In this document: positions 1-64,000 of the stretch, piece after piece
Layout: every line of letters begins with the position of its first letter
Numbering within the stretch: the stretch's first letter is position 1
Source: Thioclava sediminum
GTDB taxonomy: Bacteria > Pseudomonadota > Alphaproteobacteria > Rhodobacterales > Rhodobacteraceae
DNA length: 64,000 nucleotides
Direction: 5' to 3'
NCBI RefSeq assembly: GCF_002020355.1
Contig: NZ_MPZV01000001.1
Span: 248,001 to 312,000 of the forward strand
Program-made: the position numbers and the translations under genes
The notes under the pieces: generated by a model
Told to the model about the DNA's origin: nothing
The model's input: the letters and a program-made list of their open reading frames with translations, nothing else
Database searches by the model: none

Positions 1-45
1 GATAATCGCTTCCTCATCGACGGTCTTCGGTTGATCGAGGCTCAT
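1..45 (-). CDS. 5' end of an unidentified gene, cut by the window edge
   Basis: The first 15 codons of a minus-strand gene begin at an ATG at 45-43 and read MSLDQPKTVDEEAII before the window ends. Its start overlaps the stop of the upstream hydratase gene by four bases (ATGA), so the two are almost certainly cotranscribed and translationally coupled. By position it could be another meta-cleavage step such as a decarboxylase or aldolase, but the visible residues do not identify the family. Confidence 0.6.
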   Translation of the reverse strand, partial: MSLDQPKTVDEEAII

Positions 46-842
46 ACCATCGCCCTCCCGGCAAAACGCATCTCGCACGCGCCGATGCCCGCGATCTCGC
101 AAGTGAAATGATCGCCATCCGTGACAGCCAGCAGCGGCGCCTGCGCGCCCGACAGGATGATCTCCCCGGCTTTCAGCGGGATCCCCAGACGCCCGAGCGT
201 ATTGGCGAGCCATGCGACCGCCATCACCGGCGAGCCTTGCACGGCCGCCCCGGCCCCTGTCGCAACCACTTCGCCGTTCTTCTCGATCACCATGCCTGCG
301 AGGCTCAGGTCCAGATCGCGCGGATCGGCCTTGGCCTCGCCCAGCACGAACACGCCGCAGGAGGCATTGTCCGCCACGGTGTCCTGGATCTTGATCTGCC
401 AATCTTGATACCGGGTATCGACGATCTCGAAGCACGGCGTCACATAGTCGGTCGCGCGGATCACATCCGTCACCGTCACGCCCGGCCCGATCAGGTCTTC
501 CTTCAGGCGGAAGGCCAGCTCGCCCTCCAAACGCGGCTGCATCAGCTTGCTGAGGTCGATCGTCGCGCCATCCTCGAACAGCATCCGCTTCGTCACCTGC
601 CCGAAATCGGGCTGATAGACGCCAAGCGCGTCCTGAATGGCGCGGCTGGTCAGGCCGATCTTCTTGCCGACGACCTCGTCGCCCGCCTCGAGACGCCGCT
701 CGAGCATCCGCAACTGGATACGATAGGCGTCCTCGATGTCGCTCTCGGGTTCGAGCGCGCTGATTTTCTGGGTCGGTCGACCCGAGCGCAGCGCGTCATA
801 AAGCGCATCGCCCAAGCTCTCGATCTTGGTGCTGTCCAGCAT
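42..842 (-). CDS. 2-keto-4-pentenoate hydratase family protein
   Basis: The 266-residue product matches the 2-oxopent-4-enoate hydratase / 2-oxo-hepta-3-ene-1,7-dioate hydratase family (DmpE, XylJ, MhpD, HpaH) in length and sequence. Typical stretches are GKKIGLTS near residue 60, EGELAFRL near 106, and an EIVDTR region near 138. The enzyme would hydrate the dienol product of ring cleavage to 4-hydroxy-2-oxovalerate in the cytoplasm. A clear GGAGGACAT precedes the ATG. It overlaps the next minus-strand gene by 4 bp and is divergent from the semialdehyde dehydrogenase gene. The exact substrate (C5 or C7 dienoate) cannot be told from sequence alone; the neighbouring catechol 2,3-dioxygenase favours the C5 meta pathway. 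Confidence 0.88.
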   Translation of the reverse strand: MLDSTKIESLGDALYDALRSGRPTQKISALEPESDIEDAYRIQLRMLERRLEAGDEVVGKKIGLTSRAIQDALGVYQPDFGQVTKRMLFEDGATIDLSKLMQPRLEGELAFRLKEDLIGPGVTVTDVIRATDYVTPCFEIVDTRYQDWQIKIQDTVADNASCGVFVLGEAKADPRDLDLSLAGMVIEKNGEVVATGAGAAVQGSPVMAVAWLANTLGRLGIPLKAGEIILSGAQAPLLAVTDGDHFTCEIAGIGACEMRFAGRAMV

Positions 843-925
843 ATGTCCTCCGTCGCGGCCCTCATCTGCGTCGGTCTGGTGAAACCGATACGGGCTGCCT
901 CCGGATCAAGGCTAAGACGGCGGCG

Positions 926-1042
926 CGATACGCTCCAATACTTTGACGGGCCGGGCTTGATACGGGTTTTGCATCGCTCCCCGATGCGGCATCATGCAAA
1001 AACGGTATCGCGTGCGGGATGCAAAAGCATTGGAGCGTATCG
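926..1042. promoter_or_regulatory. Nested inverted repeats in the divergent control region
   Basis: Between the divergent hydratase and semialdehyde dehydrogenase genes, a 19-bp arm at 926-944 (CGATACGCTCCAATACTTT) is repeated inverted at 1024-1042 with one mismatch. Nested inside are TTTTGCAT at 967-974 and its complement ATGCAAAA at 994-1001, with a further direct copy of ATGCAAAA at 1019-1026. This spacing suggests a multi-site operator shared by two divergent promoters, possibly bound by the nearby LysR regulator. A cruciform or RNA structure is also possible. The right arm ends 49 bp before the dehydrogenase start. Confidence 0.6.
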
Positions 1043-1091
1043 ACCAGGTTGCCTAGCTTATCGCCCAAGAGGTGGCTCACGGGAGGACGAT

Positions 1092-2558
1092 ATGACCACG
1101 CATAAGCTCTTCATCGACGGCGAATACCGCGCCGCGCAATCGGGCAAGACCTTCGACAAGATTTCCCCGTCCACCGGCGAAAAGATCGCCGATGTGCATG
1201 AGGCGCTGGCCGAGGATGTGAATGACGCGGTTGAGGCAGCACAGGCGGCGCTGAAAGGCCCCTGGGGCAAGATGCCGAAGGCGCAACGCTGCGACCTGTT
1301 GATGAAGCTCGCCGACGCCATCGACGCGCGCAAGGCCGATTTCATGGAAGCGGAAGTACAGGACACCGGCCACACCCGCGGTTTCGCCGAGAAGGTCGAG
1401 ATCCCACGCGGCGCGGCCAACTTCCGGATCTTCGCGGAGATGCTGAAGAACACGGGCGGCGAGTATTTCCACATGGATACGCCCGACGGCACGGGCGCGG
1501 CCAATCTCGAACTGCATCGCCCGAAAGGGGTTATCGGGGTGATCTCGCCCTGGAACGCGCCGTTCCTGCTGATGACGTGGAAGGTTGGCCCCGCGCTGGC
1601 CTGCGGCAATACGGTCGTCGTGAAACCGTCCGAGGAAAGCCCCGCCACCGCGACCCTGCTGGGCGAGGTGATGAACGAGGTGGGCATCCCGAAAGGCGTC
1701 TATAACGTCATCCACGGCTTCGGTCCGGAAAGCGCGGGCGAGTTGCTGACCCAGCATCCGGGCGTCAACGGCATCACCTTCACCGGCGAGACCCGCACCG
1801 GCGAGGCGATCATGAAACAAGCCGCGGTGGGTCTGCGCGATGTGTCGTTCGAGCTGGGCGGCAAGAACCCTGCTATCGTCTTTGCCGATGCAGATATGGA
1901 CAAGGCGATCGAGGTCACGATGCGCTCGTGTTTCGCCAATACCGGGCAGGTCTGTCTGGGAACCGAGCGGATTTACGTCGAACGCCCCGTCTTCGAGGAA
2001 TTCGTCAGCCGCCTGAAAGCGGGCGCGGAAGCTCTGATCCAAGGCGGACCGGATACCGACGGCGCGACCATCGGCCCGCTGATCTCCGCCGAGCATCGTG
2101 AGAAGGTGCTGAGCTATTACAAAAAGGCCGCCGATCTGGGCGCTCAGATCATCACCGGCGGCGGCGTCCCCGACTTCCCCGATGGCGATTACCGCAACGG
2201 TGGTTTCTTCGTCGAGCCCACGATCTGGACCGGCCTGCCCGAGGACAGCCCCATCGTGCGCGAGGAAATCTTCGGCCCCTGCTGCCACATCCAGCCCTTC
2301 GACAGCGAAGACGAGGTGATCGCGATGGCCACTGACACCAATTACGGGCTGTCGGCCACGATCCTCACCGAAAACCTCAGCCGCGCCCATCGCGTCGGCG
2401 GGCAGATGGAGGCGGGTCTCGTCTGGGTCAATTCGTGGTTCCTGCGCGACCTGCGAACGGCCTTCGGTGGCTCGAAATCCTCCGGGATCGGACGCGAAGG
2501 CGGGGTGCATTCGCTCGAATTCTACACCGAGCGGACGAACCTCTGTATCAAGCTGTGA
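1092..2558 (+). CDS. 2-hydroxymuconic semialdehyde dehydrogenase (aldehyde dehydrogenase family)
   Basis: The 488-residue NAD-dependent aldehyde dehydrogenase would oxidise 2-hydroxymuconic semialdehyde to 2-hydroxymuconate (oxalocrotonate). The fold markers are PWNAP with Asn155, FELGG with the general base Glu254, and GQVCLG with the nucleophile Cys288. The C-terminal tail from about residue 448 (WFLRDLRTAFGGSK, then GREGGVHSLEFYTE) is characteristic of the DmpC/XylG/NahI/AmnC group. The ATG at 1092 follows GGGAGGACGAT; the reading frame stays open far upstream, but that part is non-coding in character. A 2-aminomuconic semialdehyde dehydrogenase (AmnC-like) is the main alternative. A 164-bp repeat begins 19 bp after the stop. 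Confidence 0.9.
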   Translation: MTTHKLFIDGEYRAAQSGKTFDKISPSTGEKIADVHEALAEDVNDAVEAAQAALKGPWGKMPKAQRCDLLMKLADAIDARKADFMEAEVQDTGHTRGFAEKVEIPRGAANFRIFAEMLKNTGGEYFHMDTPDGTGAANLELHRPKGVIGVISPWNAPFLLMTWKVGPALACGNTVVVKPSEESPATATLLGEVMNEVGIPKGVYNVIHGFGPESAGELLTQHPGVNGITFTGETRTGEAIMKQAAVGLRDVSFELGGKNPAIVFADADMDKAIEVTMRSCFANTGQVCLGTERIYVERPVFEEFVSRLKAGAEALIQGGPDTDGATIGPLISAEHREKVLSYYKKAADLGAQIITGGGVPDFPDGDYRNGGFFVEPTIWTGLPEDSPIVREEIFGPCCHIQPFDSEDEVIAMATDTNYGLSATILTENLSRAHRVGGQMEAGLVWVNSWFLRDLRTAFGGSKSSGIGREGGVHSLEFYTERTNLCIKL

Positions 2559-2577
2559 GCGCCAGCCTCGCGAGCCG

Positions 2578-2741
2578 CGCCCGGTGCGCGCCGCAGGCGC
2601 AGGGCGCGCGCCGGACCGTCCCCACGGGCTGGCGCCTTGCCATCCGCGCGCGTGGCTCGAGCGATGGGCGAAGCCGCACGGATAAAGCGCATCCGCTGAT
2701 ATGTCAGAATGCGCCACCCCACGGGCCGCCGCGCGCCCTGC
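2578..2741. repeat. 164-bp intergenic repeat, copy 1
   Basis: This is the first of three elements of exactly equal length (others at 6376-6539 and 54737-54900). The left block starts CGCCCGGTGCGCGCCG and contains a GCGCC/GGCGC hairpin. From 2599 the sequence GCAGGGCGCGCGCCGGACCG is answered at the right end (2711-2741) by its imperfect reverse complement. A conserved ATAAAGCGC sits at 2682. The centre is variable. It lies between the semialdehyde dehydrogenase gene and the LysR gene. Confidence 0.8.
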
Positions 2742-2790
2742 TTGCCCCCTTCGCGATTGTGCCTCACTCTGAGCGCCGGAGAGGACACCC

Positions 2791-3681
2791 ATGAACCTGC
2801 GTCAGCTTCGCTATTTCATCGCCGTGGCCGAGGAACTGCATTTCGGTCGCGCGGCCGAGCGGCTTCATGTCTCTCAGCCGCCGATCACCCGCCAGATTCA
2901 GGCGCTGGAGGAACAGCTCGGCGCGCAGCTTTTCAACCGCACGCCGCGCGGTGTCGAACTGACGCAGGCGGGGGCGCTGTTTCTCGATGAGGCGCGCAAC
3001 ATCGCGGCGCTGCTCGATCAGGCGGCGGACCGGGTCCATCGGGCGTCCGAGGGCGGGCTTGGCCGGGTCGACATCGCGATCTTCGGCACCGCGATCCTCA
3101 GCTTCATCCCGCGGATCATCCTCGAATTCAAACGCCGCTATCCGGATGTGAAAGTGGTGATGCACGCGCTCGACAAGCTGGCGCAGATCGAGGGGCTGCA
3201 GAACCGCTCGATCGATCTGGGCTTCAACCGGATGCTGACGCCGGTGCCGGGTCTCGCGATCGAGGAACTGGCCTCGGAGCCGCTCTATATCGTCGTGCCC
3301 GATCCGGGGCCTTTCGCGGATCGCGAGAGCGTCGCGCTGTCGGAACTGGCGCGCGAACCGATGATGCTGTTTCCCGCCAGCCGCGCGCAGGGGTTCGTCG
3401 AGAAGGTCACGGGGCTCTGCCACGAGGCGGGGTTCGCGCCCAATGTCGCGCAGGTCGTGGGCGACGGCTTTACCGCGATGGCGCTGGTCGCGGCGGGGTT
3501 CGGCGTCTCGGTCGTCCCGCAATCGATCACATCGGTCATCATGGAGGGCGTGAAATGCCTGCCGATCAGTGATGTGAGCGACAGCGCGCGGGTCGATATC
3601 TCCTGCATCTCGCGAGAGGGTGACACGTCCCCGATCGTCGCGAACTTCCTCGAGGTCGCACGCAGTTTAAGCCAGCAATAA
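2791..3681 (+). CDS. LysR family transcriptional regulator
   Basis: The 296-residue protein starts with a typical LysR winged helix-turn-helix (MNLRQLRYFIAVAEELHFGR, then AAERLHVSQPPITRQIQALE), followed by a substrate-binding domain from about residue 90. The N-terminus resembles the CatM/BenM/CbnR group, which sense muconate-type aromatic intermediates. It sits inside the meta-cleavage cluster between the dehydrogenase and tautomerase genes, so control of this cluster is the most economical inference. The ATG at 2791 follows GGAGAGGACACCC. Confidence 0.92.
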   Translation: MNLRQLRYFIAVAEELHFGRAAERLHVSQPPITRQIQALEEQLGAQLFNRTPRGVELTQAGALFLDEARNIAALLDQAADRVHRASEGGLGRVDIAIFGTAILSFIPRIILEFKRRYPDVKVVMHALDKLAQIEGLQNRSIDLGFNRMLTPVPGLAIEELASEPLYIVVPDPGPFADRESVALSELAREPMMLFPASRAQGFVEKVTGLCHEAGFAPNVAQVVGDGFTAMALVAAGFGVSVVPQSITSVIMEGVKCLPISDVSDSARVDISCISREGDTSPIVANFLEVARSLSQQ

Positions 3682-3912
3682 CAAAGCACTGTAAAACGAT
3701 CTTCATGTCGCCGGCCGGACGCAGCCCGGATGCTGAATCATGCCATATCTAGGAGTTCCCCTCATCCAGAGCGATGCGCCTTCGGTATCGAAACCCGGAC
3801 TAAATGGTATTTGATCGTATCGCCTCTTCTGCCCCAATCTCGGTCCACGGACACGCCGAGGAGGCCCCGACACGCGGGGAATGAGGGCGCGTCCCGAGAC
3901 AGAGGAGCAGTC

Positions 3913-4170
3913 ATGCCGGTAATCCAGATCAACCTTATGGAAGGCCGCACCGAGGCGCAGAAAGAAGCGCTGATGCGCGAGGTCACGCGCGCGGCGGTCG
4001 ACACGCTGGGCGTCAAGCCGCAGGCCGTTCGGATCATGCTCAACGAGCTGCGCTCGGGCCATTACGCGGTCGCGGGCGAGCCGAAATATGTCGAAGCGAG
4101 CGAGCAACCCGCCGCCGCCTCGAACGGCACAGCCCCGACCAACGGCCACGAGAAGGCCCCCGCAAACTGA
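3913..4170 (+). CDS. 4-oxalocrotonate tautomerase (2-hydroxymuconate tautomerase) with a C-terminal tail
   Basis: The 85-residue protein begins MPVIQINLMEGRTEAQKEA. After removal of Met it exposes the catalytic Pro1, and Arg11 and Arg39 fall exactly where 4-oxalocrotonate tautomerases carry them; position 50 is Tyr instead of the usual Phe. It would ketonise 2-hydroxymuconate in the meta pathway. Classical family members have about 62 residues; this one adds a low-complexity Ala/Pro/Asn tail after about residue 58. The ATG follows AGAGGAGCAGTC and was chosen because Pro must follow Met; the frame is open upstream from 3730. The dioxygenase gene starts 35 bp downstream, in the same operon. Confidence 0.9.
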   Translation: MPVIQINLMEGRTEAQKEALMREVTRAAVDTLGVKPQAVRIMLNELRSGHYAVAGEPKYVEASEQPAAASNGTAPTNGHEKAPAN

Positions 4171-4205
4171 CCGCATTCACCGTATCGAGCTTTAGGGAGG
4201 ACACC

Positions 4206-5219
4206 ATGAGCTTTCAGGAACAGATCCACGATATCGCGCAGCTTGCCTGCATCGAACTTTTCACCCCCAAATTCGAGGAAAGCTTCTGGTTCTTCCACGA
4301 TGTTTTGGGCATGACGCCCACCGAGGATGACGGCAAATCCTGCTACCTGCGCGGCTACGAGGACCGCTATCACCACTCGCTGAAGCTGACGCGCTCGGAC
4401 AAGGCCGGGATCGGCATGGTCGGTTGGCGCGCCTCCTCGCCGCAGGCGCTGGAGCGTCGCGTGGCCGTGCTAGAGGCCTCGGGCAACCCGGGCAAATGGG
4501 TCGAGGGTCACAAGGGTTACGGCCGCGCCTATGAATTTACCACGCCGGACGGCCACAAGCAGCATCTGTTCTGGGAGGTCGAGTATTACGAGGCCCCGGC
4601 AGAGCTGAAATCGAAGCTGCTCTCGCGCGCCCAGAAGCGTCCGCTGCGTGGGGTGCCGGTGCGTCGTCTCGATCATGTCAACCTGCTCTGCTCGGACGTG
4701 ACCAAGAACGGCAAGTTCCTGCAGGACAATCTCGGCTTCCTGAAGCGTGAGAACGTGGTCTTCGGCGGCTCGGACGAGCTGGCGGCGTGGTTCTCGGTCA
4801 GCCCGCTCGTGCACGAGGTCGCCTTCACCAAGGATCAGGCCGGTCCGGGTAACCGTCTGCACCATGTCGCCTTCTGGTATGGCAATCAGGGTCAGATGCT
4901 CGACCTTGCCGATATCTTGCAGGAATACGATGTCACGATCGAAGCGGGCCCGGCGAAGCACGGCGTCTCTCAGGCCTATTTCATGTATGTCTACGAGCCC
5001 GGCGGCAACCGCATCGAGCTGTTCGGCGACACCGGCTACCTGATCTTCGATCCGGACTGGAAGACGCTGACCTGGGACGAGAGCAACTTCTTCAACGGTG
5101 GCGGTGTCTGGTTCGGCGGCGAGCTTCCGCAGGACTTCTTCGTCTATGGCACGCCCATCGTCGAGGCCGCGATGGCCGAGGCGGAGACCAAGGACGAAGT
5201 GGCCGAACCGGCCGAGTAA
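4206..5219 (+). CDS. Catechol 2,3-dioxygenase (type I extradiol dioxygenase)
   Basis: The 337-residue protein has two vicinal-oxygen-chelate domains. Iron ligands can be placed at His157 (LDHVNLL), the LHHVAF histidine at 219/220 and Glu271 (GGNRIELFGD). Catalytic-site histidines resembling XylE are near 203 and 252. It would cleave catechol (or a substituted catechol) next to the diol to give 2-hydroxymuconic semialdehyde, the substrate of the dehydrogenase at 1092-2558. The start has a strong AGGGAGGACACC site. The C-terminal 40 residues are acidic and longer than in XylE. Substrate range cannot be judged from sequence; an aminophenol or phenol pathway is possible. Confidence 0.9.
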   Translation: MSFQEQIHDIAQLACIELFTPKFEESFWFFHDVLGMTPTEDDGKSCYLRGYEDRYHHSLKLTRSDKAGIGMVGWRASSPQALERRVAVLEASGNPGKWVEGHKGYGRAYEFTTPDGHKQHLFWEVEYYEAPAELKSKLLSRAQKRPLRGVPVRRLDHVNLLCSDVTKNGKFLQDNLGFLKRENVVFGGSDELAAWFSVSPLVHEVAFTKDQAGPGNRLHHVAFWYGNQGQMLDLADILQEYDVTIEAGPAKHGVSQAYFMYVYEPGGNRIELFGDTGYLIFDPDWKTLTWDESNFFNGGGVWFGGELPQDFFVYGTPIVEAAMAEAETKDEVAEPAE

Positions 5220-5243
5220 TTCCTCTCCGCAGTTTCGGAGGCT

Positions 5244-5270
5244 GGCCATCCCCTCGGGGGTGGCCTTTTT
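5244..5270 (+). terminator. Intrinsic terminator after the dioxygenase gene
   Basis: A ten-base-pair stem GGCCATCCCC / GGGGGTGGCC (one wobble pair) with a three-base loop is followed directly by TTTTT. It lies 24 bp after the dioxygenase stop codon and probably ends the tautomerase-dioxygenase transcript. Confidence 0.85.
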
Positions 5271-5305
5271 GGTTTTGGGGATGGCGTCGACCTCCGGTCT
5301 CGCCC

Positions 5306-5459
5306 GGGGCGACCAGCCCCGGGAGGGCGCTTTTGCGACGCTGCTGCGCGCACCGATCACTCTCGGATCTTGCGAGATAAAGCGCGAACCACGACTGTCG
5401 TCACGCGCCCACCCGAGGTCGGGCGCCGCCCTCTGGCGCGGCCCGGGGCTGGTCGCCCC
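5306..5459. repeat. Inverted repeat pair flanking an intergenic spacer
   Basis: An 18-bp sequence at 5306-5323 (GGGGCGACCAGCCCCGGG) is repeated as an exact reverse complement at 5442-5459, 118 bp apart, within the 363-bp gap between the dioxygenase and pcaD genes. Each arm can also fold on itself (CCCCGGG-type hairpins). The spacer carries ATAAAGCGC at 5377, also found in the 164-bp repeats, but is otherwise unlike them. I see no gene in it. Confidence 0.65.
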
Positions 5460-5492
5460 GCGCCAGTAGATCCCGGCGCCACCTCCGCATCA

Positions 5493-5519
5493 GGTATCAC
5501 CCGGGTAATCCCCGATACC
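5493..5519. promoter_or_regulatory. Palindromic site upstream of pcaD
   Basis: The arms GGTATC (5493-5498) and GATACC (5514-5519) are perfect inverted repeats around ACCCGGGT-containing DNA, 64 bp before the pcaD start. It has the size of a dimeric regulator operator. The protein that binds it is unknown; the IclR- or LysR-type regulators of the cluster are candidates. Confidence 0.4.
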
Positions 5520-5582
5520 TCCGCGGTATGTTTTCCTTCCCCCGTCCCGCGCGCTACAACCTCCTGCAAAGAGGAGGCTTTC

Positions 5583-6365
5583 ATGCACGCACTGACCCAT
5601 GACGGGGTGACGCTCCACATTCTCGACCAGGGCCCGCGCGACGGCCGTGTGGTGATGTTCGGCAATTCGCTCGGCAGCGATCTGCGGCTCTGGGAGGCGC
5701 TGATCCCGCATCTGCCCGAGGGGCTGCGGCTGATCCGCTTCGACAAGCGCGGGCATGGGCTGAGCGATTGCCCGCCCGGCCCCTACAGCATCGAGGACCT
5801 CTCGGGCGATGCCGCCGCGATCTGCGATGCGCTCGGGCTTCGGGACGTGACCTTTATCGGCCTCTCGATCGGCGGGCTGATCGGACAGAGCCTCGCCGCG
5901 CGCCGTCCTGATCTTCTGCGCGCGCTCGTCCTGATGGACACCGCCGCCAAGATCGGCACGCCCGAGATGTGGAACGAGCGGATCGCCAATGTGCGCCGCG
6001 ACGGGATCGCGAGCATCTCCGACGCGATCCTCGCACGCTGGTTCGCGCCCGGTTTCGCCGAGGCCCACCCGGCGGAGTTCGCGCTCTGCCGCAACATGCT
6101 CGAACGTGGGCCCGACGAGGGCTATGCGGGCTGCTGCGCGGCGATTGCCGGGGCCGATCAGACCGAGGCGACACGGGCGCTGACACTGCCGGTGATGGCG
6201 ATGACGGGTGCGGATGACGCCTCGACCCCGCCCGATCTGGTGCGCGCCACGGCAGAGCTGTGCGGCGCCGCGTTCCACGAGATCGCGAATGCGGGCCACC
6301 TGCCCTGTTACGAGCAGCCCAAGGCTGTCGCGGCGCTGTTGAAGGCGTTCTTGGACAAGACCTGA
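5583..6365 (+). CDS. pcaD: 3-oxoadipate enol-lactonase
   Basis: The 260-residue alpha/beta hydrolase carries the nucleophile elbow GLSIGG (Ser95), an acid residue near Asp211/212 and the histidine at 239 (AGHLPCYEQP). Sequence and length match PcaD, which opens beta-ketoadipate enol-lactone to 3-oxoadipate in the protocatechuate/catechol ortho pathway. The start at 5583 follows AAAGAGGAGGCTTTC; the open frame extends upstream to 5370, but this part is the repeat-bearing intergenic region. The CoA-transferase and thiolase that use its product are encoded convergently just downstream. Other pca genes are not in the window. Confidence 0.88.
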   Translation: MHALTHDGVTLHILDQGPRDGRVVMFGNSLGSDLRLWEALIPHLPEGLRLIRFDKRGHGLSDCPPGPYSIEDLSGDAAAICDALGLRDVTFIGLSIGGLIGQSLAARRPDLLRALVLMDTAAKIGTPEMWNERIANVRRDGIASISDAILARWFAPGFAEAHPAEFALCRNMLERGPDEGYAGCCAAIAGADQTEATRALTLPVMAMTGADDASTPPDLVRATAELCGAAFHEIANAGHLPCYEQPKAVAALLKAFLDKT

Positions 6366-6375
6366 GCTAACACCC

Positions 6376-6539
6376 CGCCCGGTGCGCGCCGAAGGCGCAG
6401 GGCGCGCGACGGCCCGTCCCGACGGGCTGGCGCGATTGAGGCGGCGTGCCCAGCGGGAAGCTCAGAGGAATGTGGCGGGCATAAACCGCCGCAGCGGACA
6501 ACGGGCGCGCGCCACCCCACGGGCCGCCGCGCACCCTGC
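6376..6539. repeat. 164-bp intergenic repeat, copy 2
   Basis: The second copy is exactly as long as copies 1 and 3. Its left end (6376) starts 10 bp after the pcaD stop and its right end (6539) is 5 bp from the pcaF stop, so the element fills the convergent gap completely. The inverted ends are well matched here: GCAGGGCGCGCGACGGCCCG at 6397 against GCAGGGTGCGCGGCGGCCCG read backwards from 6539. A CCCGTCCCGACGGG hairpin sits in the left arm. The ATAAA core is at 6481. Confidence 0.8.
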
Positions 6540-6544
6540 TTTCG

Positions 6545-7750
6545 TTACACCGCCTCCAGCGCCACAGCGATACCCTGCCCCACGCCGATGCACATCGTGG
6601 CAAGCGCCCGTTGGCCCTTGCAGCGCACCAGTTCCAGCGCCGCCGTGCCGGTGATCCGCGCGCCTGACATGCCCAGCGGATGGCCAAGCGCAATCGCGCC
6701 GCCATTGGGGTTCACTCGCGCATCGTCATCCGCAATGCCGAGATCGCGCAGCGTGGCCAGACCTTGGCTCGCAAAGGCTTCGTTGAGCTCGATCACGTCG
6801 AAGGCGTCCTGCGTCAGCCCCAGCCGCGCCATCAGCTTCTTGCTGGCAGGCGCGGGCCCGAAGCCCATGATCCGCGGCGGCACGCCCGCCGCCGCCCCGC
6901 CGGAGATCTTCACCAGCGGCGTCAGCCCGTGTTTGCGCACGGCCTCCTCGGAGGCGATGATCAGCGCCGCTGCGCCATCGTTCACGCCGGACGCATTGCC
7001 CGCCGTGACCGTGCCGTCGGGCCGCACGATGGGCCGCAGCTTGGTCAGCGCTTCCAGCGTGGTGCCGGGGCGCGGGTGTTCGTCAGTGTCGACCACGACC
7101 GGCTCGCCCTTGCGCTGCGGGATCGTGACCGGGGTGATCTCCTCGGCCAGACGGCCCGCTTCCATCGCCTTGGCCGCAGCCTCCTGCGAGCGGAGCGCGA
7201 AGGCATCCTGATCTTCACGGCTCACGCCGAAATCATCGGCCACGTTCTCTGCTGTCTCGGGCATCGAGTCGACGCCATGGGTCTCTTTCATCAGCTTGTT
7301 CACGAAGCGCCAGCCGATTGTCGTGTCATAGACCGCATTGGCGCGGCTATAGGCGGCCTCGGCCTTCGGCATCACGAAGGGCGCGCGCGACATGCTCTCG
7401 ACGCCGCCCGCGATCATCAGATCGGCCTCGCCCGCCTTGATCGCGCGGGCGGCGGTGACGATGGCATCCATGCCCGAACCGCAAAGCCGGTTGATCGTGG
7501 TCCCCGGCACGTTCACCGGGAGACCCGCGAGCAGCGCCGACATGCGGGCCACGTTGCGGTTGTCCTCGCCCGCCTGATTGGCGCAACCGAAGATCACGTC
7601 CTCGACCGCTTCCCAATCGACGCCCGTGTTGCGCGCCATCAGGGCTTTCAAGGGGATCGCCCCCAGATCGTCGGCCCGGACAGGCGCCAGCGCACCGCCG
7701 AAACGGCCGATCGGGGTTCGGATATAGTCGCAGATATAAGCGTCACGCAT
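6545..7750 (-). CDS. pcaF: 3-oxoadipyl-CoA thiolase
   Basis: The 401-residue thiolase carries the nucleophile Cys90 (INRLCGSGMDAI), His357 (ALGHPLGMSGAR) and Cys387 (MCIGVGQG). It is the last step of the beta-ketoadipate pathway: cleavage of 3-oxoadipyl-CoA to succinyl-CoA and acetyl-CoA. The neighbouring pcaIJ genes, overlapping by 8 bp, support PcaF over a generic acetyl-CoA acetyltransferase. It is the distal gene of the pcaIJF operon. Confidence 0.92.
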   Translation of the reverse strand: MRDAYICDYIRTPIGRFGGALAPVRADDLGAIPLKALMARNTGVDWEAVEDVIFGCANQAGEDNRNVARMSALLAGLPVNVPGTTINRLCGSGMDAIVTAARAIKAGEADLMIAGGVESMSRAPFVMPKAEAAYSRANAVYDTTIGWRFVNKLMKETHGVDSMPETAENVADDFGVSREDQDAFALRSQEAAAKAMEAGRLAEEITPVTIPQRKGEPVVVDTDEHPRPGTTLEALTKLRPIVRPDGTVTAGNASGVNDGAAALIIASEEAVRKHGLTPLVKISGGAAAGVPPRIMGFGPAPASKKLMARLGLTQDAFDVIELNEAFASQGLATLRDLGIADDDARVNPNGGAIALGHPLGMSGARITGTAALELVRCKGQRALATMCIGVGQGIAVALEAV

Positions 7751-8426
7751 CGGCCAACTCCTCGGGACAGATCAGGTCACCCACCTCGCCCTCGACATGG
7801 AGGGTCGCGCCGGTGACGGCTTGCAGCTCCTCCATCGATATCGCGGGGAGCTTTTCGCGCAGGACGAAGCGGCCATCCACCACGTCCACCACGGCGAGCG
7901 ACGTATAGACGCGGGTCACGCAGCCCACACCGGTCAGCGGGAAGGTGCAGGCCTCGACCAGCTTCGGCTGGCCCTTCTTGGTGACGTGGTCGGTGATGAC
8001 AGCCACGCGTTTCGCGCCATGCACGAGGTCCATCGCCCCGCCCACGGCCGGCACGCCTTTCGGCCCGGTCGACCAGTTCGCCAGATCGCCCGTTTCGGCC
8101 ACCTGATAGGCGCCGAGGATTGCCACGTCGAGATGCCCGCCGCGCACCATCGCGAAGCTGTCGGCATGGTGGAAGAACGCGGTGCCGGGCTTCAGCGTGA
8201 TCGCCTTCTTGCCCGCGTTGATGAGGTCCCAGTCCTCCTGACCGGGTTCGGGCGCACGACCGAAGCCGAGAACACCGTTTTCCGTGTGGAATATCGCCTC
8301 GCGACCTTCGGGCTGGAAGCGCGCGACCATCTCGGGAAAGCCGATCCCGAGGTTCACATAGGCGCCGTCCTCGATGTCCTGGGCGGCGCGCCAGGCGATC
8401 TGTGCATTGCTCAGTTTCTGGGTCAT
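7743..8426 (-). CDS. pcaJ: 3-oxoadipate CoA-transferase subunit B
   Basis: The 227-residue beta subunit of the succinyl-CoA:3-oxoadipate CoA-transferase contains the catalytic glutamate in HTENGVLGFG (Glu49). It starts with an ATGA overlap on the subunit A gene and overlaps pcaF at its other end, giving a tight pcaI-pcaJ-pcaF operon. An acetoacetate-type SCOT subunit is the close alternative by sequence, but the pca context decides. Confidence 0.9.
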   Translation of the reverse strand: MTQKLSNAQIAWRAAQDIEDGAYVNLGIGFPEMVARFQPEGREAIFHTENGVLGFGRAPEPGQEDWDLINAGKKAITLKPGTAFFHHADSFAMVRGGHLDVAILGAYQVAETGDLANWSTGPKGVPAVGGAMDLVHGAKRVAVITDHVTKKGQPKLVEACTFPLTGVGCVTRVYTSLAVVDVVDGRFVLREKLPAISMEELQAVTGATLHVEGEVGDLICPEELADA

Positions 8427-9145
8427 GGGTGATGGGCTCCGGCGCGGTTCAACTCTTCTTCCTGGGCGGGGTTGGCGACCTCGATGATCGCATCCACGAA
8501 GATGCCCGGGGTGACGATGACTTCCGGGTCGATCTCGCCCGGCTCCACCGCTTTCGTGACCTGCACGACGACCTTTTCTGCCGCCGTCGCCATCAGCGGC
8601 GAGAAGTTCCGCGCGGCCATCCGGTAGGTCAGGTTGCCAAGCGCGTCGCCCTGCTCGGCCTTGATCAGCGCGTGATCGGCCTTGAGCCAGCGCTCCATCA
8701 CGTAGTCGCGGCCGTCGAACTGCTGCACCGGCTTGCCCTCGGCCAGATCGGTGCCAACGGAGGTCGGCGTGAAGAAGCCCGGAATGCCCGCGCCGCCTGC
8801 GCGGATACGTTCGGCCAGCGTGCCTTGCGGCACCAGTTCCAGCTCGATCTCACCCGCCAGATAGCGTTCGGTGAATACAGTGGGATCGGCCGAGCGCGGG
8901 AAGGAGCAGATCATCTTCTTGACCATACCCTGCTCGATCATCGCGGCGATGCCGACATGGCCGTTGCCTGCGTTGTTGTTGATCACGGTCAGCCCCTTGG
9001 GCGATCCGGTTTCGAGAAAGCGGTCGATCAGGGCGTGGATCAGTTCGATCGGGGCCCCCGAGCCGCCAAAGCCGCCGATCATCACCGTGGCGCCGTCTTG
9101 AATATCGGCCACGGCCTCGGTCAGCGAGGAAAGTCTCTTGTCCAT
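8423..9145 (-). CDS. pcaI: 3-oxoadipate CoA-transferase subunit A
   Basis: The 240-residue alpha subunit carries the glycine-rich motif MIGGFGGSGAP near residue 25 that binds CoA. The start MDKRLSSL at 9145 is preceded by AGGAGGACCGCAA; an upstream in-frame extension to 9220 would run into the promoter region and is not favoured. It is the first gene of the pcaIJF operon, divergent from the IclR regulator at 9250, and likely under its control. Confidence 0.9.
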   Translation of the reverse strand: MDKRLSSLTEAVADIQDGATVMIGGFGGSGAPIELIHALIDRFLETGSPKGLTVINNNAGNGHVGIAAMIEQGMVKKMICSFPRSADPTVFTERYLAGEIELELVPQGTLAERIRAGGAGIPGFFTPTSVGTDLAEGKPVQQFDGRDYVMERWLKADHALIKAEQGDALGNLTYRMAARNFSPLMATAAEKVVVQVTKAVEPGEIDPEVIVTPGIFVDAIIEVANPAQEEELNRAGAHHP

Positions 9146-9221
9146 TTGCGGTCCTCCTGAGGCCTCGGATTTAGACCTGCGTGGGACGGCTTTCCACGGA
9201 TTTCGTGCGCATCTTGACATT

Positions 9222-9262
9222 TGTTCGCATCGCGAGAAAACCTGTTCGCATGTTGAACAAAT
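9222..9262. promoter_or_regulatory. Probable IclR/PcaR-type operator: three half-sites
   Basis: TGTTCGCAT occurs twice as a direct repeat (9222-9230 and 9243-9251), 21 bp or two helical turns apart. A related inverted half-site (GTTGAACAAAT, to 9262) faces them. Three related half-sites, two direct and one inverted, resemble the operators described for PobR and PcaU. The site lies between pcaI and the regulator gene and overlaps the regulator start codon, which suggests autoregulation as well as control of pcaIJF. Confidence 0.65.
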
Positions 9263-10011
9263 CGACCGATTTCATCGCCTCTTTCGCGAAAGGCCTGCGC
9301 GTCATCGAATGTTTCGGGGCCGAGACGCCGCGGCTCTCGATTGCCGAGGTGGCGCAGGCGACGGGCTTCGACAGGGCCACCGCGCGGCGCTGCCTGCTGA
9401 CGCTGAACGCGGAGGGCTACGCGGAATACGACGGCAAGTTCTTCACGCTGACGCCGAAGGTTCTTCGGCTCGGGATGGGGGCGCTGGCCTCGCTGCCGCT
9501 GCCGCAGATCGTGCAGCCGTGGCTCGATCAGCTGACGGATCGGATCGGGCAAAGCTGCTCGGTCTCGATCCTCGATGGGACTGAAATCGTCTATCTCGCG
9601 CGGGCGGCGCAGCGGCGGGTGATGTCGATCGGGTTGATGCCGGGGTCGCGGCTGCCAGCGCATTGCACCTCGATGGGACGGGTGCTGCTGGCCGCCCTGC
9701 CCCCGGAGGAAGCCCGCACGGCAGTGGAGGCCTCGGACCTGACGCCGCGCACGGCCTACAGCCTGACCGATCCGGGCGAGATCGTTGCGCGCATCGATCA
9801 GGTGCGCCGCGACGGCTATGCGGTGATCGATCAGGAGGTGGAGATCGGGCTGCGCTCCATCGCGGTGCCGCTTTACGACATGCATGGGCGGGTCGTGGCC
9901 GCGCTCAACACCGGGATGGCCGCGAGCGTCGATCCGGCGGAGAGCCTGATCGAAACCTATCTGCCGGAACTCACGCGGGTGCAGACCGGGCTGCGGCGCG
10001 TGCTGCGCTAA
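9250..10011 (+). CDS. pcaR: IclR family regulator of the pca genes
   Basis: The 253-residue protein has an N-terminal helix-turn-helix (residues about 10-75, with LSIAEVAQATGFDRATARRC) and an IclR effector domain ending in PELTRVQTGLRRVLR. This matches the PcaR/PcaU/PobR group, which responds to beta-ketoadipate or hydroxybenzoate. It is divergent from pcaI. The ATG at 9250 is preferred; a GTG at 9181 would add 23 residues covering the operator. The effector is not determined by sequence, so the symbol is by analogy. Confidence 0.85.
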   Translation: MLNKSTDFIASFAKGLRVIECFGAETPRLSIAEVAQATGFDRATARRCLLTLNAEGYAEYDGKFFTLTPKVLRLGMGALASLPLPQIVQPWLDQLTDRIGQSCSVSILDGTEIVYLARAAQRRVMSIGLMPGSRLPAHCTSMGRVLLAALPPEEARTAVEASDLTPRTAYSLTDPGEIVARIDQVRRDGYAVIDQEVEIGLRSIAVPLYDMHGRVVAALNTGMAASVDPAESLIETYLPELTRVQTGLRRVLR

Positions 10012-10014
10012 GGC

Positions 10015-10776
10015 TCACCCCGCCACGGTGATCTCGGTGTCCCATTGCGCGCAGAGCGCCATGAGCGCGTCGGGCAAGGGCTTGTCGATGAAAACCCGGT
10101 CGATATCGGAGAGCGAGGCAAGCCGCACTGGCGCGGAGCGTTCCAGCTTCGACGCGTCGGTCACCAGAAAGCTCTGCCGCGCCTGCCGCAAGATCCGGCG
10201 GCTGACGCGCACCTCGGCCAGATCGTAATCGAGCATGTCCCCGTCCGCATCGAGCGCGGAGGTCCCGATCACCGCGAAATCGGCTTTGAACTCGCCCATG
10301 AAATCCGCCGTGAGATCGCCCACCAGCCCGCCATCCGAGCGGCGCAGGTTGCCGCCCGCCACGAGGATATCGCAGCTCTCATTGGCCAGCAGGATATTGG
10401 CGACGTTGATGTTATTCGTGACCACGGTGATGTTGCGGTGATGCAGAAGCTCGCGCGCCACCGCCTCGGTCGTGGTGCCCAGCGTCAGCACGATGGAGCT
10501 ATTGTCGGGGATCGCCTGCGCACAGGCCCGCCCGATCGCCGCCTTCGCCGCCTCGTTCATCCGGCGGCGTTCTTCATAGGCGAAATTCACCACGCCGGTG
10601 CGGATCACCGCCCCGCCATGCACGCGCTCCAGATGGCCCGCTTCGGAGAGCTCTGTCAGATCGCGCCGGATCGTCTGGACCGAGACATTGAAGCGTTCGG
10701 CCAAGGCTTCGACCACAACACGGCCCTCGTCGCGCGCGATTTCGAGAATTTCGGACTGTCGGAAATTGAGCGCCAT
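10015..10776 (-). CDS. DeoR/GlpR family transcriptional regulator
   Basis: The 253-residue protein has a DeoR helix-turn-helix at the N-terminus (RQSEILEIARDEGRVVVEAL, then FNVSVQTIRRDLTELSEAG) and a sugar-phosphate-binding DeoR C-terminal domain (LTLGTTTEAVA, NNINVANIL). It is close to GlpR, the glycerol-3-phosphate repressor. The start MALNFRQ at 10776 follows AAGGGGGGCAGG; an extended start at 10824 lacks a comparable site. No glycerol genes lie nearby, so its target is not visible. It ends 3 bp from the convergent pca regulator. Confidence 0.85.
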   Translation of the reverse strand: MALNFRQSEILEIARDEGRVVVEALAERFNVSVQTIRRDLTELSEAGHLERVHGGAVIRTGVVNFAYEERRRMNEAAKAAIGRACAQAIPDNSSIVLTLGTTTEAVARELLHHRNITVVTNNINVANILLANESCDILVAGGNLRRSDGGLVGDLTADFMGEFKADFAVIGTSALDADGDMLDYDLAEVRVSRRILRQARQSFLVTDASKLERSAPVRLASLSDIDRVFIDKPLPDALMALCAQWDTEITVAG

Positions 10777-10872
10777 CCTGCCCCCCTTTTGGGCCTTGCT
10801 GACACAGGTTACCGACAAAGTCATGTCTTGGCAGTGTTTTTGTGTGAAATCACCGGGGACGGTGTGGCGCGG

Positions 10873-11520
10873 TCAGTTCAGGCTCAGCCCCTCGATCCGG
10901 GCGCGGATCGCGCTGTCGGTGTCGTCGCTGTCGCCTGACAGCGCCAGCCCCACAAGCTGCGTCGGCTGCGCTCCAAAAGCGCGTTGGTAGTCGCGCGCCA
11001 GATCGACGCTCTCGGAATGCGTGCCGGTACCCGCCGGGCGCAACACCACCGTCTTGCCGCGCGCGCCCAGATAGGGCGAAGGCAGCAGCGCCCCACGCCC
11101 GTGCTTGCCGCCCCAGACATACATCAGCACGCGCGCCTCCTTCACCGCCAGAAGCTTGCGGATGCTGGCCCCTTCATTGGCGCGGGCGACGGCCTCGGGC
11201 ATGAAGACGAAATAGAGCGACAGATCGCGATCATCCCCGCCTTTTCGGTCGAGCGGCGTCGGCGGGACGCTCTGGCTGACCGACCATTGCCACGCGGCCT
11301 TGCGCGTCCCCCACTCGGACTGTGGCAGCGCCCGCCAGATCAGCGACACCGAGCCGTCCGAGCGCATCGCGACACCATTGGCCGATTGCTGCCAGTCGTT
11401 GGAGGAGAACAGCGAAAACCGCTGCTCGGTCCAGCCGCCGAAGATCGAGGCCGGGGCGAGGCTCGGCATGAGCGCAGCGCAAAGGCTTGATGCGAGAAAG
11501 GCGATCGACAGGCGGCGCAT
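10873..11520 (-). CDS. DUF3047 family periplasmic protein
   Basis: The 215-residue protein has an N-terminal signal peptide (MRRLSIAFLASSLCAALMPS, then LAPASIFGG). The mature part shows DUF3047 signatures: the SLYFVF stretch near 102, LMYVWGGKHG near 132 and the C-terminal VGLALSGDSDDTDS. The family has no known biochemical role. It stands alone on the minus strand between the GlpR-like regulator and the phytochrome region. Confidence 0.75.
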   Translation of the reverse strand: MRRLSIAFLASSLCAALMPSLAPASIFGGWTEQRFSLFSSNDWQQSANGVAMRSDGSVSLIWRALPQSEWGTRKAAWQWSVSQSVPPTPLDRKGGDDRDLSLYFVFMPEAVARANEGASIRKLLAVKEARVLMYVWGGKHGRGALLPSPYLGARGKTVVLRPAGTGTHSESVDLARDYQRAFGAQPTQLVGLALSGDSDDTDSAIRARIEGLSLN

Positions 11521-11611
11521 GACACTCTCCTCTTGCTTGGGTGACAGAGCTACGCAAAGGACCGCCGCGCCGGATCACTTGCCCCGAGTCGCGCGCATAG
11601 TCTCACGACCG

Positions 11612-11866
11612 TCACTGAAGGCTGTCGAGGCGCAGCACCGCTTTCAGATCCTCCATCGTGGCGCGGACGATGTCGGCATTCTCGTTCAGCCCATCGCAGA
11701 TCCCGAGTGCCGCCTGATCCTCGCAAAATCGCGGCAGGAGGCGGGCGCTGGAGGCGCAGACACTGGCGACATTCCCGAGCGTGTGCAGCGCCGCGCGGAG
11801 CTTCGCGATTTCGTCTTCGGTGAAATCGGCCCGGCTGCCGCCGACCGTGTTGGCACTCACATTCAT
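11612..11866 (-). CDS. Small protein with a possible histidine phosphotransfer helix
   Basis: The 84-residue protein lies 114 bp downstream of the bacteriophytochrome gene on the same strand. A GGGGGTCGCT sequence precedes its ATG. After a short tail, two amphipathic helices are likely (residues about 15-48 and 50-80). Helix 1 contains LHTLGNVASVCASSARLL, in which His28 and Asn32 have the H-x3-N spacing of dimerisation/phosphotransfer helices of histidine kinases. There is no ATP-binding domain. No family is recognised with certainty; the phosphotransfer role is speculative. Confidence 0.6.
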   Translation of the reverse strand: MNVSANTVGGSRADFTEDEIAKLRAALHTLGNVASVCASSARLLPRFCEDQAALGICDGLNENADIVRATMEDLKAVLRLDSLQ

Positions 11867-11980
11867 AGCGACCCCCGTTTGCCCAGTCCCGCAGGGTCAG
11901 AATTATCACGGAAACTTACATGTCAGATACGTCAAATCGTTATTGGACCGTCAGATATGATCGAAGTTCTGTGCGTAGGG

Positions 11981-14554
11981 TCACGCAATTGCGTTTTGCA
12001 AAGCCTCTCTGAGCGAGTCGGAGGAGAAGGGTTTCTGGACGACCGTGCAGGGCGGGTAGATTGCCAGCAGGTCAGGCGCAGACCCGTAGCCCGTGGCCAG
12101 CACGAAGGGCACGCCCATCTTGTGCAACCGCTCGGCGACCGGCACGGATTGCTCGTCCCCGAGATTGACGTCGAGCACGGCGAAATCGGGTCGCGCGCCG
12201 TCCAGCCATGTCAGCGCGCCTTCCACCGAGGAGGTGATCTTGACGTCGCGCGCGCCCAGATCCTCCAGCACACCGGCGGCATCCATCGCGATGATGAGCG
12301 TGTCTTCCAGCACCAGCCCCTGCCCCGACAGGCGGAATGCAGCGCCGGTCTGCGCGGCGGGCGACGCCCCAACGTCGCCCTCCGTGCCGGGCTGATCGAT
12401 CAGCTCCGCGATGGTGGTCGGCGGGATGCGGAACTGCGCCTCCACCCCGGTCATCTTGTAGGAAATCTCGGCATCGCCGCGCAGCTCGTGCGGGATCGAG
12501 TTCTCGATGATGATCGACCCGAAGCCGCGCCGTTTCGGCGGGGTGACCGGCGGACCGCCACGCTCTTTCCAGTCGATCAGCAGACCGCCGCTGTGATCGG
12601 TGGAGAGCGCGATCTCAACACGCCCGCCGCTATCGCACAGCCCGCCATATTTGATCGAATTCGTCGCCATCTCGTGCAGCACGAGCGCGAGCGTCGTATA
12701 GGCCTGCGGCGAAATCAGCGCATCGGGTCCGGTGATAATCACACGCTCGGCCTTGCGGTCGGCATAGGCCGCGAATTCGCACGAGATCAGCCCATGCAGG
12801 GAGGCAGGCTCCCAATGCTCCGCCGTCAGCTGGTCATGCGCCCGCGCCAGCGCCTGAATGCGCCCGTCGAGATTGTCGGTGAACTCTTCGAGCGAGCGCG
12901 CCGAGCTGCGCGACTGCGCCAGCAGTCCGCGCATCAGGTTCAGGATATTGCGCACCCGGTGGTTCAGCTCCGAGATCAGCAGTTCCTGATGCTCCTGCGC
13001 GCGCTTGCGCTCGGCCGAGGTCGCGTCGGTGATCTTGAGGAAGATCTCCAGCAGCACCGTGCGCAGAAGCTCCGCTGCGTGGCATTGCTGGTTCGTCCAG
13101 GGGGCCGAGCGCCCGGTGACCGTCTCGCGCCAGACCTCGAAGCTCTTGCGTGGGGTGAGCCGCACGCCGTTCGGGCCAAGCTGCGCGGGTTTCGTGGGAT
13201 CGCCCGCCCATTCGACCGTGTCCGCGATCTGGCGGCGGAACAGCACGAGATAGTCGCGCGGCCGTTTCGAGATCGGAATGGCGAGCAGCCCTGCGGCCCG
13301 TTCCGGAAAATCGCGGGCCGGTTCGTGGGCGCGCCCCAGTTGATCGGTCGCGAAGGTCGAGGACCCGATCGACCGGTCCAACATCCGCGCGATCCCGGCG
13401 AATTCCTCTTTGGTCGGCGTCGTCCCGGTCGCGCTGAATTCCTCGTTCTCATAAAGGACGAGCCCGTCATGCGGGATCACCAGCCGGATCTCGTCGGAGA
13501 CCGCCATCAGGCTTTCCGACAGCGCCTTGCCATCGGCCATATGCCCCATCAGCGTGCGTTGCAGGCTGGCCGTATCGGATTGCGCCTTCTTGCGCTCCCC
13601 ATCCTCGAACTTGCTGAGTTCATAGGAAAACATATGGGCGTACATCTCGATCGCGGTGCGCAATTCGTAGTCGATGTAGCGCGGTTGATTATGGTGGCAG
13701 GCGAACAGCCCCCACAGCTCGCCATCGCGCATGATCGAGACCGACATCGAGGCACCGACGCCCATGTTGCGCAGGTATTCGATATGGATCGGCGAGACCG
13801 CCCGCGTCACCGCCAGAGACATATCGAGCGGCTGCCCGTTCAGATCGACCCCCGGCAGCACCGGCGCACCGGGATCGTCCACATCCGCGATCAGCCGCAG
13901 CAGCGCGCGTTTATACAGGGCCCGCGCCTGAACCGGGATATCGCTGGCCGGGAAGCGCAGCCCGTCATAGAGGCGCTGCTGGTCCTTGCGGGTCTCGGCG
14001 ATGACCTTGCCCGATTGATCGGGCTGGAACTGGTAGATCATCACGCTGTCGAAGCCCGAGAGCGCCTGCAGCCCCATCGCCGCATCGCGCGCAAGCCGCT
14101 CCAGCCCCCGGTCGCGACGCAGGCGCGCGATCTGCGGGTAGACATCGGTCATCACATCGCGTCCGCGCGTGCCCAGCTTCGGCTCGAATTCGACGACCAG
14201 ATACGGCCCCGAGGCATGCAGCGAGACGTCGAAACTCTTCCCATTCGCTTTCAGTACCACACCGAACAGCCGCACCGCCGTCTCGCCGCCCTCTGCCGTG
14301 CGCAGGCTCGCGCGGATCCGATCGAACCCGTCCGAGACGATCAGGTCGGCCAGCGGGCGGCCAAGCGCCTCCTCACAGGCCATGCCGAGGATCTCCTCGA
14401 GATTGCTCGAGGCGTGCTGCACGATCCAGTCGCTCGAGAGCGCCAGAAGCGCGCCGTAGCTCTGGACCCGGCCCAGTTGGTGGATCGGCTCGCGGTCGCA
14501 ATCGGTCAGATCGACGGGGCGCTGGCTGGGGGCGGGGCTGGTATCGGACGTCAC
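11981..14554 (-). CDS. bphP: Bacteriophytochrome: PAS-GAF-PHY, HWE histidine kinase and receiver
   Basis: The 857-residue red/far-red photoreceptor kinase has its biliverdin-attachment Cys19 in the N-terminal DLTDCDREPIH segment. The PAS domain covers about 20-125, GAF about 145-310 (PASDIP at 203-208, CHH at 286-288) and PHY about 325-500 with the tongue motif PRKSF (468-472). The kinase has His532 (LNHRVRN) and WKE at 662-664, which mark the HWE/HisKA2 class. A fused receiver at about 745-857 keeps the acidic pair at 750/751, phospho-acceptor Asp795 and Lys841. The start overlaps the end of the heme oxygenase gene by 4 bp, so chromophore synthesis and photoreceptor are coupled. Confidence 0.95.
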   Translation of the reverse strand: MTSDTSPAPSQRPVDLTDCDREPIHQLGRVQSYGALLALSSDWIVQHASSNLEEILGMACEEALGRPLADLIVSDGFDRIRASLRTAEGGETAVRLFGVVLKANGKSFDVSLHASGPYLVVEFEPKLGTRGRDVMTDVYPQIARLRRDRGLERLARDAAMGLQALSGFDSVMIYQFQPDQSGKVIAETRKDQQRLYDGLRFPASDIPVQARALYKRALLRLIADVDDPGAPVLPGVDLNGQPLDMSLAVTRAVSPIHIEYLRNMGVGASMSVSIMRDGELWGLFACHHNQPRYIDYELRTAIEMYAHMFSYELSKFEDGERKKAQSDTASLQRTLMGHMADGKALSESLMAVSDEIRLVIPHDGLVLYENEEFSATGTTPTKEEFAGIARMLDRSIGSSTFATDQLGRAHEPARDFPERAAGLLAIPISKRPRDYLVLFRRQIADTVEWAGDPTKPAQLGPNGVRLTPRKSFEVWRETVTGRSAPWTNQQCHAAELLRTVLLEIFLKITDATSAERKRAQEHQELLISELNHRVRNILNLMRGLLAQSRSSARSLEEFTDNLDGRIQALARAHDQLTAEHWEPASLHGLISCEFAAYADRKAERVIITGPDALISPQAYTTLALVLHEMATNSIKYGGLCDSGGRVEIALSTDHSGGLLIDWKERGGPPVTPPKRRGFGSIIIENSIPHELRGDAEISYKMTGVEAQFRIPPTTIAELIDQPGTEGDVGASPAAQTGAAFRLSGQGLVLEDTLIIAMDAAGVLEDLGARDVKITSSVEGALTWLDGARPDFAVLDVNLGDEQSVPVAERLHKMGVPFVLATGYGSAPDLLAIYPPCTVVQKPFSSDSLREALQNAIA

Positions 14555-15222
14555 GTCGGCTCCTTGGGCGTCAAATCGGTGTCTGTCGCGATCCTGCCGG
14601 GCCGCGGATGGTCAATGGAATTGGAGGCAAGCGCTGGTGCGAGAGCGTCGGGCGGCGTGCCCGCACCCTGCGCCTTCACAGCCTGCGCGAAAAGATGGAA
14701 GCCCCGTATCGCATCGGCGACGACACGGGCTGCGCGCGGGTCTGCGGGGCTCAGCGCGTCGAGCGTCGCGCAATGCCGTTTCCACAGCGCCCCAGCGGCG
14801 GGGGCCTGAAAATAAAGCGGTTTGGCCTCGGCCGGGGTCTCGGCGAAGACCTTACGGTCGATCACCTGCGTCCCGAGCCGCGAGCCAAGCACGAGATAGT
14901 CGACCGCCAGCGGGTCGAGCAGGCCTGGCCCCGGGTCGGGGATTGGATGCACCGGACGGCCCAGCCGCGCCAGATCCCGGTCGAGCCGGTCGAGAAAATC
15001 GCTCAGCAATCCCGCGCAGATCGCGCCGGGGGCCGCATGGCGCGCCAACACGCCAAGCCCTGCGGCCTGCGCTGCGAGGAACCAACCCAGCTTCTGCGCC
15101 GGGGCCGCGAAGAACTGGGAGAATTGCGCCTCCCCCGCCTCATGCGCGGCGGCGGTCTCGTGTCTCAGGATTTGTCGGAAGGACACCGCATGCGAAGGCG
15201 CGGGCCTGTGAATCTTGGTCAT
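14551..15222 (-). CDS. bphO: Biliverdin-producing heme oxygenase
   Basis: The 223-residue heme oxygenase has the proximal histidine in ETAAAHEAGE and a helical body typical of BphO. It makes biliverdin IX-alpha, the chromophore of the phytochrome encoded immediately downstream (4-bp overlap). An in-frame TTG at 15267 with a GAGG sequence would add 15 residues (MKIFQLLRHAADGFV); I prefer the ATG at 15222 because the extra residues are not typical of the family, but this is not certain. The C-terminal 30 residues are Pro-rich and probably disordered. Confidence 0.85.
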   Translation of the reverse strand: MTKIHRPAPSHAVSFRQILRHETAAAHEAGEAQFSQFFAAPAQKLGWFLAAQAAGLGVLARHAAPGAICAGLLSDFLDRLDRDLARLGRPVHPIPDPGPGLLDPLAVDYLVLGSRLGTQVIDRKVFAETPAEAKPLYFQAPAAGALWKRHCATLDALSPADPRAARVVADAIRGFHLFAQAVKAQGAGTPPDALAPALASNSIDHPRPGRIATDTDLTPKEPT

Positions 15223-15412
15223 TACAAACCCGTCTGCGGCGTGTCGTAGAAGCTGGAATATCTTCAACGCCGGACCTCGGCAAAGGTTTCTTTGCGGGAA
15301 CCAGATTTGCAGCTGCGCGGTTCGCGCGCGCGAGAAATCACAGCGCGCAGGGCCACGCGGGCCGCTCGCCGATGCGCCCTCTGGCCGCCCCCGCAGGCCA
15401 TGCTTTCAACCA

Positions 15413-15428
15413 TTAACCTCAAATTAAC
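15413..15428 (+). promoter_or_regulatory. Perfect CtrA box upstream of the polysaccharide operon
   Basis: TTAA-N7-TTAAC (TTAACCTCAAATTAAC) fits the alphaproteobacterial CtrA consensus without mismatch. It lies 87 bp before the first polysaccharide gene and about 190 bp before the divergent bphO start. A further TTAAC occurs at 15445. This suggests cell-cycle or CtrA-phosphorelay control of the operon, of bphO-bphP, or both. Confidence 0.6.
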
Positions 15429-15515
15429 CTCGCTTGCGCGACGGTTAACGCGAGGTCAACCAAACGCGCGCCCCGTCGCCTCCCGACCTCGCGAACCGAG
15501 TGAAGGAGTGGGATT

Positions 15516-16757
15516 GTGATCATCAGCGGCGCATCGCTCGACATCCTGATGCTGACCCCGTGGTTTCCGAACCGCCCCGACGGCTGGCCGAGCCGCTTCG
15601 TCGCCGACAGCGCGCGGGCGCTCGCGCGGCAGGGTCACCGCGTACGGGTCGGCGTGTTGCGCGGGCTTACGCCTGCGGGCACAGCGCGACTCGCATCGCC
15701 CGAGCATCGCGGCGAGATCGAGGCGGCGCGCTTCCCCGAGATCGAGGAGATCCGCCTCGCGCGCTACCCGACGCTGCCCGGCGGGCTGATGCGCAAGCTG
15801 ACCAATCGCACGCTCGATCGGGCGCTCACGGCACTGGCGGGCGAGATGATCGCCGCGCGCCGCCCCGATGTGATCGTGGTGCAGACCGAGACGCTCGCCC
15901 CCGCCGCGCAGGCGCTGGCCGCGCGGATGGGCTTGCCTGTGGTGGGCGTGCTGCATGGCGAGAACAGCAATTGGCGGTATCTCTGGACCAACGGGCAGGC
16001 CGAGCGGTTTCGCGACGCCCTGGGCGGGCTCGACCGGCTTATCGTCGTGGGCGAGCCGCTGCGCCGTTTCGCGATCGATCTGTCCGGGCGCGCAGATCAT
16101 ATCGAGGTGGTGTGGAACGGGGTCGATCCGACGCCTGACCGCCCGGCCCCGCAGCAACCGGACGAGGCTCCCCTGCGGCTGGTGAGCGTCGCCAATCTGC
16201 ATCCCGCCAAAGGCTTGAACCTGCTGATCGCGGCGCTCGGACGGCTTGCCCGCGGGGGGGATGCGCCATGGCATCTGACGATCATCGGCGACGGGCCGGA
16301 GCGTGCCAATCTCGCCGCCCAGATCGCGCGGCAGGGGCTCGGGGATAGGATCACCCTCGCCGGTCAGAAACCACATGAAGATGTGCTCGCAACGCTCGGA
16401 AAAAGCGACATTTTCGTATTGCCGTCATGGCGGGAGGCTTTCGGGATCGTCTATCTCGAGGCGATGGCCGCTGGCGCGCTTTGCATCGGGGTCGAGGGCC
16501 AAGGCCCGGCGCAATTCATGCGCAACGGCGAGACCGGTTATCTGGTCGCGCCGCGCTCGGTCGGGGCGCTGGTCGAGGCGTTGCGCCCACTGCTGACCGG
16601 ACCGCGCAACGCTTGGCGCGAGATCGCGCGGTCTGGCACCCGGTTCGCCCGCGATCATGCCAGTTGGGACGCCCATGCGCGCGCATTGTCCGAAGTGCTG
16701 CACGTCGCCTGCGCCCGCACCGCTCCTTACCCGCAGGAGGCTCGCCTTGTCGGTTAA
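15516..16757 (+). CDS. Glycosyltransferase family 4 protein, first gene of the polysaccharide operon
   Basis: This 413-residue GT-B glycosyltransferase opens with an N-terminal acceptor domain (ILMLTPWFPNRPDGWPSRFV). Its C-terminal GT4 donor domain has LHPAKGLNLLI near residue 225, a GDGPER loop and the EX7E region REAFGIVYLEAMAAGALCIG near 308-327. It would add a sugar to a lipid-linked intermediate at the inner membrane. The start is a GTG at 15516 with AAGGAGTGGGATT upstream. Its stop overlaps the next gene by 11 bp. Donor and acceptor are unknown. Confidence 0.9.
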   Translation: MIISGASLDILMLTPWFPNRPDGWPSRFVADSARALARQGHRVRVGVLRGLTPAGTARLASPEHRGEIEAARFPEIEEIRLARYPTLPGGLMRKLTNRTLDRALTALAGEMIAARRPDVIVVQTETLAPAAQALAARMGLPVVGVLHGENSNWRYLWTNGQAERFRDALGGLDRLIVVGEPLRRFAIDLSGRADHIEVVWNGVDPTPDRPAPQQPDEAPLRLVSVANLHPAKGLNLLIAALGRLARGGDAPWHLTIIGDGPERANLAAQIARQGLGDRITLAGQKPHEDVLATLGKSDIFVLPSWREAFGIVYLEAMAAGALCIGVEGQGPAQFMRNGETGYLVAPRSVGALVEALRPLLTGPRNAWREIARSGTRFARDHASWDAHARALSEVLHVACARTAPYPQEARLVG

Positions 16758-17928
16758 GCCTGCCCGCCCCGAAGCCCGTCCCGGCCCCGCACTCGCAGTG
16801 CTGATCGAGCCCGCGCCCTACATGGTCGCAATGACCGCCGCGCTGGCCGCGCGCTGGCCTACCGATCTCACCGTTCGCTATGTCTCGGCGGCGGCGACGC
16901 AGAACTGGGCAGACGCCCCGCCCGAAACCGTCCTGCCTGCGAGGCGCCTGTCTGCCCTCGTCTCGCTCTGGCGCGAGATCCGCAGCACGCGACCCAAAGT
17001 CATTTTCGTCGCCGGTTGGGCGCATGTCCCCGTGCTGGCTGCGATCGTCCTCGGCAAGCTCTCGGGCGCGCGGATCATCGCGCTGAGCGACACGTGGATC
17101 AGCCCTGCACGCGCGGTTCGCGCGGTGCTCAAGCGTCGGATCCTCGAGATGATCGACGGTTTCTGCCCGGCAGGCCAGCGTGCTGCCGACTATCTTCGCG
17201 ACCAAGGCGTGCCGCCCGAGAAGATCGTCCCCGGACGGATGAGTTCGGACACCGCCGCCATCGCGCGCCACGTTCGCACCCTCGGCCCTGACGGGCGGCA
17301 GAAGATGCGCGCGCGGCTCGGGATCGCGGCCGATGCGCCCGTGTTGATGTTCCTCGGGCGGCTCGCCCCCGAGAAAGGGCTGGACCTGCTGCTGGACGCT
17401 TTCGCGCAGCTCAACGCCGCTCAGGCGCGTTTGATCGTGGCGGGCGACGGGCCGCTTGGCGAGACACTGGCGAAGGCGGCGGCACGCGATCCCCGTATCC
17501 TGTGGCGCGGGCGGCTCGAAGGGGCGGCGCTGCGCGATCACCTCGCCGCCGCGGATTGCCTTGTCCTGCCAAGCCGCGCCGAACCTTTCGGGCTGGTGAT
17601 CGGCGAGGCGCTCGCCGCCGGCTGCGGTGTCGTGGCAAGCGGGGCCTGCGGCGCGGTTCCCGACCTGCTGGGCGGGCGCGAGGCCGGGCTGATCGTGCCG
17701 CCGGGCGACGCCGGCGCATTGCATGCCGCGCTGGCCCGCGTCTGCGCCGATCCCTATCTGCGGGCCCGGATGCGGGCCGATACGCCTGCGGCCATCGCGG
17801 GCTGGTCGAGCGCGGGTTGGGCGAGCCAGCTCTACACGCTGGCCGAGCGGGTGACGCACGACGCGCCCGAAACCACGCGCGAAGCCACCGCCGCGCCCGC
17901 GCCCAACCGCAAGGCGAAACGCGCATGA
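16747..17928 (+). CDS. Glycosyltransferase family 4 protein
   Basis: The 393-residue GT-B enzyme shows LGRLAPEKGLDLLLDAF near residue 204, GDGPLGETL near 235 and the EX7E motif in AEPFGLVIGEALAAGCGVV near 280. The start is a TTG at 16747, 6 bp after AGGAGG at 16735-16740 and inside the end of the preceding gene. The frame is open upstream to 16657, but that part is the shadow of the previous gene. The C-terminus ends in a basic tail. Confidence 0.87.
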   Translation: MSVKPARPEARPGPALAVLIEPAPYMVAMTAALAARWPTDLTVRYVSAAATQNWADAPPETVLPARRLSALVSLWREIRSTRPKVIFVAGWAHVPVLAAIVLGKLSGARIIALSDTWISPARAVRAVLKRRILEMIDGFCPAGQRAADYLRDQGVPPEKIVPGRMSSDTAAIARHVRTLGPDGRQKMRARLGIAADAPVLMFLGRLAPEKGLDLLLDAFAQLNAAQARLIVAGDGPLGETLAKAAARDPRILWRGRLEGAALRDHLAAADCLVLPSRAEPFGLVIGEALAAGCGVVASGACGAVPDLLGGREAGLIVPPGDAGALHAALARVCADPYLRARMRADTPAAIAGWSSAGWASQLYTLAERVTHDAPETTREATAAPAPNRKAKRA

Positions 17929-19241
17929 GGCTCGCGATCCGCAAACGCGGCCTGTTGCTGGGCCTCGGCATCGCCGCCACCGCCGCGCCGAGCGTCATCT
18001 ATGTCAACATGCTCTTCGGACCCGGCGCGCGTTGGGCGGCGATCGGAATTCTGGTCCTCGCGCTTCTCCTCAATGGGCGGTTGTGGCGCAAGATACCGGG
18101 CGACGGGATGTATTTCCGGCTGGCGCTGCTGGGCTTGGCCGCGCTGTCTGCGCTGTGGTCGAGCGTGCCGCATCTGAGCGGGCCGAAAGCCGCGACCTAC
18201 GCGTTGACCGCGCTGGCCTTCGCCTCGGCAGGCGCGGCCTGGGCACAGCAAACGCGGCGGCGCGATCTCTTCGCGATCCTCTGGCCGCTGCTGGCGCTGG
18301 TGCTGTTCGCCGGGATCGGCGGGCTGCGCTCGGGCTTCGGCACGGTCGAGATGAACGCGGATATCTCGCTCTATCGGGGGCTGAGCGCCAATTCCAACTT
18401 CCTCGCCCTGATGATCCTCACCGTCGCGCCACTGCCGCTGTGGCGGCTCGCGCAGCGCCGGATCGGACGGCAGAGACGGCTGTTCTGGCGGGCTGTGGCG
18501 CTGATCCTGACGGTGCTGGTGCTGATGAGCCTGTCGCGGGCGAGCCTGCTGTCGCTAACGGTGCTGATCGTGGCCTTTCTTCTGGGGCGTGGCTTCAAGC
18601 GGTTGGCGACGGCGGCGGCAACGCTCGGAGCCGTGCTGTCGCTTCTGTGGCTTTATTTCCCGAACCGGGCGGAGGCGCTGACGCAGCGCTATCTCTTCAA
18701 GGCGTCCGCACAGACCGAGACCCTGATCGCCTCGCGCGCAGAGACATGGGCCGCGACGCTCGAAGGGGCCCGCGCGGGCGGCATCTTCGGGCTGGGCTTC
18801 GGCGTCTCGTATGGGTTCGACGACTACGCGCTGTCGGCGAGCGCGTCGCACTATGGGCGCGAGAAGACCAATTCGGCGCTGGCGCTGATCGAAGAGGTCG
18901 GGCTTGCGGGGGCGGTCCTATTCACCGGAATGCTGCTCCTGATCACGCGCGGCGCGGTTCTCGCGGCCCGACATGCGCGCCGCCGCAGCGACCGGGTGCT
19001 GATGGCGCTGTTGCTGGGCTACCTCGCGGCGCTCTTCACCCATGCGCAGTTCGAGGCATGGCTGCTCTCGCCCGGAGGCGCCGCCACCCCCGCCTTCTGG
19101 ACCGCGCTGGGGATGACGACCGCACTGGCCAAGCGCATTCGCACCCGGCTCAAGCCCGCTCGGCTCAGCCCGAGCGTGGCAGGCGCGATCGAAGCCGTCC
19201 GGGTACGCTTCCCCCAAGCTGCGGTGCGCTCAAATGCGTGA
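17925..19241 (+). CDS. O-antigen ligase / polymerase family membrane protein
   Basis: The 438-residue polytopic membrane protein has about ten hydrophobic segments and a large periplasmic loop around residues 265-315. Features of the WaaL/Wzy superfamily are visible: an arginine after the membrane segments in SRAETWAATLEGAR near 270 and GLGFGVSYG near 288. It would polymerise or ligate the polysaccharide on the periplasmic side. Starts in an ATGA overlap. Polymerase (Wzy) and ligase (WaaL) cannot be told apart by sequence; the flippase two genes on supports a Wzx/Wzy-type pathway. Confidence 0.82.
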   Translation: MRLAIRKRGLLLGLGIAATAAPSVIYVNMLFGPGARWAAIGILVLALLLNGRLWRKIPGDGMYFRLALLGLAALSALWSSVPHLSGPKAATYALTALAFASAGAAWAQQTRRRDLFAILWPLLALVLFAGIGGLRSGFGTVEMNADISLYRGLSANSNFLALMILTVAPLPLWRLAQRRIGRQRRLFWRAVALILTVLVLMSLSRASLLSLTVLIVAFLLGRGFKRLATAAATLGAVLSLLWLYFPNRAEALTQRYLFKASAQTETLIASRAETWAATLEGARAGGIFGLGFGVSYGFDDYALSASASHYGREKTNSALALIEEVGLAGAVLFTGMLLLITRGAVLAARHARRRSDRVLMALLLGYLAALFTHAQFEAWLLSPGGAATPAFWTALGMTTALAKRIRTRLKPARLSPSVAGAIEAVRVRFPQAAVRSNA

Positions 19242-19851
19242 CGCCATGCCCGTCCCTGTCCCGCCGCAACCGGGCCCCTCCCCCCGGCAAGGTCCCTTCC
19301 GGCCGATCGCCACGCAGGACCTGTCCCGCTTTCCCCGCCCGGTAATCGCGGGTAATCGCCGCTTCGGCTGGCGCGCGGCGTGGTATCTGGTCAACGCGCT
19401 TTTCTTCCAATCGTCGCTCTTCGCCCTCATCCCCTCACGGGCGAAAGCGGCAATCCTTCGCGGGTTCGGGGCGAAAGTCGGCCCCGGCCTCGTCTGCAAG
19501 CCACGCGTCACGATAAAATACCCGTGGCTTCTGGAGATCGGCGCGCATGTCTGGCTAGGCGAGCGCGTCTGGATCGACAATCCCGGCCCCGTGCGGATCG
19601 GCGCACATGTCTGCATTAGCCAAGGGGTGCGCATCGTCACCGGCAGCCATGACTGGGCGCGCGGCGATTTCCGCTTCTTCGCGCGGCCCATCGAGATCGG
19701 CGACAGCGCATGGGTCACGGCGCATCGCGTCCTGCGCCCCGGCGCCATCGTGCCGCCGCGTGTCGTCGTTTTGGGCGATGTCAGCGCCGGAGACGGGCGC
19801 GGCCCGCGCGCGGCATCGGATGGCGTATCGTCGGAAGGAGGTGTCCGATGA
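19234..19851 (+). CDS. WcaF-like sugar O-acetyltransferase
   Basis: The 205-residue protein resembles the putative colanic acid acetyltransferase WcaF/CapG group. An N-terminal amphipathic region (RRFGWRAAWYLVNALFFQSS) precedes left-handed beta-helix hexapeptide repeats from about residue 85 to 175, with VRIVTGSHDWARGDF holding the probable catalytic His. It would acetylate a sugar of the polymer or a precursor. Its last 25 residues (after GDVSAGDG) depart from the usual repeat pattern. It overlaps the ligase gene by 8 bp. Confidence 0.82.
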   Translation: MRDAMPVPVPPQPGPSPRQGPFRPIATQDLSRFPRPVIAGNRRFGWRAAWYLVNALFFQSSLFALIPSRAKAAILRGFGAKVGPGLVCKPRVTIKYPWLLEIGAHVWLGERVWIDNPGPVRIGAHVCISQGVRIVTGSHDWARGDFRFFARPIEIGDSAWVTAHRVLRPGAIVPPRVVVLGDVSAGDGRGPRAASDGVSSEGGVR

Positions 19852-21413
19852 GCGTCTCCGTATTGTCCCCCCGGCCTTTGCCCTCCTCCTCACCACAAAC
19901 ACCTCCGTCGCGTGCGATGCGCAATGGGGCTATCGCATGGGGACAGATCGCAGGCGGGCTGGTCGCGCGGTTTCTGAGCACCCGCTTTGCGCTCACCGCT
20001 TTGGGGATCGAAGCGATGGGCGCCTATCTCGCAGCTCTTGCCCTGGCTCTGATCGCGAGCATTGTGACCGGCGCCCTGCAAAGCACGACGCTGCGGGCGC
20101 TCTCCCTTGCGCCGCTGGCTCAGCGCCCGCGCCTCTTCAATGCGCTGATCGGGCTGCATCTCCGGGTCGCGCTCGGCGTGGCGGGGATCGGTGCGTTTCT
20201 CGGCCCACCCGCGCTGGCGGGGCTGTTCGAGCTGCCCCCCGCGCTGGCGGATCAGGCCCAGATCGCCTTCTTCTGCGTTCTGGCGGCGAGCGTCGTCGCG
20301 ATCGCGCTCGCCCCGTACGAGATCGCCTTGCAGGCGCACGAACGGTTCGGGCTGTTCGCCGCGCTCGATCTGGCGCGGGCTGTCGCGCTGATCCCGGTGG
20401 CGTATCTTCTGATCGGGCAGCCGACCCCGCCGCTTGCCGCTTTCGCGGCGCTATCCGCCGGGCTGAGCCTGAGCGTAACCCTTGCGGGGGCGTGGCAGGT
20501 GCGCAAATCCCTGCCCGAGACGCGGCTGCATCTGCACTGGATCCTGAACATCCGCCCTGCGCGCGGTCAGGCCGCGCTCCTGTCGTGGTCAGTTCTCGGC
20601 GGGCTGGCGGCGAGTGCGCGGGCGCAGGGCATGGTTCTTCTGATGGCCGCGCTGGGCGGTCCGGTCGCGAGCGCGGCCTATGGGCTGGGCAACCAACTCC
20701 CCGCCGCTTTGCGCCAATTCTCTGACGCCACGCGTCAGGTTCTGGCCCCGCGCATCTATGCCGATCATGCGGCACAAGGCTCTGACGGCAGCGTCACCGG
20801 CGCGCTGGTCGCCAGCCGGATCGCTGCGCTGATCGCGTTCGGGGCGGCGATCCCGATGGCGTTGAACGCCCCGGCGCTGCTGTCGCTCTGGCTGGGCCGC
20901 AGCAACCCCGAGATGGCGCTGGTGGTGCGGCTGATGCTGGCGGCACTCGCGCTCGATCAGCTGAGCGCGGGCTTGGGGCTGGCCTTTCTCGCGCGCGGTC
21001 GCATCGCATGGATGCAGGGCTGGGGCGCGGCGCTGGCGGTGATGAGCCTACCCGCCGCCTTCCTCGCAGGTCGGGCCAGTGGCGAGATCGGCGCGGCGCT
21101 TTGGGTGGCGCTTGCCGCCACCACCGCGATCGCCGCGCTACGGATTATGCTTCTGACCCGCCTTTCCCCCGGCACCGCCACACGCTGGGCGCGCGAGACG
21201 TTGATACCGGTGGTGGCGAGCACGCTGCCCGTGGCGCTTGGCGCGGCGCTGGTGCAGGGAACGCTGCCCGAGGGCGCGCCACGGCTGGCGCTGAGCCTCG
21301 GGCTCTGCGCGGCGCTCTGGCTCGGGGCAAGCTGGCGGCTGGGGCTGAGCGCGCGAGAACGTGCGCGGCTGACCGCACTCCTGCGACGCCGCCCGGCGGA
21401 GGGACCGGCATGA
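19848..21413 (+). CDS. Wzx-like lipopolysaccharide flippase
   Basis: The 521-residue integral membrane protein has about 12-14 hydrophobic segments and the length of polysaccharide transporters of the MOP/MATE superfamily (Wzx, RfbX). It would flip lipid-linked repeat units across the inner membrane. The ATG at 19848 overlaps the upstream stop (ATGA) and is preceded by the near-perfect Shine-Dalgarno GGAAGGAGGTG. An arginine-rich tail closes the protein. Confidence 0.82.
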   Translation: MSVSVLSPRPLPSSSPQTPPSRAMRNGAIAWGQIAGGLVARFLSTRFALTALGIEAMGAYLAALALALIASIVTGALQSTTLRALSLAPLAQRPRLFNALIGLHLRVALGVAGIGAFLGPPALAGLFELPPALADQAQIAFFCVLAASVVAIALAPYEIALQAHERFGLFAALDLARAVALIPVAYLLIGQPTPPLAAFAALSAGLSLSVTLAGAWQVRKSLPETRLHLHWILNIRPARGQAALLSWSVLGGLAASARAQGMVLLMAALGGPVASAAYGLGNQLPAALRQFSDATRQVLAPRIYADHAAQGSDGSVTGALVASRIAALIAFGAAIPMALNAPALLSLWLGRSNPEMALVVRLMLAALALDQLSAGLGLAFLARGRIAWMQGWGAALAVMSLPAAFLAGRASGEIGAALWVALAATTAIAALRIMLLTRLSPGTATRWARETLIPVVASTLPVALGAALVQGTLPEGAPRLALSLGLCAALWLGASWRLGLSARERARLTALLRRRPAEGPA

Positions 21414-22564
21414 GCGCGCCCCCCCAAAAACCGCGCGCCGTGCTCGCCCATGGGATCTGGGGGCGCGGCGGAGCGGAGGCTGTGGCCGCCTGGACGCTCG
21501 TGGCGCTGCGCGAGCGGTTCGATCTGACCCTCGTCACCCGCGGCGGCTTCGACTGCGAGGCGCTCAACGCGCTGGCGGGCACCGACCTCTCTCCCGGCGA
21601 TCTGCGGGTTCTCACGCTGCCCGCGCGAAGCCGCATCGGCACGCTTGAGGCCGCGCGGTTCAACCGGGCGCTGGCGGCGCTCGGGCGGGACTACGATCTT
21701 CGGGTCTCGTTGTCTGGCGTCCGCCGCTGGAATGCGCCCGCGCTGCATCTGCTCTCTGCCCGCGATTGGCATCCCGCGCTCGCAGGGCAAATGGGCCCGC
21801 GCGCGAAGATCCTGCGCCGCGTGATCGACGGCCCCGCCCTGCGCCCGCGCCCCGATGACACCGTGATCGCCAATTCGCGCTGGCTGGCTGCGGCGAGTGC
21901 CCCGCTTTGCCCCGGCCGGGTCCGCGTTATCGCCCCGCCGGTGGCGCTGGCCGCCGCCTCCGGCCCGATCCGCGACTGGGCGGCGCGGCGGGAGGATGTG
22001 CTCGTCTTCGGGCGGATCGCACCGGAAAAACGGATCGAGCGGGTCATCGCCATCGTCGCGCGCGCCCGTGCCCAAGGGTTTCGCGGCAGGCTCGTGATCG
22101 CCGGGCCCGACGGGCCGCCCGATTACATTGCCCGGATTCGCGCACTGATCGCAGGGCAGAATTGGATCGAACGGCTGCCCCCGCAGAGCGGTGCCGCGAA
22201 AGCCGCGCTTCTGGGATCGCTGCGCTACGGGCTCAATTGCTGCGAGGTGGAGGCCTTCGGCATCGCCACCGCCGAGATGGCCGCCAGCGGGATGATCCCT
22301 CTGGTGCCGCGCGGAACCGGGCAGGACGAGATCGTCTCCGCCCCGGACTGCCGCTTCTCGGGCGAGGCAGAGGCCGCGCGCTGCCTGCTGGCCCTGTCGC
22401 GCGACGCGGACCTGCAATCCCGGCTCAGCGCCGCCCTGCAGGCCGACGTCACGCGCTTCGCCCCTGCCCGGTTCACCGCCGCCCTCGCGACCGCGGCTAT
22501 GGACCATCTCTCTACCGACCCGATGCCCCAACCGGAGTTCTCCCATGACCTCTCCCCCGCCTGA
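21410..22564 (+). CDS. Glycosyltransferase family 4 protein
   Basis: The 384-residue GT4-like enzyme opens with AVLAHGIWGRGGAEAVAAW, a glycine-rich N-terminal loop, and has GRIAPEKRIERVIAIVARA near residue 200. The EX7E region (EVEAFGIATAEMAASGMIPL) lies near 278. A long Ala/Arg-rich linker joins the domains. It starts in an ATGA overlap with the flippase and overlaps the next gene by 20 bp. The donor sugar is unknown. Confidence 0.85.
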   Translation: MSAPPQKPRAVLAHGIWGRGGAEAVAAWTLVALRERFDLTLVTRGGFDCEALNALAGTDLSPGDLRVLTLPARSRIGTLEAARFNRALAALGRDYDLRVSLSGVRRWNAPALHLLSARDWHPALAGQMGPRAKILRRVIDGPALRPRPDDTVIANSRWLAAASAPLCPGRVRVIAPPVALAAASGPIRDWAARREDVLVFGRIAPEKRIERVIAIVARARAQGFRGRLVIAGPDGPPDYIARIRALIAGQNWIERLPPQSGAAKAALLGSLRYGLNCCEVEAFGIATAEMAASGMIPLVPRGTGQDEIVSAPDCRFSGEAEAARCLLALSRDADLQSRLSAALQADVTRFAPARFTAALATAAMDHLSTDPMPQPEFSHDLSPA

Positions 22565-23762
22565 AATCACGGTTCTGCACGTCGTGCCGGACCTGCGCCG
22601 CAGCGCCGGAGGGATCGCAGCCAATGCGCCCGCTCTGGCGGAGGCGCTTGCGGCGCAGGGCATCGCGAGCCGCTTTCTGACCCGTGCCTTCGACCCGGAC
22701 GCGGATATCGCTGAGCACTGCCTGCGCGTCGCGCCCACGCGAGGTCCGAACGTCGCGCAGCTGGCGCGGGCGATGGCCGGGATACGCGCGCAAGTGAGGG
22801 CCGGCGCGCGGATGGTGGTGCATAGCCACGGGCTGTGGGATCCGCTGAACCATGCGGGACTGCGCCTTGCGATCGATCTGGGGCTGGGCCGGATCGTCAG
22901 CCCGCACGGGATGCTGCTGCCATGGGCGCGAGCGCATAAGCGGCGCAAGAAAGACCTCGCGTGGCACCTGTATCAGCGTCGCGATCTGGCGCGGGCGGAG
23001 CTTTTGCACGTCACCTCGCAAGCCGAGGCGGACGCGGTCGCGCAGCATTGCCCGGTCGCGCGGATCGCGCAGGTTCCGCTGGGGATCGCCTTGCCACCGG
23101 AGGGTGCGCCAACCCGGACGCGCAGCCCGAACGGGCGCAAACGCCTCCTGTTTCTCGGGCGGCTGCACCGGGTGAAGAACCTCGACACATTGATCCGCGC
23201 CTTCGCCGCCTGCGCGCCGCGCAATTGGGAGCTGCGGATCGCAGGCCCCGACGAGGACGGCCTGACCCCGGCGCTTTGCGCGCGCGCCGCCGAGCGGGGT
23301 GCAGCGGAACGCATCACGCTCGCAGGGCCGGTCTGGGGTGCTGCGAAACAGGCGGAAATCGCGGCGGCGGATGCGCTGATCCTGCCGAGCCATACCGAGA
23401 ATTTCGGCACTGTGGTGGCCGAAGCGCTGGCCGCCGCGCGTCCCGTGATCGCGACGACCGGAAGCCCTTGGGGTGAACTGAGCGCATCGGGCTGCGGCTG
23501 GTGGGTCGCGCCCGATCTGGCGGGCTTGGGCGGCGCGATTGCGGCGCTTGGTGCGACCACCGGACCTGAGCGGGCGGCGATGGGCGCGCGCGGGCGGGCG
23601 CTTGTGGCCCGAACCTATCTCTGGCCGCAGGTCGGGGCGCAGATGGCGGCACTTTATCGGCAGGTCGCGGCCCTGCGTGCGGAGGCTGCACGGAGCGGCC
23701 AAGGTGCTGCGCCGCAAGACCCCGAGCGTATCGCAAACCTCTTCGGGAGGGCGGGCGAATGA
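22545..23762 (+). CDS. Glycosyltransferase family 4 protein
   Basis: The 405-residue GT4 protein has GGIAANAPALAEALAAQG in the acceptor domain and the acceptor-site HSHGLWDPLNHAG near residue 93. LGRLHRVKNLDTLIRAFAAC lies near 204. HTENFGTVVAEALAAARPVI near 283 is the EX7E motif. The start lies 20 bp inside the preceding gene with GGAGTTCTCCC upstream. It is likely to add one sugar of the repeat unit. Confidence 0.88.
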   Translation: MTSPPPEITVLHVVPDLRRSAGGIAANAPALAEALAAQGIASRFLTRAFDPDADIAEHCLRVAPTRGPNVAQLARAMAGIRAQVRAGARMVVHSHGLWDPLNHAGLRLAIDLGLGRIVSPHGMLLPWARAHKRRKKDLAWHLYQRRDLARAELLHVTSQAEADAVAQHCPVARIAQVPLGIALPPEGAPTRTRSPNGRKRLLFLGRLHRVKNLDTLIRAFAACAPRNWELRIAGPDEDGLTPALCARAAERGAAERITLAGPVWGAAKQAEIAAADALILPSHTENFGTVVAEALAAARPVIATTGSPWGELSASGCGWWVAPDLAGLGGAIAALGATTGPERAAMGARGRALVARTYLWPQVGAQMAALYRQVAALRAEAARSGQGAAPQDPERIANLFGRAGE

Positions 23763-24649
23763 GCCGCATGCTGCGCCACCGGTTCGACCGGCTGATGAGC
23801 TATCACCTCGCCGAGCGGCTGCCCCAACAGGGTCTTGCGCTGGCGCGGGGCAACGGGCTCAGCGCCTATTGGTTTCGCGAGACGCTGAATTTCGGCGATC
23901 TGCTGACGCCCGCGATCCTGCGCCATCACGGTTTCACTCCGGTCCATGCCTATCCCGACCGCGCGCAGCTGACCGCGACCGGATCGGTGCTCGAACACCT
24001 GAGCGAGCAATATCGCGGCACGATCCTCGGCTCCGGGTTCATCGATGCGCGTAGCACACGGCGCTTCACCGGGGCGCGGATCGTGGGGCTGCGCGGCGCG
24101 CTGAGCCGGGACCGGGTCGAGGGGCTGGGCCATAGCGTGACCCTCGGCGATCCCGGACTTTACGCAACACGTCTTCTCGTTGGAGGGACCGAGAAACGGC
24201 CCACCCTGCCCGCGCCGACCCACGCCTTCGGGCTGGTGGCCCATCACGCCCATCTCGACGCGCCGGAATTCGCGGCACTGAAAGCACGGCACGGGGCGGC
24301 AATCCGGCTGATCTCGCCCGCCGCGCCGCCTGCGCAGGTGATCGCGCAGATCGCCACATGCGAACGTATCGCCTCGGCCTCGCTGCACGGGCTCATCGCG
24401 GCGGATGCGCTTGGCCTGCCCGCGATCTGGCTTGCCGCGCCGGGGCTGATCGGCGGGCGGTTCAAATTCGACGATTACGCCAGCGCGGTGGCCCGGCGCG
24501 GCTGGGAGCCCGCGGCGCTTACAGGCTCGGAAAGCCTCGCCGATCTGTGCGCTCTCGCGAGCTGCGCCCCGCAAGACGCCATCGACGGCGTGATCGCCGG
24601 GCTGGCCCGCGCCTTCACCGAATTCGCCGAGGAGGTCGCCCTCGCATGA
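23759..24649 (+). CDS. Polysaccharide pyruvyl transferase family protein
   Basis: The 296-residue protein shows the pyruvyl transferase fold markers NFGDLLTPAILRHHG near residue 43, a TGSVLEHL segment near 74, LRGALSRDRVEGLG near 112 and SASLHGLIAADALGLPAIW near 206. Related enzymes (ExoV, GumL, CsaB) add ketal-linked pyruvate from phosphoenolpyruvate to a sugar, giving the polymer negative charge. It starts in an ATGA overlap. The acceptor sugar is unknown. Confidence 0.85.
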   Translation: MSRMLRHRFDRLMSYHLAERLPQQGLALARGNGLSAYWFRETLNFGDLLTPAILRHHGFTPVHAYPDRAQLTATGSVLEHLSEQYRGTILGSGFIDARSTRRFTGARIVGLRGALSRDRVEGLGHSVTLGDPGLYATRLLVGGTEKRPTLPAPTHAFGLVAHHAHLDAPEFAALKARHGAAIRLISPAAPPAQVIAQIATCERIASASLHGLIAADALGLPAIWLAAPGLIGGRFKFDDYASAVARRGWEPAALTGSESLADLCALASCAPQDAIDGVIAGLARAFTEFAEEVALA

Positions 24650-25653
24650 CCGCGCTTTCGCCAAGGATGGACCGCACGCCCCGCCTCTGTACGCCCAGCG
24701 CCGGGCCCGACCGCTGCGCCGATCTGAGCGTGGTGATCCCACTGCATGACAAGGCGCCCTTCATCGCGCGGACGCTCGCCTCGATCGAGGCGCAGCGGCC
24801 TGCGCCTGCCGAGGTGGTGGTGATCGACGACGGTTCCAACGACGAGGGCGCCGCACTCGTGGAGCGGATCGCCGCGCGTTCGCCGCTTATCATTCGGCTG
24901 ATCCGGCAGGACAATCGCGGCGTGAGTGCCGCGCGCAATGCCGGGATGCGGGCGGCGCGGCGCGACTGGATCGCCTTTCTCGATGCCGATGACACCTATC
25001 TGCCGGGCGCGCTGGCCACCTTCGAGAGCGCAAGGCGGACGGTCCCGGGGGCGGAGGTGATCTTCGGCGAGGTGTGCCAAGCGGGGCAGGATAGTCTGTC
25101 CGCGCTGGAGCTGGCCGAGGCCCCGGTGCTTTTCCTGAGCGATTACTTCGCGCATCTGGTTCGGGGCGGGCCAGAGGTTACCGCCTCCTCGGTGATGATC
25201 CGCCGGGGCGCGCTTATCCGCGCGGGCGGATTTCCCGAAGGCGTCACGGTCGGCGAGGACAGCGACACGTGGTTTCGGCTGGGCTGCGAGACGCGGTTTG
25301 CCTATCTCCCCGCCCCCGTCGCACGCTACCACATCGAAGACGGCGCGAGCGGCTGGCGCGCGCATCAAGGCGAGGTGCCGCATTGGCACCAGACCTTCGC
25401 GGACTGGATCGCGCGCGGACGTATCGCTTTGCCACGACGGCGGAGCGCGGCGCGGTTTCACGCCTATTCCTGCCTGCATGCGGTGATCTGGCAGGCCAAT
25501 GCGGGCCATCGGGACTTGGCACTCGCGCGGCTGGCGCAGGTGGATTGGCAGGTCGCGCCGAAAGCGCTTTGGGTGAAGGCGCTGGTGATCGCGCTTGCGC
25601 CCTCGCTGCTGAGAGCGTGGCTGCGACTGAAACCCCGGAGGGCCGTGCGATGA
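24646..25653 (+). CDS. Glycosyltransferase family 2 protein
   Basis: The 335-residue GT-A enzyme has the family 2 signature LSVVIPLHDKAPFIARTLAS near residue 27, VVVIDDGSNDEG near 57 and the metal-binding DXD in FLDADDTYLPGA near 111. GEDSDTWFRLG near 202 is the likely catalytic base region. It starts in an ATGA overlap. The short hydrophobic C-terminal helix (ALVIALAPSLLRAWLRL) may associate with the membrane. Sugar specificity is unknown. Confidence 0.87.
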   Translation: MTALSPRMDRTPRLCTPSAGPDRCADLSVVIPLHDKAPFIARTLASIEAQRPAPAEVVVIDDGSNDEGAALVERIAARSPLIIRLIRQDNRGVSAARNAGMRAARRDWIAFLDADDTYLPGALATFESARRTVPGAEVIFGEVCQAGQDSLSALELAEAPVLFLSDYFAHLVRGGPEVTASSVMIRRGALIRAGGFPEGVTVGEDSDTWFRLGCETRFAYLPAPVARYHIEDGASGWRAHQGEVPHWHQTFADWIARGRIALPRRRSAARFHAYSCLHAVIWQANAGHRDLALARLAQVDWQVAPKALWVKALVIALAPSLLRAWLRLKPRRAVR

Positions 25654-27665
25654 ACGGGGGTAAGCAGGAGCTGTCCCGCGCGATCCGTGCGCAAGTCGAC
25701 GCCCTTGCCGGGGAATTGCAGGTGCTGGCGAAGGCGCCGGGCCCTGCGGCACTGCAGCAGGCGCGCACGGGCTGTGCCTTGCTCGCGCATCACCTCGCGC
25801 AGGGAGAGGCCGCGCAGGGTTTCGCGGCTCTGGCGGGGTGGCTGAAGCTGACCTATGGCGCCGCACGGCTGTCCGAGACAGGGGCGGCCTGCGACGCGAC
25901 GCTCGCCGCTCTCTGGCACGACAGGCTCAGCCCGGAGCTGTCCGGGGCAGCCCGCACCACGCTCATCCAAGGCGTGGCGCGGTTGACCGAGACACTGGCT
26001 CGACCGCCCGGTCGTGCGCTGCGGGTGCTGTTCATCGGGGATTGCCTGATCTGGGACATCGCGACCCAGCTTCAGATCGCGGCGGCGGCGGAGGGCCTCG
26101 CGATCACGCCGCATCTCTGCGCCCAGCGCGACGCGGCGGAATTGCGCCGCGCGCTGGATAAGGCTGGCCCGGTCGATCTGGTATTCTACGCGCCCTTCGG
26201 TTTCGGCTTCGCGCAGAGCTATGCCCGCGCGCTCGCGCCCGGTGCCGCCTGGCGCCCTATGGCGCGCGACCTGCCCGGCTTGCGCGCCGCATTGGATGAG
26301 GTTGAGGCGACGCTATCCCACCTCCTCGCTGGGACCGATGCCCCGATTTACCTGCACGACGTCTCGGGCACGCGTCAGGCTTCGGGTTGGCGCGGTGCGG
26401 TGACGGATCACATCGGCGCGCGGAGGCGGGCCCGCGTGGCGGCGTGGCTGAACGCAAGGCTCGACGCGCTGGCGCAGCGGGCGGCGCGCCCGTTTCTGCG
26501 CATCCCGGAGGCTGCAGAGGCGCATCGTCTGGGAGCGGCGGCGGGGCGCGTTCTCTTCGAGGCGGGCGATCTGCACCCCACGGCGTTGGCCGCATCGCTT
26601 GCATCCGGCCCCTATCTGCGCGCCTGCCGTGCGGCGCATCTGCTTGCGCGGCGTAAGCTCGTGGTGAGCGATCTCGATAACACGCTCTGGGCGGGCGAAA
26701 TCGGCGAAGGTCCGATCACGCATCACCACGACCGTCAGGCCCTGCTGCTGCGATTGAAGGCGCGCGGGGTGCTGCTTGCGGTGGCCTCGAAGAACGATCC
26801 GGCAAATGTCAATTGGCGGGGTGCTGCGCTGCGGGCCTCCGATTTCGTCGCGTGCGAGATCGACTGGGCGCCGAAGGCGGGCAATATCGCGAAGATCGCG
26901 GCGCGGCTGAACCTCGCGCCCGAGAGCTTCGTCTTTCTCGACGATCGCGCCGATGAGCGTGCGCTGGCCGAAGCCGGGTGTCCGGGGCTGCTGGCGCTTG
27001 ACCCGAACGCGCCGGAGACGTGGCAACTGTTGGACGACTGGGCCGTTCAGCGCGCCGCGTTTGCGGGTTCCGACCGCACCACGCTCTATCAGGCGCGGGC
27101 GGCGCGGCAGGCCTATGTCGCCACGCCTTCCGAAGACCCCGGTGCCGCCTATCGCCAGCTTGGACTACGGGTCGCGATCCGCACCGCCAAACGGCGCGAT
27201 CTGCCCCGGGTGGGTGAGTTGATCGCGCGCACCAATCAGTTCAACACGACGCAGGTTCCGATCTCGGCCAAGGAGCTATCCCATCCTTCCCGCCGCGTTC
27301 TGATCGCCGAAGCGCGTGACAGGTTCGGGTCGATGGGGATCGTGAGCGCGCTCGTGATCGCGGATGGAGCCGAGGCGAGTGAAATCACCCAGTTCGTTCT
27401 CAGTTGCCGGGCCTTCGGCTACGGGATCGAGACGGCGCTGTTGCAGACCGCGCTGGCGGCACGCCCGGGACGCCGTCCCTTGCACGGACGGATCAACGAG
27501 AGCCCCCTCAACGCGCCGTGCCGGGAGGTCTATGCCGCGAACGGCTTCAAGCTGCGGGACGGGATCTGGGAGGCACAGGAGCCACGGCCCGATCTGATCC
27601 CCGATTGGCTGAGCCTCGACATCGCACCCGACCTGCGCGCGATCCCCGCACAGGTCTCGGAATGA
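25650..27665 (+). CDS. FkbH-like HAD-IIIC phosphatase / glyceryl-transfer protein
   Basis: The 671-residue protein has three parts. An N-terminal helical and SGNH-like region has LFIGDC at 127-132. A HAD-IIIC domain has DLDNTLW at 341-347, SKND at 380-383 and FLDDR at 429-433. A GNAT-like C-terminal domain covers about 520-640. FkbH relatives dephosphorylate 1,3-bisphosphoglycerate and load the glyceryl group onto an acyl carrier protein in polyketide pathways; similar proteins occur in polysaccharide clusters. No carrier protein is encoded in this operon. It starts in an ATGA overlap, and the acyltransferase gene follows in another. Glyceryl decoration of the polymer is inferred, not shown. 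Confidence 0.82.
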   Translation: MNGGKQELSRAIRAQVDALAGELQVLAKAPGPAALQQARTGCALLAHHLAQGEAAQGFAALAGWLKLTYGAARLSETGAACDATLAALWHDRLSPELSGAARTTLIQGVARLTETLARPPGRALRVLFIGDCLIWDIATQLQIAAAAEGLAITPHLCAQRDAAELRRALDKAGPVDLVFYAPFGFGFAQSYARALAPGAAWRPMARDLPGLRAALDEVEATLSHLLAGTDAPIYLHDVSGTRQASGWRGAVTDHIGARRRARVAAWLNARLDALAQRAARPFLRIPEAAEAHRLGAAAGRVLFEAGDLHPTALAASLASGPYLRACRAAHLLARRKLVVSDLDNTLWAGEIGEGPITHHHDRQALLLRLKARGVLLAVASKNDPANVNWRGAALRASDFVACEIDWAPKAGNIAKIAARLNLAPESFVFLDDRADERALAEAGCPGLLALDPNAPETWQLLDDWAVQRAAFAGSDRTTLYQARAARQAYVATPSEDPGAAYRQLGLRVAIRTAKRRDLPRVGELIARTNQFNTTQVPISAKELSHPSRRVLIAEARDRFGSMGIVSALVIADGAEASEITQFVLSCRAFGYGIETALLQTALAARPGRRPLHGRINESPLNAPCREVYAANGFKLRDGIWEAQEPRPDLIPDWLSLDIAPDLRAIPAQVSE

Positions 27666-29635
27666 GCGCGGGTCTGCCCCATCGGCGCGACATTCAGGTG
27701 CTGCGCGCGCTCGCCGTGGCGATGGTGGTGCTCTATCACGCGGAACTGCCCCTCGCGGGCGGCTATCTCGGGGTCGACATCTTCTTCGTGATCTCGGGCT
27801 ACCTGATCACCGGGATGATCGCGCGCGCAATGGCCGAGGGGCGGTTTTCCTTGCGCGCGTTCTACCTGTCGCGCGCCAAGCGCCTGCTGCCTGCGGCCTT
27901 TGCCGTCTATCTCGCAACCGCCATGGCCGCGCTGTGGCTGCTGTCGCAGGCCGAGATGGCGCGGTTCCTCGACACGCTCGGGGCGGCGCTGAGCTTCACC
28001 TCGAATATCGCGCTCTGGCGAAGCGTGAATTACTTCACCGCTGGTGCGCAGTTGAACCCGCTTCTCCATAGCTGGTCGCTGTCGCTGGAGGAGCAGTTCT
28101 ACCTCGTCACGCCCCTCGCCATGCTGATTACGCCGCGCAGGCATTGGCCGACGCTGCTGATCGGCGCACTGACGGTCAGCCTCGCCGGCTGCCTCGTTTT
28201 GGCCCCGCGCAGCCCGGTTGCGAGCTTTTTCCTGCTGCCGACGCGGGCGTGGGAGTTGATGGCCGGGGCGGTGGTGATGCTGTTCGAGCCGCAGATCGCA
28301 AAGCGTGCCGGGCGCGGGCTGCGCCTGCTCAGCCCCTTGGCGCTTATTGTTTTGCTGGTGGTCTGCACTGTCGCGCCGGGTGCGGGCTGGGGCTCGGTAC
28401 ATCCGGGGCTGGACGCGGTGATCGTGGTCGGAGCCACGGCGCTTGTGATCGCGGCGCGGCCCGCCTGGATGAATGGCGATCATCGGGTGATGCGACCGCT
28501 CCTCTGGCTCGGCGGGATTTCCTATGCGCTCTACCTCGTGCATTGGCCGCTTTTCGCGCTGACGCGCAACGCGTGGCTGGATGCGCCTTTGCCGCTCTGG
28601 CTGCGACTGAGCCTGATCTCTGTTTCGCTGGGGCTCGGCCATCTGCTGCATGTCGGGGTCGAGCGCCCGCTGCACCGCGCGCCGCTGCCCTCATGGCCGC
28701 GCGCGGCGGGGCTGGCGCTTGGCGGGACGGTGGCGCTGTGGCTGATAGCCCTCGCCCTGCCCGGCCTGCGCACGCCTCCGCGCGACTACCGCGCCCTCGG
28801 GGCCGCCAACACCGGGATCGCGCCGGGCTGCGACTTCGCCGGGGCGTTCGACCCGGAGGCGCTGTGCACGACAGGCCCGCGCCCGACCACGTTCCTCTGG
28901 GGCGACAGCTACGCGATGCATCTGGCCGCGAGTTTGCCGCCCGAGATCGACCCCGTCGCGCAGGCCACGAAATCCGCCTGCGCGCCGGTGCTCGGCCTGT
29001 CCCAGATACAGGCGGAGGTCGGTCAGGATGCCATCTGGGCCGCAGGCTGCATCCGGTCGAACGCTGCGATCGTCGCCTATCTGCAAGCCCATGCCGAGAT
29101 CACCCGCGTTGTCATCTCAAGCCCCGTCGCACAGATCCTCGGCTCTGAACCGCAGGGCCTCGCGATGGAGCACGGCCGGATCGTCCCCGTCGCGATGAGT
29201 TTCGCCCGGGGCCGTGCTGCCTTGCACGCGGCTGTGCAGGCCATCGCGCGCCCCGACCGTCAGATCGTCGTGGTCAGCCCGCCCCCGTCCGTCGGCACCA
29301 ATTTCTTCGCCTGTCGCGAGCGGGCGGAGAGCGGGCTTCTCAGCTTTGGCCCCCGCGCGCGTTGCGAGATGCGGCAGACGGAGGTGCGGGCCTATCGCGC
29401 GCAGGCTTTCGCGGCGCTCGATGGGCTGGGGGCGATCGCGGGGGTGCGGGTGCTCGACCTGATCGGCGTCCTTTGCCCGGATGATACCTGCCCGCTGGAG
29501 GAAGCCGGCACACCGCTTTACCGCGATGCGGGTCATCTGAGCATCCAGGGCGCACGCGCTTTGGGCGCACGCGACGCGCTGGGGTTTCGGGCGCTGTTCG
29601 GCCTGGACGAAAAACTCACGCGGCTGGAGAAATGA
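27662..29635 (+). CDS. OafA/YrhL-type acyltransferase with periplasmic SGNH domain
   Basis: The 657-residue protein has an acyltransferase-3 membrane domain (residues 1 to about 370, ten or so helices, RALAVAMVVLYHAEL near 14 with the catalytic His, GVDIFFVISGYLITG near 38). It continues into a C-terminal SGNH hydrolase domain with the nucleophile in GDSYAMH (Ser416) and DAGH (Asp622, His625). Such fusions O-acylate periplasmic polysaccharides. As the last gene of the operon it could transfer acetyl or another acyl group to the polymer. A strong terminator follows at once. Confidence 0.9.
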   Translation: MSAGLPHRRDIQVLRALAVAMVVLYHAELPLAGGYLGVDIFFVISGYLITGMIARAMAEGRFSLRAFYLSRAKRLLPAAFAVYLATAMAALWLLSQAEMARFLDTLGAALSFTSNIALWRSVNYFTAGAQLNPLLHSWSLSLEEQFYLVTPLAMLITPRRHWPTLLIGALTVSLAGCLVLAPRSPVASFFLLPTRAWELMAGAVVMLFEPQIAKRAGRGLRLLSPLALIVLLVVCTVAPGAGWGSVHPGLDAVIVVGATALVIAARPAWMNGDHRVMRPLLWLGGISYALYLVHWPLFALTRNAWLDAPLPLWLRLSLISVSLGLGHLLHVGVERPLHRAPLPSWPRAAGLALGGTVALWLIALALPGLRTPPRDYRALGAANTGIAPGCDFAGAFDPEALCTTGPRPTTFLWGDSYAMHLAASLPPEIDPVAQATKSACAPVLGLSQIQAEVGQDAIWAAGCIRSNAAIVAYLQAHAEITRVVISSPVAQILGSEPQGLAMEHGRIVPVAMSFARGRAALHAAVQAIARPDRQIVVVSPPPSVGTNFFACRERAESGLLSFGPRARCEMRQTEVRAYRAQAFAALDGLGAIAGVRVLDLIGVLCPDDTCPLEEAGTPLYRDAGHLSIQGARALGARDALGFRALFGLDEKLTRLEK

Positions 29636-29637
29636 AA

Positions 29638-29661
29638 AACCCGGCCATGCGGGGCCGGGTT
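29638..29661. terminator. Bidirectional terminator between the polysaccharide operon and lipA
   Basis: The hairpin AACCCGGCC / GGCCGGGTT with a short loop begins 2 bp after the acyltransferase stop and ends 23 bp before the convergent lipA stop. A runs precede it on the plus strand (T runs on the minus strand), fitting use in both directions. Confidence 0.8.
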
Positions 29662-29684
29662 CATTCAGATCGCTTGGGGCGCGC

Positions 29685-30635
29685 TCAGCTCAGGCCGAGC
29701 TTCTTCAGCCGGTTCTCGCGCAGCCGGGCGAAGTCGTCGCCCGCGTGATAGCTTGAGCGGGTCAGCGGCGTCGCCGAAACCATCAGGAAGCCCTTGCCGT
29801 AAGCCGATTTCTCGTAATCGCGGAACTCGTCCGGCGTCACGAAACGCATCACCGCATGGTGCTTCGGCGTCGGCTGCAGATATTGCCCGATGGTCAGGAA
29901 ATCGACATCGGCCGAGCGCATGTCATCCATCACCTGACGGACCTGCGGAGCCTCTTCACCCAGACCCACCATGATGCCCGATTTGGTGAACATCGACGGG
30001 TCCAGCTCTTTCACACGCTGCAGCAGGCGCAGCGAGTGGAAGTAGCGCGCGCCGGGGCGCACGCCGGGATAGAGGCCCGGCACGGTTTCGAGATTGTGGT
30101 TGAAGACATCGGGGCGCGCCTCGACGACCTTCTCCAGCGCGGCGGGCTCGCATTTCAGGAAGTCCGGCGTCAGAATCTCGATCGTGGTATCGGGCGAGCG
30201 GTGACGGATCGCGCGGATCGTCTGGGCGAAATGCTCCGCCCCGCCATCGTCCAGATCGTCGCGGTCGACCGAGGTGATCACCACGTGGTTCAGACCCAGC
30301 GTCTCGACCGCATGGGCGACGCGGCCCGGTTCGAACACGTCGAGCGCATCGGGGCGACCGGTGGCCACGTTGCAGAAGGAACAGCCACGGGTACAGATCT
30401 CGCCCATGATCATCATGGTGGCGTGACCCTGGCTCCAGCATTCGCCGACATTCGGGCAGCCTGCCTCTTCGCAGACGGTGACCAGCTTGTTGGTCTTCAG
30501 AATGTCGCGCGTCTTCTTGTAGCCTTCCGAGACCGGCGCTTTCACGCGAATCCAATCGGGTTTCTTGGGCTGGGCATTGTCGGCGCGATGCGCCTTTTCG
30601 GGGTGGCGTTCACCGGGCATCTTGAGATCGCGCAT
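29685..30635 (-). CDS. lipA: Lipoyl synthase
   Basis: The 316-residue radical SAM enzyme inserts two sulfurs into octanoyl-protein to make lipoyl groups. The auxiliary cluster cysteines are Cys55, Cys60 and Cys66 ([12 protein letters not shown]) and the radical SAM triad is Cys81, Cys85 and Cys88 (CTRGCSFC). The conserved C-terminal [10 protein letters not shown] is present. The start at 30635 follows AAAGGATGGATC; an in-frame extension to 30722 would have no ribosome binding site. It is convergent with the polysaccharide operon. Confidence 0.97.
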
Positions 30636-30932
30636 GATCCATCCTTTCGGAGTGCGGTTGATCGTCACATAAGCCGATTGCGTGTCGGATGCAAATGCGC
30701 AGGCCCGAAGGCCGCAATGCACATGGTGCGCGGCTGACCTGCGCGGAAGCGGCGGTCAGGATCACCACAAGGATAACGAATTCAAAGAGGCCGAACACCT
30801 CCTCGCATCCGAAAGGGTCTCGCGCAGCGAATGCCGCAACTGCAAAGTCAGCGATTGTGACCGAAAGGGACATCCGCTAGTCAGGACACTCTCCAAAACG
30901 CAACCTCCCCAACCGATAAAGGAGACCTCCCC
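30636..30932. other. Divergent intergenic region, no gene assigned
   Basis: This 297-bp gap lies between lipA and the peroxiredoxin gene. It must contain both promoters. A minus-strand open frame (30873-30610) with one hydrophobic stretch runs into lipA without a ribosome binding site and is not supported. I see no other clear structure. Confidence 0.5.
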
Positions 30933-31481
30933 ATGCTTTCCGGTTCGAAACTGCCTGAAGTGACCTTCCACACCCGCGTGCGCGATGACAGCATCGAGGG
31001 GCCGAACCCCTTCCGTTGGGAGGACAAGACCACCTCGGATTACTTCGCGGGCAAGCGCGTGGTGCTGTTTGCACTGCCCGGCGCCTTCACCCCCACCTGC
31101 TCGACCTACCAGCTGCCCGGCTTCGAGAAGGGCTTCGACGATTTCGCCGAGCAGGGAATCGACGAGATCTACTGCCTGTCGGTCAACGACGCCTTCGTGA
31201 TGAACCAGTGGGCCAAGGCGCAGGGCCTCGAGAACGTCAAGGTGATCCCCGATGGTTCGGGCGAGTTCACCCGCCGCGTCGGCATGCTGGTGCGCAAGGA
31301 CAATCTGGGCTTCGGCCTGCGCTCGTGGCGCTATGCGGCTGTCGTCAATGACGGCGTGATCGAGGCTTGGTTCGAGGAGCCGGGCCTTGAAGACAACCAT
31401 GGCGCGGATCCCTATGGCGTGTCCTCGCCCGAGACCGTCATGAACTGGCTGGTCGACGCCAAGGCCGAAGCGGCGGCGTGA
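30933..31481 (+). CDS. Peroxiredoxin, Prx5/AhpE-like redoxin family
   Basis: The 182-residue thiol peroxidase has its peroxidatic Cys56 in PGAFTPTCSTYQLPGF and a second cysteine, Cys81, in IYCLSVNDAFVM, the arrangement of the glutaredoxin- or glutathione-dependent Prx5 group. It would reduce hydrogen peroxide and alkyl peroxides in the cytoplasm. The ATG follows AAAGGAGACCTCCCC. The convergent OxyR gene 54 bp downstream makes induction by peroxide likely. A Cys-containing glutaredoxin domain is not fused. Confidence 0.9.
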   Translation: MLSGSKLPEVTFHTRVRDDSIEGPNPFRWEDKTTSDYFAGKRVVLFALPGAFTPTCSTYQLPGFEKGFDDFAEQGIDEIYCLSVNDAFVMNQWAKAQGLENVKVIPDGSGEFTRRVGMLVRKDNLGFGLRSWRYAAVVNDGVIEAWFEEPGLEDNHGADPYGVSSPETVMNWLVDAKAEAAA

Positions 31482-31487
31482 TCCTAT

Positions 31488-31509
31488 GCCGGCCCGTAAT
31501 CGGGCCGGC
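31488..31509. terminator. GC-rich hairpin between convergent prx and oxyR genes
   Basis: The perfect nine-base-pair stem GCCGGCCCG / CGGGCCGGC with a TAAT loop begins 6 bp after the peroxiredoxin stop. It lacks a T run on either strand, so it may act as a weak or Rho-assisted terminator or as a 3' stabilising hairpin. Confidence 0.6.
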
Positions 31510-31535
31510 TACCAACGGATCGGGGCGCACGGCGA

Positions 31536-32429
31536 TCAGAAGCGCCTGCGTGCCTGCGCGACCAGCCCCTTGCCCGCTTTTTGCAGGACATGCGCGAGCG
31601 GGTCGAACCACGCCTCGGCATCGGAAACTTCGCGGGCACGGACCAGCCTTACGGTCCGTGCCGGCTCCTCGTCGAACCGGCTGAGCGCGAGCGTCGGAAA
31701 GGCGCGGGTTTCCTGCAAGCTCGCGATCTCGGGCACCAGCGTCAGCCCCATCGCCTGCCCGGCCAGCGCGCAAAGCGTGGTCAGCGAGGACGCCCCCAGA
31801 TCGATGCGCTGCGCCGCCCGCGTCAACCCGCACAGCGCCAGCGCCTGATCGGCGAGGCAATGACCTTCGTCGAGCAGCAAGAGCTGATCCGGGTCGATCG
31901 CCTGAGGGCTGAGGCCGCGCACCATGGTCAACTGATCCGGCGTCCCGGCCAGCAGGAAGCGATCCTCGAACAGCGGTGTCTCGAACAGTTCCGGCGCGGG
32001 CGTCGCGATGATCGCGGCATCGAGGCGCCCCTCAGCGATCTCGGCCAGCAGCGACTCGGTCGTGGCCTCGCGCAGCCGAAGCCCCCCTTGCGCACGCAGC
32101 CCCGCCAGAGACGCGGGCAGCAGATAGGGCGCGATGGTCGGGATCACGCCAAGATTGACCTGCCCCAGCCCGCGCCGCGCCTCGGACTGCAGATCGCGCA
32201 ACTCGCCCGCGACCCGCTCGGCGGTCTCCAGCACGCGCCGCCCGGCCCGCGTCAGCCGGACATCGCGCGGGCGCCGCTCGACCAGCGGCTGGCCCACCTG
32301 CTCCTCCAGCTCACGGATTTGCACCGAGAGCGCGGGCTGGCTGACATGGACGATCTCGGCGGCGCGCGAGAAAGAGCGCGCCTGACCGAGCGCCCGCAGA
32401 TAGGTGAGTTGGCGAAGCGTGATGTTCAT
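31536..32429 (-). CDS. oxyR: Hydrogen-peroxide-inducible regulator OxyR
   Basis: The 297-residue LysR-type regulator has an N-terminal helix-turn-helix (SFSRAAEIVHVSQPALSVQI) and the OxyR redox switch in LLLLDEGHCLADQALALCGL, with Cys191 and Cys200 nine residues apart as in E. coli Cys199/Cys208. It activates peroxide defence genes when the disulfide forms. It is convergent with the peroxiredoxin gene. A catalase is not in the window. The AT-rich leader just upstream of the start is a likely place for its own operator. Confidence 0.93.
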   Translation of the reverse strand: MNITLRQLTYLRALGQARSFSRAAEIVHVSQPALSVQIRELEEQVGQPLVERRPRDVRLTRAGRRVLETAERVAGELRDLQSEARRGLGQVNLGVIPTIAPYLLPASLAGLRAQGGLRLREATTESLLAEIAEGRLDAAIIATPAPELFETPLFEDRFLLAGTPDQLTMVRGLSPQAIDPDQLLLLDEGHCLADQALALCGLTRAAQRIDLGASSLTTLCALAGQAMGLTLVPEIASLQETRAFPTLALSRFDEEPARTVRLVRAREVSDAEAWFDPLAHVLQKAGKGLVAQARRRF

Positions 32430-32721
32430 AAGCTTCGATTATCGTTAGGCGAAAAAATATACAACTTTGCATTATATCATTTTCACATGGGTCGCTCATG
32501 CCACGAAGAGAACTCTTGAGAGTGCGCGCCATGCCCGGCAGGACGCGGACCAGCGAAAAAAGGAAAGAGCGCGAGGAAATCTCAAACCCTTTCTTGCGCT
32601 TTATCAGCGTCTTGCGAAGCAAAGCTAAGGTACCACCTTAACTTTAACGGACTGTTAGGCATTAAGGGTTTGGCCGCGTGAGAGCGTCCGGATAGCTCTT
32701 GCAGCACGCCCGGACCGCCGT

Positions 32722-33846
32722 TCACCCAATCATCGGACTGGCCCCGCCATAGGTGTCGTCGTAATGCCGCTTGAGGCGTTGTAGCGCGATGCGCAGGACG
32801 ATCTTGCCCGAGCGCGCCGACCAGCCGAGCCGCTTCTCCGCCGTCTCCAGCCCTTCGAGGAAGCAGCAGCAGCGCAGCGCCATGTCGCCCAGTCCCGGCC
32901 CCAGATCGCGCAGCGCCAGCGCCACCCGCTCGCGCGCAGTGTCGGAGCCGCCGCCCATCGCCAGCTCGGGGCGATACTGCCCGCGCCCGCCACCACCGGT
33001 CAGAAACCGTTCCCAGTTCTGGCCCACACGGGGGCCCATCTGCGCCAGTTCGAAATCCTCGCGCAGGCGCTCCCCTGCGGCGACGAGATCGGCGCCGAGG
33101 AACGGCCGGCCCTGTTTGTCACGTCGCCGCGCCAGCACCGCGAGCGGGCTTTCGGCCAGATTGGCGCGCACCCGGCGCTGATGCCCGTCCGCGTCGGCAC
33201 GCGTCTCGTGGACGAACTCGCCATGTTGCGCGGCGAAGGGATTGGCGGCGGTCTCGCCGCGTGCCGCGGCCTCTTCCTCCAGCACGCGTTTCAGCGCCGC
33301 GCGCCCCGCCTGCGTGATCTCGTAGCTGGTGACGCGCCCCGCATGGGCGACCTCGATCCAGTCCTTGAGCGCGAAAGCCTGCGCCACCGCGCGCTCCAGC
33401 ACGGCCGTGCGCACCGTGCCGCGAAGCACCACGGCCTTGTCCATCTCGCGCCCCACGATCAGGAGCGCGCCCGGCTCGGCCAGACGGCGCAGAATGCGGC
33501 GCGTCTCGCAGCGCAGCTGGTCTTCATCGGCGGGCGTCTCGGAGGGGCGGAAAGCAGCGGTCATGGGCGTGTCCTTTTGGAGCACGGTCGTCATCGGAGC
33601 CTCGGGATAATTGGCGGCGCCCGGCCCGGCCGCGCGGCCGAGACGTTCGAGCGCCTCATCGACCAGCGGATCGTCCCGCCGCGCCTCGATCCGGCGCACG
33701 CGGCGAAGGATGGTCGAGGCCGCGCACCCTTCCGCCCGCGCCAAGGCCCGTATCGGAACGCCTTCTTCGACATGGCGCAGATAGAGTCGGGCATGTTCGG
33801 GCAGCCAGGCGGGAAGCTCCGCCGGGGCCGGTGCGATCGAAGTCAT
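32722..33846 (-). CDS. DUF6456 domain protein, helix-turn-helix type
   Basis: The 374-residue protein has an N-terminal helix-turn-helix-like segment (GVPIRALARAEGCAASTILR near 32) and a C-terminal DUF6456 region rich in helices (SPLAVLARRRDKQGRPFLGA near 232, then AGERLREDFE and GLGDMALRCCCFLEGLE). The family is typical of Rhodobacterales and its function is unknown; a regulator of envelope or cell-cycle genes is a guess. It stands alone, minus strand. The upstream 215 bp contain a CCCGTT/AACGGG hairpin at 33918-33937. Confidence 0.75.
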   Translation of the reverse strand: MTSIAPAPAELPAWLPEHARLYLRHVEEGVPIRALARAEGCAASTILRRVRRIEARRDDPLVDEALERLGRAAGPGAANYPEAPMTTVLQKDTPMTAAFRPSETPADEDQLRCETRRILRRLAEPGALLIVGREMDKAVVLRGTVRTAVLERAVAQAFALKDWIEVAHAGRVTSYEITQAGRAALKRVLEEEAAARGETAANPFAAQHGEFVHETRADADGHQRRVRANLAESPLAVLARRRDKQGRPFLGADLVAAGERLREDFELAQMGPRVGQNWERFLTGGGGRGQYRPELAMGGGSDTARERVALALRDLGPGLGDMALRCCCFLEGLETAEKRLGWSARSGKIVLRIALQRLKRHYDDTYGGASPMIG

Positions 33847-34061
33847 ATTGTCCCCCAGATTGCGCCGCGAAATGCGCGACGAGTCCGTCCGGTAACAACC
33901 GTGAGTTGCTTTGGTTACCCGTTCGTTAATAAACGGGACGCCAGCAAGAATTCCTTAAACTTCCTAAACAAAGCTTTGCGGGGCGCGCGCTTGAGGGCGA
34001 AATTGCGCAACACCGCCTGAGGCTTGGTAACGCTCGGGATCTCACCTCAAGGGAGTTTCCG

Positions 34062-34478
34062 ATGACCTTCGCATTTCGCCAGAAATCCACGCCGGCCTTC
34101 CACGCCCCGTCGCCCTTGCGCCTCGTCGAACCGACCGAAGCCGACAGCGTCGATCCCGATCCCGATCCGGCCACTGCTGTGGCGAAGATGCGCCGCCCGC
34201 GCCTGTTGATCCGCGCGGCCCGGCACGGGCTGAGCGATTACAGCCGCAAGCGCGACCTCAAACGGGTGATGCGGATGAGCGAGCTACCGCGTCCGGGAAC
34301 GGCCCTGCGCGCGTTGATGGCCGAGGAAGCGGCGCTCGATCAGGCGCGGCGCGCGGGCGAGGCGACCTATTCGGTCGCCCGCCATATCGAGCTGCTGATC
34401 GCGCTTCTGGCGGAGGCGCGGCTTGCGCCGCAGCCGTCAGAAGAGTGCGCGAGCGCCCCGTCGCTCAGCGCGACTTGA
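34062..34478 (+). CDS. DUF6477 family protein
   Basis: The 138-residue protein is basic in its centre, with the family segment RRPRLLIRAARHGLSDYSRK at residues about 44-63 and a helical C-terminal half (LRALMAEEAALDQARRAGEA). DUF6477 proteins are found mainly in Rhodobacterales and lack a known function. The ATG at 34062 follows AAGGGAGTTTCCG. Its last 14 bases overlap the end of the convergent ATPase gene. Confidence 0.7.
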   Translation: MTFAFRQKSTPAFHAPSPLRLVEPTEADSVDPDPDPATAVAKMRRPRLLIRAARHGLSDYSRKRDLKRVMRMSELPRPGTALRALMAEEAALDQARRAGEATYSVARHIELLIALLAEARLAPQPSEECASAPSLSAT

Positions 34479-36048
34479 AGAGCGAACCGAGAACCCCGCG
34501 CACGATCGTCTGGCCCGTCTTCGTGCCCAGCTGACGCGCAAGGCTCTTGCCGAAGGTCTCGAGGATCGTATCGGACCGGCGCGAGGACGTTTTGCGCGCT
34601 GGTTTCGACTTCGCCGTCGGATCGTAGCGCCTTGCATTGTTGAAATTGTCAAAGCCTTCATCGAGCTCGGAGCGGCCCGCAGCGGTCTTGGCCGCTTTCT
34701 CGCGCGCCTCGGCCTCCGCGGCCTCGCGCGCGGCCAGTTCGGCACGCTTGGCGAGAATCTCCTGCGCCGACTCGCGATCCACGGGCGTGTCGTATTTGTC
34801 GCCCAGACCGCTTGAAGCGATCACCGCGGCGCGCTCGGTATCGCTGAGCGGGCCGAGGCGCGACTGCGGCGGGCGGATCAACGTGCGCTCGACCATACCC
34901 GGCACGCCCTTCTTTTCGAGGAAGGAGGTCACCGCTTCGCCGGTGCCGACCTCCTTGATCGCGATCTCGGTGTCGAAGCTCGGATTGGCGCGGTAGTTCT
35001 CGGCGGCGCGGTGCAGGTCGCGCTGATCCTTCGCGGTGAAGGCGCGCAACGCGTGCTGCACGCGGTTGCCAAGCTGGCTGAGAATGCCATCGGGCACGTC
35101 GCCGGGGTTCTGCGTGATGAAGAACACCCCCACCCCTTTCGAGCGGATCAGCCGCGCCACCTGCTCCACCTTGTCGACCAGCGCCTTGGGCGCGTCGTCG
35201 AACAGCAGATGCGCCTCGTCGAAGAAGAAGACCAGCTTCGGCTTGTCGGGATTGCCGACCTCGGGCAGCTCCTCGAACAGTTCCGAGAGCAGCCACAGCA
35301 GGAAGGTCGCGTAAAGCTGCGGGCTGCCCATCAGCTTGCCGGCGGCGAGGATGTTGATCTGGCCCATGCCGTTTTCGTCGATCTGGATCAGGTCGGCGAG
35401 GTCCAGCGCGGGTTCGCCGAAGAACTGCGCCCCGCCCTGATTTTCCAGCACCAGCAAGTCGCGCTGGATCGCGCCGATCGTCGCGGTGCCGACATTGCCG
35501 TATTCCAGCGCGATCTCGTCCGCACGCTCGCCGATATGGCGCAGCATGGCGCGCAGGTCGTCGAGGTCGAGCAGCGCCAACCCCTCCTTGTCGGCGATGT
35601 GGAAGGCGATATTGAGCGCGCCTTCCTGTGCCTCTGTCAGCCCCAAAAGGCGGCTCAGCAGCAGCGGCCCCATCTCGGAGACGGTCGTGCGCACCGGGTG
35701 CCCCTTCTCGCCGAACATGTCCCAGAAGACCGTCGGATAGGCGCGGTATTGCAGATCGAACCCGATGGTCTGTGAGCGTTCCATGAAGGCGTTGTGCAAC
35801 TTGGCCTCGGCCGAGCCAGTCGCCGCGATGCCCGACAGATCGCCCTTCACATCGGCCATGAAGACCGGCACGCCCGCCTGCGAAAAGCCCTCCGCGAGGA
35901 TCTGCAGCGTCACCGTCTTGCCGGTACCGGTCGCGCCCGCAACCAGCCCGTGACGGTTGCCGTATTGGAGCTTCAATTCCTGCGGGCTTGCGTAGCCTTC
36001 ACCACCGCCCCCAACGAACACACCCTCTTCGGTCAGAACACCGGTCAT
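34465..36048 (-). CDS. HerA-like ATPase, YjgR/DUF853 family
   Basis: The 527-residue P-loop ATPase has a Walker A GATGTGKT near residue 38, Walker B KLVFFFDEAHLLFDDAP near 265 and a following FFITQNPGDVPDGIL sensor. This is the DUF853 (YjgR) family, related to HerA and FtsK hexameric DNA translocases. No nuclease partner (NurA) is nearby, so its role in DNA handling is open. The ATG at 36048 follows GGCGAGGGCAAG; an upstream TTG at 36066 is possible. The C-terminal Lys/Arg-rich part may bind nucleic acid. Confidence 0.88.
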   Translation of the reverse strand: MTGVLTEEGVFVGGGGEGYASPQELKLQYGNRHGLVAGATGTGKTVTLQILAEGFSQAGVPVFMADVKGDLSGIAATGSAEAKLHNAFMERSQTIGFDLQYRAYPTVFWDMFGEKGHPVRTTVSEMGPLLLSRLLGLTEAQEGALNIAFHIADKEGLALLDLDDLRAMLRHIGERADEIALEYGNVGTATIGAIQRDLLVLENQGGAQFFGEPALDLADLIQIDENGMGQINILAAGKLMGSPQLYATFLLWLLSELFEELPEVGNPDKPKLVFFFDEAHLLFDDAPKALVDKVEQVARLIRSKGVGVFFITQNPGDVPDGILSQLGNRVQHALRAFTAKDQRDLHRAAENYRANPSFDTEIAIKEVGTGEAVTSFLEKKGVPGMVERTLIRPPQSRLGPLSDTERAAVIASSGLGDKYDTPVDRESAQEILAKRAELAAREAAEAEAREKAAKTAAGRSELDEGFDNFNNARRYDPTAKSKPARKTSSRRSDTILETFGKSLARQLGTKTGQTIVRGVLGSLFKSR

Positions 36049-36170
36049 CTTGCCCTCGCCAAACAAATTTCGGCTCCGACAATACTACCTTAACCCTTTT
36101 GCGCCAGTGTGATCCTGCCCCCGGAGCGCGCTTTTGCGCGTATGGGGGCACTTCCTCCCTGTTGAACTGG

Positions 36171-36196
36171 CCGCGCCACGCTTGGCGCGGTCTTTT
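36171..36196 (+). terminator. Hairpin with T run
   Basis: The stem CCGCGCC / GGCGCGG with a six-base loop is followed by TCTTTTTC. On the plus strand no gene ends immediately before it, so it may end an unannotated transcript, or act as a stand-alone barrier between the divergently transcribed ATPase and ialB regions. Confidence 0.6.
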
Positions 36197-36303
36197 TCTT
36201 CTGTGCCAAGGGATTGCGTTCCGGAGTTCATCGCCTCACCGCCTGTCACACTTCCTCAACTTTGCCTGTTGACCTGTGAAAAATTACGGCCTAGCGTACC
36301 GGC

Positions 36304-36364
36304 AATGACGAAGTCGGCCAGTCCGACAGGGGGAAAAGGAAGGGGTCCTGAACGGGCCCCTTTC
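36304..36364 (+). ncRNA. Candidate small RNA or attenuated leader
   Basis: A TTGACC-N17-TAGCGT promoter-like pair (36269-36297) would start a transcript near 36304. It would contain a GTCGG/CCGAC hairpin (36313-36327), a purine-rich single-stranded stretch (GGGGGAAAAGGAAGGGG), and an eight-base-pair hairpin (36341-36361) followed by TTTCGCTT. An ATG at 36305 would make a nearly leaderless short reading frame, the alternative explanation. Evidence is only structural. Confidence 0.3.
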
Positions 36365-36609
36365 GCTTGGAAAGCCCAGCTTTCACGCCCCCGGAACACC
36401 CGATCCGGCCCGCGCGAGACGCGACTGAATCGCCCCGGCTCTTTCCGCGAAATCTCTCGCCTGCCCCAGCGCCGATGCAGGCCGTCGAACCGCTCACGAA
36501 ACTGTGGCAGTTTGCCGCCGATCCGTGAGCGCCGCTGCGGAATTCGACACTGACAGGGGCGCAGCCCCGTGTTAAGCCTTCGCCCAATACGTTTCAGGAG
36601 AAGAGTAAT

Positions 36610-37353
36610 ATGTCTCAACTGACGAAACCGCTCGCACTCGCTCTGGCCCTCGGCCTTGCAAGCGGGGCGTGGGCGCAAGATACCACCTCGAGCGACACGA
36701 CCACGACCCCTTCGGCGGATGCGACCGCGGGCGCGACCACCGATGGCGCGGCGACCCCGGCGGCGGATGCGGGCGCAGACGCGACCAGCACCGATCAGGC
36801 GCCCGACGCCACCGCGAACGGTGCTGACGGCGCGCCGACGATGCCCGGCGCCGATCAGCAGGCACAAAAGCCGCAGGAGCCGCAGACCTACACCAAGGCC
36901 ACCTATGGCGATTGGGAGCTGCAATGCGCCAAATCGCCCGACGGCAAGGATCCCTGCCAGATGTATCAGGTGATCAAGGACCAGAATGGCGGCAACGTGG
37001 CCGACATCTCGGTGATCGGCCTGCCCGATGGCAGCCAAGCCGCAGCCGGTCTGACCATCATGGTGCCGATGCAGACCCTGCTGTCGCAGAACCTCGTGAT
37101 GCAGGTCGATGGCGGCAAGGCGATGGTCTACCCCTATTCCTTCTGCGACCCGCGCATGATGGGCTGCTTCGCGCGCTTCGGCGTCGGCAAGGCCGAACTC
37201 GAGTCGCTCAAGAAGGGCAGCAAGGCGACGATCACGATCACGCCGCTGGCCAACCCGCAGCAAAAGGTCAAAGCGGATATCTCGCTCAGCGGCTTCACCA
37301 AAGCCTTTGACGAGACCGTGAAAACCAACAAGGAAAACGGCGTTCAGCAGTAA
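36610..37353 (+). CDS. Invasion-associated locus B (IalB) family protein
   Basis: The 247-residue exported protein has a signal peptide (MSQLTKPLALALALGLASGA, cut after WAQ). A Thr/Ala/Asp-rich disordered linker covers about 24-88. The IalB domain (YGDWELQCAKSPDGKDPCQM from about 98) carries paired cysteines and a second pair in FCDPRMMGCF. The family is widespread in Rhizobiales and Rhodobacterales and probably acts at the envelope; the name comes from Bartonella and does not imply pathogenicity. An AGGAGAAGAGTAAT site precedes the ATG and a very strong terminator follows. Confidence 0.85.
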   Translation: MSQLTKPLALALALGLASGAWAQDTTSSDTTTTPSADATAGATTDGAATPAADAGADATSTDQAPDATANGADGAPTMPGADQQAQKPQEPQTYTKATYGDWELQCAKSPDGKDPCQMYQVIKDQNGGNVADISVIGLPDGSQAAAGLTIMVPMQTLLSQNLVMQVDGGKAMVYPYSFCDPRMMGCFARFGVGKAELESLKKGSKATITITPLANPQQKVKADISLSGFTKAFDETVKTNKENGVQQ

Positions 37354-37393
37354 GCTGGATGGATGAGCTTCGGCTCGTAACCGTTTGAAATAA

Positions 37394-37426
37394 AATACGC
37401 CGCGCCCTAACCGGGCGCGGCGTATT
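37394..37426. terminator. Bidirectional terminator between ialB and the ketosynthase gene
   Basis: A perfect 14-base-pair stem AATACGCCGCGCCC / GGGCGCGGCGTATT with a TAACC loop sits 40 bp after the ialB stop and touches the last base of the convergent ketosynthase stop codon. It is the strongest intrinsic terminator in the window. Confidence 0.9.
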
Positions 37427-38631
37427 CATATCGTGCGCAAGGCCAGCACCGCGTTGAGCCCGCCGAAGGCGAAGGCATTCGAGAGTGCCGCGCCGACCTG
37501 TGCCTTGCGGGCGGTATTGGGCACATAGTCCAGATCGCAGTCGGGATCGGGTGTCGCGTAATTCGCCGTGGGTGCGATGACCCCGTCGCCAAGCGCCATC
37601 AGACAGGCGATCAGCTCCACCGCGCCCGTGCCGCCGATGCAATGCCCATGCAGCGCCTTCGTCGAGGACACAGCGACCTGATCGGCCGCCTTGCCCAACG
37701 CCGCGCGGATCGCAGCCGTTTCGATCCGGTCATTGGCCGCTGTCCCGGTCCCGTGGGCGTTGATATAGCCGACCTCTTCGGACGCCATTCCGGCATCGCT
37801 CAGCGCGCCGATGATCGCTGCGGAGGCCCCGTCGAGCGAGGGCATCACGATATCGCTCGCATCGGAATTCATCGCGAAGCCCGCAATCTCGGCCAAGGGC
37901 TGCGCGCCGCGCGCCTCGGCGCTCTCCAGCGTCTCGATCACGAAGACGCCCGCGCCCTCGCCCTGCACCATGCCATTGCGATCTGCCGAGAACGGGCGGC
38001 AGCCATCGGGCGACATCACCCGTAGCCCCTCCCATGCTTTCAGCCCACCGAAATTGAGCATCGCCTCAGAGCCGCCCGCGAGCATCCCCTCGGCCATGCC
38101 CGAACGCACCATCTGGAACGCGAGGCCAATCGCGTGGTTGGAACTGGCGCAGGCAGTGGCGACGGCAAAGCTCGGCCCCTGCAGCCCGTAGCGGATCGAG
38201 AGATGCGAGGGCGCGGCATTGGCCATCAGCTTGGGCACCGTCAGCGGATGCACGCGGTTCTTTTGATCTGCAAAAACAGCGCGATAGGCGTTATTCGCGG
38301 TCGTATGCCCGCCGCCTGCGGACCCGATGACGCAGCCCCAGCGGGCCGGGTCGGGCGCTGCTTCCAGTCCCGCCTGCGCCATCGCCTCCGCGCCGGAGAT
38401 CAGCGCGTATTGGGTGAAGGGATCGTATTGCGCGAGCTGCGCCGAGGTGAAGCGGTCCGACGCGTCATAGCCGCGGATCTGACCGCCGATGCGTATGCTC
38501 AGCCGCTCTACATCCTGGAAGCTGAGCGGGCCGATGCCGCTGCGCCCCTCTGCCATGGCCGCCTTGGTTGCCGCAACGCCCTCGCCGAGCGCGTTGATCG
38601 TGCCCGCGCCCGTGATGACGACGCCCCGCAT
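37426..38631 (-). CDS. Beta-ketoacyl-ACP synthase II (FabF-like)
   Basis: The 401-residue condensing enzyme has the catalytic triad Cys161 (VATACASSNHAIG), His293 (NAHGTGT) and His330 (LHGHCIGGTGAVE). It would elongate acyl-ACP by two carbons. Its start codon shares one base with the stop of the upstream acyl carrier protein gene, and lpxD precedes both. This arrangement suggests a ketosynthase dedicated to lipid A or another special acyl chain instead of bulk fatty acid synthesis. The E. coli FabF is of similar length. Confidence 0.9.
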   Translation of the reverse strand: MRGVVITGAGTINALGEGVAATKAAMAEGRSGIGPLSFQDVERLSIRIGGQIRGYDASDRFTSAQLAQYDPFTQYALISGAEAMAQAGLEAAPDPARWGCVIGSAGGGHTTANNAYRAVFADQKNRVHPLTVPKLMANAAPSHLSIRYGLQGPSFAVATACASSNHAIGLAFQMVRSGMAEGMLAGGSEAMLNFGGLKAWEGLRVMSPDGCRPFSADRNGMVQGEGAGVFVIETLESAEARGAQPLAEIAGFAMNSDASDIVMPSLDGASAAIIGALSDAGMASEEVGYINAHGTGTAANDRIETAAIRAALGKAADQVAVSSTKALHGHCIGGTGAVELIACLMALGDGVIAPTANYATPDPDCDLDYVPNTARKAQVGAALSNAFAFGGLNAVLALRTI

Positions 38632-38912
38632 CAGGCGACGGCGGTCGAAGGCTTGCCGCCCGAGACGAGACGCTCCACCGCGCCCACGATCGCGCCGACC
38701 GAAGACATGTCGAATTGCGAGGCGGCGGGTTCGTTGGCGTTGAAGGGCACCGAAACGTCGAAGGCCTCTTCGATGGCGAAGATCACTTCGACGAGGCCGA
38801 GGCTATCGAGCCCCAACTCGTCGAGCGTCATCTCGGGCGAAAGTTCGGAGGGCTCGCGAAGGGCTTCGCGGGCGATGATCGAGAAAACCTGGTCTTGCAC
38901 GTCTGGCCTCAT
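38631..38912 (-). CDS. Acyl carrier protein
   Basis: The 93-residue acidic protein carries the phosphopantetheine attachment Ser37 in the family motif DELGLDSLGLVEVIFAIEE. It starts at 38912 (ATG after GGAGTAACCCCAGAT) and lies 8 bp after lpxD. With the downstream ketosynthase it forms a carrier-condensing pair. It is not the housekeeping AcpP by context and is longer at the C-terminus. A role like that of AcpXL, the carrier of very-long-chain acyl groups for lipid A, is a reasonable inference. Confidence 0.9.
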   Translation of the reverse strand: MRPDVQDQVFSIIAREALREPSELSPEMTLDELGLDSLGLVEVIFAIEEAFDVSVPFNANEPAASQFDMSSVGAIVGAVERLVSGGKPSTAVA

Positions 38913-38920
38913 ATCTGGGG

Positions 38921-40021
38921 TTACTCCGTGCCGCCTTTTTGCGTGAGTTTCGTAACAGTTTCTCGAAGCTCGGCGATTTGCGCAAACAATCTCGGCAATC
39001 TGCGGACAGATTTGTTGATCTCGAGCTGCGTTTCCATCTTCACCGCCGGGCTCCCCCAGATGGTACGGCCTTTGGGAACGTTGGTATAGATATTGGTGCC
39101 GCCCGCCGCGATCACGTCGTCGCCCACGGTGATATTGTCCGAGACGCCGCATTGGCCGGCCAGCACCACGCGGTGCCCGATCCGGGTGGAGCCCGCGATG
39201 CCGACCTGACCGCAAAGCAGGCAATCCTCGCCCACCTGCACGTTATGGCCGATATGAACCATGTTATCGAGCTTGCTGCCCGAACCGATCGCAGTCGCGC
39301 GCACCGTGCCGCGATCGATACAGGCATTGGCGCCGATCTCGACATCGTCTCCGATCTCGACCGTGCCGAGCGAATGGATGCGGGACCATTTCTGCTCGGT
39401 GATCTCCTCGCGCTGCTCCAGCGTGTGGCGGATTTCCTCGACACCCGAAGGATCAGGCGTGACGAAGGAGAACCCGTCCGAGCCGATCACTGCGCCGGGC
39501 TGACAGACCAGACGATCGCCGATCAGAACCCGCGCGCCGATCCGCGCACCGGGATAGATCAGCGCATCAGAGCCGATCTGCGCGCCTTCCGCGATGGTCA
39601 CCTGCCCCACGATCCGCGCATTCGGACCGATCTTCACCTCCTTGCCGATCACGGTGAAGGGGCCGATGGCGGCATCCTTGCCGATGATGGCGGTCGGGTC
39701 GATCACGCAGGTCGGGTGGATGCCGGGCTCGACATTGGGGCCGGGATCGAAGGCTTTCGACAGCCCCGCCATGGCGAGACGCGGGCGGGTCACGAAGACC
39801 GCCGCCTCCAGCCCGAGCGCGCGCCAGTCCGCGCCTTCCCACAGAAGCGCCGCGCGGGCCTTACCCTCGCGCAGCCCTTCGGCGTACTTCTCGCTCATCG
39901 CGAGGGCGATCTGGTCGGGTTCCGCCGTCGCAGGCTCGGACGCACCGGTCACCTCGATCGACAGGTCGCCTTCGGCGCGGGCGTTAAGCGCCTGCGCGAT
40001 ATGCTCGATTGTCTGGGACAT
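38921..40021 (-). CDS. lpxD: UDP-3-O-(3-hydroxyacyl)glucosamine N-acyltransferase
   Basis: The 366-residue enzyme transfers a hydroxyacyl chain from ACP to UDP-3-acyl-glucosamine in lipid A synthesis. A uridine-binding N-terminal domain (residues 1-95) leads into a left-handed beta-helix of hexapeptide repeats (about 100-325) with the catalytic-type HIGHNVQVGEDCLL and a C-terminal helix. MSQTIEHI at 40021 is the likely start, after GAGAGGATCGGCC. Unlike in many proteobacteria it is not next to bamA, fabZ and lpxA, but to an ACP and a ketosynthase. Confidence 0.95.
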   Translation of the reverse strand: MSQTIEHIAQALNARAEGDLSIEVTGASEPATAEPDQIALAMSEKYAEGLREGKARAALLWEGADWRALGLEAAVFVTRPRLAMAGLSKAFDPGPNVEPGIHPTCVIDPTAIIGKDAAIGPFTVIGKEVKIGPNARIVGQVTIAEGAQIGSDALIYPGARIGARVLIGDRLVCQPGAVIGSDGFSFVTPDPSGVEEIRHTLEQREEITEQKWSRIHSLGTVEIGDDVEIGANACIDRGTVRATAIGSGSKLDNMVHIGHNVQVGEDCLLCGQVGIAGSTRIGHRVVLAGQCGVSDNITVGDDVIAAGGTNIYTNVPKGRTIWGSPAVKMETQLEINKSVRRLPRLFAQIAELRETVTKLTQKGGTE

Positions 40022-40077
40022 GGCCGATCCTCTCATGGTCGTTTGGGGGCGCGCTTACCGCCCCCGTTGCCAGAGAT

Positions 40078-41718
40078 TTAGCTGTCCTGCGTGCCCAATT
40101 CCACCCCGGCCTTTTGCAAGGCGTTGAAGAGGATCGCGTCACGCCCATAGACGTCGCGGCGATATTCGACATGCCCCGACGCGGTCGGCCAGGCGGTGAA
40201 ATAGGTCAGATGCACAGGCACGTGCTTTTCCAGAGGCACGACGGTCTCGCGCCCCGAATTGAGGATGCGCTTGAACTCCACTTCCGGATCGGAGCTTTGC
40301 GCGCCCAGAAGCGTGTAGGCCAGATCGAAGGGGTCGCCGACACGCACGCAGCCATGGCTGAACGCCCGCGTCTCTTTCTTGAAGAGCGATTTCGAGGGCG
40401 TGTCGTGCAGGTAGATGTTCCAGCGGTTCGGGAACAGGAATTTCACCAGCCCCAGCGCGTTGCGGTTCGACGGCGGCTGCTTCATCGCGAAGGGGAAATT
40501 GCTCGCGTTATAGGCGGCGAAATTCACCGCAGAGCGCGGCACCACCCGGCCCCGGCTGTCGATCAGCTGAAGCTGGCTCGCCGCATTCGGATTGCGCTTC
40601 ATCTGCGGGAGGTATTCCTTGGTCACGATCGAGCGCGGCACATGCCAGGCCGGGTTGATGACCATCCGCTCCATCTCGTCGGAAAACTCCGGCGTGCGGC
40701 GGTCCGAGCTGTTCTGCCCGACCACCGTCACCGAGCGGAACGTGGTCTTGCCGTGATCGACCACGCGCACCGAGAAATCGGTGATGTTGACCCAGACGTA
40801 GCGGCCCGAGAAATCGATGCCGTTCATCCAGCGAAGACGCTCCATCGCGACGAGGATGGCTTTCATCCGCGCCTCGGGGCTCTTGTTGATCTCGCCCAGC
40901 GTGCTCGGCCCTGCGACGCCATCGGTCGCGAGCCCCTGATCGGTCTGGTAGGCCTGCACGGCCTTCTGCATCTCGGCGTCATAGGTCGCGCTGGCAGAGC
41001 GGCCCAGATAGCCCATCCGCTGCAACCGGTCGCGCAGCGCCACGACGTCCGGCCCGCTGTCGCCGGGCTCGAGCTTGGTGCCGGGCACCGTCGGCCCCCA
41101 GCCGCCCGCTTCGATCTGATGCTCCAGATCGAGGCGCGCCTTCACCAGCTGCGCATATTGCGGCATCTGAGGCGCCAGCTCGCGCAGGAACAGCGCCGGG
41201 TTGGTCGCGGCGGCGAAGGCCGTCATCCGGGCTTCGGGATCGGCGCGTTTGGGTTCGCGCTTGATATCGGAGATGACGCTATGCGGGTCGAGCACGCCGT
41301 GCGACAGGTCATGGGCGTAATCGAGGAAAATCTGGCTCATCTTCACTTCGAGCAGCCCGCGCTGACGCTCGGACTGGACGGCGGCGAAGGCGACACGCAG
41401 CCCCTCGGGGTCGTAATGCGCGGTGGGCAGCCCCTGCATTGCCGACAGATCGAGCGCGCGCATGAAAGCCGCGCGGCGGCCCGCATCCTCGGCGGCGGTC
41501 CAGATCGGCCGGTAATCGCGGGCGGCATAGAAGGCCGCCAGAGCGGGATTGTCAGCGGCAGCCTCGGCCACGGCCTGGGTGAAGCCCGAAAGCTCGACGC
41601 CAGCCAGCGGCGACATGGCCCCTTGGGCAGCAATCTGGGCGGCGCCTTGCGCCTGAGCGCCGGCGGCGAGCGTAGCTAGCGCGAAGGCCAGCCCTATCTT
41701 ACGGAAATTGCGCGTCAT
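40078..41718 (-). CDS. L,D-transpeptidase (YcbB-like, YkuD domain)
   Basis: The 546-residue exported protein has a signal peptide (MTRNFRKIGLAFALATLAAG, cut after AQA). Its order is an N-terminal scaffold domain, a peptidoglycan-binding repeat (VVALRDRLQRMGYLGRSASA near 260) and a YkuD catalytic domain with SHGCVRVGDP, nucleophile Cys457. It would make 3-3 cross-links in the periplasmic murein, or attach proteins to it. The length matches YcbB (LdtD). The chosen start at 41718 keeps the signal peptide; the open frame to 41889 is upstream DNA. Confidence 0.92.
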   Translation of the reverse strand: MTRNFRKIGLAFALATLAAGAQAQGAAQIAAQGAMSPLAGVELSGFTQAVAEAAADNPALAAFYAARDYRPIWTAAEDAGRRAAFMRALDLSAMQGLPTAHYDPEGLRVAFAAVQSERQRGLLEVKMSQIFLDYAHDLSHGVLDPHSVISDIKREPKRADPEARMTAFAAATNPALFLRELAPQMPQYAQLVKARLDLEHQIEAGGWGPTVPGTKLEPGDSGPDVVALRDRLQRMGYLGRSASATYDAEMQKAVQAYQTDQGLATDGVAGPSTLGEINKSPEARMKAILVAMERLRWMNGIDFSGRYVWVNITDFSVRVVDHGKTTFRSVTVVGQNSSDRRTPEFSDEMERMVINPAWHVPRSIVTKEYLPQMKRNPNAASQLQLIDSRGRVVPRSAVNFAAYNASNFPFAMKQPPSNRNALGLVKFLFPNRWNIYLHDTPSKSLFKKETRAFSHGCVRVGDPFDLAYTLLGAQSSDPEVEFKRILNSGRETVVPLEKHVPVHLTYFTAWPTASGHVEYRRDVYGRDAILFNALQKAGVELGTQDS

Positions 41719-42085
41719 AGCGTCTAAACCCCTGCCCGGACCCATCGTTCCAGATGTTCCAAACTTACCTGCATCTGTCCAGCGAAGCGTTGCCTGCGCG
41801 CAACGAACTGCGCGGACCCGCGCGGAACGATGCAGGGGCGCAACAGCACCTTTCCGCCGCTTCTCACCCCGCACGCACACCGCTCCCACAAGGACGTGAG
41901 CGCATTTTTACTACCGGCAGGCGAAATTTTGCCGACATGCCCCAACATGGCAAAGATGCATCAGTTCCGTTCTTTATCGATTAATCTGTCTATGCCATAA
42001 GGAGTAAGAAGTTTGGGTCTACCATCCCTCAACCGCCCGAAACAGGGCGGGAAAATCGAGAGACAGGCGAACACAGGAACTTGCT
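41719..42085. other. Divergent intergenic region, no gene seen
   Basis: The 367 bp between the L,D-transpeptidase gene and the DUF882 peptidase gene must hold both promoters. Short open frames here look like shadows. I find no clear operator, hairpin or RNA gene. Confidence 0.5.
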
Positions 42086-42640
42086 ATGACGACGATTTCC
42101 CGGCGCGGCCTTCTGGGCGCATTTGCTGCGACCATGGTGACGGCAGCCCCCACCATGAGTAACGCTTTCGGTCTACTCAAGGGCGCAGGGGACATCCGAC
42201 GGATCAAGATGTATAACGGTCGTACCGGCGAGACGCTCGACACCGTTTACTGGATCGAAGGCGAGTATATCCCCGACGCGCTGAAGGAAATCACCTACTT
42301 CGCCCGCGACTGGCGCACCAACCAGCTGAAAAACATCGACGCGCGCACCGTGGACATCGCGGCGGCAGCGCACAACCTGATGGACTCGCGCGAACCCTAC
42401 ATGCTGCTGTCGGGCTACCGCTCGCCCAAGACCAATGCAATGCTGCGCTCCCGCTCGAAAGGCGTCGCGAAGAACTCGCTGCACATGCAGGGTCTGGCGA
42501 TGGACCTACGGCTGAAGTCGCGCTCGGTCAGCCAGATGTACAAGGCGGCGGCCGCCTGCCACGCTGGCGGCGTTGGCAAATACTCCCGCTCGAACTTCGT
42601 TCACATGGATTGCGGCCCGGTGCGGCACTGGGGCTCCTGA
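42086..42640 (+). CDS. DUF882 / YcbK-family murein peptidase with Tat signal
   Basis: The 184-residue protein begins with a twin-arginine signal (SRRGLLGAFAATMVTAAPT). The peptidase M15-like domain shows the zinc-site pattern HMQGLAMDLR near residue 132 and NFVHMDCGPVRHWG at the end. YcbK/MepK of E. coli cleaves 3-3 cross-links, the very bonds made by L,D-transpeptidases, one of which is encoded divergently next door. The ATG follows AGGAACTTGCT. A terminator lies 29 bp after the stop. Confidence 0.87.
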   Translation: MTTISRRGLLGAFAATMVTAAPTMSNAFGLLKGAGDIRRIKMYNGRTGETLDTVYWIEGEYIPDALKEITYFARDWRTNQLKNIDARTVDIAAAAHNLMDSREPYMLLSGYRSPKTNAMLRSRSKGVAKNSLHMQGLAMDLRLKSRSVSQMYKAAAACHAGGVGKYSRSNFVHMDCGPVRHWGS

Positions 42641-42668
42641 GCCTCGCGCACCTCGCCTGACCGACCCG

Positions 42669-42697
42669 AACGCCGCTTTCCCGAGCGGCGTTTTTCT
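42669..42697 (+). terminator. Terminator after the DUF882 gene
   Basis: The stem AACGCCGCT / AGCGGCGTT with a six-base loop is followed by TTTTTCTTT. Confidence 0.88.
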
Positions 42698-42735
42698 TTG
42701 CCTGCCCTGCCGGGGGGTGCCCCAAACCGCAGACA

Positions 42736-42759
42736 GAAAAAGGCCCCGCATGGGGGCCT
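42736..42759 (-). terminator. Terminator of the octaheme cytochrome operon
   Basis: Read on the minus strand, AGGCCCC / GGGGCCT with a five-base loop is followed by TTTTTCTG. It lies 23 bp after the cytochrome b stop codon. Confidence 0.8.
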
Positions 42760-42782
42760 CGATCAGTCGTGCGTAGCGATGC

Positions 42783-43433
42783 TCAGTCGAGCACCCGGCC
42801 CTGCTGGCGGAAATAGGCCTCTGCCTCGGGCGTCAGATCGACCTTCTCGTAGCCCGAGACCATGGGCCGCACATGCTGGCGGAAGCCGTGACCGATGGTG
42901 AGCAGGTAGACATGGACCACCACGAAGCTCGCAATGGCGAAGGCCGCGAGGACATGGAAATTCGCGATGATCTCCAGCCAGAACGAGCCGCCGTCGAGGT
43001 GATCCCAGAAGCCGTAGCTGAGATAGGCCAGTCCCGAGATCCAGATCGCCGGGAAGAGCATCATCTTGAGCGCGAAATAGGCGGCCGCCTGCAGCGGGTT
43101 GTGCCGCCGCTCGTAGCTTTTCACATAGGGATGTTCCTCGCCCTTGAAGACGCCGTAGGCGTAGAAGCGGCTGACCTCCCACATGCCCTGCATGCGCGGG
43201 ATGAACTGCTTGTAGCCGCCCGTGGTGAACAGCCAGAAGGTCGCGAAGGCCCAGAGCAGGAGCAGCGCCAGCGCGACGACCGTGTGGATCAGCACCGCCG
43301 CCCCGAAAGGCAGGATCGGATGCAGCCCCAGAAGCCGCGCGCCGGTGAAGAACAGCAACATGATTGAGCCAACCTGGCTCCAGTGCCAGAGCCGGTTGAA
43401 GCGCGAATAGACCTTTACGCAATGCTCAGCCAT
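42783..43433 (-). CDS. Cytochrome b561-type membrane subunit
   Basis: The 216-residue integral membrane protein belongs to the prokaryotic cytochrome b561 / hydrogenase-formate dehydrogenase b-type family. RLWHWSQVGSIMLLFFTG near residue 14 and FHVLAAFAIASFVVVHVYLL near 160 carry likely heme ligands in four membrane helices. It would exchange electrons between quinones and the octaheme cytochrome whose gene overlaps it upstream. The start at 43433 follows GGAGGCCACC, itself inside a possible earlier ATG at 43445. Its direction of electron flow (quinol or c-heme oxidising) is not known. Confidence 0.85.
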   Translation of the reverse strand: MAEHCVKVYSRFNRLWHWSQVGSIMLLFFTGARLLGLHPILPFGAAVLIHTVVALALLLLWAFATFWLFTTGGYKQFIPRMQGMWEVSRFYAYGVFKGEEHPYVKSYERRHNPLQAAAYFALKMMLFPAIWISGLAYLSYGFWDHLDGGSFWLEIIANFHVLAAFAIASFVVVHVYLLTIGHGFRQHVRPMVSGYEKVDLTPEAEAYFRQQGRVLD

Positions 43434-45147
43434 GGTGGCCTCCATTCTTCTTGCAGCGGTTGATCAGGCGCAGCGCGCCATGGCCCAAGGCCCCCAGGAG
43501 CGCCATCAGGAACATCGCGAGCCCCAGCTTGCCGCCGAGATTGATTTCCGAGCCGGGAACGTAGATCCCTGCCAGATCGGCCATTCGACCGCCCTGCGCG
43601 TGGCAGCTTTCGCATTGCAGCGCATCGTCAGCGGGCGCGACCATGTGGGTGATCGGCCAGTACATGTAGGTATGGACGAAATCGAACTCGCCCGAATACT
43701 CCACACCGGCATAATCCATGCCCGCCTTGAGCGATTTCTCCCAGTCGTAATAGGACCAGAGCGCGGTGCCGTTGCCGGGGCCATAGACGTTGTTATAGGC
43801 CAGCACGTTGCGCTGTACGTCATAGGCCTGCGTGCCGACCATCCGCTTGAAGGGGAAAATGCGGCTGTCGGGCTGACCGGGAGTGCCGCCGATCTTGTTG
43901 ATCTCGACCACCTGCGTCGGGTCGATCTCTTCCTCCGGCAGGGTGAAGGTCATCTCGCCGTTGGACCATGCGTAATAGGGCGTGACGTTCTCGCCCCATT
44001 CGAAATCACCCTTCTTCGACATGTAAGTGTGCAGGTGCTTGCCGTCGGATTGGGTGAAGCCCTCTTCGGTGATCGGCTTGCCGTTCTCGTCGAGCTTGCC
44101 CGCCGTGGACCAGTCCCAGACGGTCTTTGTGGCCACCCCGCCCCGCGCGAAGCTGGGGATGTGGCAGGTCTGGCAGGCCACCGTGTCGGTGTGATCGTTG
44201 AGCTTCGCCGCGATAAGCGGGTTCGGCCCCTCATGCGGGCTGTCGGTGTGGCACGACTGGCAGGCGGCCGCGTCATGCGCGGTGCCCGCCATGCGATCGG
44301 GATGCGGGTCGATCACGTCGGTCTCGTAGCGCGAGCCCTCGAAGACGTGCTTGTCCGAGACGTGGCAGGTCTCGCAGGTGAAGTTCTGACCGTCGGGCGA
44401 CATATGGACATCGACGTCGCGCGGCGGGTTGAACAGCGCCGAGCTGAGATCGCCATGCTTCACGTTATCGCCGCCACCGCCATAGAAGTGGCAGTTGCCG
44501 CAATTGTCGCGTCCGGGCGGTGCGCCCACCGATTGCGCCGCCTCGGCCAGATCGACGGGCCAGGCGGCCGCGCCGGTGATGGTCTTCGCGCCCGCGGCCA
44601 CCGGATCCAGCGGCGGCTCGCCCGCGAGGTTATCCTGTTTGGTATATTGGCCGGATTTGTCGTGACAGACGAGGCAGTCGACCTTGGTCGGATCGTCGGG
44701 CATCGGCTCGCGCACGTCCGTCCAGCCATAGCCCGTGTGGCACGATGTGCAGCGCACCTCATTCGAGGCGACATTGCCGCAAAACGCATTCATCTCATGC
44801 GCTTTGCCGAGCGTCTGGCCCGTGGCCTCGTTCTGGTATTCCCAGGTCCAGTGAACCGAATGCATCACCTGATTGGAGGCCTCAGTATGGCAGGACAGGC
44901 AGGCTTCCGTCACCTCGGAGCCCGACGCGAACGGCCCCTTGAGCTGGTCGAATTTCGAGTGGTCGGCAGTGAGCTCTTTCACCGGATCGCTCATATGGGC
45001 AGCCTTCGAAGCGCCTTGTGCGACGGGTGTCGATTGCGCGCCGATTGCGGGCGTCTCCTCCGGGGTCGCGTCCTGCGCGTAGGCGGGAAGCTGGCCCAAA
45101 ATCACGGCTGAGACGAATGCCGTGATCCGCAATGCACTCTGTGTCAT
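43426..45147 (-). CDS. Octaheme c-type cytochrome, tetrathionate reductase (Otr) family
   Basis: The 573-residue protein has a signal peptide, then exactly eight CXXCH heme sites: 83-87, 133-137, 158-162, 216-220, 258-262, 296-300, 325-329 and 512-516. A C-terminal hydrophobic segment (about 541-560, LGLAMFLMALLGALGHGALR) could anchor it to the membrane. Length and heme number fit the Otr family (octaheme tetrathionate reductases, which also reduce nitrite and hydroxylamine in vitro). The gene overlaps a cytochrome b gene and is divergent from a DsrE-family gene, pointing to sulfur metabolism. Physiological substrate is unproved. Confidence 0.9.
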   Translation of the reverse strand: MTQSALRITAFVSAVILGQLPAYAQDATPEETPAIGAQSTPVAQGASKAAHMSDPVKELTADHSKFDQLKGPFASGSEVTEACLSCHTEASNQVMHSVHWTWEYQNEATGQTLGKAHEMNAFCGNVASNEVRCTSCHTGYGWTDVREPMPDDPTKVDCLVCHDKSGQYTKQDNLAGEPPLDPVAAGAKTITGAAAWPVDLAEAAQSVGAPPGRDNCGNCHFYGGGGDNVKHGDLSSALFNPPRDVDVHMSPDGQNFTCETCHVSDKHVFEGSRYETDVIDPHPDRMAGTAHDAAACQSCHTDSPHEGPNPLIAAKLNDHTDTVACQTCHIPSFARGGVATKTVWDWSTAGKLDENGKPITEEGFTQSDGKHLHTYMSKKGDFEWGENVTPYYAWSNGEMTFTLPEEEIDPTQVVEINKIGGTPGQPDSRIFPFKRMVGTQAYDVQRNVLAYNNVYGPGNGTALWSYYDWEKSLKAGMDYAGVEYSGEFDFVHTYMYWPITHMVAPADDALQCESCHAQGGRMADLAGIYVPGSEINLGGKLGLAMFLMALLGALGHGALRLINRCKKNGGHHG

Positions 45148-45211
45148 CGATGCTCCGACTGGCTCACTACTGGTTACTCACATTGCTTAGCGCGATCGCG
45201 TCGATCACGGG

Positions 45212-45253
45212 GATGCGACATTTCGTGAGTTTTGCGTGACTTACTGTCGCATC
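45212..45253. promoter_or_regulatory. Inverted repeat in the octaheme/DsrE divergent region
   Basis: GATGCGACA at 45212-45220 and TGTCGCATC at 45245-45253 form a perfect nine-base inverted repeat around 24 bp, in the 261-bp gap between the two divergent genes. Such a spaced palindrome could be a shared operator. The binding protein is unknown; an ArsR-type sulfur regulator or the nearby Crp-like proteins are possibilities. Confidence 0.5.
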
Positions 45254-45408
45254 GAATTGGGGCGGTTGGAGGCGCGGCGCGCATCACGCAGCCCTGATCT
45301 GCCGTGAGCGGTGCGGCGAGGAACGAAGCGCTGCCGCCCCGCGCTGAGCCTCACCGGGCGCGGTCATCCCCTGTCCCGGCCCTCAAATCGATTTCACAGG
45401 AGAGTTTC

Positions 45409-45984
45409 ATGCAGCGCGCAACCCGCTTCGTTCTTCCCGCCGCCCTCGCCCTTGCCCTCGGTTCGGGCGCGGCTTTCGCCGCCTCCTCGAGCAACGACGG
45501 CTCGAAAACCGAATGGATCAACCCGGTCGTGAAGGACTACGGCAAGATGCACCCGGTGCCCGATGGCGCGCTCAGCCCCGATCCGAACAAGGACTGGAAG
45601 ATCGTCTTCGATGTCGGGATGGGCAAGACGATGGACGGCGGCGTGAACGCGGCGCTGTGGCATGTCGCGCGCGCGGTGAACATCTACGGCAATGCGGGCG
45701 TCGACAAAGAGCATCGCAAATTCGCGGTGGTGCTGCATGGCGCGGCGACCCCGCTCGCGCTCTCGCCCGAGGCGTATAAGGAGAAATTCGGCAAGGACGA
45801 TCCCGACACCAAGCTGAAGCAGGAGCTCGCGGATGCCGGCGTCACGCTTTATGTCTGCGGGCAGGCGCTGGCCGATCACGGCTTCACCGAGGATCAGGTC
45901 GGGCCGAATGTCGATGTGGCGCTCTCGGCTCTGGCCGCCGTGCCCGTGCTGGAAAGCCAGGGCTATCAGCTCTTCCCGATGTAA
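45409..45984 (+). CDS. Periplasmic DsrE family protein
   Basis: The 191-residue exported protein has a signal peptide (RFVLPAALALALGSGAAFAA) and a DsrE-like domain from about residue 63 (WKIVFDVGMGKTMDGGVNAA, KFAVVLHGAATPLAL). One conserved Cys150 in VTLYVCGQALADHGF may carry a persulfide. Members bind and transfer sulfane sulfur. Its divergent position to an octaheme cytochrome suggests joint sulfur oxidation or tetrathionate metabolism. The ATG follows CAGGAGAGTTTC; the open frame to 45304 is upstream DNA. Confidence 0.87.
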   Translation: MQRATRFVLPAALALALGSGAAFAASSSNDGSKTEWINPVVKDYGKMHPVPDGALSPDPNKDWKIVFDVGMGKTMDGGVNAALWHVARAVNIYGNAGVDKEHRKFAVVLHGAATPLALSPEAYKEKFGKDDPDTKLKQELADAGVTLYVCGQALADHGFTEDQVGPNVDVALSALAAVPVLESQGYQLFPM

Positions 45985-46010
45985 TCGCCCCTGTCAGGCG
46001 GACATGAAAA

Positions 46011-46045
46011 AACGCGGGCAGTTTGCGCTGCCCGCGTTCTTTTTC
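46011..46045 (+). terminator. Strong terminator after the DsrE gene
   Basis: The 11-base-pair stem AACGCGGGCAG / CTGCCCGCGTT with a six-base loop is followed by CTTTTTC. The A run before the stem also makes it a terminator for the convergent cyo operon. Confidence 0.9.
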
Positions 46046-46082
46046 TTGGCGGAGCGAGGCCCTAAGGCCCCTGCCCCTCGGC

Positions 46083-46439
46083 TTACATGCTGCCAGCGCC
46101 CATACCCATCCGGCTTGCCAGATCGGCCAGCACCCAGACGGTGCCCGCAGCCATCAGGATGATGAGCAGGAAGGTGAAGAGCACCAGATACAGGTCCGGA
46201 CGCGCCTCTTTCGAGAAGTCGAGGTGCATGAAGGCCCAGAACTGGATCACCAGCTGCGCGATGCCGAGGATGCCCACGATGGACCATGCGAGGCCCGTCG
46301 AGAACACGCCACCCGCGACGATCACGACGCCTGCGAGCGTCAAGACCACCGAGAGCGCGAAGCCCCAGACATAGCGCGCCATGTCGTGCTTGTACTCAGC
46401 CGAGTCCATGCCGACGTCGGAGTTGATATAATCCATCAC
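46083..46439 (-). CDS. cyoD: Cytochrome o ubiquinol oxidase subunit IV
   Basis: The 118-residue protein has three membrane helices and family features LTLAGVVIVAGGVF and VQFWAFMHLDF. It helps assemble the CuB centre of the bo3 oxidase. It starts in an ATGA overlap and is the last gene of cyoABCD. No heme O synthase gene (cyoE) follows; it is outside the window or elsewhere. Confidence 0.93.
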   Translation of the reverse strand: MMDYINSDVGMDSAEYKHDMARYVWGFALSVVLTLAGVVIVAGGVFSTGLAWSIVGILGIAQLVIQFWAFMHLDFSKEARPDLYLVLFTFLLIILMAAGTVWVLADLASRMGMGAGSM

Positions 46440-47062
46440 AGCACCCCCATCAGGTAGACTTTCGTGAAGAGCGCGATCCAGACGATGTCCAGCATGTGCC
46501 AGAACAGGCCCAGACGCACGAGACGCGACTTGATCAGGTCGTTCATCCCGAAGGTCTTCATCTGAACCATCAGCAGGATGCCCCAGATGATACCCGAGGT
46601 GACGTGCAGACCGTGCAGACCCACCAGCGAGTAATAGGCGGTCAGGAAGCCCGACACTTGCGGCGTGTTGCCCTCGGTCCAGAACTCGTGGAATTCGTAG
46701 AGTTCGATCCCGAGGAAGATCGCGCCAAGCGCCAGCGTCACGACGAGCCAGCCCACCGTGCGCTTCATCGACGCGCCGTATTTCATCCCCAGCGTGCAGA
46801 TACCGAAGGTGAAGGTGGAGATCAGCAGCGCCATCGTCTCGATGGTCGGCAGGCCGAGGCTGAACAGCTCATGCGGGCTCGGCCCGTTCGCGATGCCGTG
46901 CCATTCGGCATCGGCGTAGTTGGCGATCATCAGCGAGAAGGCGATGAGGTCCGACATCAGGAAGATCCAGAAGCCGAAGATCACCGTGCCCGTCTTGTCG
47001 TGATGGCCGTGATCGTGGGAGGCAGCGTGCGCTGCCCCCGTGTTGCTCATAGTTGCACTCAT
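46436..47062 (-). CDS. cyoC: Cytochrome o ubiquinol oxidase subunit III
   Basis: The 208-residue protein has five membrane helices. Its N-terminus is rich in His/Asp (HAASHDHGHHDKTG) and could bind metal. Family markers are FGFWIFLMSDLIAFSLMIAN and YYSLVGLHGLHVTSG. It is part of the quinol oxidase complex in the inner membrane and overlaps cyoB and cyoD by 4 bp. An internal Met at residue 5 is another possible start. Confidence 0.93.
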   Translation of the reverse strand: MSATMSNTGAAHAASHDHGHHDKTGTVIFGFWIFLMSDLIAFSLMIANYADAEWHGIANGPSPHELFSLGLPTIETMALLISTFTFGICTLGMKYGASMKRTVGWLVVTLALGAIFLGIELYEFHEFWTEGNTPQVSGFLTAYYSLVGLHGLHVTSGIIWGILLMVQMKTFGMNDLIKSRLVRLGLFWHMLDIVWIALFTKVYLMGVL

Positions 47063-49122
47063 ACCTGCGTCTCCATGATCAGGCCGCGGTTCTTGGTGGT
47101 GAACTCATCGTCGAGCCGGATTTGCGGCGTGGTTTCGACGAGGCGCTTGTGGGCTTCATAGCCCTCACGCAGTTCTTCCGCGGTGACGGTTTCTTCCCAG
47201 TCGGTGTCGTAGGAGCGGATCAGCACCAGCACCCACATGGCCACGAAGCCCACCGCAGCGATCAGCCACATCTGGAAGATCATGGCGAAAGCGAAGAGGG
47301 TCGCGACGAGGCCCACCAGGAACGGCATACCGGTCGGTTTCGGCAGGTGGATGTCAACGAACTCGGTCGGATCCATGACCCGCTTGCCCGCTTCCTTCGC
47401 ATCGACCCACGGCTCGCGCGAGGTCATCGCCGGGATGGTGGAGAAGTCGTATTCCGGCACCGGGCAGCCCAGCGACCATTCGATACCACGACCGTCCCAG
47501 GGATCGCCCGCCGGCACCATCAGGCTCTCACGGTTCTTGACCGAGACCCAGACCTGAATGATCTGCGCGGTCAGACCCGCCAGCACGCACAGCGCGCCGA
47601 GCATCGCGATCACCAGCCACGGGAAGTAGGCCGGCTCGGTGAAGAAGGCCATGCGGCGCGGTGCGCCCATCAGACCGATCGCATAGAGCGGCATGAAGGC
47701 CCCGTAGAAGCCGATCATCCACAGCCAGAAGCTGCGACGGCCCCATTTCTCGTCCAGGCGGAAGCCGAAGCAGAGCGGGAACCAGTAGTTCACGGCCGCG
47801 AACATACCGAACAGCAGGCCCGGGATGAGCATGTTGTGGAAGTGCGCCACCAGGAACAGCGAGTTGTGGGTCGCGAAGTCGATCGTCGGGTTGGCGAGCA
47901 TGACGCCCGTGATCCCGCCGATCACGAAGGTGAAGATGAAGCCGGTGGAGAACAGCATCGCGGTGGAGAACCGCAGCTTGCCGCGCCACATGGTCAGCAT
48001 CCAGTTGAAGACCTTCACACCGGTCGGCACACCGATCGTCATCGTCGCGATGCCGAAGATGGCGTTGAGGTGGGCGGTCTGACCCATGGTGAAGAAGTGG
48101 TGCACCCAGACGGTGAAGGACAGCACTGCGATGGCAATGGTGGCCCAGACGAGCGAGGTGTAGCCGTAGATCTTCTTGCCCGAGAAGGTCGGGATGACTT
48201 CCGAGAACACGCCGAAGGCCGGCAGGATCAGGATGTAGACTTCCGGGTGGCCGAACAGCCAGAACATGTTGGCGAAGTTCATCATGTTCCCGCCTTGCGT
48301 GGCGGTGAAGAAGTGGAAGCCCGCCTGACGGTCAAGCGCCAGCATCAGCGAGGCCACGGTCAGCGGCATCATCGCGAAGATCATCAGGATCGCCGTGCAG
48401 AGCGTCGCCCAGGCGAAGATCGACATGTCGAACAGCTTCATGCCGGGGGCACGCTGCTTGTAGATCGTCACGAGGAAGTTGATGCCCGAAAGCGTCGAGC
48501 CCACCGAAGTCAGGCCCAGCGACCAGATCCAGTAATCCACGCCCTCGTTCGGCGACAGCTTGATGCCCGTATAAGGCGGGTAAGCGGTCCAACCGCCGGT
48601 CTCGAAGTGACCGACGACGAGCGAGGCCATCACGAGCGCCGCGCCGCCGATCGACAGCCAGAGCGAGACCGCGTTCATGAAGGGGAACTCCATGTCGCGC
48701 GCACCGATCTGGAGCGGCATGACGACGTTGATGACGCCGGTCAGGAAGGGCATCGCCACGAAGAAGATCATGATCGTGCCGTGGGTCGAGAACAGCTCGG
48801 CGTGGTGTTCGACCGACAGGAAGCCCGGTGCGGGCGAGACCTGCTGGGCGCGCATCACGACCGCCTCGAGGACGCCGCGGATCAGCATGATCAGCGCCAG
48901 AACGATATAGATGACCCCGATCTTCTTGTGATCGAGCGTGGTGATCCAGTTCGACCAGAGCGGTTTCCACCAACCTTTGACGGTCAGCAGAACCATGACC
49001 GCGAGCGCGCCGAGGACGACGATGCCGCCCGCGCCTGCTGCGATCCCGGTGGACAGAGACGGATCCGTGAAGAAGGGAACGATGAAGATATCGTTCCAGT
49101 CGAGACTACCAAGAATACTCAT
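47059..49122 (-). CDS. cyoB: Cytochrome o ubiquinol oxidase subunit I
   Basis: The 687-residue heme-copper oxidase subunit shows LFGHPEVYILILPAFG (the CuB ligand His, catalytic Glu and cross-linked Tyr), HHFFTMG with two more CuB histidines, and the heme-ligand region LVAHFHNMLIPG. It reduces oxygen to water at the heme-copper centre and pumps protons. The gene order cyoA-B-C-D, each overlapping by 4 bp, is the standard bo3 operon. Upstream lie two Crp/Fnr-type regulators that may set its oxygen response. Confidence 0.97.
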   Translation of the reverse strand: MSILGSLDWNDIFIVPFFTDPSLSTGIAAGAGGIVVLGALAVMVLLTVKGWWKPLWSNWITTLDHKKIGVIYIVLALIMLIRGVLEAVVMRAQQVSPAPGFLSVEHHAELFSTHGTIMIFFVAMPFLTGVINVVMPLQIGARDMEFPFMNAVSLWLSIGGAALVMASLVVGHFETGGWTAYPPYTGIKLSPNEGVDYWIWSLGLTSVGSTLSGINFLVTIYKQRAPGMKLFDMSIFAWATLCTAILMIFAMMPLTVASLMLALDRQAGFHFFTATQGGNMMNFANMFWLFGHPEVYILILPAFGVFSEVIPTFSGKKIYGYTSLVWATIAIAVLSFTVWVHHFFTMGQTAHLNAIFGIATMTIGVPTGVKVFNWMLTMWRGKLRFSTAMLFSTGFIFTFVIGGITGVMLANPTIDFATHNSLFLVAHFHNMLIPGLLFGMFAAVNYWFPLCFGFRLDEKWGRRSFWLWMIGFYGAFMPLYAIGLMGAPRRMAFFTEPAYFPWLVIAMLGALCVLAGLTAQIIQVWVSVKNRESLMVPAGDPWDGRGIEWSLGCPVPEYDFSTIPAMTSREPWVDAKEAGKRVMDPTEFVDIHLPKPTGMPFLVGLVATLFAFAMIFQMWLIAAVGFVAMWVLVLIRSYDTDWEETVTAEELREGYEAHKRLVETTPQIRLDDEFTTKNRGLIMETQV

Positions 49123-50078
49123 TGAGCGTCCCCTTGATGTTGGTTTTGCGAGACATGCAGTTCTTCGCGGATCGCGTCGTCGATCTTCTTCTGCTCGGGC
49201 GCGTGGTCGGGCAGGATCGCTGCGCCGCCATCGGACAGCATGTCAGGGTTCATCATTACTTTGCCCCAGTAGCCTTTCTCCGGCGGCTCGAAGAGCTCAG
49301 GCCCCGACCAGGTCGCGGTCTTCTTGAACGCTTTTTCGAGCTGGGCGAAGGGGTGCTTGGGCTCTTGCAGGAACGCGTCGAACTGCTCCTGGCTCACCAC
49401 GTCGACCTCAAACTTGTTGAGCGGGAAAGCCGCGCCGTTGAACTGGCTGTTGAAGCCATAGGTCTGCGACGGATCTTCCGAGGTGGTCAGGTTCATCTTC
49501 GTGCCCATGCCGGGCATAGCGTAGATCTGGCCGGCAAGGCGCGGGATCCAGAAGCTCTGCATCGCGCCGGTGGCGGTGATGTCGAACTCGACGGGGGTGT
49601 TCTCGGGCAGGACCAACCGGTTCACGGCGGCGACCTTGCCGGGATAGATGAACATCCATTTCCATTCGGACCCGATGACCTTCACATGCATCGGCTCTTT
49701 GCCCGTTGCCTTGTAGGGGTCTTCGCCCATCACGTGGCCCCAGGTGAGCCAGCCGACGATAAGGAAGGTGAGCGTGGCACCGCCCCAGATCACGACTTCG
49801 GCGGCAACCGAGTGCGACCAGGTCGGATCATATTTGCCTTTCCCACCCTGACGGCGATAGCGCATCGCGATCCACGGCGTGCCGATCAGGATCGGCAGGG
49901 AAATGGGCAGCATCCAAAGGAAGAAGCTGATCAGGTGAGCGCGTTCTCCGGCCGCCACCGGGCCGAGCGGGGTCATCACCCCGTTCTCCGCGCAACCTGA
50001 CAGCCATGCAGCCGCAACGGTCAACAGGACCGGGGCAGCGAGGCGGCTGGGCCGCTTGTAGATTTTTTCAAACAACAC
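49119..50078 (-). CDS. cyoA: Cytochrome o ubiquinol oxidase subunit II
   Basis: The 319-residue lipoprotein has a lipobox WLSGC (Cys29) and two membrane helices. Its periplasmic cupredoxin fold (IPRLAGQIYAMPGMGTKMNL near 172) lacks the CuA cysteines of cytochrome c oxidases, as expected for a quinol oxidase. The start is a GTG at 50078 preceded by AAAGGTATTTCC. It is the first gene of the cyo operon; the promoter lies in the 496-bp gap upstream. Confidence 0.95.
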   Translation of the reverse strand: MLFEKIYKRPSRLAAPVLLTVAAAWLSGCAENGVMTPLGPVAAGERAHLISFFLWMLPISLPILIGTPWIAMRYRRQGGKGKYDPTWSHSVAAEVVIWGGATLTFLIVGWLTWGHVMGEDPYKATGKEPMHVKVIGSEWKWMFIYPGKVAAVNRLVLPENTPVEFDITATGAMQSFWIPRLAGQIYAMPGMGTKMNLTTSEDPSQTYGFNSQFNGAAFPLNKFEVDVVSQEQFDAFLQEPKHPFAQLEKAFKKTATWSGPELFEPPEKGYWGKVMMNPDMLSDGGAAILPDHAPEQKKIDDAIREELHVSQNQHQGDAQ

Positions 50079-50206
50079 GGAAATACCTTTCCTATTCCCT
50101 CTTCTTGGCGCGGGGGCATAGGGGTCTCTCGGGGGAGGCCGCGAGGGCTCCCGTCCCGCGCGATGCCTCCCACTCTAGGGCAGCGCCCGCGAGGTCAATC
50201 GGTGTT

Positions 50207-50217
50207 GACAAATTGTC
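50207..50217. promoter_or_regulatory. Short palindrome in the cyo control region
   Basis: GACAAATTGTC is a perfect palindrome around one central base, 129 bp upstream of the cyoA start. It could be a regulator site; it does not match the standard FNR half-sites exactly. Confidence 0.3.
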
Positions 50218-50522
50218 GCAGGAACGAGCGTAACCGACTGAAAATCATGCACAAATGTCATCACACACCTGCGACGCACGAAAAAATAACCAATAAATAA
50301 AGGGGGTTGGTCTTGAACGGGCGCGCCCGAATACAGGGGTAAACGGGCCCTTCTCTCGCGCTTGTGATGGAGCGGTGAGCGATCCGTGAGCAAAATGAGC
50401 AACTTAGCCGATCACGGACGCTTGAGGTCACGGGGTGCGTGAGGGGCGCTATCCGCTCAGGCTCCCGCCTCGCCCCGCGTTGACGGGAACGGAGCGCCCT
50501 CCCCCGGCACATGACAAACCAA

Positions 50523-50542
50523 CGCCGCGGAAACCCGCGGCG
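50523..50542 (-). terminator. GC hairpin downstream of the first Crp-like gene
   Basis: CGCCGCGG / CCGCGGCG with a four-base loop lies 33 bp after the crp-like stop codon (minus strand). No T run follows, so it would be a weak or Rho-dependent terminator, or an RNA stabiliser. Confidence 0.5.
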
Positions 50543-50574
50543 CGCTGTCAGAGAGGGTTAGCGGAAAGGAGCGG

Positions 50575-51306
50575 TCAGAGCGCCGCGGCCCGGCGCAGCG
50601 CCGGGAGCGACGAGATCCGCACACGCCCGCCGGCAATCCGGAACAGCCCCTGATCGCGCAGGCGGCGGATCGTCTTGTTCGTATGCACCAGCGACAGCCC
50701 GAGCGAGTCCGCCACGACCTGCTGGGCGAAGGGGAACGGCGCGCTGTCCTTCTCGATCAGCCCGACCGCCTCGGCACGCTCCCATGCGTGCATCACGAAC
50801 CACGCGATCCCCTCATTGGCGTTGCGCTGCCCGACCGAGGCCAGCCAGCCCGACAGCCGCGTCAGTTCACGCGTCATCAGCCACACGAGCGTCGTGGTGC
50901 GGTCGGGACCATCTGGCAGAGGCTGATGCAGATCGGCCGGATCGAAGCTCGACAGCATCATCGGCGTGAGCGCCTCGTAATAGCTCGCCCCCGGACCGTA
51001 GAGTACGCTCGTCAGCCCGCACAGATCGCCCGGATAGACCAGCGCTTCGACTTGCCTGCGCCCGTCTTCGAGCAGCGTATAGCGCATGGCGATCCCGCGC
51101 TCGACCCGCACGATCAATGGCGTGGACTCGGGCAAAAGCGCCGCTCCCGCGGGAATGGCGCGTTGCGATTGGGACAGCTCCGCCAGATAGGCGAGGTCAG
51201 GTTTTCGAGACAGGTTTTCCAAGCTTGCTCGGTTCCGTTTTGTTAATTTCTGCGAAGAAACCAGCATCTGCCGCGAAAGCGCTGAGCGCGCTACGTCATA
51301 GGACAT
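50575..51306 (-). CDS. Crp/Fnr family transcriptional regulator, paralogue 1
   Basis: The 243-residue protein has a cyclic-nucleotide-like sensor domain (RYTLLEDGRRQVEALVYPGD near 75) and a C-terminal helix-turn-helix (DSLGLSLVHTNKTIRRLRDQ near 203). It lacks the N-terminal cysteine cluster of FNR, so it does not sense oxygen through iron-sulfur chemistry of that type. A near-identical HTH is encoded in paralogue 2, 129 bp upstream. The start is uncertain: no good ribosome site precedes 51306, and Met14 at 51267 is an alternative. Confidence 0.87.
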   Translation of the reverse strand: MSYDVARSALSRQMLVSSQKLTKRNRASLENLSRKPDLAYLAELSQSQRAIPAGAALLPESTPLIVRVERGIAMRYTLLEDGRRQVEALVYPGDLCGLTSVLYGPGASYYEALTPMMLSSFDPADLHQPLPDGPDRTTTLVWLMTRELTRLSGWLASVGQRNANEGIAWFVMHAWERAEAVGLIEKDSAPFPFAQQVVADSLGLSLVHTNKTIRRLRDQGLFRIAGGRVRISSLPALRRAAAL

Positions 51307-51435
51307 TGATGCAGGTTTTTTTGGATATTCCTCGGCGTCACCCGGCGGAAAAACGCTTTTCGCTTATGTGAAAAGCTTTAGGAATCACTGTCAGACGACA
51401 GCGTTACTGAGGAATTCCGCCACTCTCCTGCGCGA

Positions 51436-52164
51436 CTATAAATAGTAGCGCGGTGGCCCGGCCCCGAGCTCGACGACTCCTATATCGGCAAGCCGTTCGA
51501 GATCGGGCAATTCGAGAATCCCCTGCGCCCATCTGACCAGCCCCTCGGACCTCAGACGGGCAAGTGTCTTGTTGGTGTGAACGAGCGATAGCCCGAGCGC
51601 ATCCGCGAGATCCTGCTGCCGGACGGGGAACGGCATCTTGCCGTCGCGCACCAGCCCGGTCTGCGATCCGCGCTCGAACAGAGTGACGAAGGCCCATGCG
51701 AGCGCCTCGCGCGCCGAGCGCTGCCCGACCGTCACCAGCGCCTCGCTCAGGAAATGCTCCTCGCGCGCGACCTGCCATGTCAGCATCATCGCACGCTGCG
51801 GCATCTTCGAGAAAAGCTCCCACACTTGTTTACGGTCGAAAACGCTGAGCTTTACCGGGGTCAGCGCCTCGGTCGTGTGCGAGGCCATGCCCATCATGAT
51901 CGCGTCGAGGCCGATCAGATCGCCGGGAAAGAGGAAATTGAGCACTTGGCGCCGACCGTCTTCCAGCATCCGGTAACGCATGGCCTGGCCTTCGATCAAC
52001 GTGAAGAAGCGTTGCGGCTCGTTGCCTTCCATCACGACGGTCTGCCCTGCGGGCATCCGTAGCTCGCCCGCGCGGGCGGCTTCGGCGATTGCTTCCTCGT
52101 GCGCATCGGGCGCCATGAAGGCGGGATTATCGACGAAGGGACAATTTCTAAAGTTGCGTGTCAT
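51436..52164 (-). CDS. Crp/Fnr family transcriptional regulator, paralogue 2
   Basis: The 242-residue protein has a cNMP-binding-like beta barrel (PAGQTVVMEGNEPQRFFTLI near 38, RYRMLEDGRRQVLNFLFPGD near 63) and an HTH (DALGLSLVHTNKTLARLRSE near 188) close to that of paralogue 1. One N-terminal cysteine (NFRNCPF) is present, but no FNR-type cluster. The ATG at 52164 follows AAGG; a TTG at 52194 is possible. With paralogue 1 and the cyo genes it forms a run of minus-strand genes, consistent with respiratory control. Confidence 0.87.
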   Translation of the reverse strand: MTRNFRNCPFVDNPAFMAPDAHEEAIAEAARAGELRMPAGQTVVMEGNEPQRFFTLIEGQAMRYRMLEDGRRQVLNFLFPGDLIGLDAIMMGMASHTTEALTPVKLSVFDRKQVWELFSKMPQRAMMLTWQVAREEHFLSEALVTVGQRSAREALAWAFVTLFERGSQTGLVRDGKMPFPVRQQDLADALGLSLVHTNKTLARLRSEGLVRWAQGILELPDLERLADIGVVELGAGPPRYYL

Positions 52165-52510
52165 GCCTTGGCTCACTTTTACGTCATAAGGCAACGCGAA
52201 GGACCGTGGCAGGTTCCTTTCAAATTTCGTGGGTGGATTCCCTATTTCCCCTTATTTCCCTCACTATCTGCGCCCCGCATGTTCACGATCGCTTGTGTAA
52301 CAGGCAGCCCTGTGGGATTCATGCCAGCTAGACGCTTTGCAGCAGTATGTCATAGTTAAATGACCCCGGAGATTACGAGGTGCACTAAGGGCCAAGAGGC
52401 CTCTCAGCGCACCGACAATCGGGCTGAAGCCTAAAAGCGTTATACTGACGTCGGATCGATCCCGATCCTATCCCCCTCCAAATGCAGTAATCTGCAAGGA
52501 CAGGAAGCTG
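52165..52510. other. 346-bp divergent gap between Crp paralogue 2 and the receiver gene
   Basis: It contains the sequence TACGTCATA (52180-52188), shared with the start region of paralogue 1 (51292-51300), and a TATACT -10-like hexamer at 52441-52446. No gene or RNA is recognised. Confidence 0.5.
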
Positions 52511-52588
52511 ATGCCCCGGATTTTCCAACACGAACGAAGCGAGATCCGCGCAAGCGGCGCCCGCCTCGCGGCTAGGCGGTCCTCGTGA
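52511..52588 (+). CDS. Possible 25-codon leader ORF coupled to the receiver gene
   Basis: An ATG preceded by AGGAAGCTG opens a 25-codon frame whose stop TGA overlaps the GTG start of the receiver gene by four bases (GTGA). The encoded peptide is basic (seven arginines). The gene-like start site and the exact coupling make a translated leader plausible; chance in GC-rich DNA is the alternative. No relatives are recognised. Confidence 0.4.
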   Translation: MPRIFQHERSEIRASGARLAARRSS

Positions 52589-52971
52589 CTCTTTGTTCTC
52601 CCCCTCGGATCGACGGCACCGCGCTGGTGCTCGAAGACGCGATGATCGTGGCCTATGATGCGGCCGCGATGCTGAGCGAATTCGGCGCGCGCGATGTGGT
52701 CATCTTCGGCACTGTCGAAGAAGCATTGCTCCATATTGCTGGCGGCAATGACATCTCGATGGCGCTGCTCGACATCAATCTTGGCGATGAAACCTCGCTG
52801 GAAGCCGCCAAGGCGCTGCGCGAACGTGCGGTGCCGATCCTCTACTCGACCGGATATGATGAACAATCCGTGATGATGGACGGGTTTCCCGAAGGCAAGA
52901 TGCTGATAAAGCCCTTCACCAATGACGATTTCGCCAATGCCCTGATTTCGATGGGTTTTGCCGAAGCCTGA
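52585..52971 (+). CDS. Single-domain response regulator
   Basis: The 128-residue protein is a CheY-like receiver with the acidic pair Glu17/Asp18 (VLEDAM), phospho-acceptor Asp63 (LLDINLGDE) and Lys109 (LIKPF). There is no output domain. It resembles the receiver fused to the bacteriophytochrome (LVLEDTLIIAMDAA there, LVLEDAMIVAYDAA here), a type commonly linked to HWE kinases. The GTG start at 52585 lies after AGGCGGT and leaves a 10-residue N-terminus. It could be phosphorylated by an HWE kinase encoded elsewhere. Confidence 0.85.
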   Translation: MTLCSPPRIDGTALVLEDAMIVAYDAAAMLSEFGARDVVIFGTVEEALLHIAGGNDISMALLDINLGDETSLEAAKALRERAVPILYSTGYDEQSVMMDGFPEGKMLIKPFTNDDFANALISMGFAEA

Positions 52972-53017
52972 TTTCTGCGCCACTGGCGCTGAGATCGATA
53001 TGCCATGCGCCCGGTGA

Positions 53018-54694
<1,677 letters not shown>

Positions 54695-54736
54695 GGGGCT
54701 GAGGGCAGCGCCCGAGCCTCGGGGGCTTTGCGATGG

Positions 54737-54900
54737 CGCGCGGAACGCGCCGAAGGCGCAGGGCGCGCGCCGGTCCGTCCCGACGGGCTGGCGCATTGCC
54801 ACCCGCACACATCGTTCATACTGTGGGAGGCTTGGCAGGCATAAAGCGCCTTCGTTCAAAACTCAGGCCACGCCACCCCACGGACCGGCGAGCGCCCTTC
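54737..54900. repeat. 164-bp intergenic repeat, copy 3
   Basis: The third and most diverged copy. Its left block (GCGCCGAAGGCGCAGGGCGC) and the CCGTCCCGACGGGCTGGCGC hairpin match copies 1 and 2, and ATAAAGCGC sits at 54841. The right end (ACGCCACCCCACGGACCGGC, then GAGCGCCCTTC) has several changes. After it comes an ordinary intrinsic terminator. It lies between the CoA-transferase and pyrophosphatase genes, which converge. Confidence 0.78.
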
Positions 54901-54917
54901 TACCCGACCAAACGAAA

Positions 54918-54943
54918 AAGGGGCGTCCGACCAGACGCCCCTT
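54918..54943. terminator. Bidirectional terminator between convergent genes
   Basis: The stem AAGGGGCGTC / GACGCCCCTT with a six-base loop lies 23 bp from the pyrophosphatase stop (minus strand) and 17 bp beyond the repeat. A runs on the plus strand become T runs on the minus strand. Confidence 0.85.
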
Positions 54944-54966
54944 ACCCAATTCCAATCCCGAAAGGC

Positions 54967-55887
54967 TCAGACCTTGAGCGACGGAATGATCTGCTTTTTC
55001 CGGCTCATCACGCCCGGCAGCACCACCGTGTCGCCCTCGACCGTGGTGTCGAAGCTCTTCTCAGCCACGCCCTTCACCAGATCGTTCGGCACCAGCAGCG
55101 TCGCCTCTTCCTTCAGGATGTCGATCACGAACAGCAGCACCTGATCGACGCCGTCTTCCTTCGCGACCTCTTCCATCGAGGACATCAACGAGGCCTTCCG
55201 GTCCAGCACCATCTTCGGCGCGGTGGTCTCCAGCACGGAGACGCGGAAACTCGTGCCGTCGACCGGGTATTCCTTGGAATCCATCCGCAGCAGTTCCGCA
55301 TCGGTGAAGGCGGAGACGTCCGATTTCGCTTCGAACATCTTCTCGGCGAGCTCGTGCATGTCGATGCCCAGATCCGATGCCAGCGCGTCACAGACGGCCC
55401 GGTCGTGATCGGTGGTGGTGGGCGAGCGGAATTCCAGCGTGTCAGACAGGATGCAGCTGAGCATCGCACCCTTGATGCCGCGCGGTGCCTTCGCCACATC
55501 GTCGCCCATCAGATCGTAGAGGATGGTCGCGGTGCAGGCGAGCGGGCGCATCGTGATGTCGATCGGGCCTTTGGTCTCGATCCCGCCGGTCAGCTTATGG
55601 TGATCGATGATCTGGATGACATTGGCCGCGTTGATACCGCTCGGCAGCTCGGCGGGGTTGTTGGTATCGACGACGACCACGTCCTCGCCTTCTTCCACGT
55701 CAGAGATGATTTCGGGCTTGTCGAGACCCCAATGCTCGATAACGAAAGCAGCCTCGGTGTTGGGCTCACCCAGCAGGCAGGGCTTGGCCGGAGTGCCTTT
55801 GACATCATTGAGATACCACGCCCAGGCGATGGGCGAGCCGGTGGAGTCGGTGTCGGGAGCCTTATGGCCAAAAACCTTGATCGTCAT
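54967..55887 (-). CDS. ppaC: Manganese-dependent inorganic pyrophosphatase (family II)
   Basis: The 306-residue DHH-family enzyme starts with the metal-site FGHKAPDTDSTGSP (His8, Asp12, Asp14), and has VVVDTNN near 70 and QIIDHHK near 92. The C-terminal DHHA2 domain carries SRKKQIIP. It hydrolyses pyrophosphate and drives biosynthetic reactions in the cytoplasm. MTIKVFG at 55887 follows GAGAGGATCTCCCC; a start at 55911 is also open. Confidence 0.95.
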   Translation of the reverse strand: MTIKVFGHKAPDTDSTGSPIAWAWYLNDVKGTPAKPCLLGEPNTEAAFVIEHWGLDKPEIISDVEEGEDVVVVDTNNPAELPSGINAANVIQIIDHHKLTGGIETKGPIDITMRPLACTATILYDLMGDDVAKAPRGIKGAMLSCILSDTLEFRSPTTTDHDRAVCDALASDLGIDMHELAEKMFEAKSDVSAFTDAELLRMDSKEYPVDGTSFRVSVLETTAPKMVLDRKASLMSSMEEVAKEDGVDQVLLFVIDILKEEATLLVPNDLVKGVAEKSFDTTVEGDTVVLPGVMSRKKQIIPSLKV

Positions 55888-56028
55888 GGGGAGATCCTCT
55901 CGGATAATCATCTGTCGGCGCAGGTTATAGGCGCTGTGTCTGGGCTTGTCACCTAGGGGTCTGGCGATGCCGAAAGGGGCGAGCCCGAACCCTGGACGGG
56001 CACCCCGGAAACGCTCTGCATCAACTGA

Positions 56029-57030
56029 TCAGCTATCCAGACGCTTGATCGTCCAGCCGTCCTTTTCGAGCAGCCGCAACAGCCCCTCTTCACCGGACAG
56101 GTGGAGCGCGCCCACCGCCACGACTACGGGGCCATCCTCTGCCGCCGCCTCGATCTCGGGCAGCCAGTTTTGGTTGCGCGCCACCATCAGAAGATCCTCG
56201 GAGAGCTTCATCTGGCGTTCGACCTCGTCGGCATCCATGCCCGCCGCGACCGCCTGATAGCGCGCTAGTTCCCAGATCAGGCGCGGCTCGCCCCGGAAAT
56301 AGAGATCGCCCATCGTCACGCCCATATCGTCGGCCAGGGGCGCGCCGATCACCGCCGCGCGCAGCATCTCCAGCGCTTCGGCCTCGGTGATCCCGTTGAA
56401 GAGCTTGAAGACGGTATCCCACGGCTCGAGCGCCTCGACCGGCACGCCGTCGGCCTCGGCCGCGGTCATCACCTGCAGATCCAGACCTCCCTGCCCCTTC
56501 GCAAGTTCGGCCGTCGCACACGGCGGAAGCGAGAGCGTCATCGCGACGAAAGCAGGCCGCATCTTGGCCGCGAGGAAGGCGGGCATCCCGTGGGCCGCCA
56601 GCGCCGCCTTGGTCATGTTCCAGTCCTGCTCCGACATCATCTGGGGCAGCGTCTTGCCGGTCGAGAACATCAGGGTCGGGTCGGTCTTGATCGCATGTTC
56701 CAGCTTCCCCTGCTCGTCCGGACCTGCCTCCACCAGAAGCTGCGACGCATCGTCGAGCGCCTTCGAGAGCGTGCCGACGAGCTTGTCATGGCGCGGATCG
56801 GGAAGGTGGTAAGTGCCAGCCAGCGTGATCTTTTCCTCGCCTTTGGTTGCAGAGAACAGCAATCCGCGAGAGAAGGGCGCGGAATCGGCCTCGGCGGTCA
56901 GCGCCTCCTGCTCGGCTGCGGGCAGCGCGTCGAAAATATTCTTGCCGCGGCACTCGGCCCAAGCGGGCAGTGCAAGGCAGAGCGAGAGCGCGGGGGCCAG
57001 CAGCGGCCGAAGGAACGTGGCGAGTTTCAT
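56029..57030 (-). CDS. TraB/GumN family protein with signal peptide
   Basis: The 333-residue protein has an N-terminal signal (FLRPLLAPALSLCLALPAWA) and the family motif LAGTYHLPDPRHDKL near residue 70, with the second glycine-rich/His motif in VVVAVGALHLSGEEGLLRLL near 300. TraB/GumN proteins resemble EreA-type hydrolases and are probably metal-dependent proteases or hydrolases; the biological role is unknown. The product would be periplasmic. It lies between the pyrophosphatase and groESL genes. Confidence 0.85.
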   Translation of the reverse strand: MKLATFLRPLLAPALSLCLALPAWAECRGKNIFDALPAAEQEALTAEADSAPFSRGLLFSATKGEEKITLAGTYHLPDPRHDKLVGTLSKALDDASQLLVEAGPDEQGKLEHAIKTDPTLMFSTGKTLPQMMSEQDWNMTKAALAAHGMPAFLAAKMRPAFVAMTLSLPPCATAELAKGQGGLDLQVMTAAEADGVPVEALEPWDTVFKLFNGITEAEALEMLRAAVIGAPLADDMGVTMGDLYFRGEPRLIWELARYQAVAAGMDADEVERQMKLSEDLLMVARNQNWLPEIEAAAEDGPVVVAVGALHLSGEEGLLRLLEKDGWTIKRLDS

Positions 57031-57126
57031 GACGGCGAGAGTGCCACGCGATCTGCATTCCGCATAGAGGCGAAATCGCCGCGCCCCGATCGCTCGAATT
57101 GACGCAAAAAATTCGCCCTCCGGTTA

Positions 57127-57155
57127 TTGACACCCACCCGCCCCAATGACTAACT
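57127..57155 (+). promoter_or_regulatory. Sigma-70-type promoter of groESL
   Basis: A consensus TTGACA at 57127-57132 is followed after 17 bp by CTAACT (57150-57155). The predicted transcription start falls at the CIRCE element, the usual arrangement for HrcA-repressed groE operons. Confidence 0.7.
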
Positions 57156-57164
57156 CCGCCATCG

Positions 57165-57191
57165 TTAGCACTCACCAGCAACGAGTGCTAA
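57165..57191. promoter_or_regulatory. CIRCE operator (HrcA binding site)
   Basis: TTAGCACTC-N9-GAGTGCTAA is a perfect CIRCE inverted repeat (57165-57173 and 57183-57191), 37 bp before the groES start. HrcA would repress the operon here. The hrcA gene is not in the window. Confidence 0.97.
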
Positions 57192-57228
57192 AAGTTTTCG
57201 AACCTGGAACCTTTAGGGAGTGACCCAG

Positions 57229-57516
57229 ATGGCATTCAAACCGCTTCATGACCGTGTGCTGGTCAAGCGCGTGGAGAGCGAAGAAAAAACCAAGGGTGGC
57301 CTGATCATCCCCGACAGCGCGAAAGAAAAGCCCGCAGAGGGTGAAGTCGTCGCAGTGGGTGACGGCGCGCGCAAGGAATCGGGCGAGCTGATCGCACCGG
57401 GCGTCAAAGCTGGCGACCGCGTTCTCTTCGGCAAGTGGTCGGGCACGGAAGTGACCCTCGACGGCGAAGAGCTGCTCATCATGAAAGAAAGCGACATCAT
57501 GGGCATCATCTCGTAA
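57229..57516 (+). CDS. groES: Co-chaperonin GroES
   Basis: The 95-residue GroES caps the GroEL ring. Typical segments are [12 protein letters not shown], the mobile loop [17 protein letters not shown] and the C-terminal ESDIMGII. The ATG at 57229 follows AGGGAG; an in-frame GTG at 57220 is not favoured. It is cotranscribed with groEL 65 bp downstream, under CIRCE control. Confidence 0.98.
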
Positions 57517-57545
57517 GGCGCCCTGCCCTTACCGAGATCCCCTGA

Positions 57546-59225
<1,680 letters not shown>

Positions 59226-59256
59226 TCAGCCGTTCCCGCTTCAGGGATCTAATGGG

Positions 59257-59286
59257 AAGGGGCGCTCCGAAAGGGGCGCCCCTTTT
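59257..59286 (+). terminator. Terminator of groESL
   Basis: The stem AAGGGGCGC / GCGCCCCTT is followed by TTTC, 31 bp after the groEL stop. Confidence 0.88.
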
Positions 59287-59395
59287 CACATGCGTAAATC
59301 GCAGGTTTTCATGCGTGCATTGAGCTATGTCACGGGGCAGCGAACGAATGGCGCTATACTTCCCCCAACGTCAATTTCGTTGGAGGGCCCCGGTC

Positions 59396-60535
59396 ATGTC
59401 GCGCAATTTCCTCGTCAAATCCCTCGCCTGCCTCGCTGTCGCGCTGGCCGCCCCGGTCGCGGCGGCTGAGGAAACTCAAGACTGGCGCTTCGGCGGAGAC
59501 GCCTATCTCGCGGGCCGCACCGTGAGTGCCACGGGCGAGAACATTCACGACCTCTTCGCCGCCGGTCAGCACGTAACCTTGGGCAGCCCAATCACCGGCG
59601 CGGCGCATCTCGCGGGCCAGAACATCGTGATCGGCGCGCGGGTGGGCGGTGATCTCTACGCGGCGGGACAGGATATCGACCTCGACGCCCCGGTGGCGGG
59701 CGCGGCCACGCTCGCGGGTCAGGCGCTCACCATCAAGGGCCCGATCTCGGGCAACCTGCGCGCGATGGGCCAGCAGGTCCGGCTAGAGGCGCCGGTCGCG
59801 GGCAGCGTGATCATCGGCGCCGACGACGCACAGATCGACACCGAGATCTCGGGCGATCTGGTGCTGGGGACAAAGACCGTCACCTGGGGCGATGGCGCGA
59901 CGGTCACAGGCAAGGTCCAAGTCTACACCGACACGCCCGGCGAGGTGAGCGTGCCTGCCAGCGTCGCCCCGGCAGATCGGGTCAGCGTCCATGAGGCGAA
60001 GGAGTTCGAGCAGGCGAAGTCGCGCGTAGCCCCGGAGCGCAATTACCTCATCGAGACCCGCGACTGGCTGGGCGGCGTGCTCGTGGTCGGGATCGTGGCC
60101 ACGCTTCTTGCCGTCTTCGCGCCGGGCTTCATGGACCGGATGCGCCAACGCAGCCTCGCCCATCCGTTGCGCGCGGGGCTTGCGGGGTTCATCGGGCTCT
60201 CGGCGCTGGTTGGGTCGATCCTGCTGCTCGCGATGACGGTGATCGGCATCGTGCTTATTCCGTTCTCGCTGCTCGGGGTGCTGGTGCTGGGCTTCGGCGG
60301 CTATATCGTGGGCATCTGGGTCATCGGCGCCTGGGCGCATGATCTGATCGGGCGCGGCCATCCCGTCACCAATGGAGAATGCGCGCTCGCGGCCTTCGGC
60401 GGTGCGGTGATTGGGGCGCTCATCTGCATCATCCCCTGGGTCGGTTGGCTCGGCATGATGGCGATCTTCCTGTTCGGCGCGGGCGCGATCGTGCTGCGCG
60501 TGACCGGGATCGGCGCGCAAGGCGCCACAGCCTGA
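59396..60535 (+). CDS. Exported repeat-containing membrane protein, bactofilin/polymer-forming-like
   Basis: The 379-residue protein has a signal peptide (MSRNFLVKSLACLAVALAAP), then a run of short beta-helix-like repeats from about residue 45 to 185 with recurrent AGQ (HLAGQNIVIGARVGGDLYAA, ATLAGQALTIKGPISG). These are followed by about four membrane helices between residues 230 and 370. The pattern is that of polymer-forming (bactofilin-like) domains linked to a membrane anchor. The ATG at 59396 follows TGGAGG. No function is known. The downstream HAD gene starts 71 bp further on. Confidence 0.7.
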   Translation: MSRNFLVKSLACLAVALAAPVAAAEETQDWRFGGDAYLAGRTVSATGENIHDLFAAGQHVTLGSPITGAAHLAGQNIVIGARVGGDLYAAGQDIDLDAPVAGAATLAGQALTIKGPISGNLRAMGQQVRLEAPVAGSVIIGADDAQIDTEISGDLVLGTKTVTWGDGATVTGKVQVYTDTPGEVSVPASVAPADRVSVHEAKEFEQAKSRVAPERNYLIETRDWLGGVLVVGIVATLLAVFAPGFMDRMRQRSLAHPLRAGLAGFIGLSALVGSILLLAMTVIGIVLIPFSLLGVLVLGFGGYIVGIWVIGAWAHDLIGRGHPVTNGECALAAFGGAVIGALICIIPWVGWLGMMAIFLFGAGAIVLRVTGIGAQGATA

Positions 60536-60606
60536 CAGCCCCTTCCCACCTCTGGCCATCTACGCTTTCGCGCGCTATCGCTGCGCGAAGGACGGGGGGA
60601 GGAACC

Positions 60607-61275
60607 ATGACCGAGCTTGTGATTTTCGACTGCGACGGGGTGCTGATCGATTCCGAGATCATCTCGGCGCAGATGCTGATCGACGAGCTGGCCAAGCTGC
60701 GGGTGACGATCGACCTCGACTATGTCGCGCGGCATTTCCTCGGACGGTCCTACCCCACCGTGATGAAGCAGATCCGCTACGAATTCGGGCTCGATCTGCC
60801 GGAGGAATTCGAGGCGCAGTATCGCGCGCGGCTTCTGGACGCGTTCGAGCGCGAGTTGCAGGTGATGCCGGGCGTGGCCGATGTGATGGAGAGGCTGGAC
60901 GTGCCGTGGTGCGTGGCCACCTCGTCGAGCCAGCCGCGCGCGGAACGCTCGCTGGAAATCGCAGGGCTGCGCGAACGGGTGGGCAATCGGCTGTTCACGG
61001 CAAGCGAGGTCTCGCATGGCAAACCCGCGCCCGATCTGTTTCTCCATGCGGCAACGAAGATGGGCGCGGCCCCGGCTCGCACGCTGGTGATCGAGGACAG
61101 TCTCAATGGCATCCGCGCCGGGCTCGCGGCGGGAATGGAAGTCTGGCGCTTCACCGGCGGCAGCCATCTTGCCGGGCGCGATCTGACCCCGCCCGAGGAC
61201 GCGCAGCCGCATCGCGAATTTGCGCATTTCACCGAGTTCTTCCAGAATGAGCCGACTAGGGAGAAAGATTCGTGA
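60607..61275 (+). CDS. HAD family phosphatase, phosphoglucomutase/phosphoglycolate type
   Basis: The 222-residue protein has the HAD motif I VIFDCDGVLIDSE (Asp8, Asp10) with a helical cap domain after it, motif II ATSSSQPRAERS near 103 and motif IV VIEDSLNGIRAG near 161. It would dephosphorylate or isomerise a sugar or polyol phosphate. It overlaps the SorC-type regulator gene and precedes a polyol ABC transporter, so a role in polyol phosphate metabolism is likely. The start at 60607 follows GGGGGGAGGAACC. Confidence 0.85.
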   Translation: MTELVIFDCDGVLIDSEIISAQMLIDELAKLRVTIDLDYVARHFLGRSYPTVMKQIRYEFGLDLPEEFEAQYRARLLDAFERELQVMPGVADVMERLDVPWCVATSSSQPRAERSLEIAGLRERVGNRLFTASEVSHGKPAPDLFLHAATKMGAAPARTLVIEDSLNGIRAGLAAGMEVWRFTGGSHLAGRDLTPPEDAQPHREFAHFTEFFQNEPTREKDS

Positions 61276-62228
61276 ACCGTATGAGCGACGCCGAAACCTC
61301 GCGCGATGACGAGGCGGCACGGGCCGGATGGCTCTATTATGTCGGCGGAATGACGCAGGACCAGATCGCCGCCGAGCTCGGCGTCTCGCGCCAGCGCGCG
61401 CAGCGGCTGGTGAGCCGCGCGGTCTCCGAAGGGCTGGTGCGGGTGCGCATCGAGCACAAGATCGGGGCCTGTCTGGAACTTGAAGCGGCGCTGATCCGGC
61501 GCTTCGGGCTGCAGACGGCGCGTGTCGCGCCCTCGCTGGGCGAACGGGGCGATCCCTCTGCGGCCACTGCGGCCTTCGCCGCCACGCTTCTCGAACGTAT
61601 CCTCGCCCGCTCCGAGCCGCAGGTGATCGCCTTCGGCACCGGGCGCTCGCTCTCGGCGATGGTGAACGAGGTGATGCAGCGCCCCGCGACCGCGCATAAA
61701 ATCGTCTCGCTGATCGGCAACATCGCGCCCGACGGCTCGGCCTCGTTCTATGACGTCATCATGCGCATGGCCGACAAGCTGCGCCTGCCGCATTACCCGA
61801 TGCTGGTGCCGGTGATCTCGGAGACGGTGGAAGAACGCGCGATGTTCGACAAGCTCAAGCCGGTACAGGCGGTGCAGCGGCTTGCGGCGGCGGCGGATGC
61901 GACCTTCGTCGGTGTCGGCCAGTTGGGCGAGGACGCGCCGGTCTACAAGGACGGCTTCGTCACCCTTGCCGAGCTGGAAGAGCTGCGTGCCGCGGGCGGC
62001 GTAGGCGAACTCGTGGGCTCGTTCTACGATGCGCAGGGCAATTACATCGCCACCCCCACCACGGCGCGCTTCGGCTCGTTCCGGATCGAGCCCAAGCGCG
62101 AGGCCCCGGTGATCGGCATCGCAGCCGGCCCATCGAAACTGGTCGCGATTCGTGCAGCCCTCGCAGGCGGGCTTCTCAACGGGCTCGTGACCGATGAGCC
62201 GACGGCCCAGGCCCTGTTGGAAGACTGA
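61272..62228 (+). CDS. SorC/DeoR-type sugar-binding transcriptional regulator
   Basis: The 318-residue protein has an N-terminal HTH (GMTQDQIAAELGVSRQRAQR near 26) and a SorC-family sugar-binding domain (VIAFGTGRSLSAM near 116, VGQLGEDAPVYKDGF near 215). It overlaps the HAD gene by 4 bp (GTGA). It is expected to respond to a polyol or its phosphate and control the following transporter. Met4 at 61281 is an alternative start. Confidence 0.87.
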   Translation: MNRMSDAETSRDDEAARAGWLYYVGGMTQDQIAAELGVSRQRAQRLVSRAVSEGLVRVRIEHKIGACLELEAALIRRFGLQTARVAPSLGERGDPSAATAAFAATLLERILARSEPQVIAFGTGRSLSAMVNEVMQRPATAHKIVSLIGNIAPDGSASFYDVIMRMADKLRLPHYPMLVPVISETVEERAMFDKLKPVQAVQRLAAAADATFVGVGQLGEDAPVYKDGFVTLAELEELRAAGGVGELVGSFYDAQGNYIATPTTARFGSFRIEPKREAPVIGIAAGPSKLVAIRAALAGGLLNGLVTDEPTAQALLED

Positions 62229-62290
62229 CGCCGAAACAAGGCGTTACTGTCAGCGTTAACAATTAATCAAGACATCGCAGTAATTCTGGA

Positions 62291-62319
62291 TTGACAGTTT
62301 AGGTCGCGTTTGTGAATAT
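62291..62319 (+). promoter_or_regulatory. Promoter of the polyol transport operon
   Basis: TTGACA at 62291-62296 and GAATAT at 62314-62319 are separated by 17 bp, 46 bp before the binding-protein start. The TGACAGT covering the -35 region has an inverted partner ACTGTCA at 62247-62253, a possible site for the SorC-type regulator. Confidence 0.6.
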
Positions 62320-62365
62320 TTTCTCACAGTTTGGGCATATGCTCAAAACTCAAGGGAGGAAATCT

Positions 62366-63685
62366 ATGACTTACACGATCCGGGCGCTCATGGGCGCCTG
62401 TGCTCTTGGCGCGCTTGCGACTGCCGCGGCTGCCGAGACCACCATCACCGTCGCAACCGTGAACAACGGCGACATGGTCCGCATGCAGGGCCTGATGGAC
62501 GACTTCTACGCCGAGCATCCCGACATCAAAGTCGAATGGGTCACGCTGGAAGAGAACGTCCTGCGCCAGAAGGTCACCACCGACATCGCTACCAAGGGCG
62601 GTCAGTTCGACGTGCTCACCATCGGCACCTACGAGGTTCCGATCTGGGGCAAGCAGGGCTGGCTCGTGCCGCTCGACGGCATGCCCGACAGCTATGACGT
62701 GAACGACCTGCTGCCCGCGATCCGCTCGGGCCTGACGGTCGACGGCAAGCTCTATGCCGCGCCCTTCTACGGCGAAAGCTCCTTCGTGATGTATCGCAAG
62801 GACCTGATGGAAAAGGCCGGGATGGAAATGCCCGAGAAGCCGACCTGGGCCGACATCGAAAAAGCCGCCAAGGCGATGACCGACAAGGACAACGAAGTCT
62901 ACGGCATCTGTCTGCGCGGCAAGGCAGGCTGGGGCGAGAACATGGCCTTCCTGAGCGCCATGAACAACTCGATGGGCGGTCAGTGGTTCGACATGGACTG
63001 GAAACCGCAATTCGACGGCGAAGCGTGGAAAGAGACCCTGACCACCTATCTCGACCTGATGAACAACTACGGCCCGCCCGGTGCCTCGTCGAACGGCTTC
63101 AACGAGAACCTGGCGCTGTTCCAGCAGGGCAAGTGCGGCATGTGGATGGATGCGACCGTTGCAGCCTCCTTCGTGACCAACCCGCAGGACTCGACCGTGG
63201 CTGACAAGGTCGGCTTCGCGATGGCTCCGCACAAGGAAGGCGTCGACAAGAACGCGAACTGGCTCTGGGCGTGGTCGCTGGCGATCCCGGCTGGTACCCA
63301 GAAGGAAGACGCCGCCAAGACCTTCATCGAATGGGCGACCTCGAAGCACTACACCGAGCTCGTGGCGGAGAAAGAGGGCTGGGCGAACGTTCCCCCGGGC
63401 ACCCGTACCTCGCTCTACGACAACCCGAAGTATAAAGAAGCGGCCCCCTTCGCCGATCTGACCATCAAGTCGATCGACGCGGCTGACCCGCAGCATCCTT
63501 CGGTGAACGACGTGCCGTACACCGGCGTCCAGTTCGTCGCGATCCCCGAATTCCAGGCCCTCGGCACCGCTGTCGGCCAGCAGTTCTCGGCGGCTCTCGC
63601 AGGGCAAGTCTCGGCCGATCAGGCGCTGCAAAGCGCACAAAGCCTGACCGAGCGTGAGATGAAGAAGGCCGGTTACATCAAGTAA
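62366..63685 (+). CDS. smoE: ABC transporter substrate-binding protein, polyol (sorbitol/mannitol) type
   Basis: The 439-residue periplasmic binding protein has a signal peptide (IRALMGACALGALATAAAAE) and the family 1 fold. It resembles SmoE, the sorbitol/mannitol receptor of Rhodobacter, with stretches such as FYGESSFVMYRKDLMEKAGM and GKCGMWMDATVAASF. The ATG follows AAGGGAGGAAATCT; an upstream ATG-like extension to 62312 is not needed. The downstream permease gene completes the start of an ABC operon. Sugar specificity is inferred from family and neighbours. Confidence 0.85.
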   Translation: MTYTIRALMGACALGALATAAAAETTITVATVNNGDMVRMQGLMDDFYAEHPDIKVEWVTLEENVLRQKVTTDIATKGGQFDVLTIGTYEVPIWGKQGWLVPLDGMPDSYDVNDLLPAIRSGLTVDGKLYAAPFYGESSFVMYRKDLMEKAGMEMPEKPTWADIEKAAKAMTDKDNEVYGICLRGKAGWGENMAFLSAMNNSMGGQWFDMDWKPQFDGEAWKETLTTYLDLMNNYGPPGASSNGFNENLALFQQGKCGMWMDATVAASFVTNPQDSTVADKVGFAMAPHKEGVDKNANWLWAWSLAIPAGTQKEDAAKTFIEWATSKHYTELVAEKEGWANVPPGTRTSLYDNPKYKEAAPFADLTIKSIDAADPQHPSVNDVPYTGVQFVAIPEFQALGTAVGQQFSAALAGQVSADQALQSAQSLTEREMKKAGYIK

Positions 63686-63703
63686 CCTGCCCCCTCCCTG
63701 GCC

Positions 63704-63743
63704 GGGGCGGTCATTTTGGGTCTGACCGCCCCGTGCCTCTTTT
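63704..63743 (+). terminator. Hairpin between binding protein and permease genes
   Basis: GGGGCGGTCA / TGACCGCCCC form a perfect ten-base-pair stem with a nine-base loop, followed by GTGCCTCTTTTT. In ABC operons such hairpins lower expression of the permease genes relative to the binding protein by partial termination or 3' protection. Confidence 0.8.
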
Positions 63744-63772
63744 TGCAACTCCCGATAACCGGAGCCGGACCG

Positions 63773-64000
63773 ATGTCCACGCAAGCCTCGCGCTCTGCCG
63801 CGCGCCTTATGATTTCGCCATCCGTCATCTTGCTGTTTCTTTGGATGGCAGTGCCATTGGGCATGACGATCTGGTTCTCGTTCCAGCGCTACAACCTGTT
63901 GATGCCCGGTCAGGGCGGCTTCGTTGGCTGGGACAATTACTATTACTTTCTGACCGATCCCGCCTTCTTCACCGCGTTGATCAACACGCTGGTACTGGTG
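63773..64000 (+). CDS. smoF: ABC transporter permease, polyol type (partial, cut by the window end)
   Basis: The first 76 codons of a permease are seen, starting at an ATG at 63773 after GGAGCCGGACCG. The N-terminus (SVILLFLWMAVPLGMTIWFS) forms a first membrane helix, followed by FVGWDNYYYFL and the start of a second. This is the usual start of a MalF/SmoF-type permease. It lies 87 bp after the binding-protein gene and would move polyols through the inner membrane. Confidence 0.85.
   Translation, partial: MSTQASRSAARLMISPSVILLFLWMAVPLGMTIWFSFQRYNLLMPGQGGFVGWDNYYYFLTDPAFFTALINTLVLV

Follow-up and report, generated by a model that had tools for sequence, protein, structure and literature searches.

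A palindromic intergenic repeat family in Thioclava sediminum and other members of the Rhodobacter family

Copies of the element in the analysed window

The analysed window is a stretch of 64,000 nucleotides from Thioclava sediminum, and its segment from 1092 to 7750 carries a group of aromatic-degradation genes: 2-hydroxymuconic semialdehyde dehydrogenase, catechol 2,3-dioxygenase, pcaD, and pcaF. The window genes were named by profile matches (TIGR02427, TIGR02430, and NF006551 for the pcaD/pcaF region). Three of the four window copies of the repeat described here lie in this neighbourhood, within 4 kb. The initial annotation had recognised three intergenic segments of 164 bp as one repeat family, and this assignment is borne out by an alignment of constant length with conserved ends and a conserved ATAAA core, as well as by an unguided repeat search of the window, whose top listing consists of three copies of 166 nt at 2577–2742, 6375–6540, and 54736–54901, the other two being 66% and 75% identical to the reference copy. 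The equality of the lengths stands, with the right ends placed about 2 bases further 3′ and the unit at about 166 bp by the model. A covariance model of 40 copies (A2 and R1) matches the three copies with E-values of 3e-25 to 1e-21, which are partly so by construction, the three copies having been included when the model was built. All three segments are real, and a fourth, diverged copy at about 5290–5445 had been missed; it has the same architecture, with a covariance model match at 5308–5427 (30.3 bits, E 3.5e-4) and a family-B profile match of 73 bits. We refer to the type of the three segments as family A and to the type of the fourth copy as family B. The left part of copy 4 is shorter than in the relatives G012 and G006, and a terminator-like hairpin (5244–5265) stands between the catechol 2,3-dioxygenase-like gene and this copy. 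Copy 2 fills the gap between pcaD and pcaF as annotated, starting 10 bp past the pcaD stop and stopping 3 bp short of where the convergent pcaF open reading frame ends. The features are as follows.

2578..2743, plus strand: copy 1, family A, flanked by aldehyde dehydrogenase and LysR-type regulator genes running in the same direction
5290..5445, plus strand: copy 4, family B, 3′ of the catechol 2,3-dioxygenase-like gene (covariance model and family-B profile)
5432..5467, minus strand: 36-nt remnant at the 3′ edge of copy 4, left over from the left end of another family-B element in opposite orientation
6376..6541, plus strand: copy 2, family A, whole element (alignment, repeat search, covariance model, gene calls)
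6376..6398, plus strand: copy 2, left-end hairpin, CGCCCGG followed by GCGCC-GAA-GGCGC at 6386–6398 (sequence; alternative 5′ helix count)
6399..6417, plus strand: copy 2, left arm of the long stem (stem analysis)
6413..6426, plus strand: copy 2, small local hairpin CCCGT-CCCG-ACGGG, which excludes the long stem (sequence; pair counts)
6428..6433, plus strand: copy 2, left strand of the inner stem, TGGCGC (stem analysis)
6481..6485, plus strand: copy 2, core (ATAAA) of the conserved internal box, with every position retained in at least 90% of the 34-row alignment
6509..6514, plus strand: copy 2, right strand of the inner stem, GCGCCA (stem analysis)
6519..6537, plus strand: copy 2, right arm of the long stem (stem analysis)
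54700..54723, minus strand: 24-nt remnant, the right end of an opposite family-B element directly 5′ of copy 3
54737..54902, plus strand: copy 3, family A, flanked by a CoA-transferase gene and an inorganic pyrophosphatase gene that converge

Fold, covariation, and the choice between DNA and RNA

The left end of the element begins with a short strand (CGCCCGG in family A), after which come a bulge that reads AATCAA in many genera, a small hairpin, and the left arm of the long stem. The left arm is followed by the local hairpin (CCCGT..ACGGG), the inner strand GGCGC, and an interior of about 75 nt that diverges between copies except for one conserved box, TTGGC..ATAAAG.GC; the 3′ part consists of the inner strand GCGCC and the right arm. 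The two small hairpins that had been proposed for copy 2 are both present, and CGCCC in its left-end hairpin region is complementary to the beginning of the left arm. In an alignment of 34 rows from 24 genera, 92.1% of the cells of the long and inner stems are paired, compared with 31.5–46% in slid versions of the stems, 17 of the 26 pairs have changed on both sides, and the covariation score is 0.359 versus 0.02–0.08 for the slid structures. For the long stem, 14 of 20 pairs changed on both sides across the 24 genera. The 5′ hairpin, formed with the initial bases of the left arm, is 80.6% paired with 8 of 10 pairs covarying, and the local hairpin, formed with the remainder of the arm, is 90.9% paired with 4 of 11 pairs covarying (34 rows each), although by pair count alone 84 of 500 shuffles equal the latter. 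The two local hairpins and the long stem are mutually exclusive, yet all of them covary, which indicates that the left arm is kept complementary to two partners. The length of the element is nearly constant, at 159–172 in the 34 rows, and the span between the fixed motifs is 95–102 in all 131 distinct pattern copies listed, many of them from the single species P. tamaricis, though the pattern allowed 87–117. RNAalifold gave no conserved central hairpin in the interior. Folded as single-stranded DNA, copy 3 has a z-score of −4.18 with none of 200 shuffles as good. In two loci (L079:1499–1705 and L080:1731–1944) about 40–50 extra bases stand in the left part of the element as insertions into the palindrome, those of L079 being hairpin-like.

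By its behaviour the element looks like DNA rather than RNA, a reading drawn from the balance of G-T and A-C mismatches, the unbiased orientation, the lack of a kept reading frame, and the lack of an Rfam match. An RNA helix is expected to favour G-U on the transcribed strand. Over 16 stem pairs in 117 copies (of the 131 listed, 14 without an anchor having been left out) we counted 1539 Watson-Crick cells, 50 G-T, 51 A-C, and 232 others. In the 34-row cross-genus set the mismatches are uneven, with 8 G-T and 18 A-C in the long stem and 17 G-T and no A-C in the local hairpin; because this small set is uneven in opposite senses, more weight was given to the larger one, and the imbalance means that a constraint on one strand keeps some plausibility. 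A structured non-coding RNA in multiple copies, or an RNA device acting in cis, would fit the covariation and the conserved unpaired motifs, which resemble those of an RNA family, and also the G-T excess on the plus strand of the local hairpin, though coupling to the long stem can cause the latter. Against such an RNA stand the opposite lean of the long stem, the overall balance, and the orientation between same-direction genes of other genera, where 22 copies run with and 29 against their neighbours. Copies of opposite orientation occupy orthologous sites, the RNA fold of copy 2 reaches z-scores of only −1.59 (plus strand) and −2.26 (minus strand), a comparison with 4227 Rfam families gave no match at gathering score (best weak match of 6330–6580, E 3.1), and no sigma-70-like promoter was found in 5200–6600. 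Taken together, an RNA of this kind is very improbable, and of the classes named in the initial annotation it is the RNA device that is not supported, whereas a MITE or REP/BIME-like element stands as far as behaviour goes.

Two further roles were rejected. A protein-coding function is not indicated, as the six frames are open in 12–19 of the 34 copies compared with 10.9 expected from mononucleotide shuffles; with no frame open in more than 19 of 34, the warning that gene callers may mistake an Ala/Arg-rich peptide read from the element for a small protein was sensible. A terminator role was set aside on account of hairpins with T or A runs outside the copy at site e16 and the terminator-like hairpin before copy 4, so that the element is not needed as a terminator at either place.

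Copy number, placement, and turnover

In the 4.13-Mb genome of T. sediminum, blastn gives 5 good copies and the covariance model at least 32 distinct places, among them the fourth copy of the window. The latter number (38 rows at E ≤ 1 minus 5 opposite-strand duplicates and one chance-like row) is a lower bound taken from the best 150 of 7333 candidates, and it does not contain the blastn place C1:583228–583343. In other genomes of the genus the model returned 34 (G006), 30 (G012), 35 (G014), 24 (G001), and 16 (G003) rows at E ≤ 0.005, and such rows may count both strands of one near-palindromic copy. A second model (R2), built from 34 copies of 24 genera, found at least 150 matches in G033, 122 rows in G154, 91 in G107, and 16–41 in seven further genomes, with zero rows in two genomes picked as empty. 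The element is present in dozens of copies per genome and probably in over a hundred in some species. Of 120 genera sampled across the Rhodobacter family, 51 match at E ≤ 1e-5 (one genome per genus, the best 24 candidates of each scored, which makes absences soft). The genome-wide and family-wide covariance search proposed in the initial annotation thus found a dispersed family of many copies with covarying arms and near-constant length, and neither of the outcomes named there as refuting the idea was observed.

A sample of 191 genomes of the class, searched with stricter filters and the best 15 candidates of each, gave three genomes with matches, all inside the Rhodobacter family, and no match outside it, a soft result at low sensitivity. 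Two blastn matches of 26–27 nt in other families of the class (G040 and G047) were taken as chance. Among the listed matches of the exact pattern are contigs titled Celeribacter, Roseovarius, Roseivivax, Tropicimonas, Litoreibacter, Alloyangia, Paracoccus, and others. A family-A copy is also carried by L228, a contig titled Maritalea mobilis, a name that we take to lie outside the Rhodobacter family. In the plasmid search a Salipiger plasmid gave the sole match, a partial one covering 28% of the query, and the phage search gave no match to the element.

Converging gene ends are the preferred location of the copies, which keep clear of genes and promoters. Genes were called with a codon-usage script trained on 17 window reading frames chosen by eye. 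In the T. sediminum genome, 20 of the 31 callable copies (one of the 32 has no called neighbour) lie between convergent genes and 1 between divergent genes. For other genera, 109 of 134 matches could be counted, 17 lying no more than 400 bp from an end of their stretch and 8 lacking a called gene on one side; 51 of these lie between convergent, 51 between same-direction, and 7 between divergent genes, as compared with 60, 253, and 123, respectively, of 436 element-free gaps in the same stretches, and none of the 109 overlaps a called gene by more than 60 bp. At the inspected sites the terminator-like hairpins of the neighbouring genes stand outside the element.

Comparison of Thioclava species, whose flanks are mostly 93–98% identical, shows that the sites stay occupied while the occupant often differs, at loci that were chosen for holding an element and whose occupancy is hence pre-selected. 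In G014, 15 sites are related by descent, 7 hold an unrelated occupant in opposite and 3 in the same orientation; in G006 the counts are 13 descent in the same orientation, 2 descent-like opposite, 7 unrelated opposite, and 3 unrelated same; in G012 they are 5, 3, and 1 for descent, unrelated opposite, and unrelated same. Site e2 is counted twice in both G006 and G012. The unrelated occupants thus comprise 17 opposite and 7 same-orientation rows, which are not independent. Unrelated family-B pairs have their 95th percentile at 0.82, above the descent threshold of 0.80, which makes near-threshold cases uncertain. Occupants of the same orientation are mostly orthologous, and most opposite ones are inside no more alike than random copies. 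In-place inversion as an explanation of the opposite occupants was rejected on the same interior comparison, an initial version of which used a cruder interior extraction; of the exceptions, e16 in G006 (0.88) is the best and e26 (0.81) is borderline.

At the copy 2 site the orientation is plus in T. sediminum and G014 and minus in G012, G006, and G001. The copy 3 site holds a doublet, B(−)A(+), in G006 and G012 and B alone in G014, and in T. sediminum it holds A alone together with the 24-nt fragment of B. At the copy 4 site G014 has a whole opposite element, and in T. sediminum an opposite one is reduced to the 36-nt fragment. This pattern of occupancy fits insertion beside older copies followed by trimming. 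The site of L126 is a deletion remnant in G009, as probably is the copy 1 site in G001 and G003, where a clean empty site was considered and rejected because a right-end-like stretch persists and deletion is likelier. The sister-strain comparison called for in the initial annotation did not produce the empty sites looked for, and showed instead occupancy, remnants, or flanks lacking a clean alignment; the relatives compared had neither a clean empty site nor a visible target duplication at the three sites of the window or at two more. Even a relative of 83% identity has an element at the site of L122, and the sites look old within the genus.

Two observations concern arrays and mixed sites. 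Three P. tamaricis arrays carry copies every 272–297 bp in the same direction, and in L045, L062, and L065 (G033, presumably P. tamaricis) the arrayed elements alternate with a separate REP-like hairpin, GGTGGGTTGGAAACCCACCCTAC, the other strand of which begins with GTAG. At L111 (G000:C3:602911–603038) a family-B copy is found where G014, G006, and G012 carry a family-A copy, and an apparent right arm of the A copy is left behind it, which suggests that the B copy either took the place of the A copy or inserted into it.

Origin of the family and comparison with known systems

The reading that we favour, with somewhat more than even confidence, is a non-autonomous, palindromic REP/MITE/CIR-like DNA element of about 160–170 bp, at home in the Rhodobacter family and moved in trans by a putative factor. 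A host or mobile enzyme would insert copies in trans on recognising the folded single strand with its end hairpins and box, and new copies would land preferentially next to old ones, often in opposite orientation. Doublets would then be cut to one copy by deletions in the palindromes, leaving end fragments, and copies would accumulate between two convergent terminators as a spot that tolerates insertion. The model is weakened by the comparisons made, which found no mobilising gene, clean empty site, or target duplication. No transposase was seen by eye among the 15 most widespread protein clusters near elements (501 proteins within 2.5 kb in 119 stretches); one near-element cluster is a tyrosine recombinase (Phage_integrase), located 1.4–2 kb away in two stretches with the same neighbour gene in both, which we take to be probably the housekeeping XerC. 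A REP/BIME mobilised by a RAYT, the Y1 tyrosine transposase, would be suggested by the left-end hairpin with its bulge, the inverted doublets, and the placement at gene ends, and within the genus PF01797 (Y1_Tnp, RAYT) occurs in 3 of 7 members with blastn copies versus 0 of 9 without, with covariance model copies also found in members lacking it. There is, however, no association at the family level, where PF01797 occurs in 12 of 120 genera and 7 of these 12 carry the element compared with 51 of 120 overall. PF01797 is absent from 44 of the 51 element-bearing genera and from the T. sediminum, G012, and G033 genomes, 5 of the 12 PF01797 genera lack the element (one of them, G091, has one partial match with the second model), and eight Y1 loci contain no confident copy (best E 0.075). 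Mobilisation by RAYT is thereby largely refuted and highly improbable.

The compensatory changes and the turnover could instead come from template switching or gene conversion, with no mover at all. The correction of quasi-palindromes by intrastrand template switching is a mechanism known from the mutagenesis literature, and through it the complementarity of the arms, the three-way relation included, would arise with no selection on the fold in copies that are old and drifting. Such self-repair is consistent with the absence of an overall wobble asymmetry, with mutually exclusive helices that both covary as if each arm templates the other, and with the deletions and chimeras at palindromes, but it leaves the near-constant length, the unpaired ATAAA box, and the 5′ bulge unexplained, as well as the high copy numbers and the placement bias, and we consider it improbable. 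A host-serving chromosomal site that buffers two converging transcription units, e.g. a topoisomerase, nucleoid-protein, or polymerase-blocking site, is unlikely, though in its favour are the strong preference for converging ends, the near-fixed length and conserved internal box, and the sites that stay occupied within the genus while their occupants change; on this account occupancy would be selected, the identity and orientation of the copy would be irrelevant, and exchange would proceed by gene conversion. Insertion tolerance explains the placement equally well, however, the turnover was measured solely at loci chosen for holding an element, the inspected neighbours have terminator-like hairpins of their own, 69 of the 120 sampled genera have no match (a soft count), and copies were deleted to remnants in G009 and probably also in G001 and G003. 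It is also conceivable, if rather improbable, that throughout the family the copies are foldable DNA sites with two exclusive, conserved conformations, local end hairpins or long stem, read by a putative single-strand recombinase that keeps the "berths" between converging genes filled while the occupant is swapped or inverted.

Repeats of this type shape gene ends, may mislead gene callers, and seed rearrangements, and the present one is a large family, present in dozens of genera. Berths that stay fixed while the occupant changes, about 25 orthologous sites being comparable for one pair of Thioclava species, amount to a natural experiment for timing insertion, inversion, and loss. Should there be a mover, it ought to emerge from profiling genera that carry the element against genera that lack it; if there is none, the family would be a test case for the evolution of palindromes by template switching.

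The element belongs to an ordinary class, that of small palindromic genome passengers, in an unusual form for which we found no description, and it combines strong statistics with a search that found no mover. The titles and opening lines of abstracts in the literature searched, which excludes most subscription journals, hold no description of it in the Rhodobacter family, although one may be in print; two RNA-motif papers that name Rhodobacterales motifs describe other motifs in the portions available. In behaviour it is closest to REP/BIMEs, to bacterial MITEs, and above all to the alphaproteobacterial CIRs, the last compared by description alone. CIRs are reportedly the Caulobacter CcrM-associated intergenic repeats of Chen and Shapiro (2003). 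GANTC, the CcrM site, is present in the 5′ bulge in 15 of the 34 rows, with none in the six Thioclava and two P. tamaricis rows; it is not defining, and is a suggestive lead towards the CIRs rather than proof.

In the strict sense the REP/BIME assignment fails on RAYT, and for a strict MITE neither a clean target duplication nor, in the neighbourhoods inspected, a parent transposase was seen. REPs are extragenic palindromes that are frequent between convergent genes (PMC1525189), and BIMEs occur in high copy number with alternating orientations (PMC2817692), as far as the cited extracts go. The element is palindromic and intergenic with some inverted doublets, but it forms one unit, about 165 bp long, that has a long-range stem and in which alternative helices overlap, and it shows no link to RAYT. 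Correia/NEMIS, ERIC, and related MITE-like repeats are palindromic and of similar size in the excerpts available, with Correia species of 107 and 155 bp (PMC2229807) and RU-1 to RU-3 repeats of 103–168 bp (PMC2759123). For the element, in contrast, no parent insertion sequence was found or target duplication seen, as regards the terminal inverted repeats of MITEs its arms covary strongly but the left one lies about 23 nt inward from the conserved end, and it keeps no reading frame, whereas several MITE-like repeats carry open reading frames (excerpt of PMC2229807). Compared with the CIRs, the element profile has no matches outside its own family in the low-sensitivity sample of 191 class genomes, and its length of about 165 bp exceeds the approximately 110 bp given for CIRs (PMC2229807). 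With the CIRs as the same excerpt describes them, the element shares alphaproteobacterial hosts, multiple copies, and two inverted-repeat arms with a linker between them; CIRs are also reported as strictly intergenic in part of PMC10969869.
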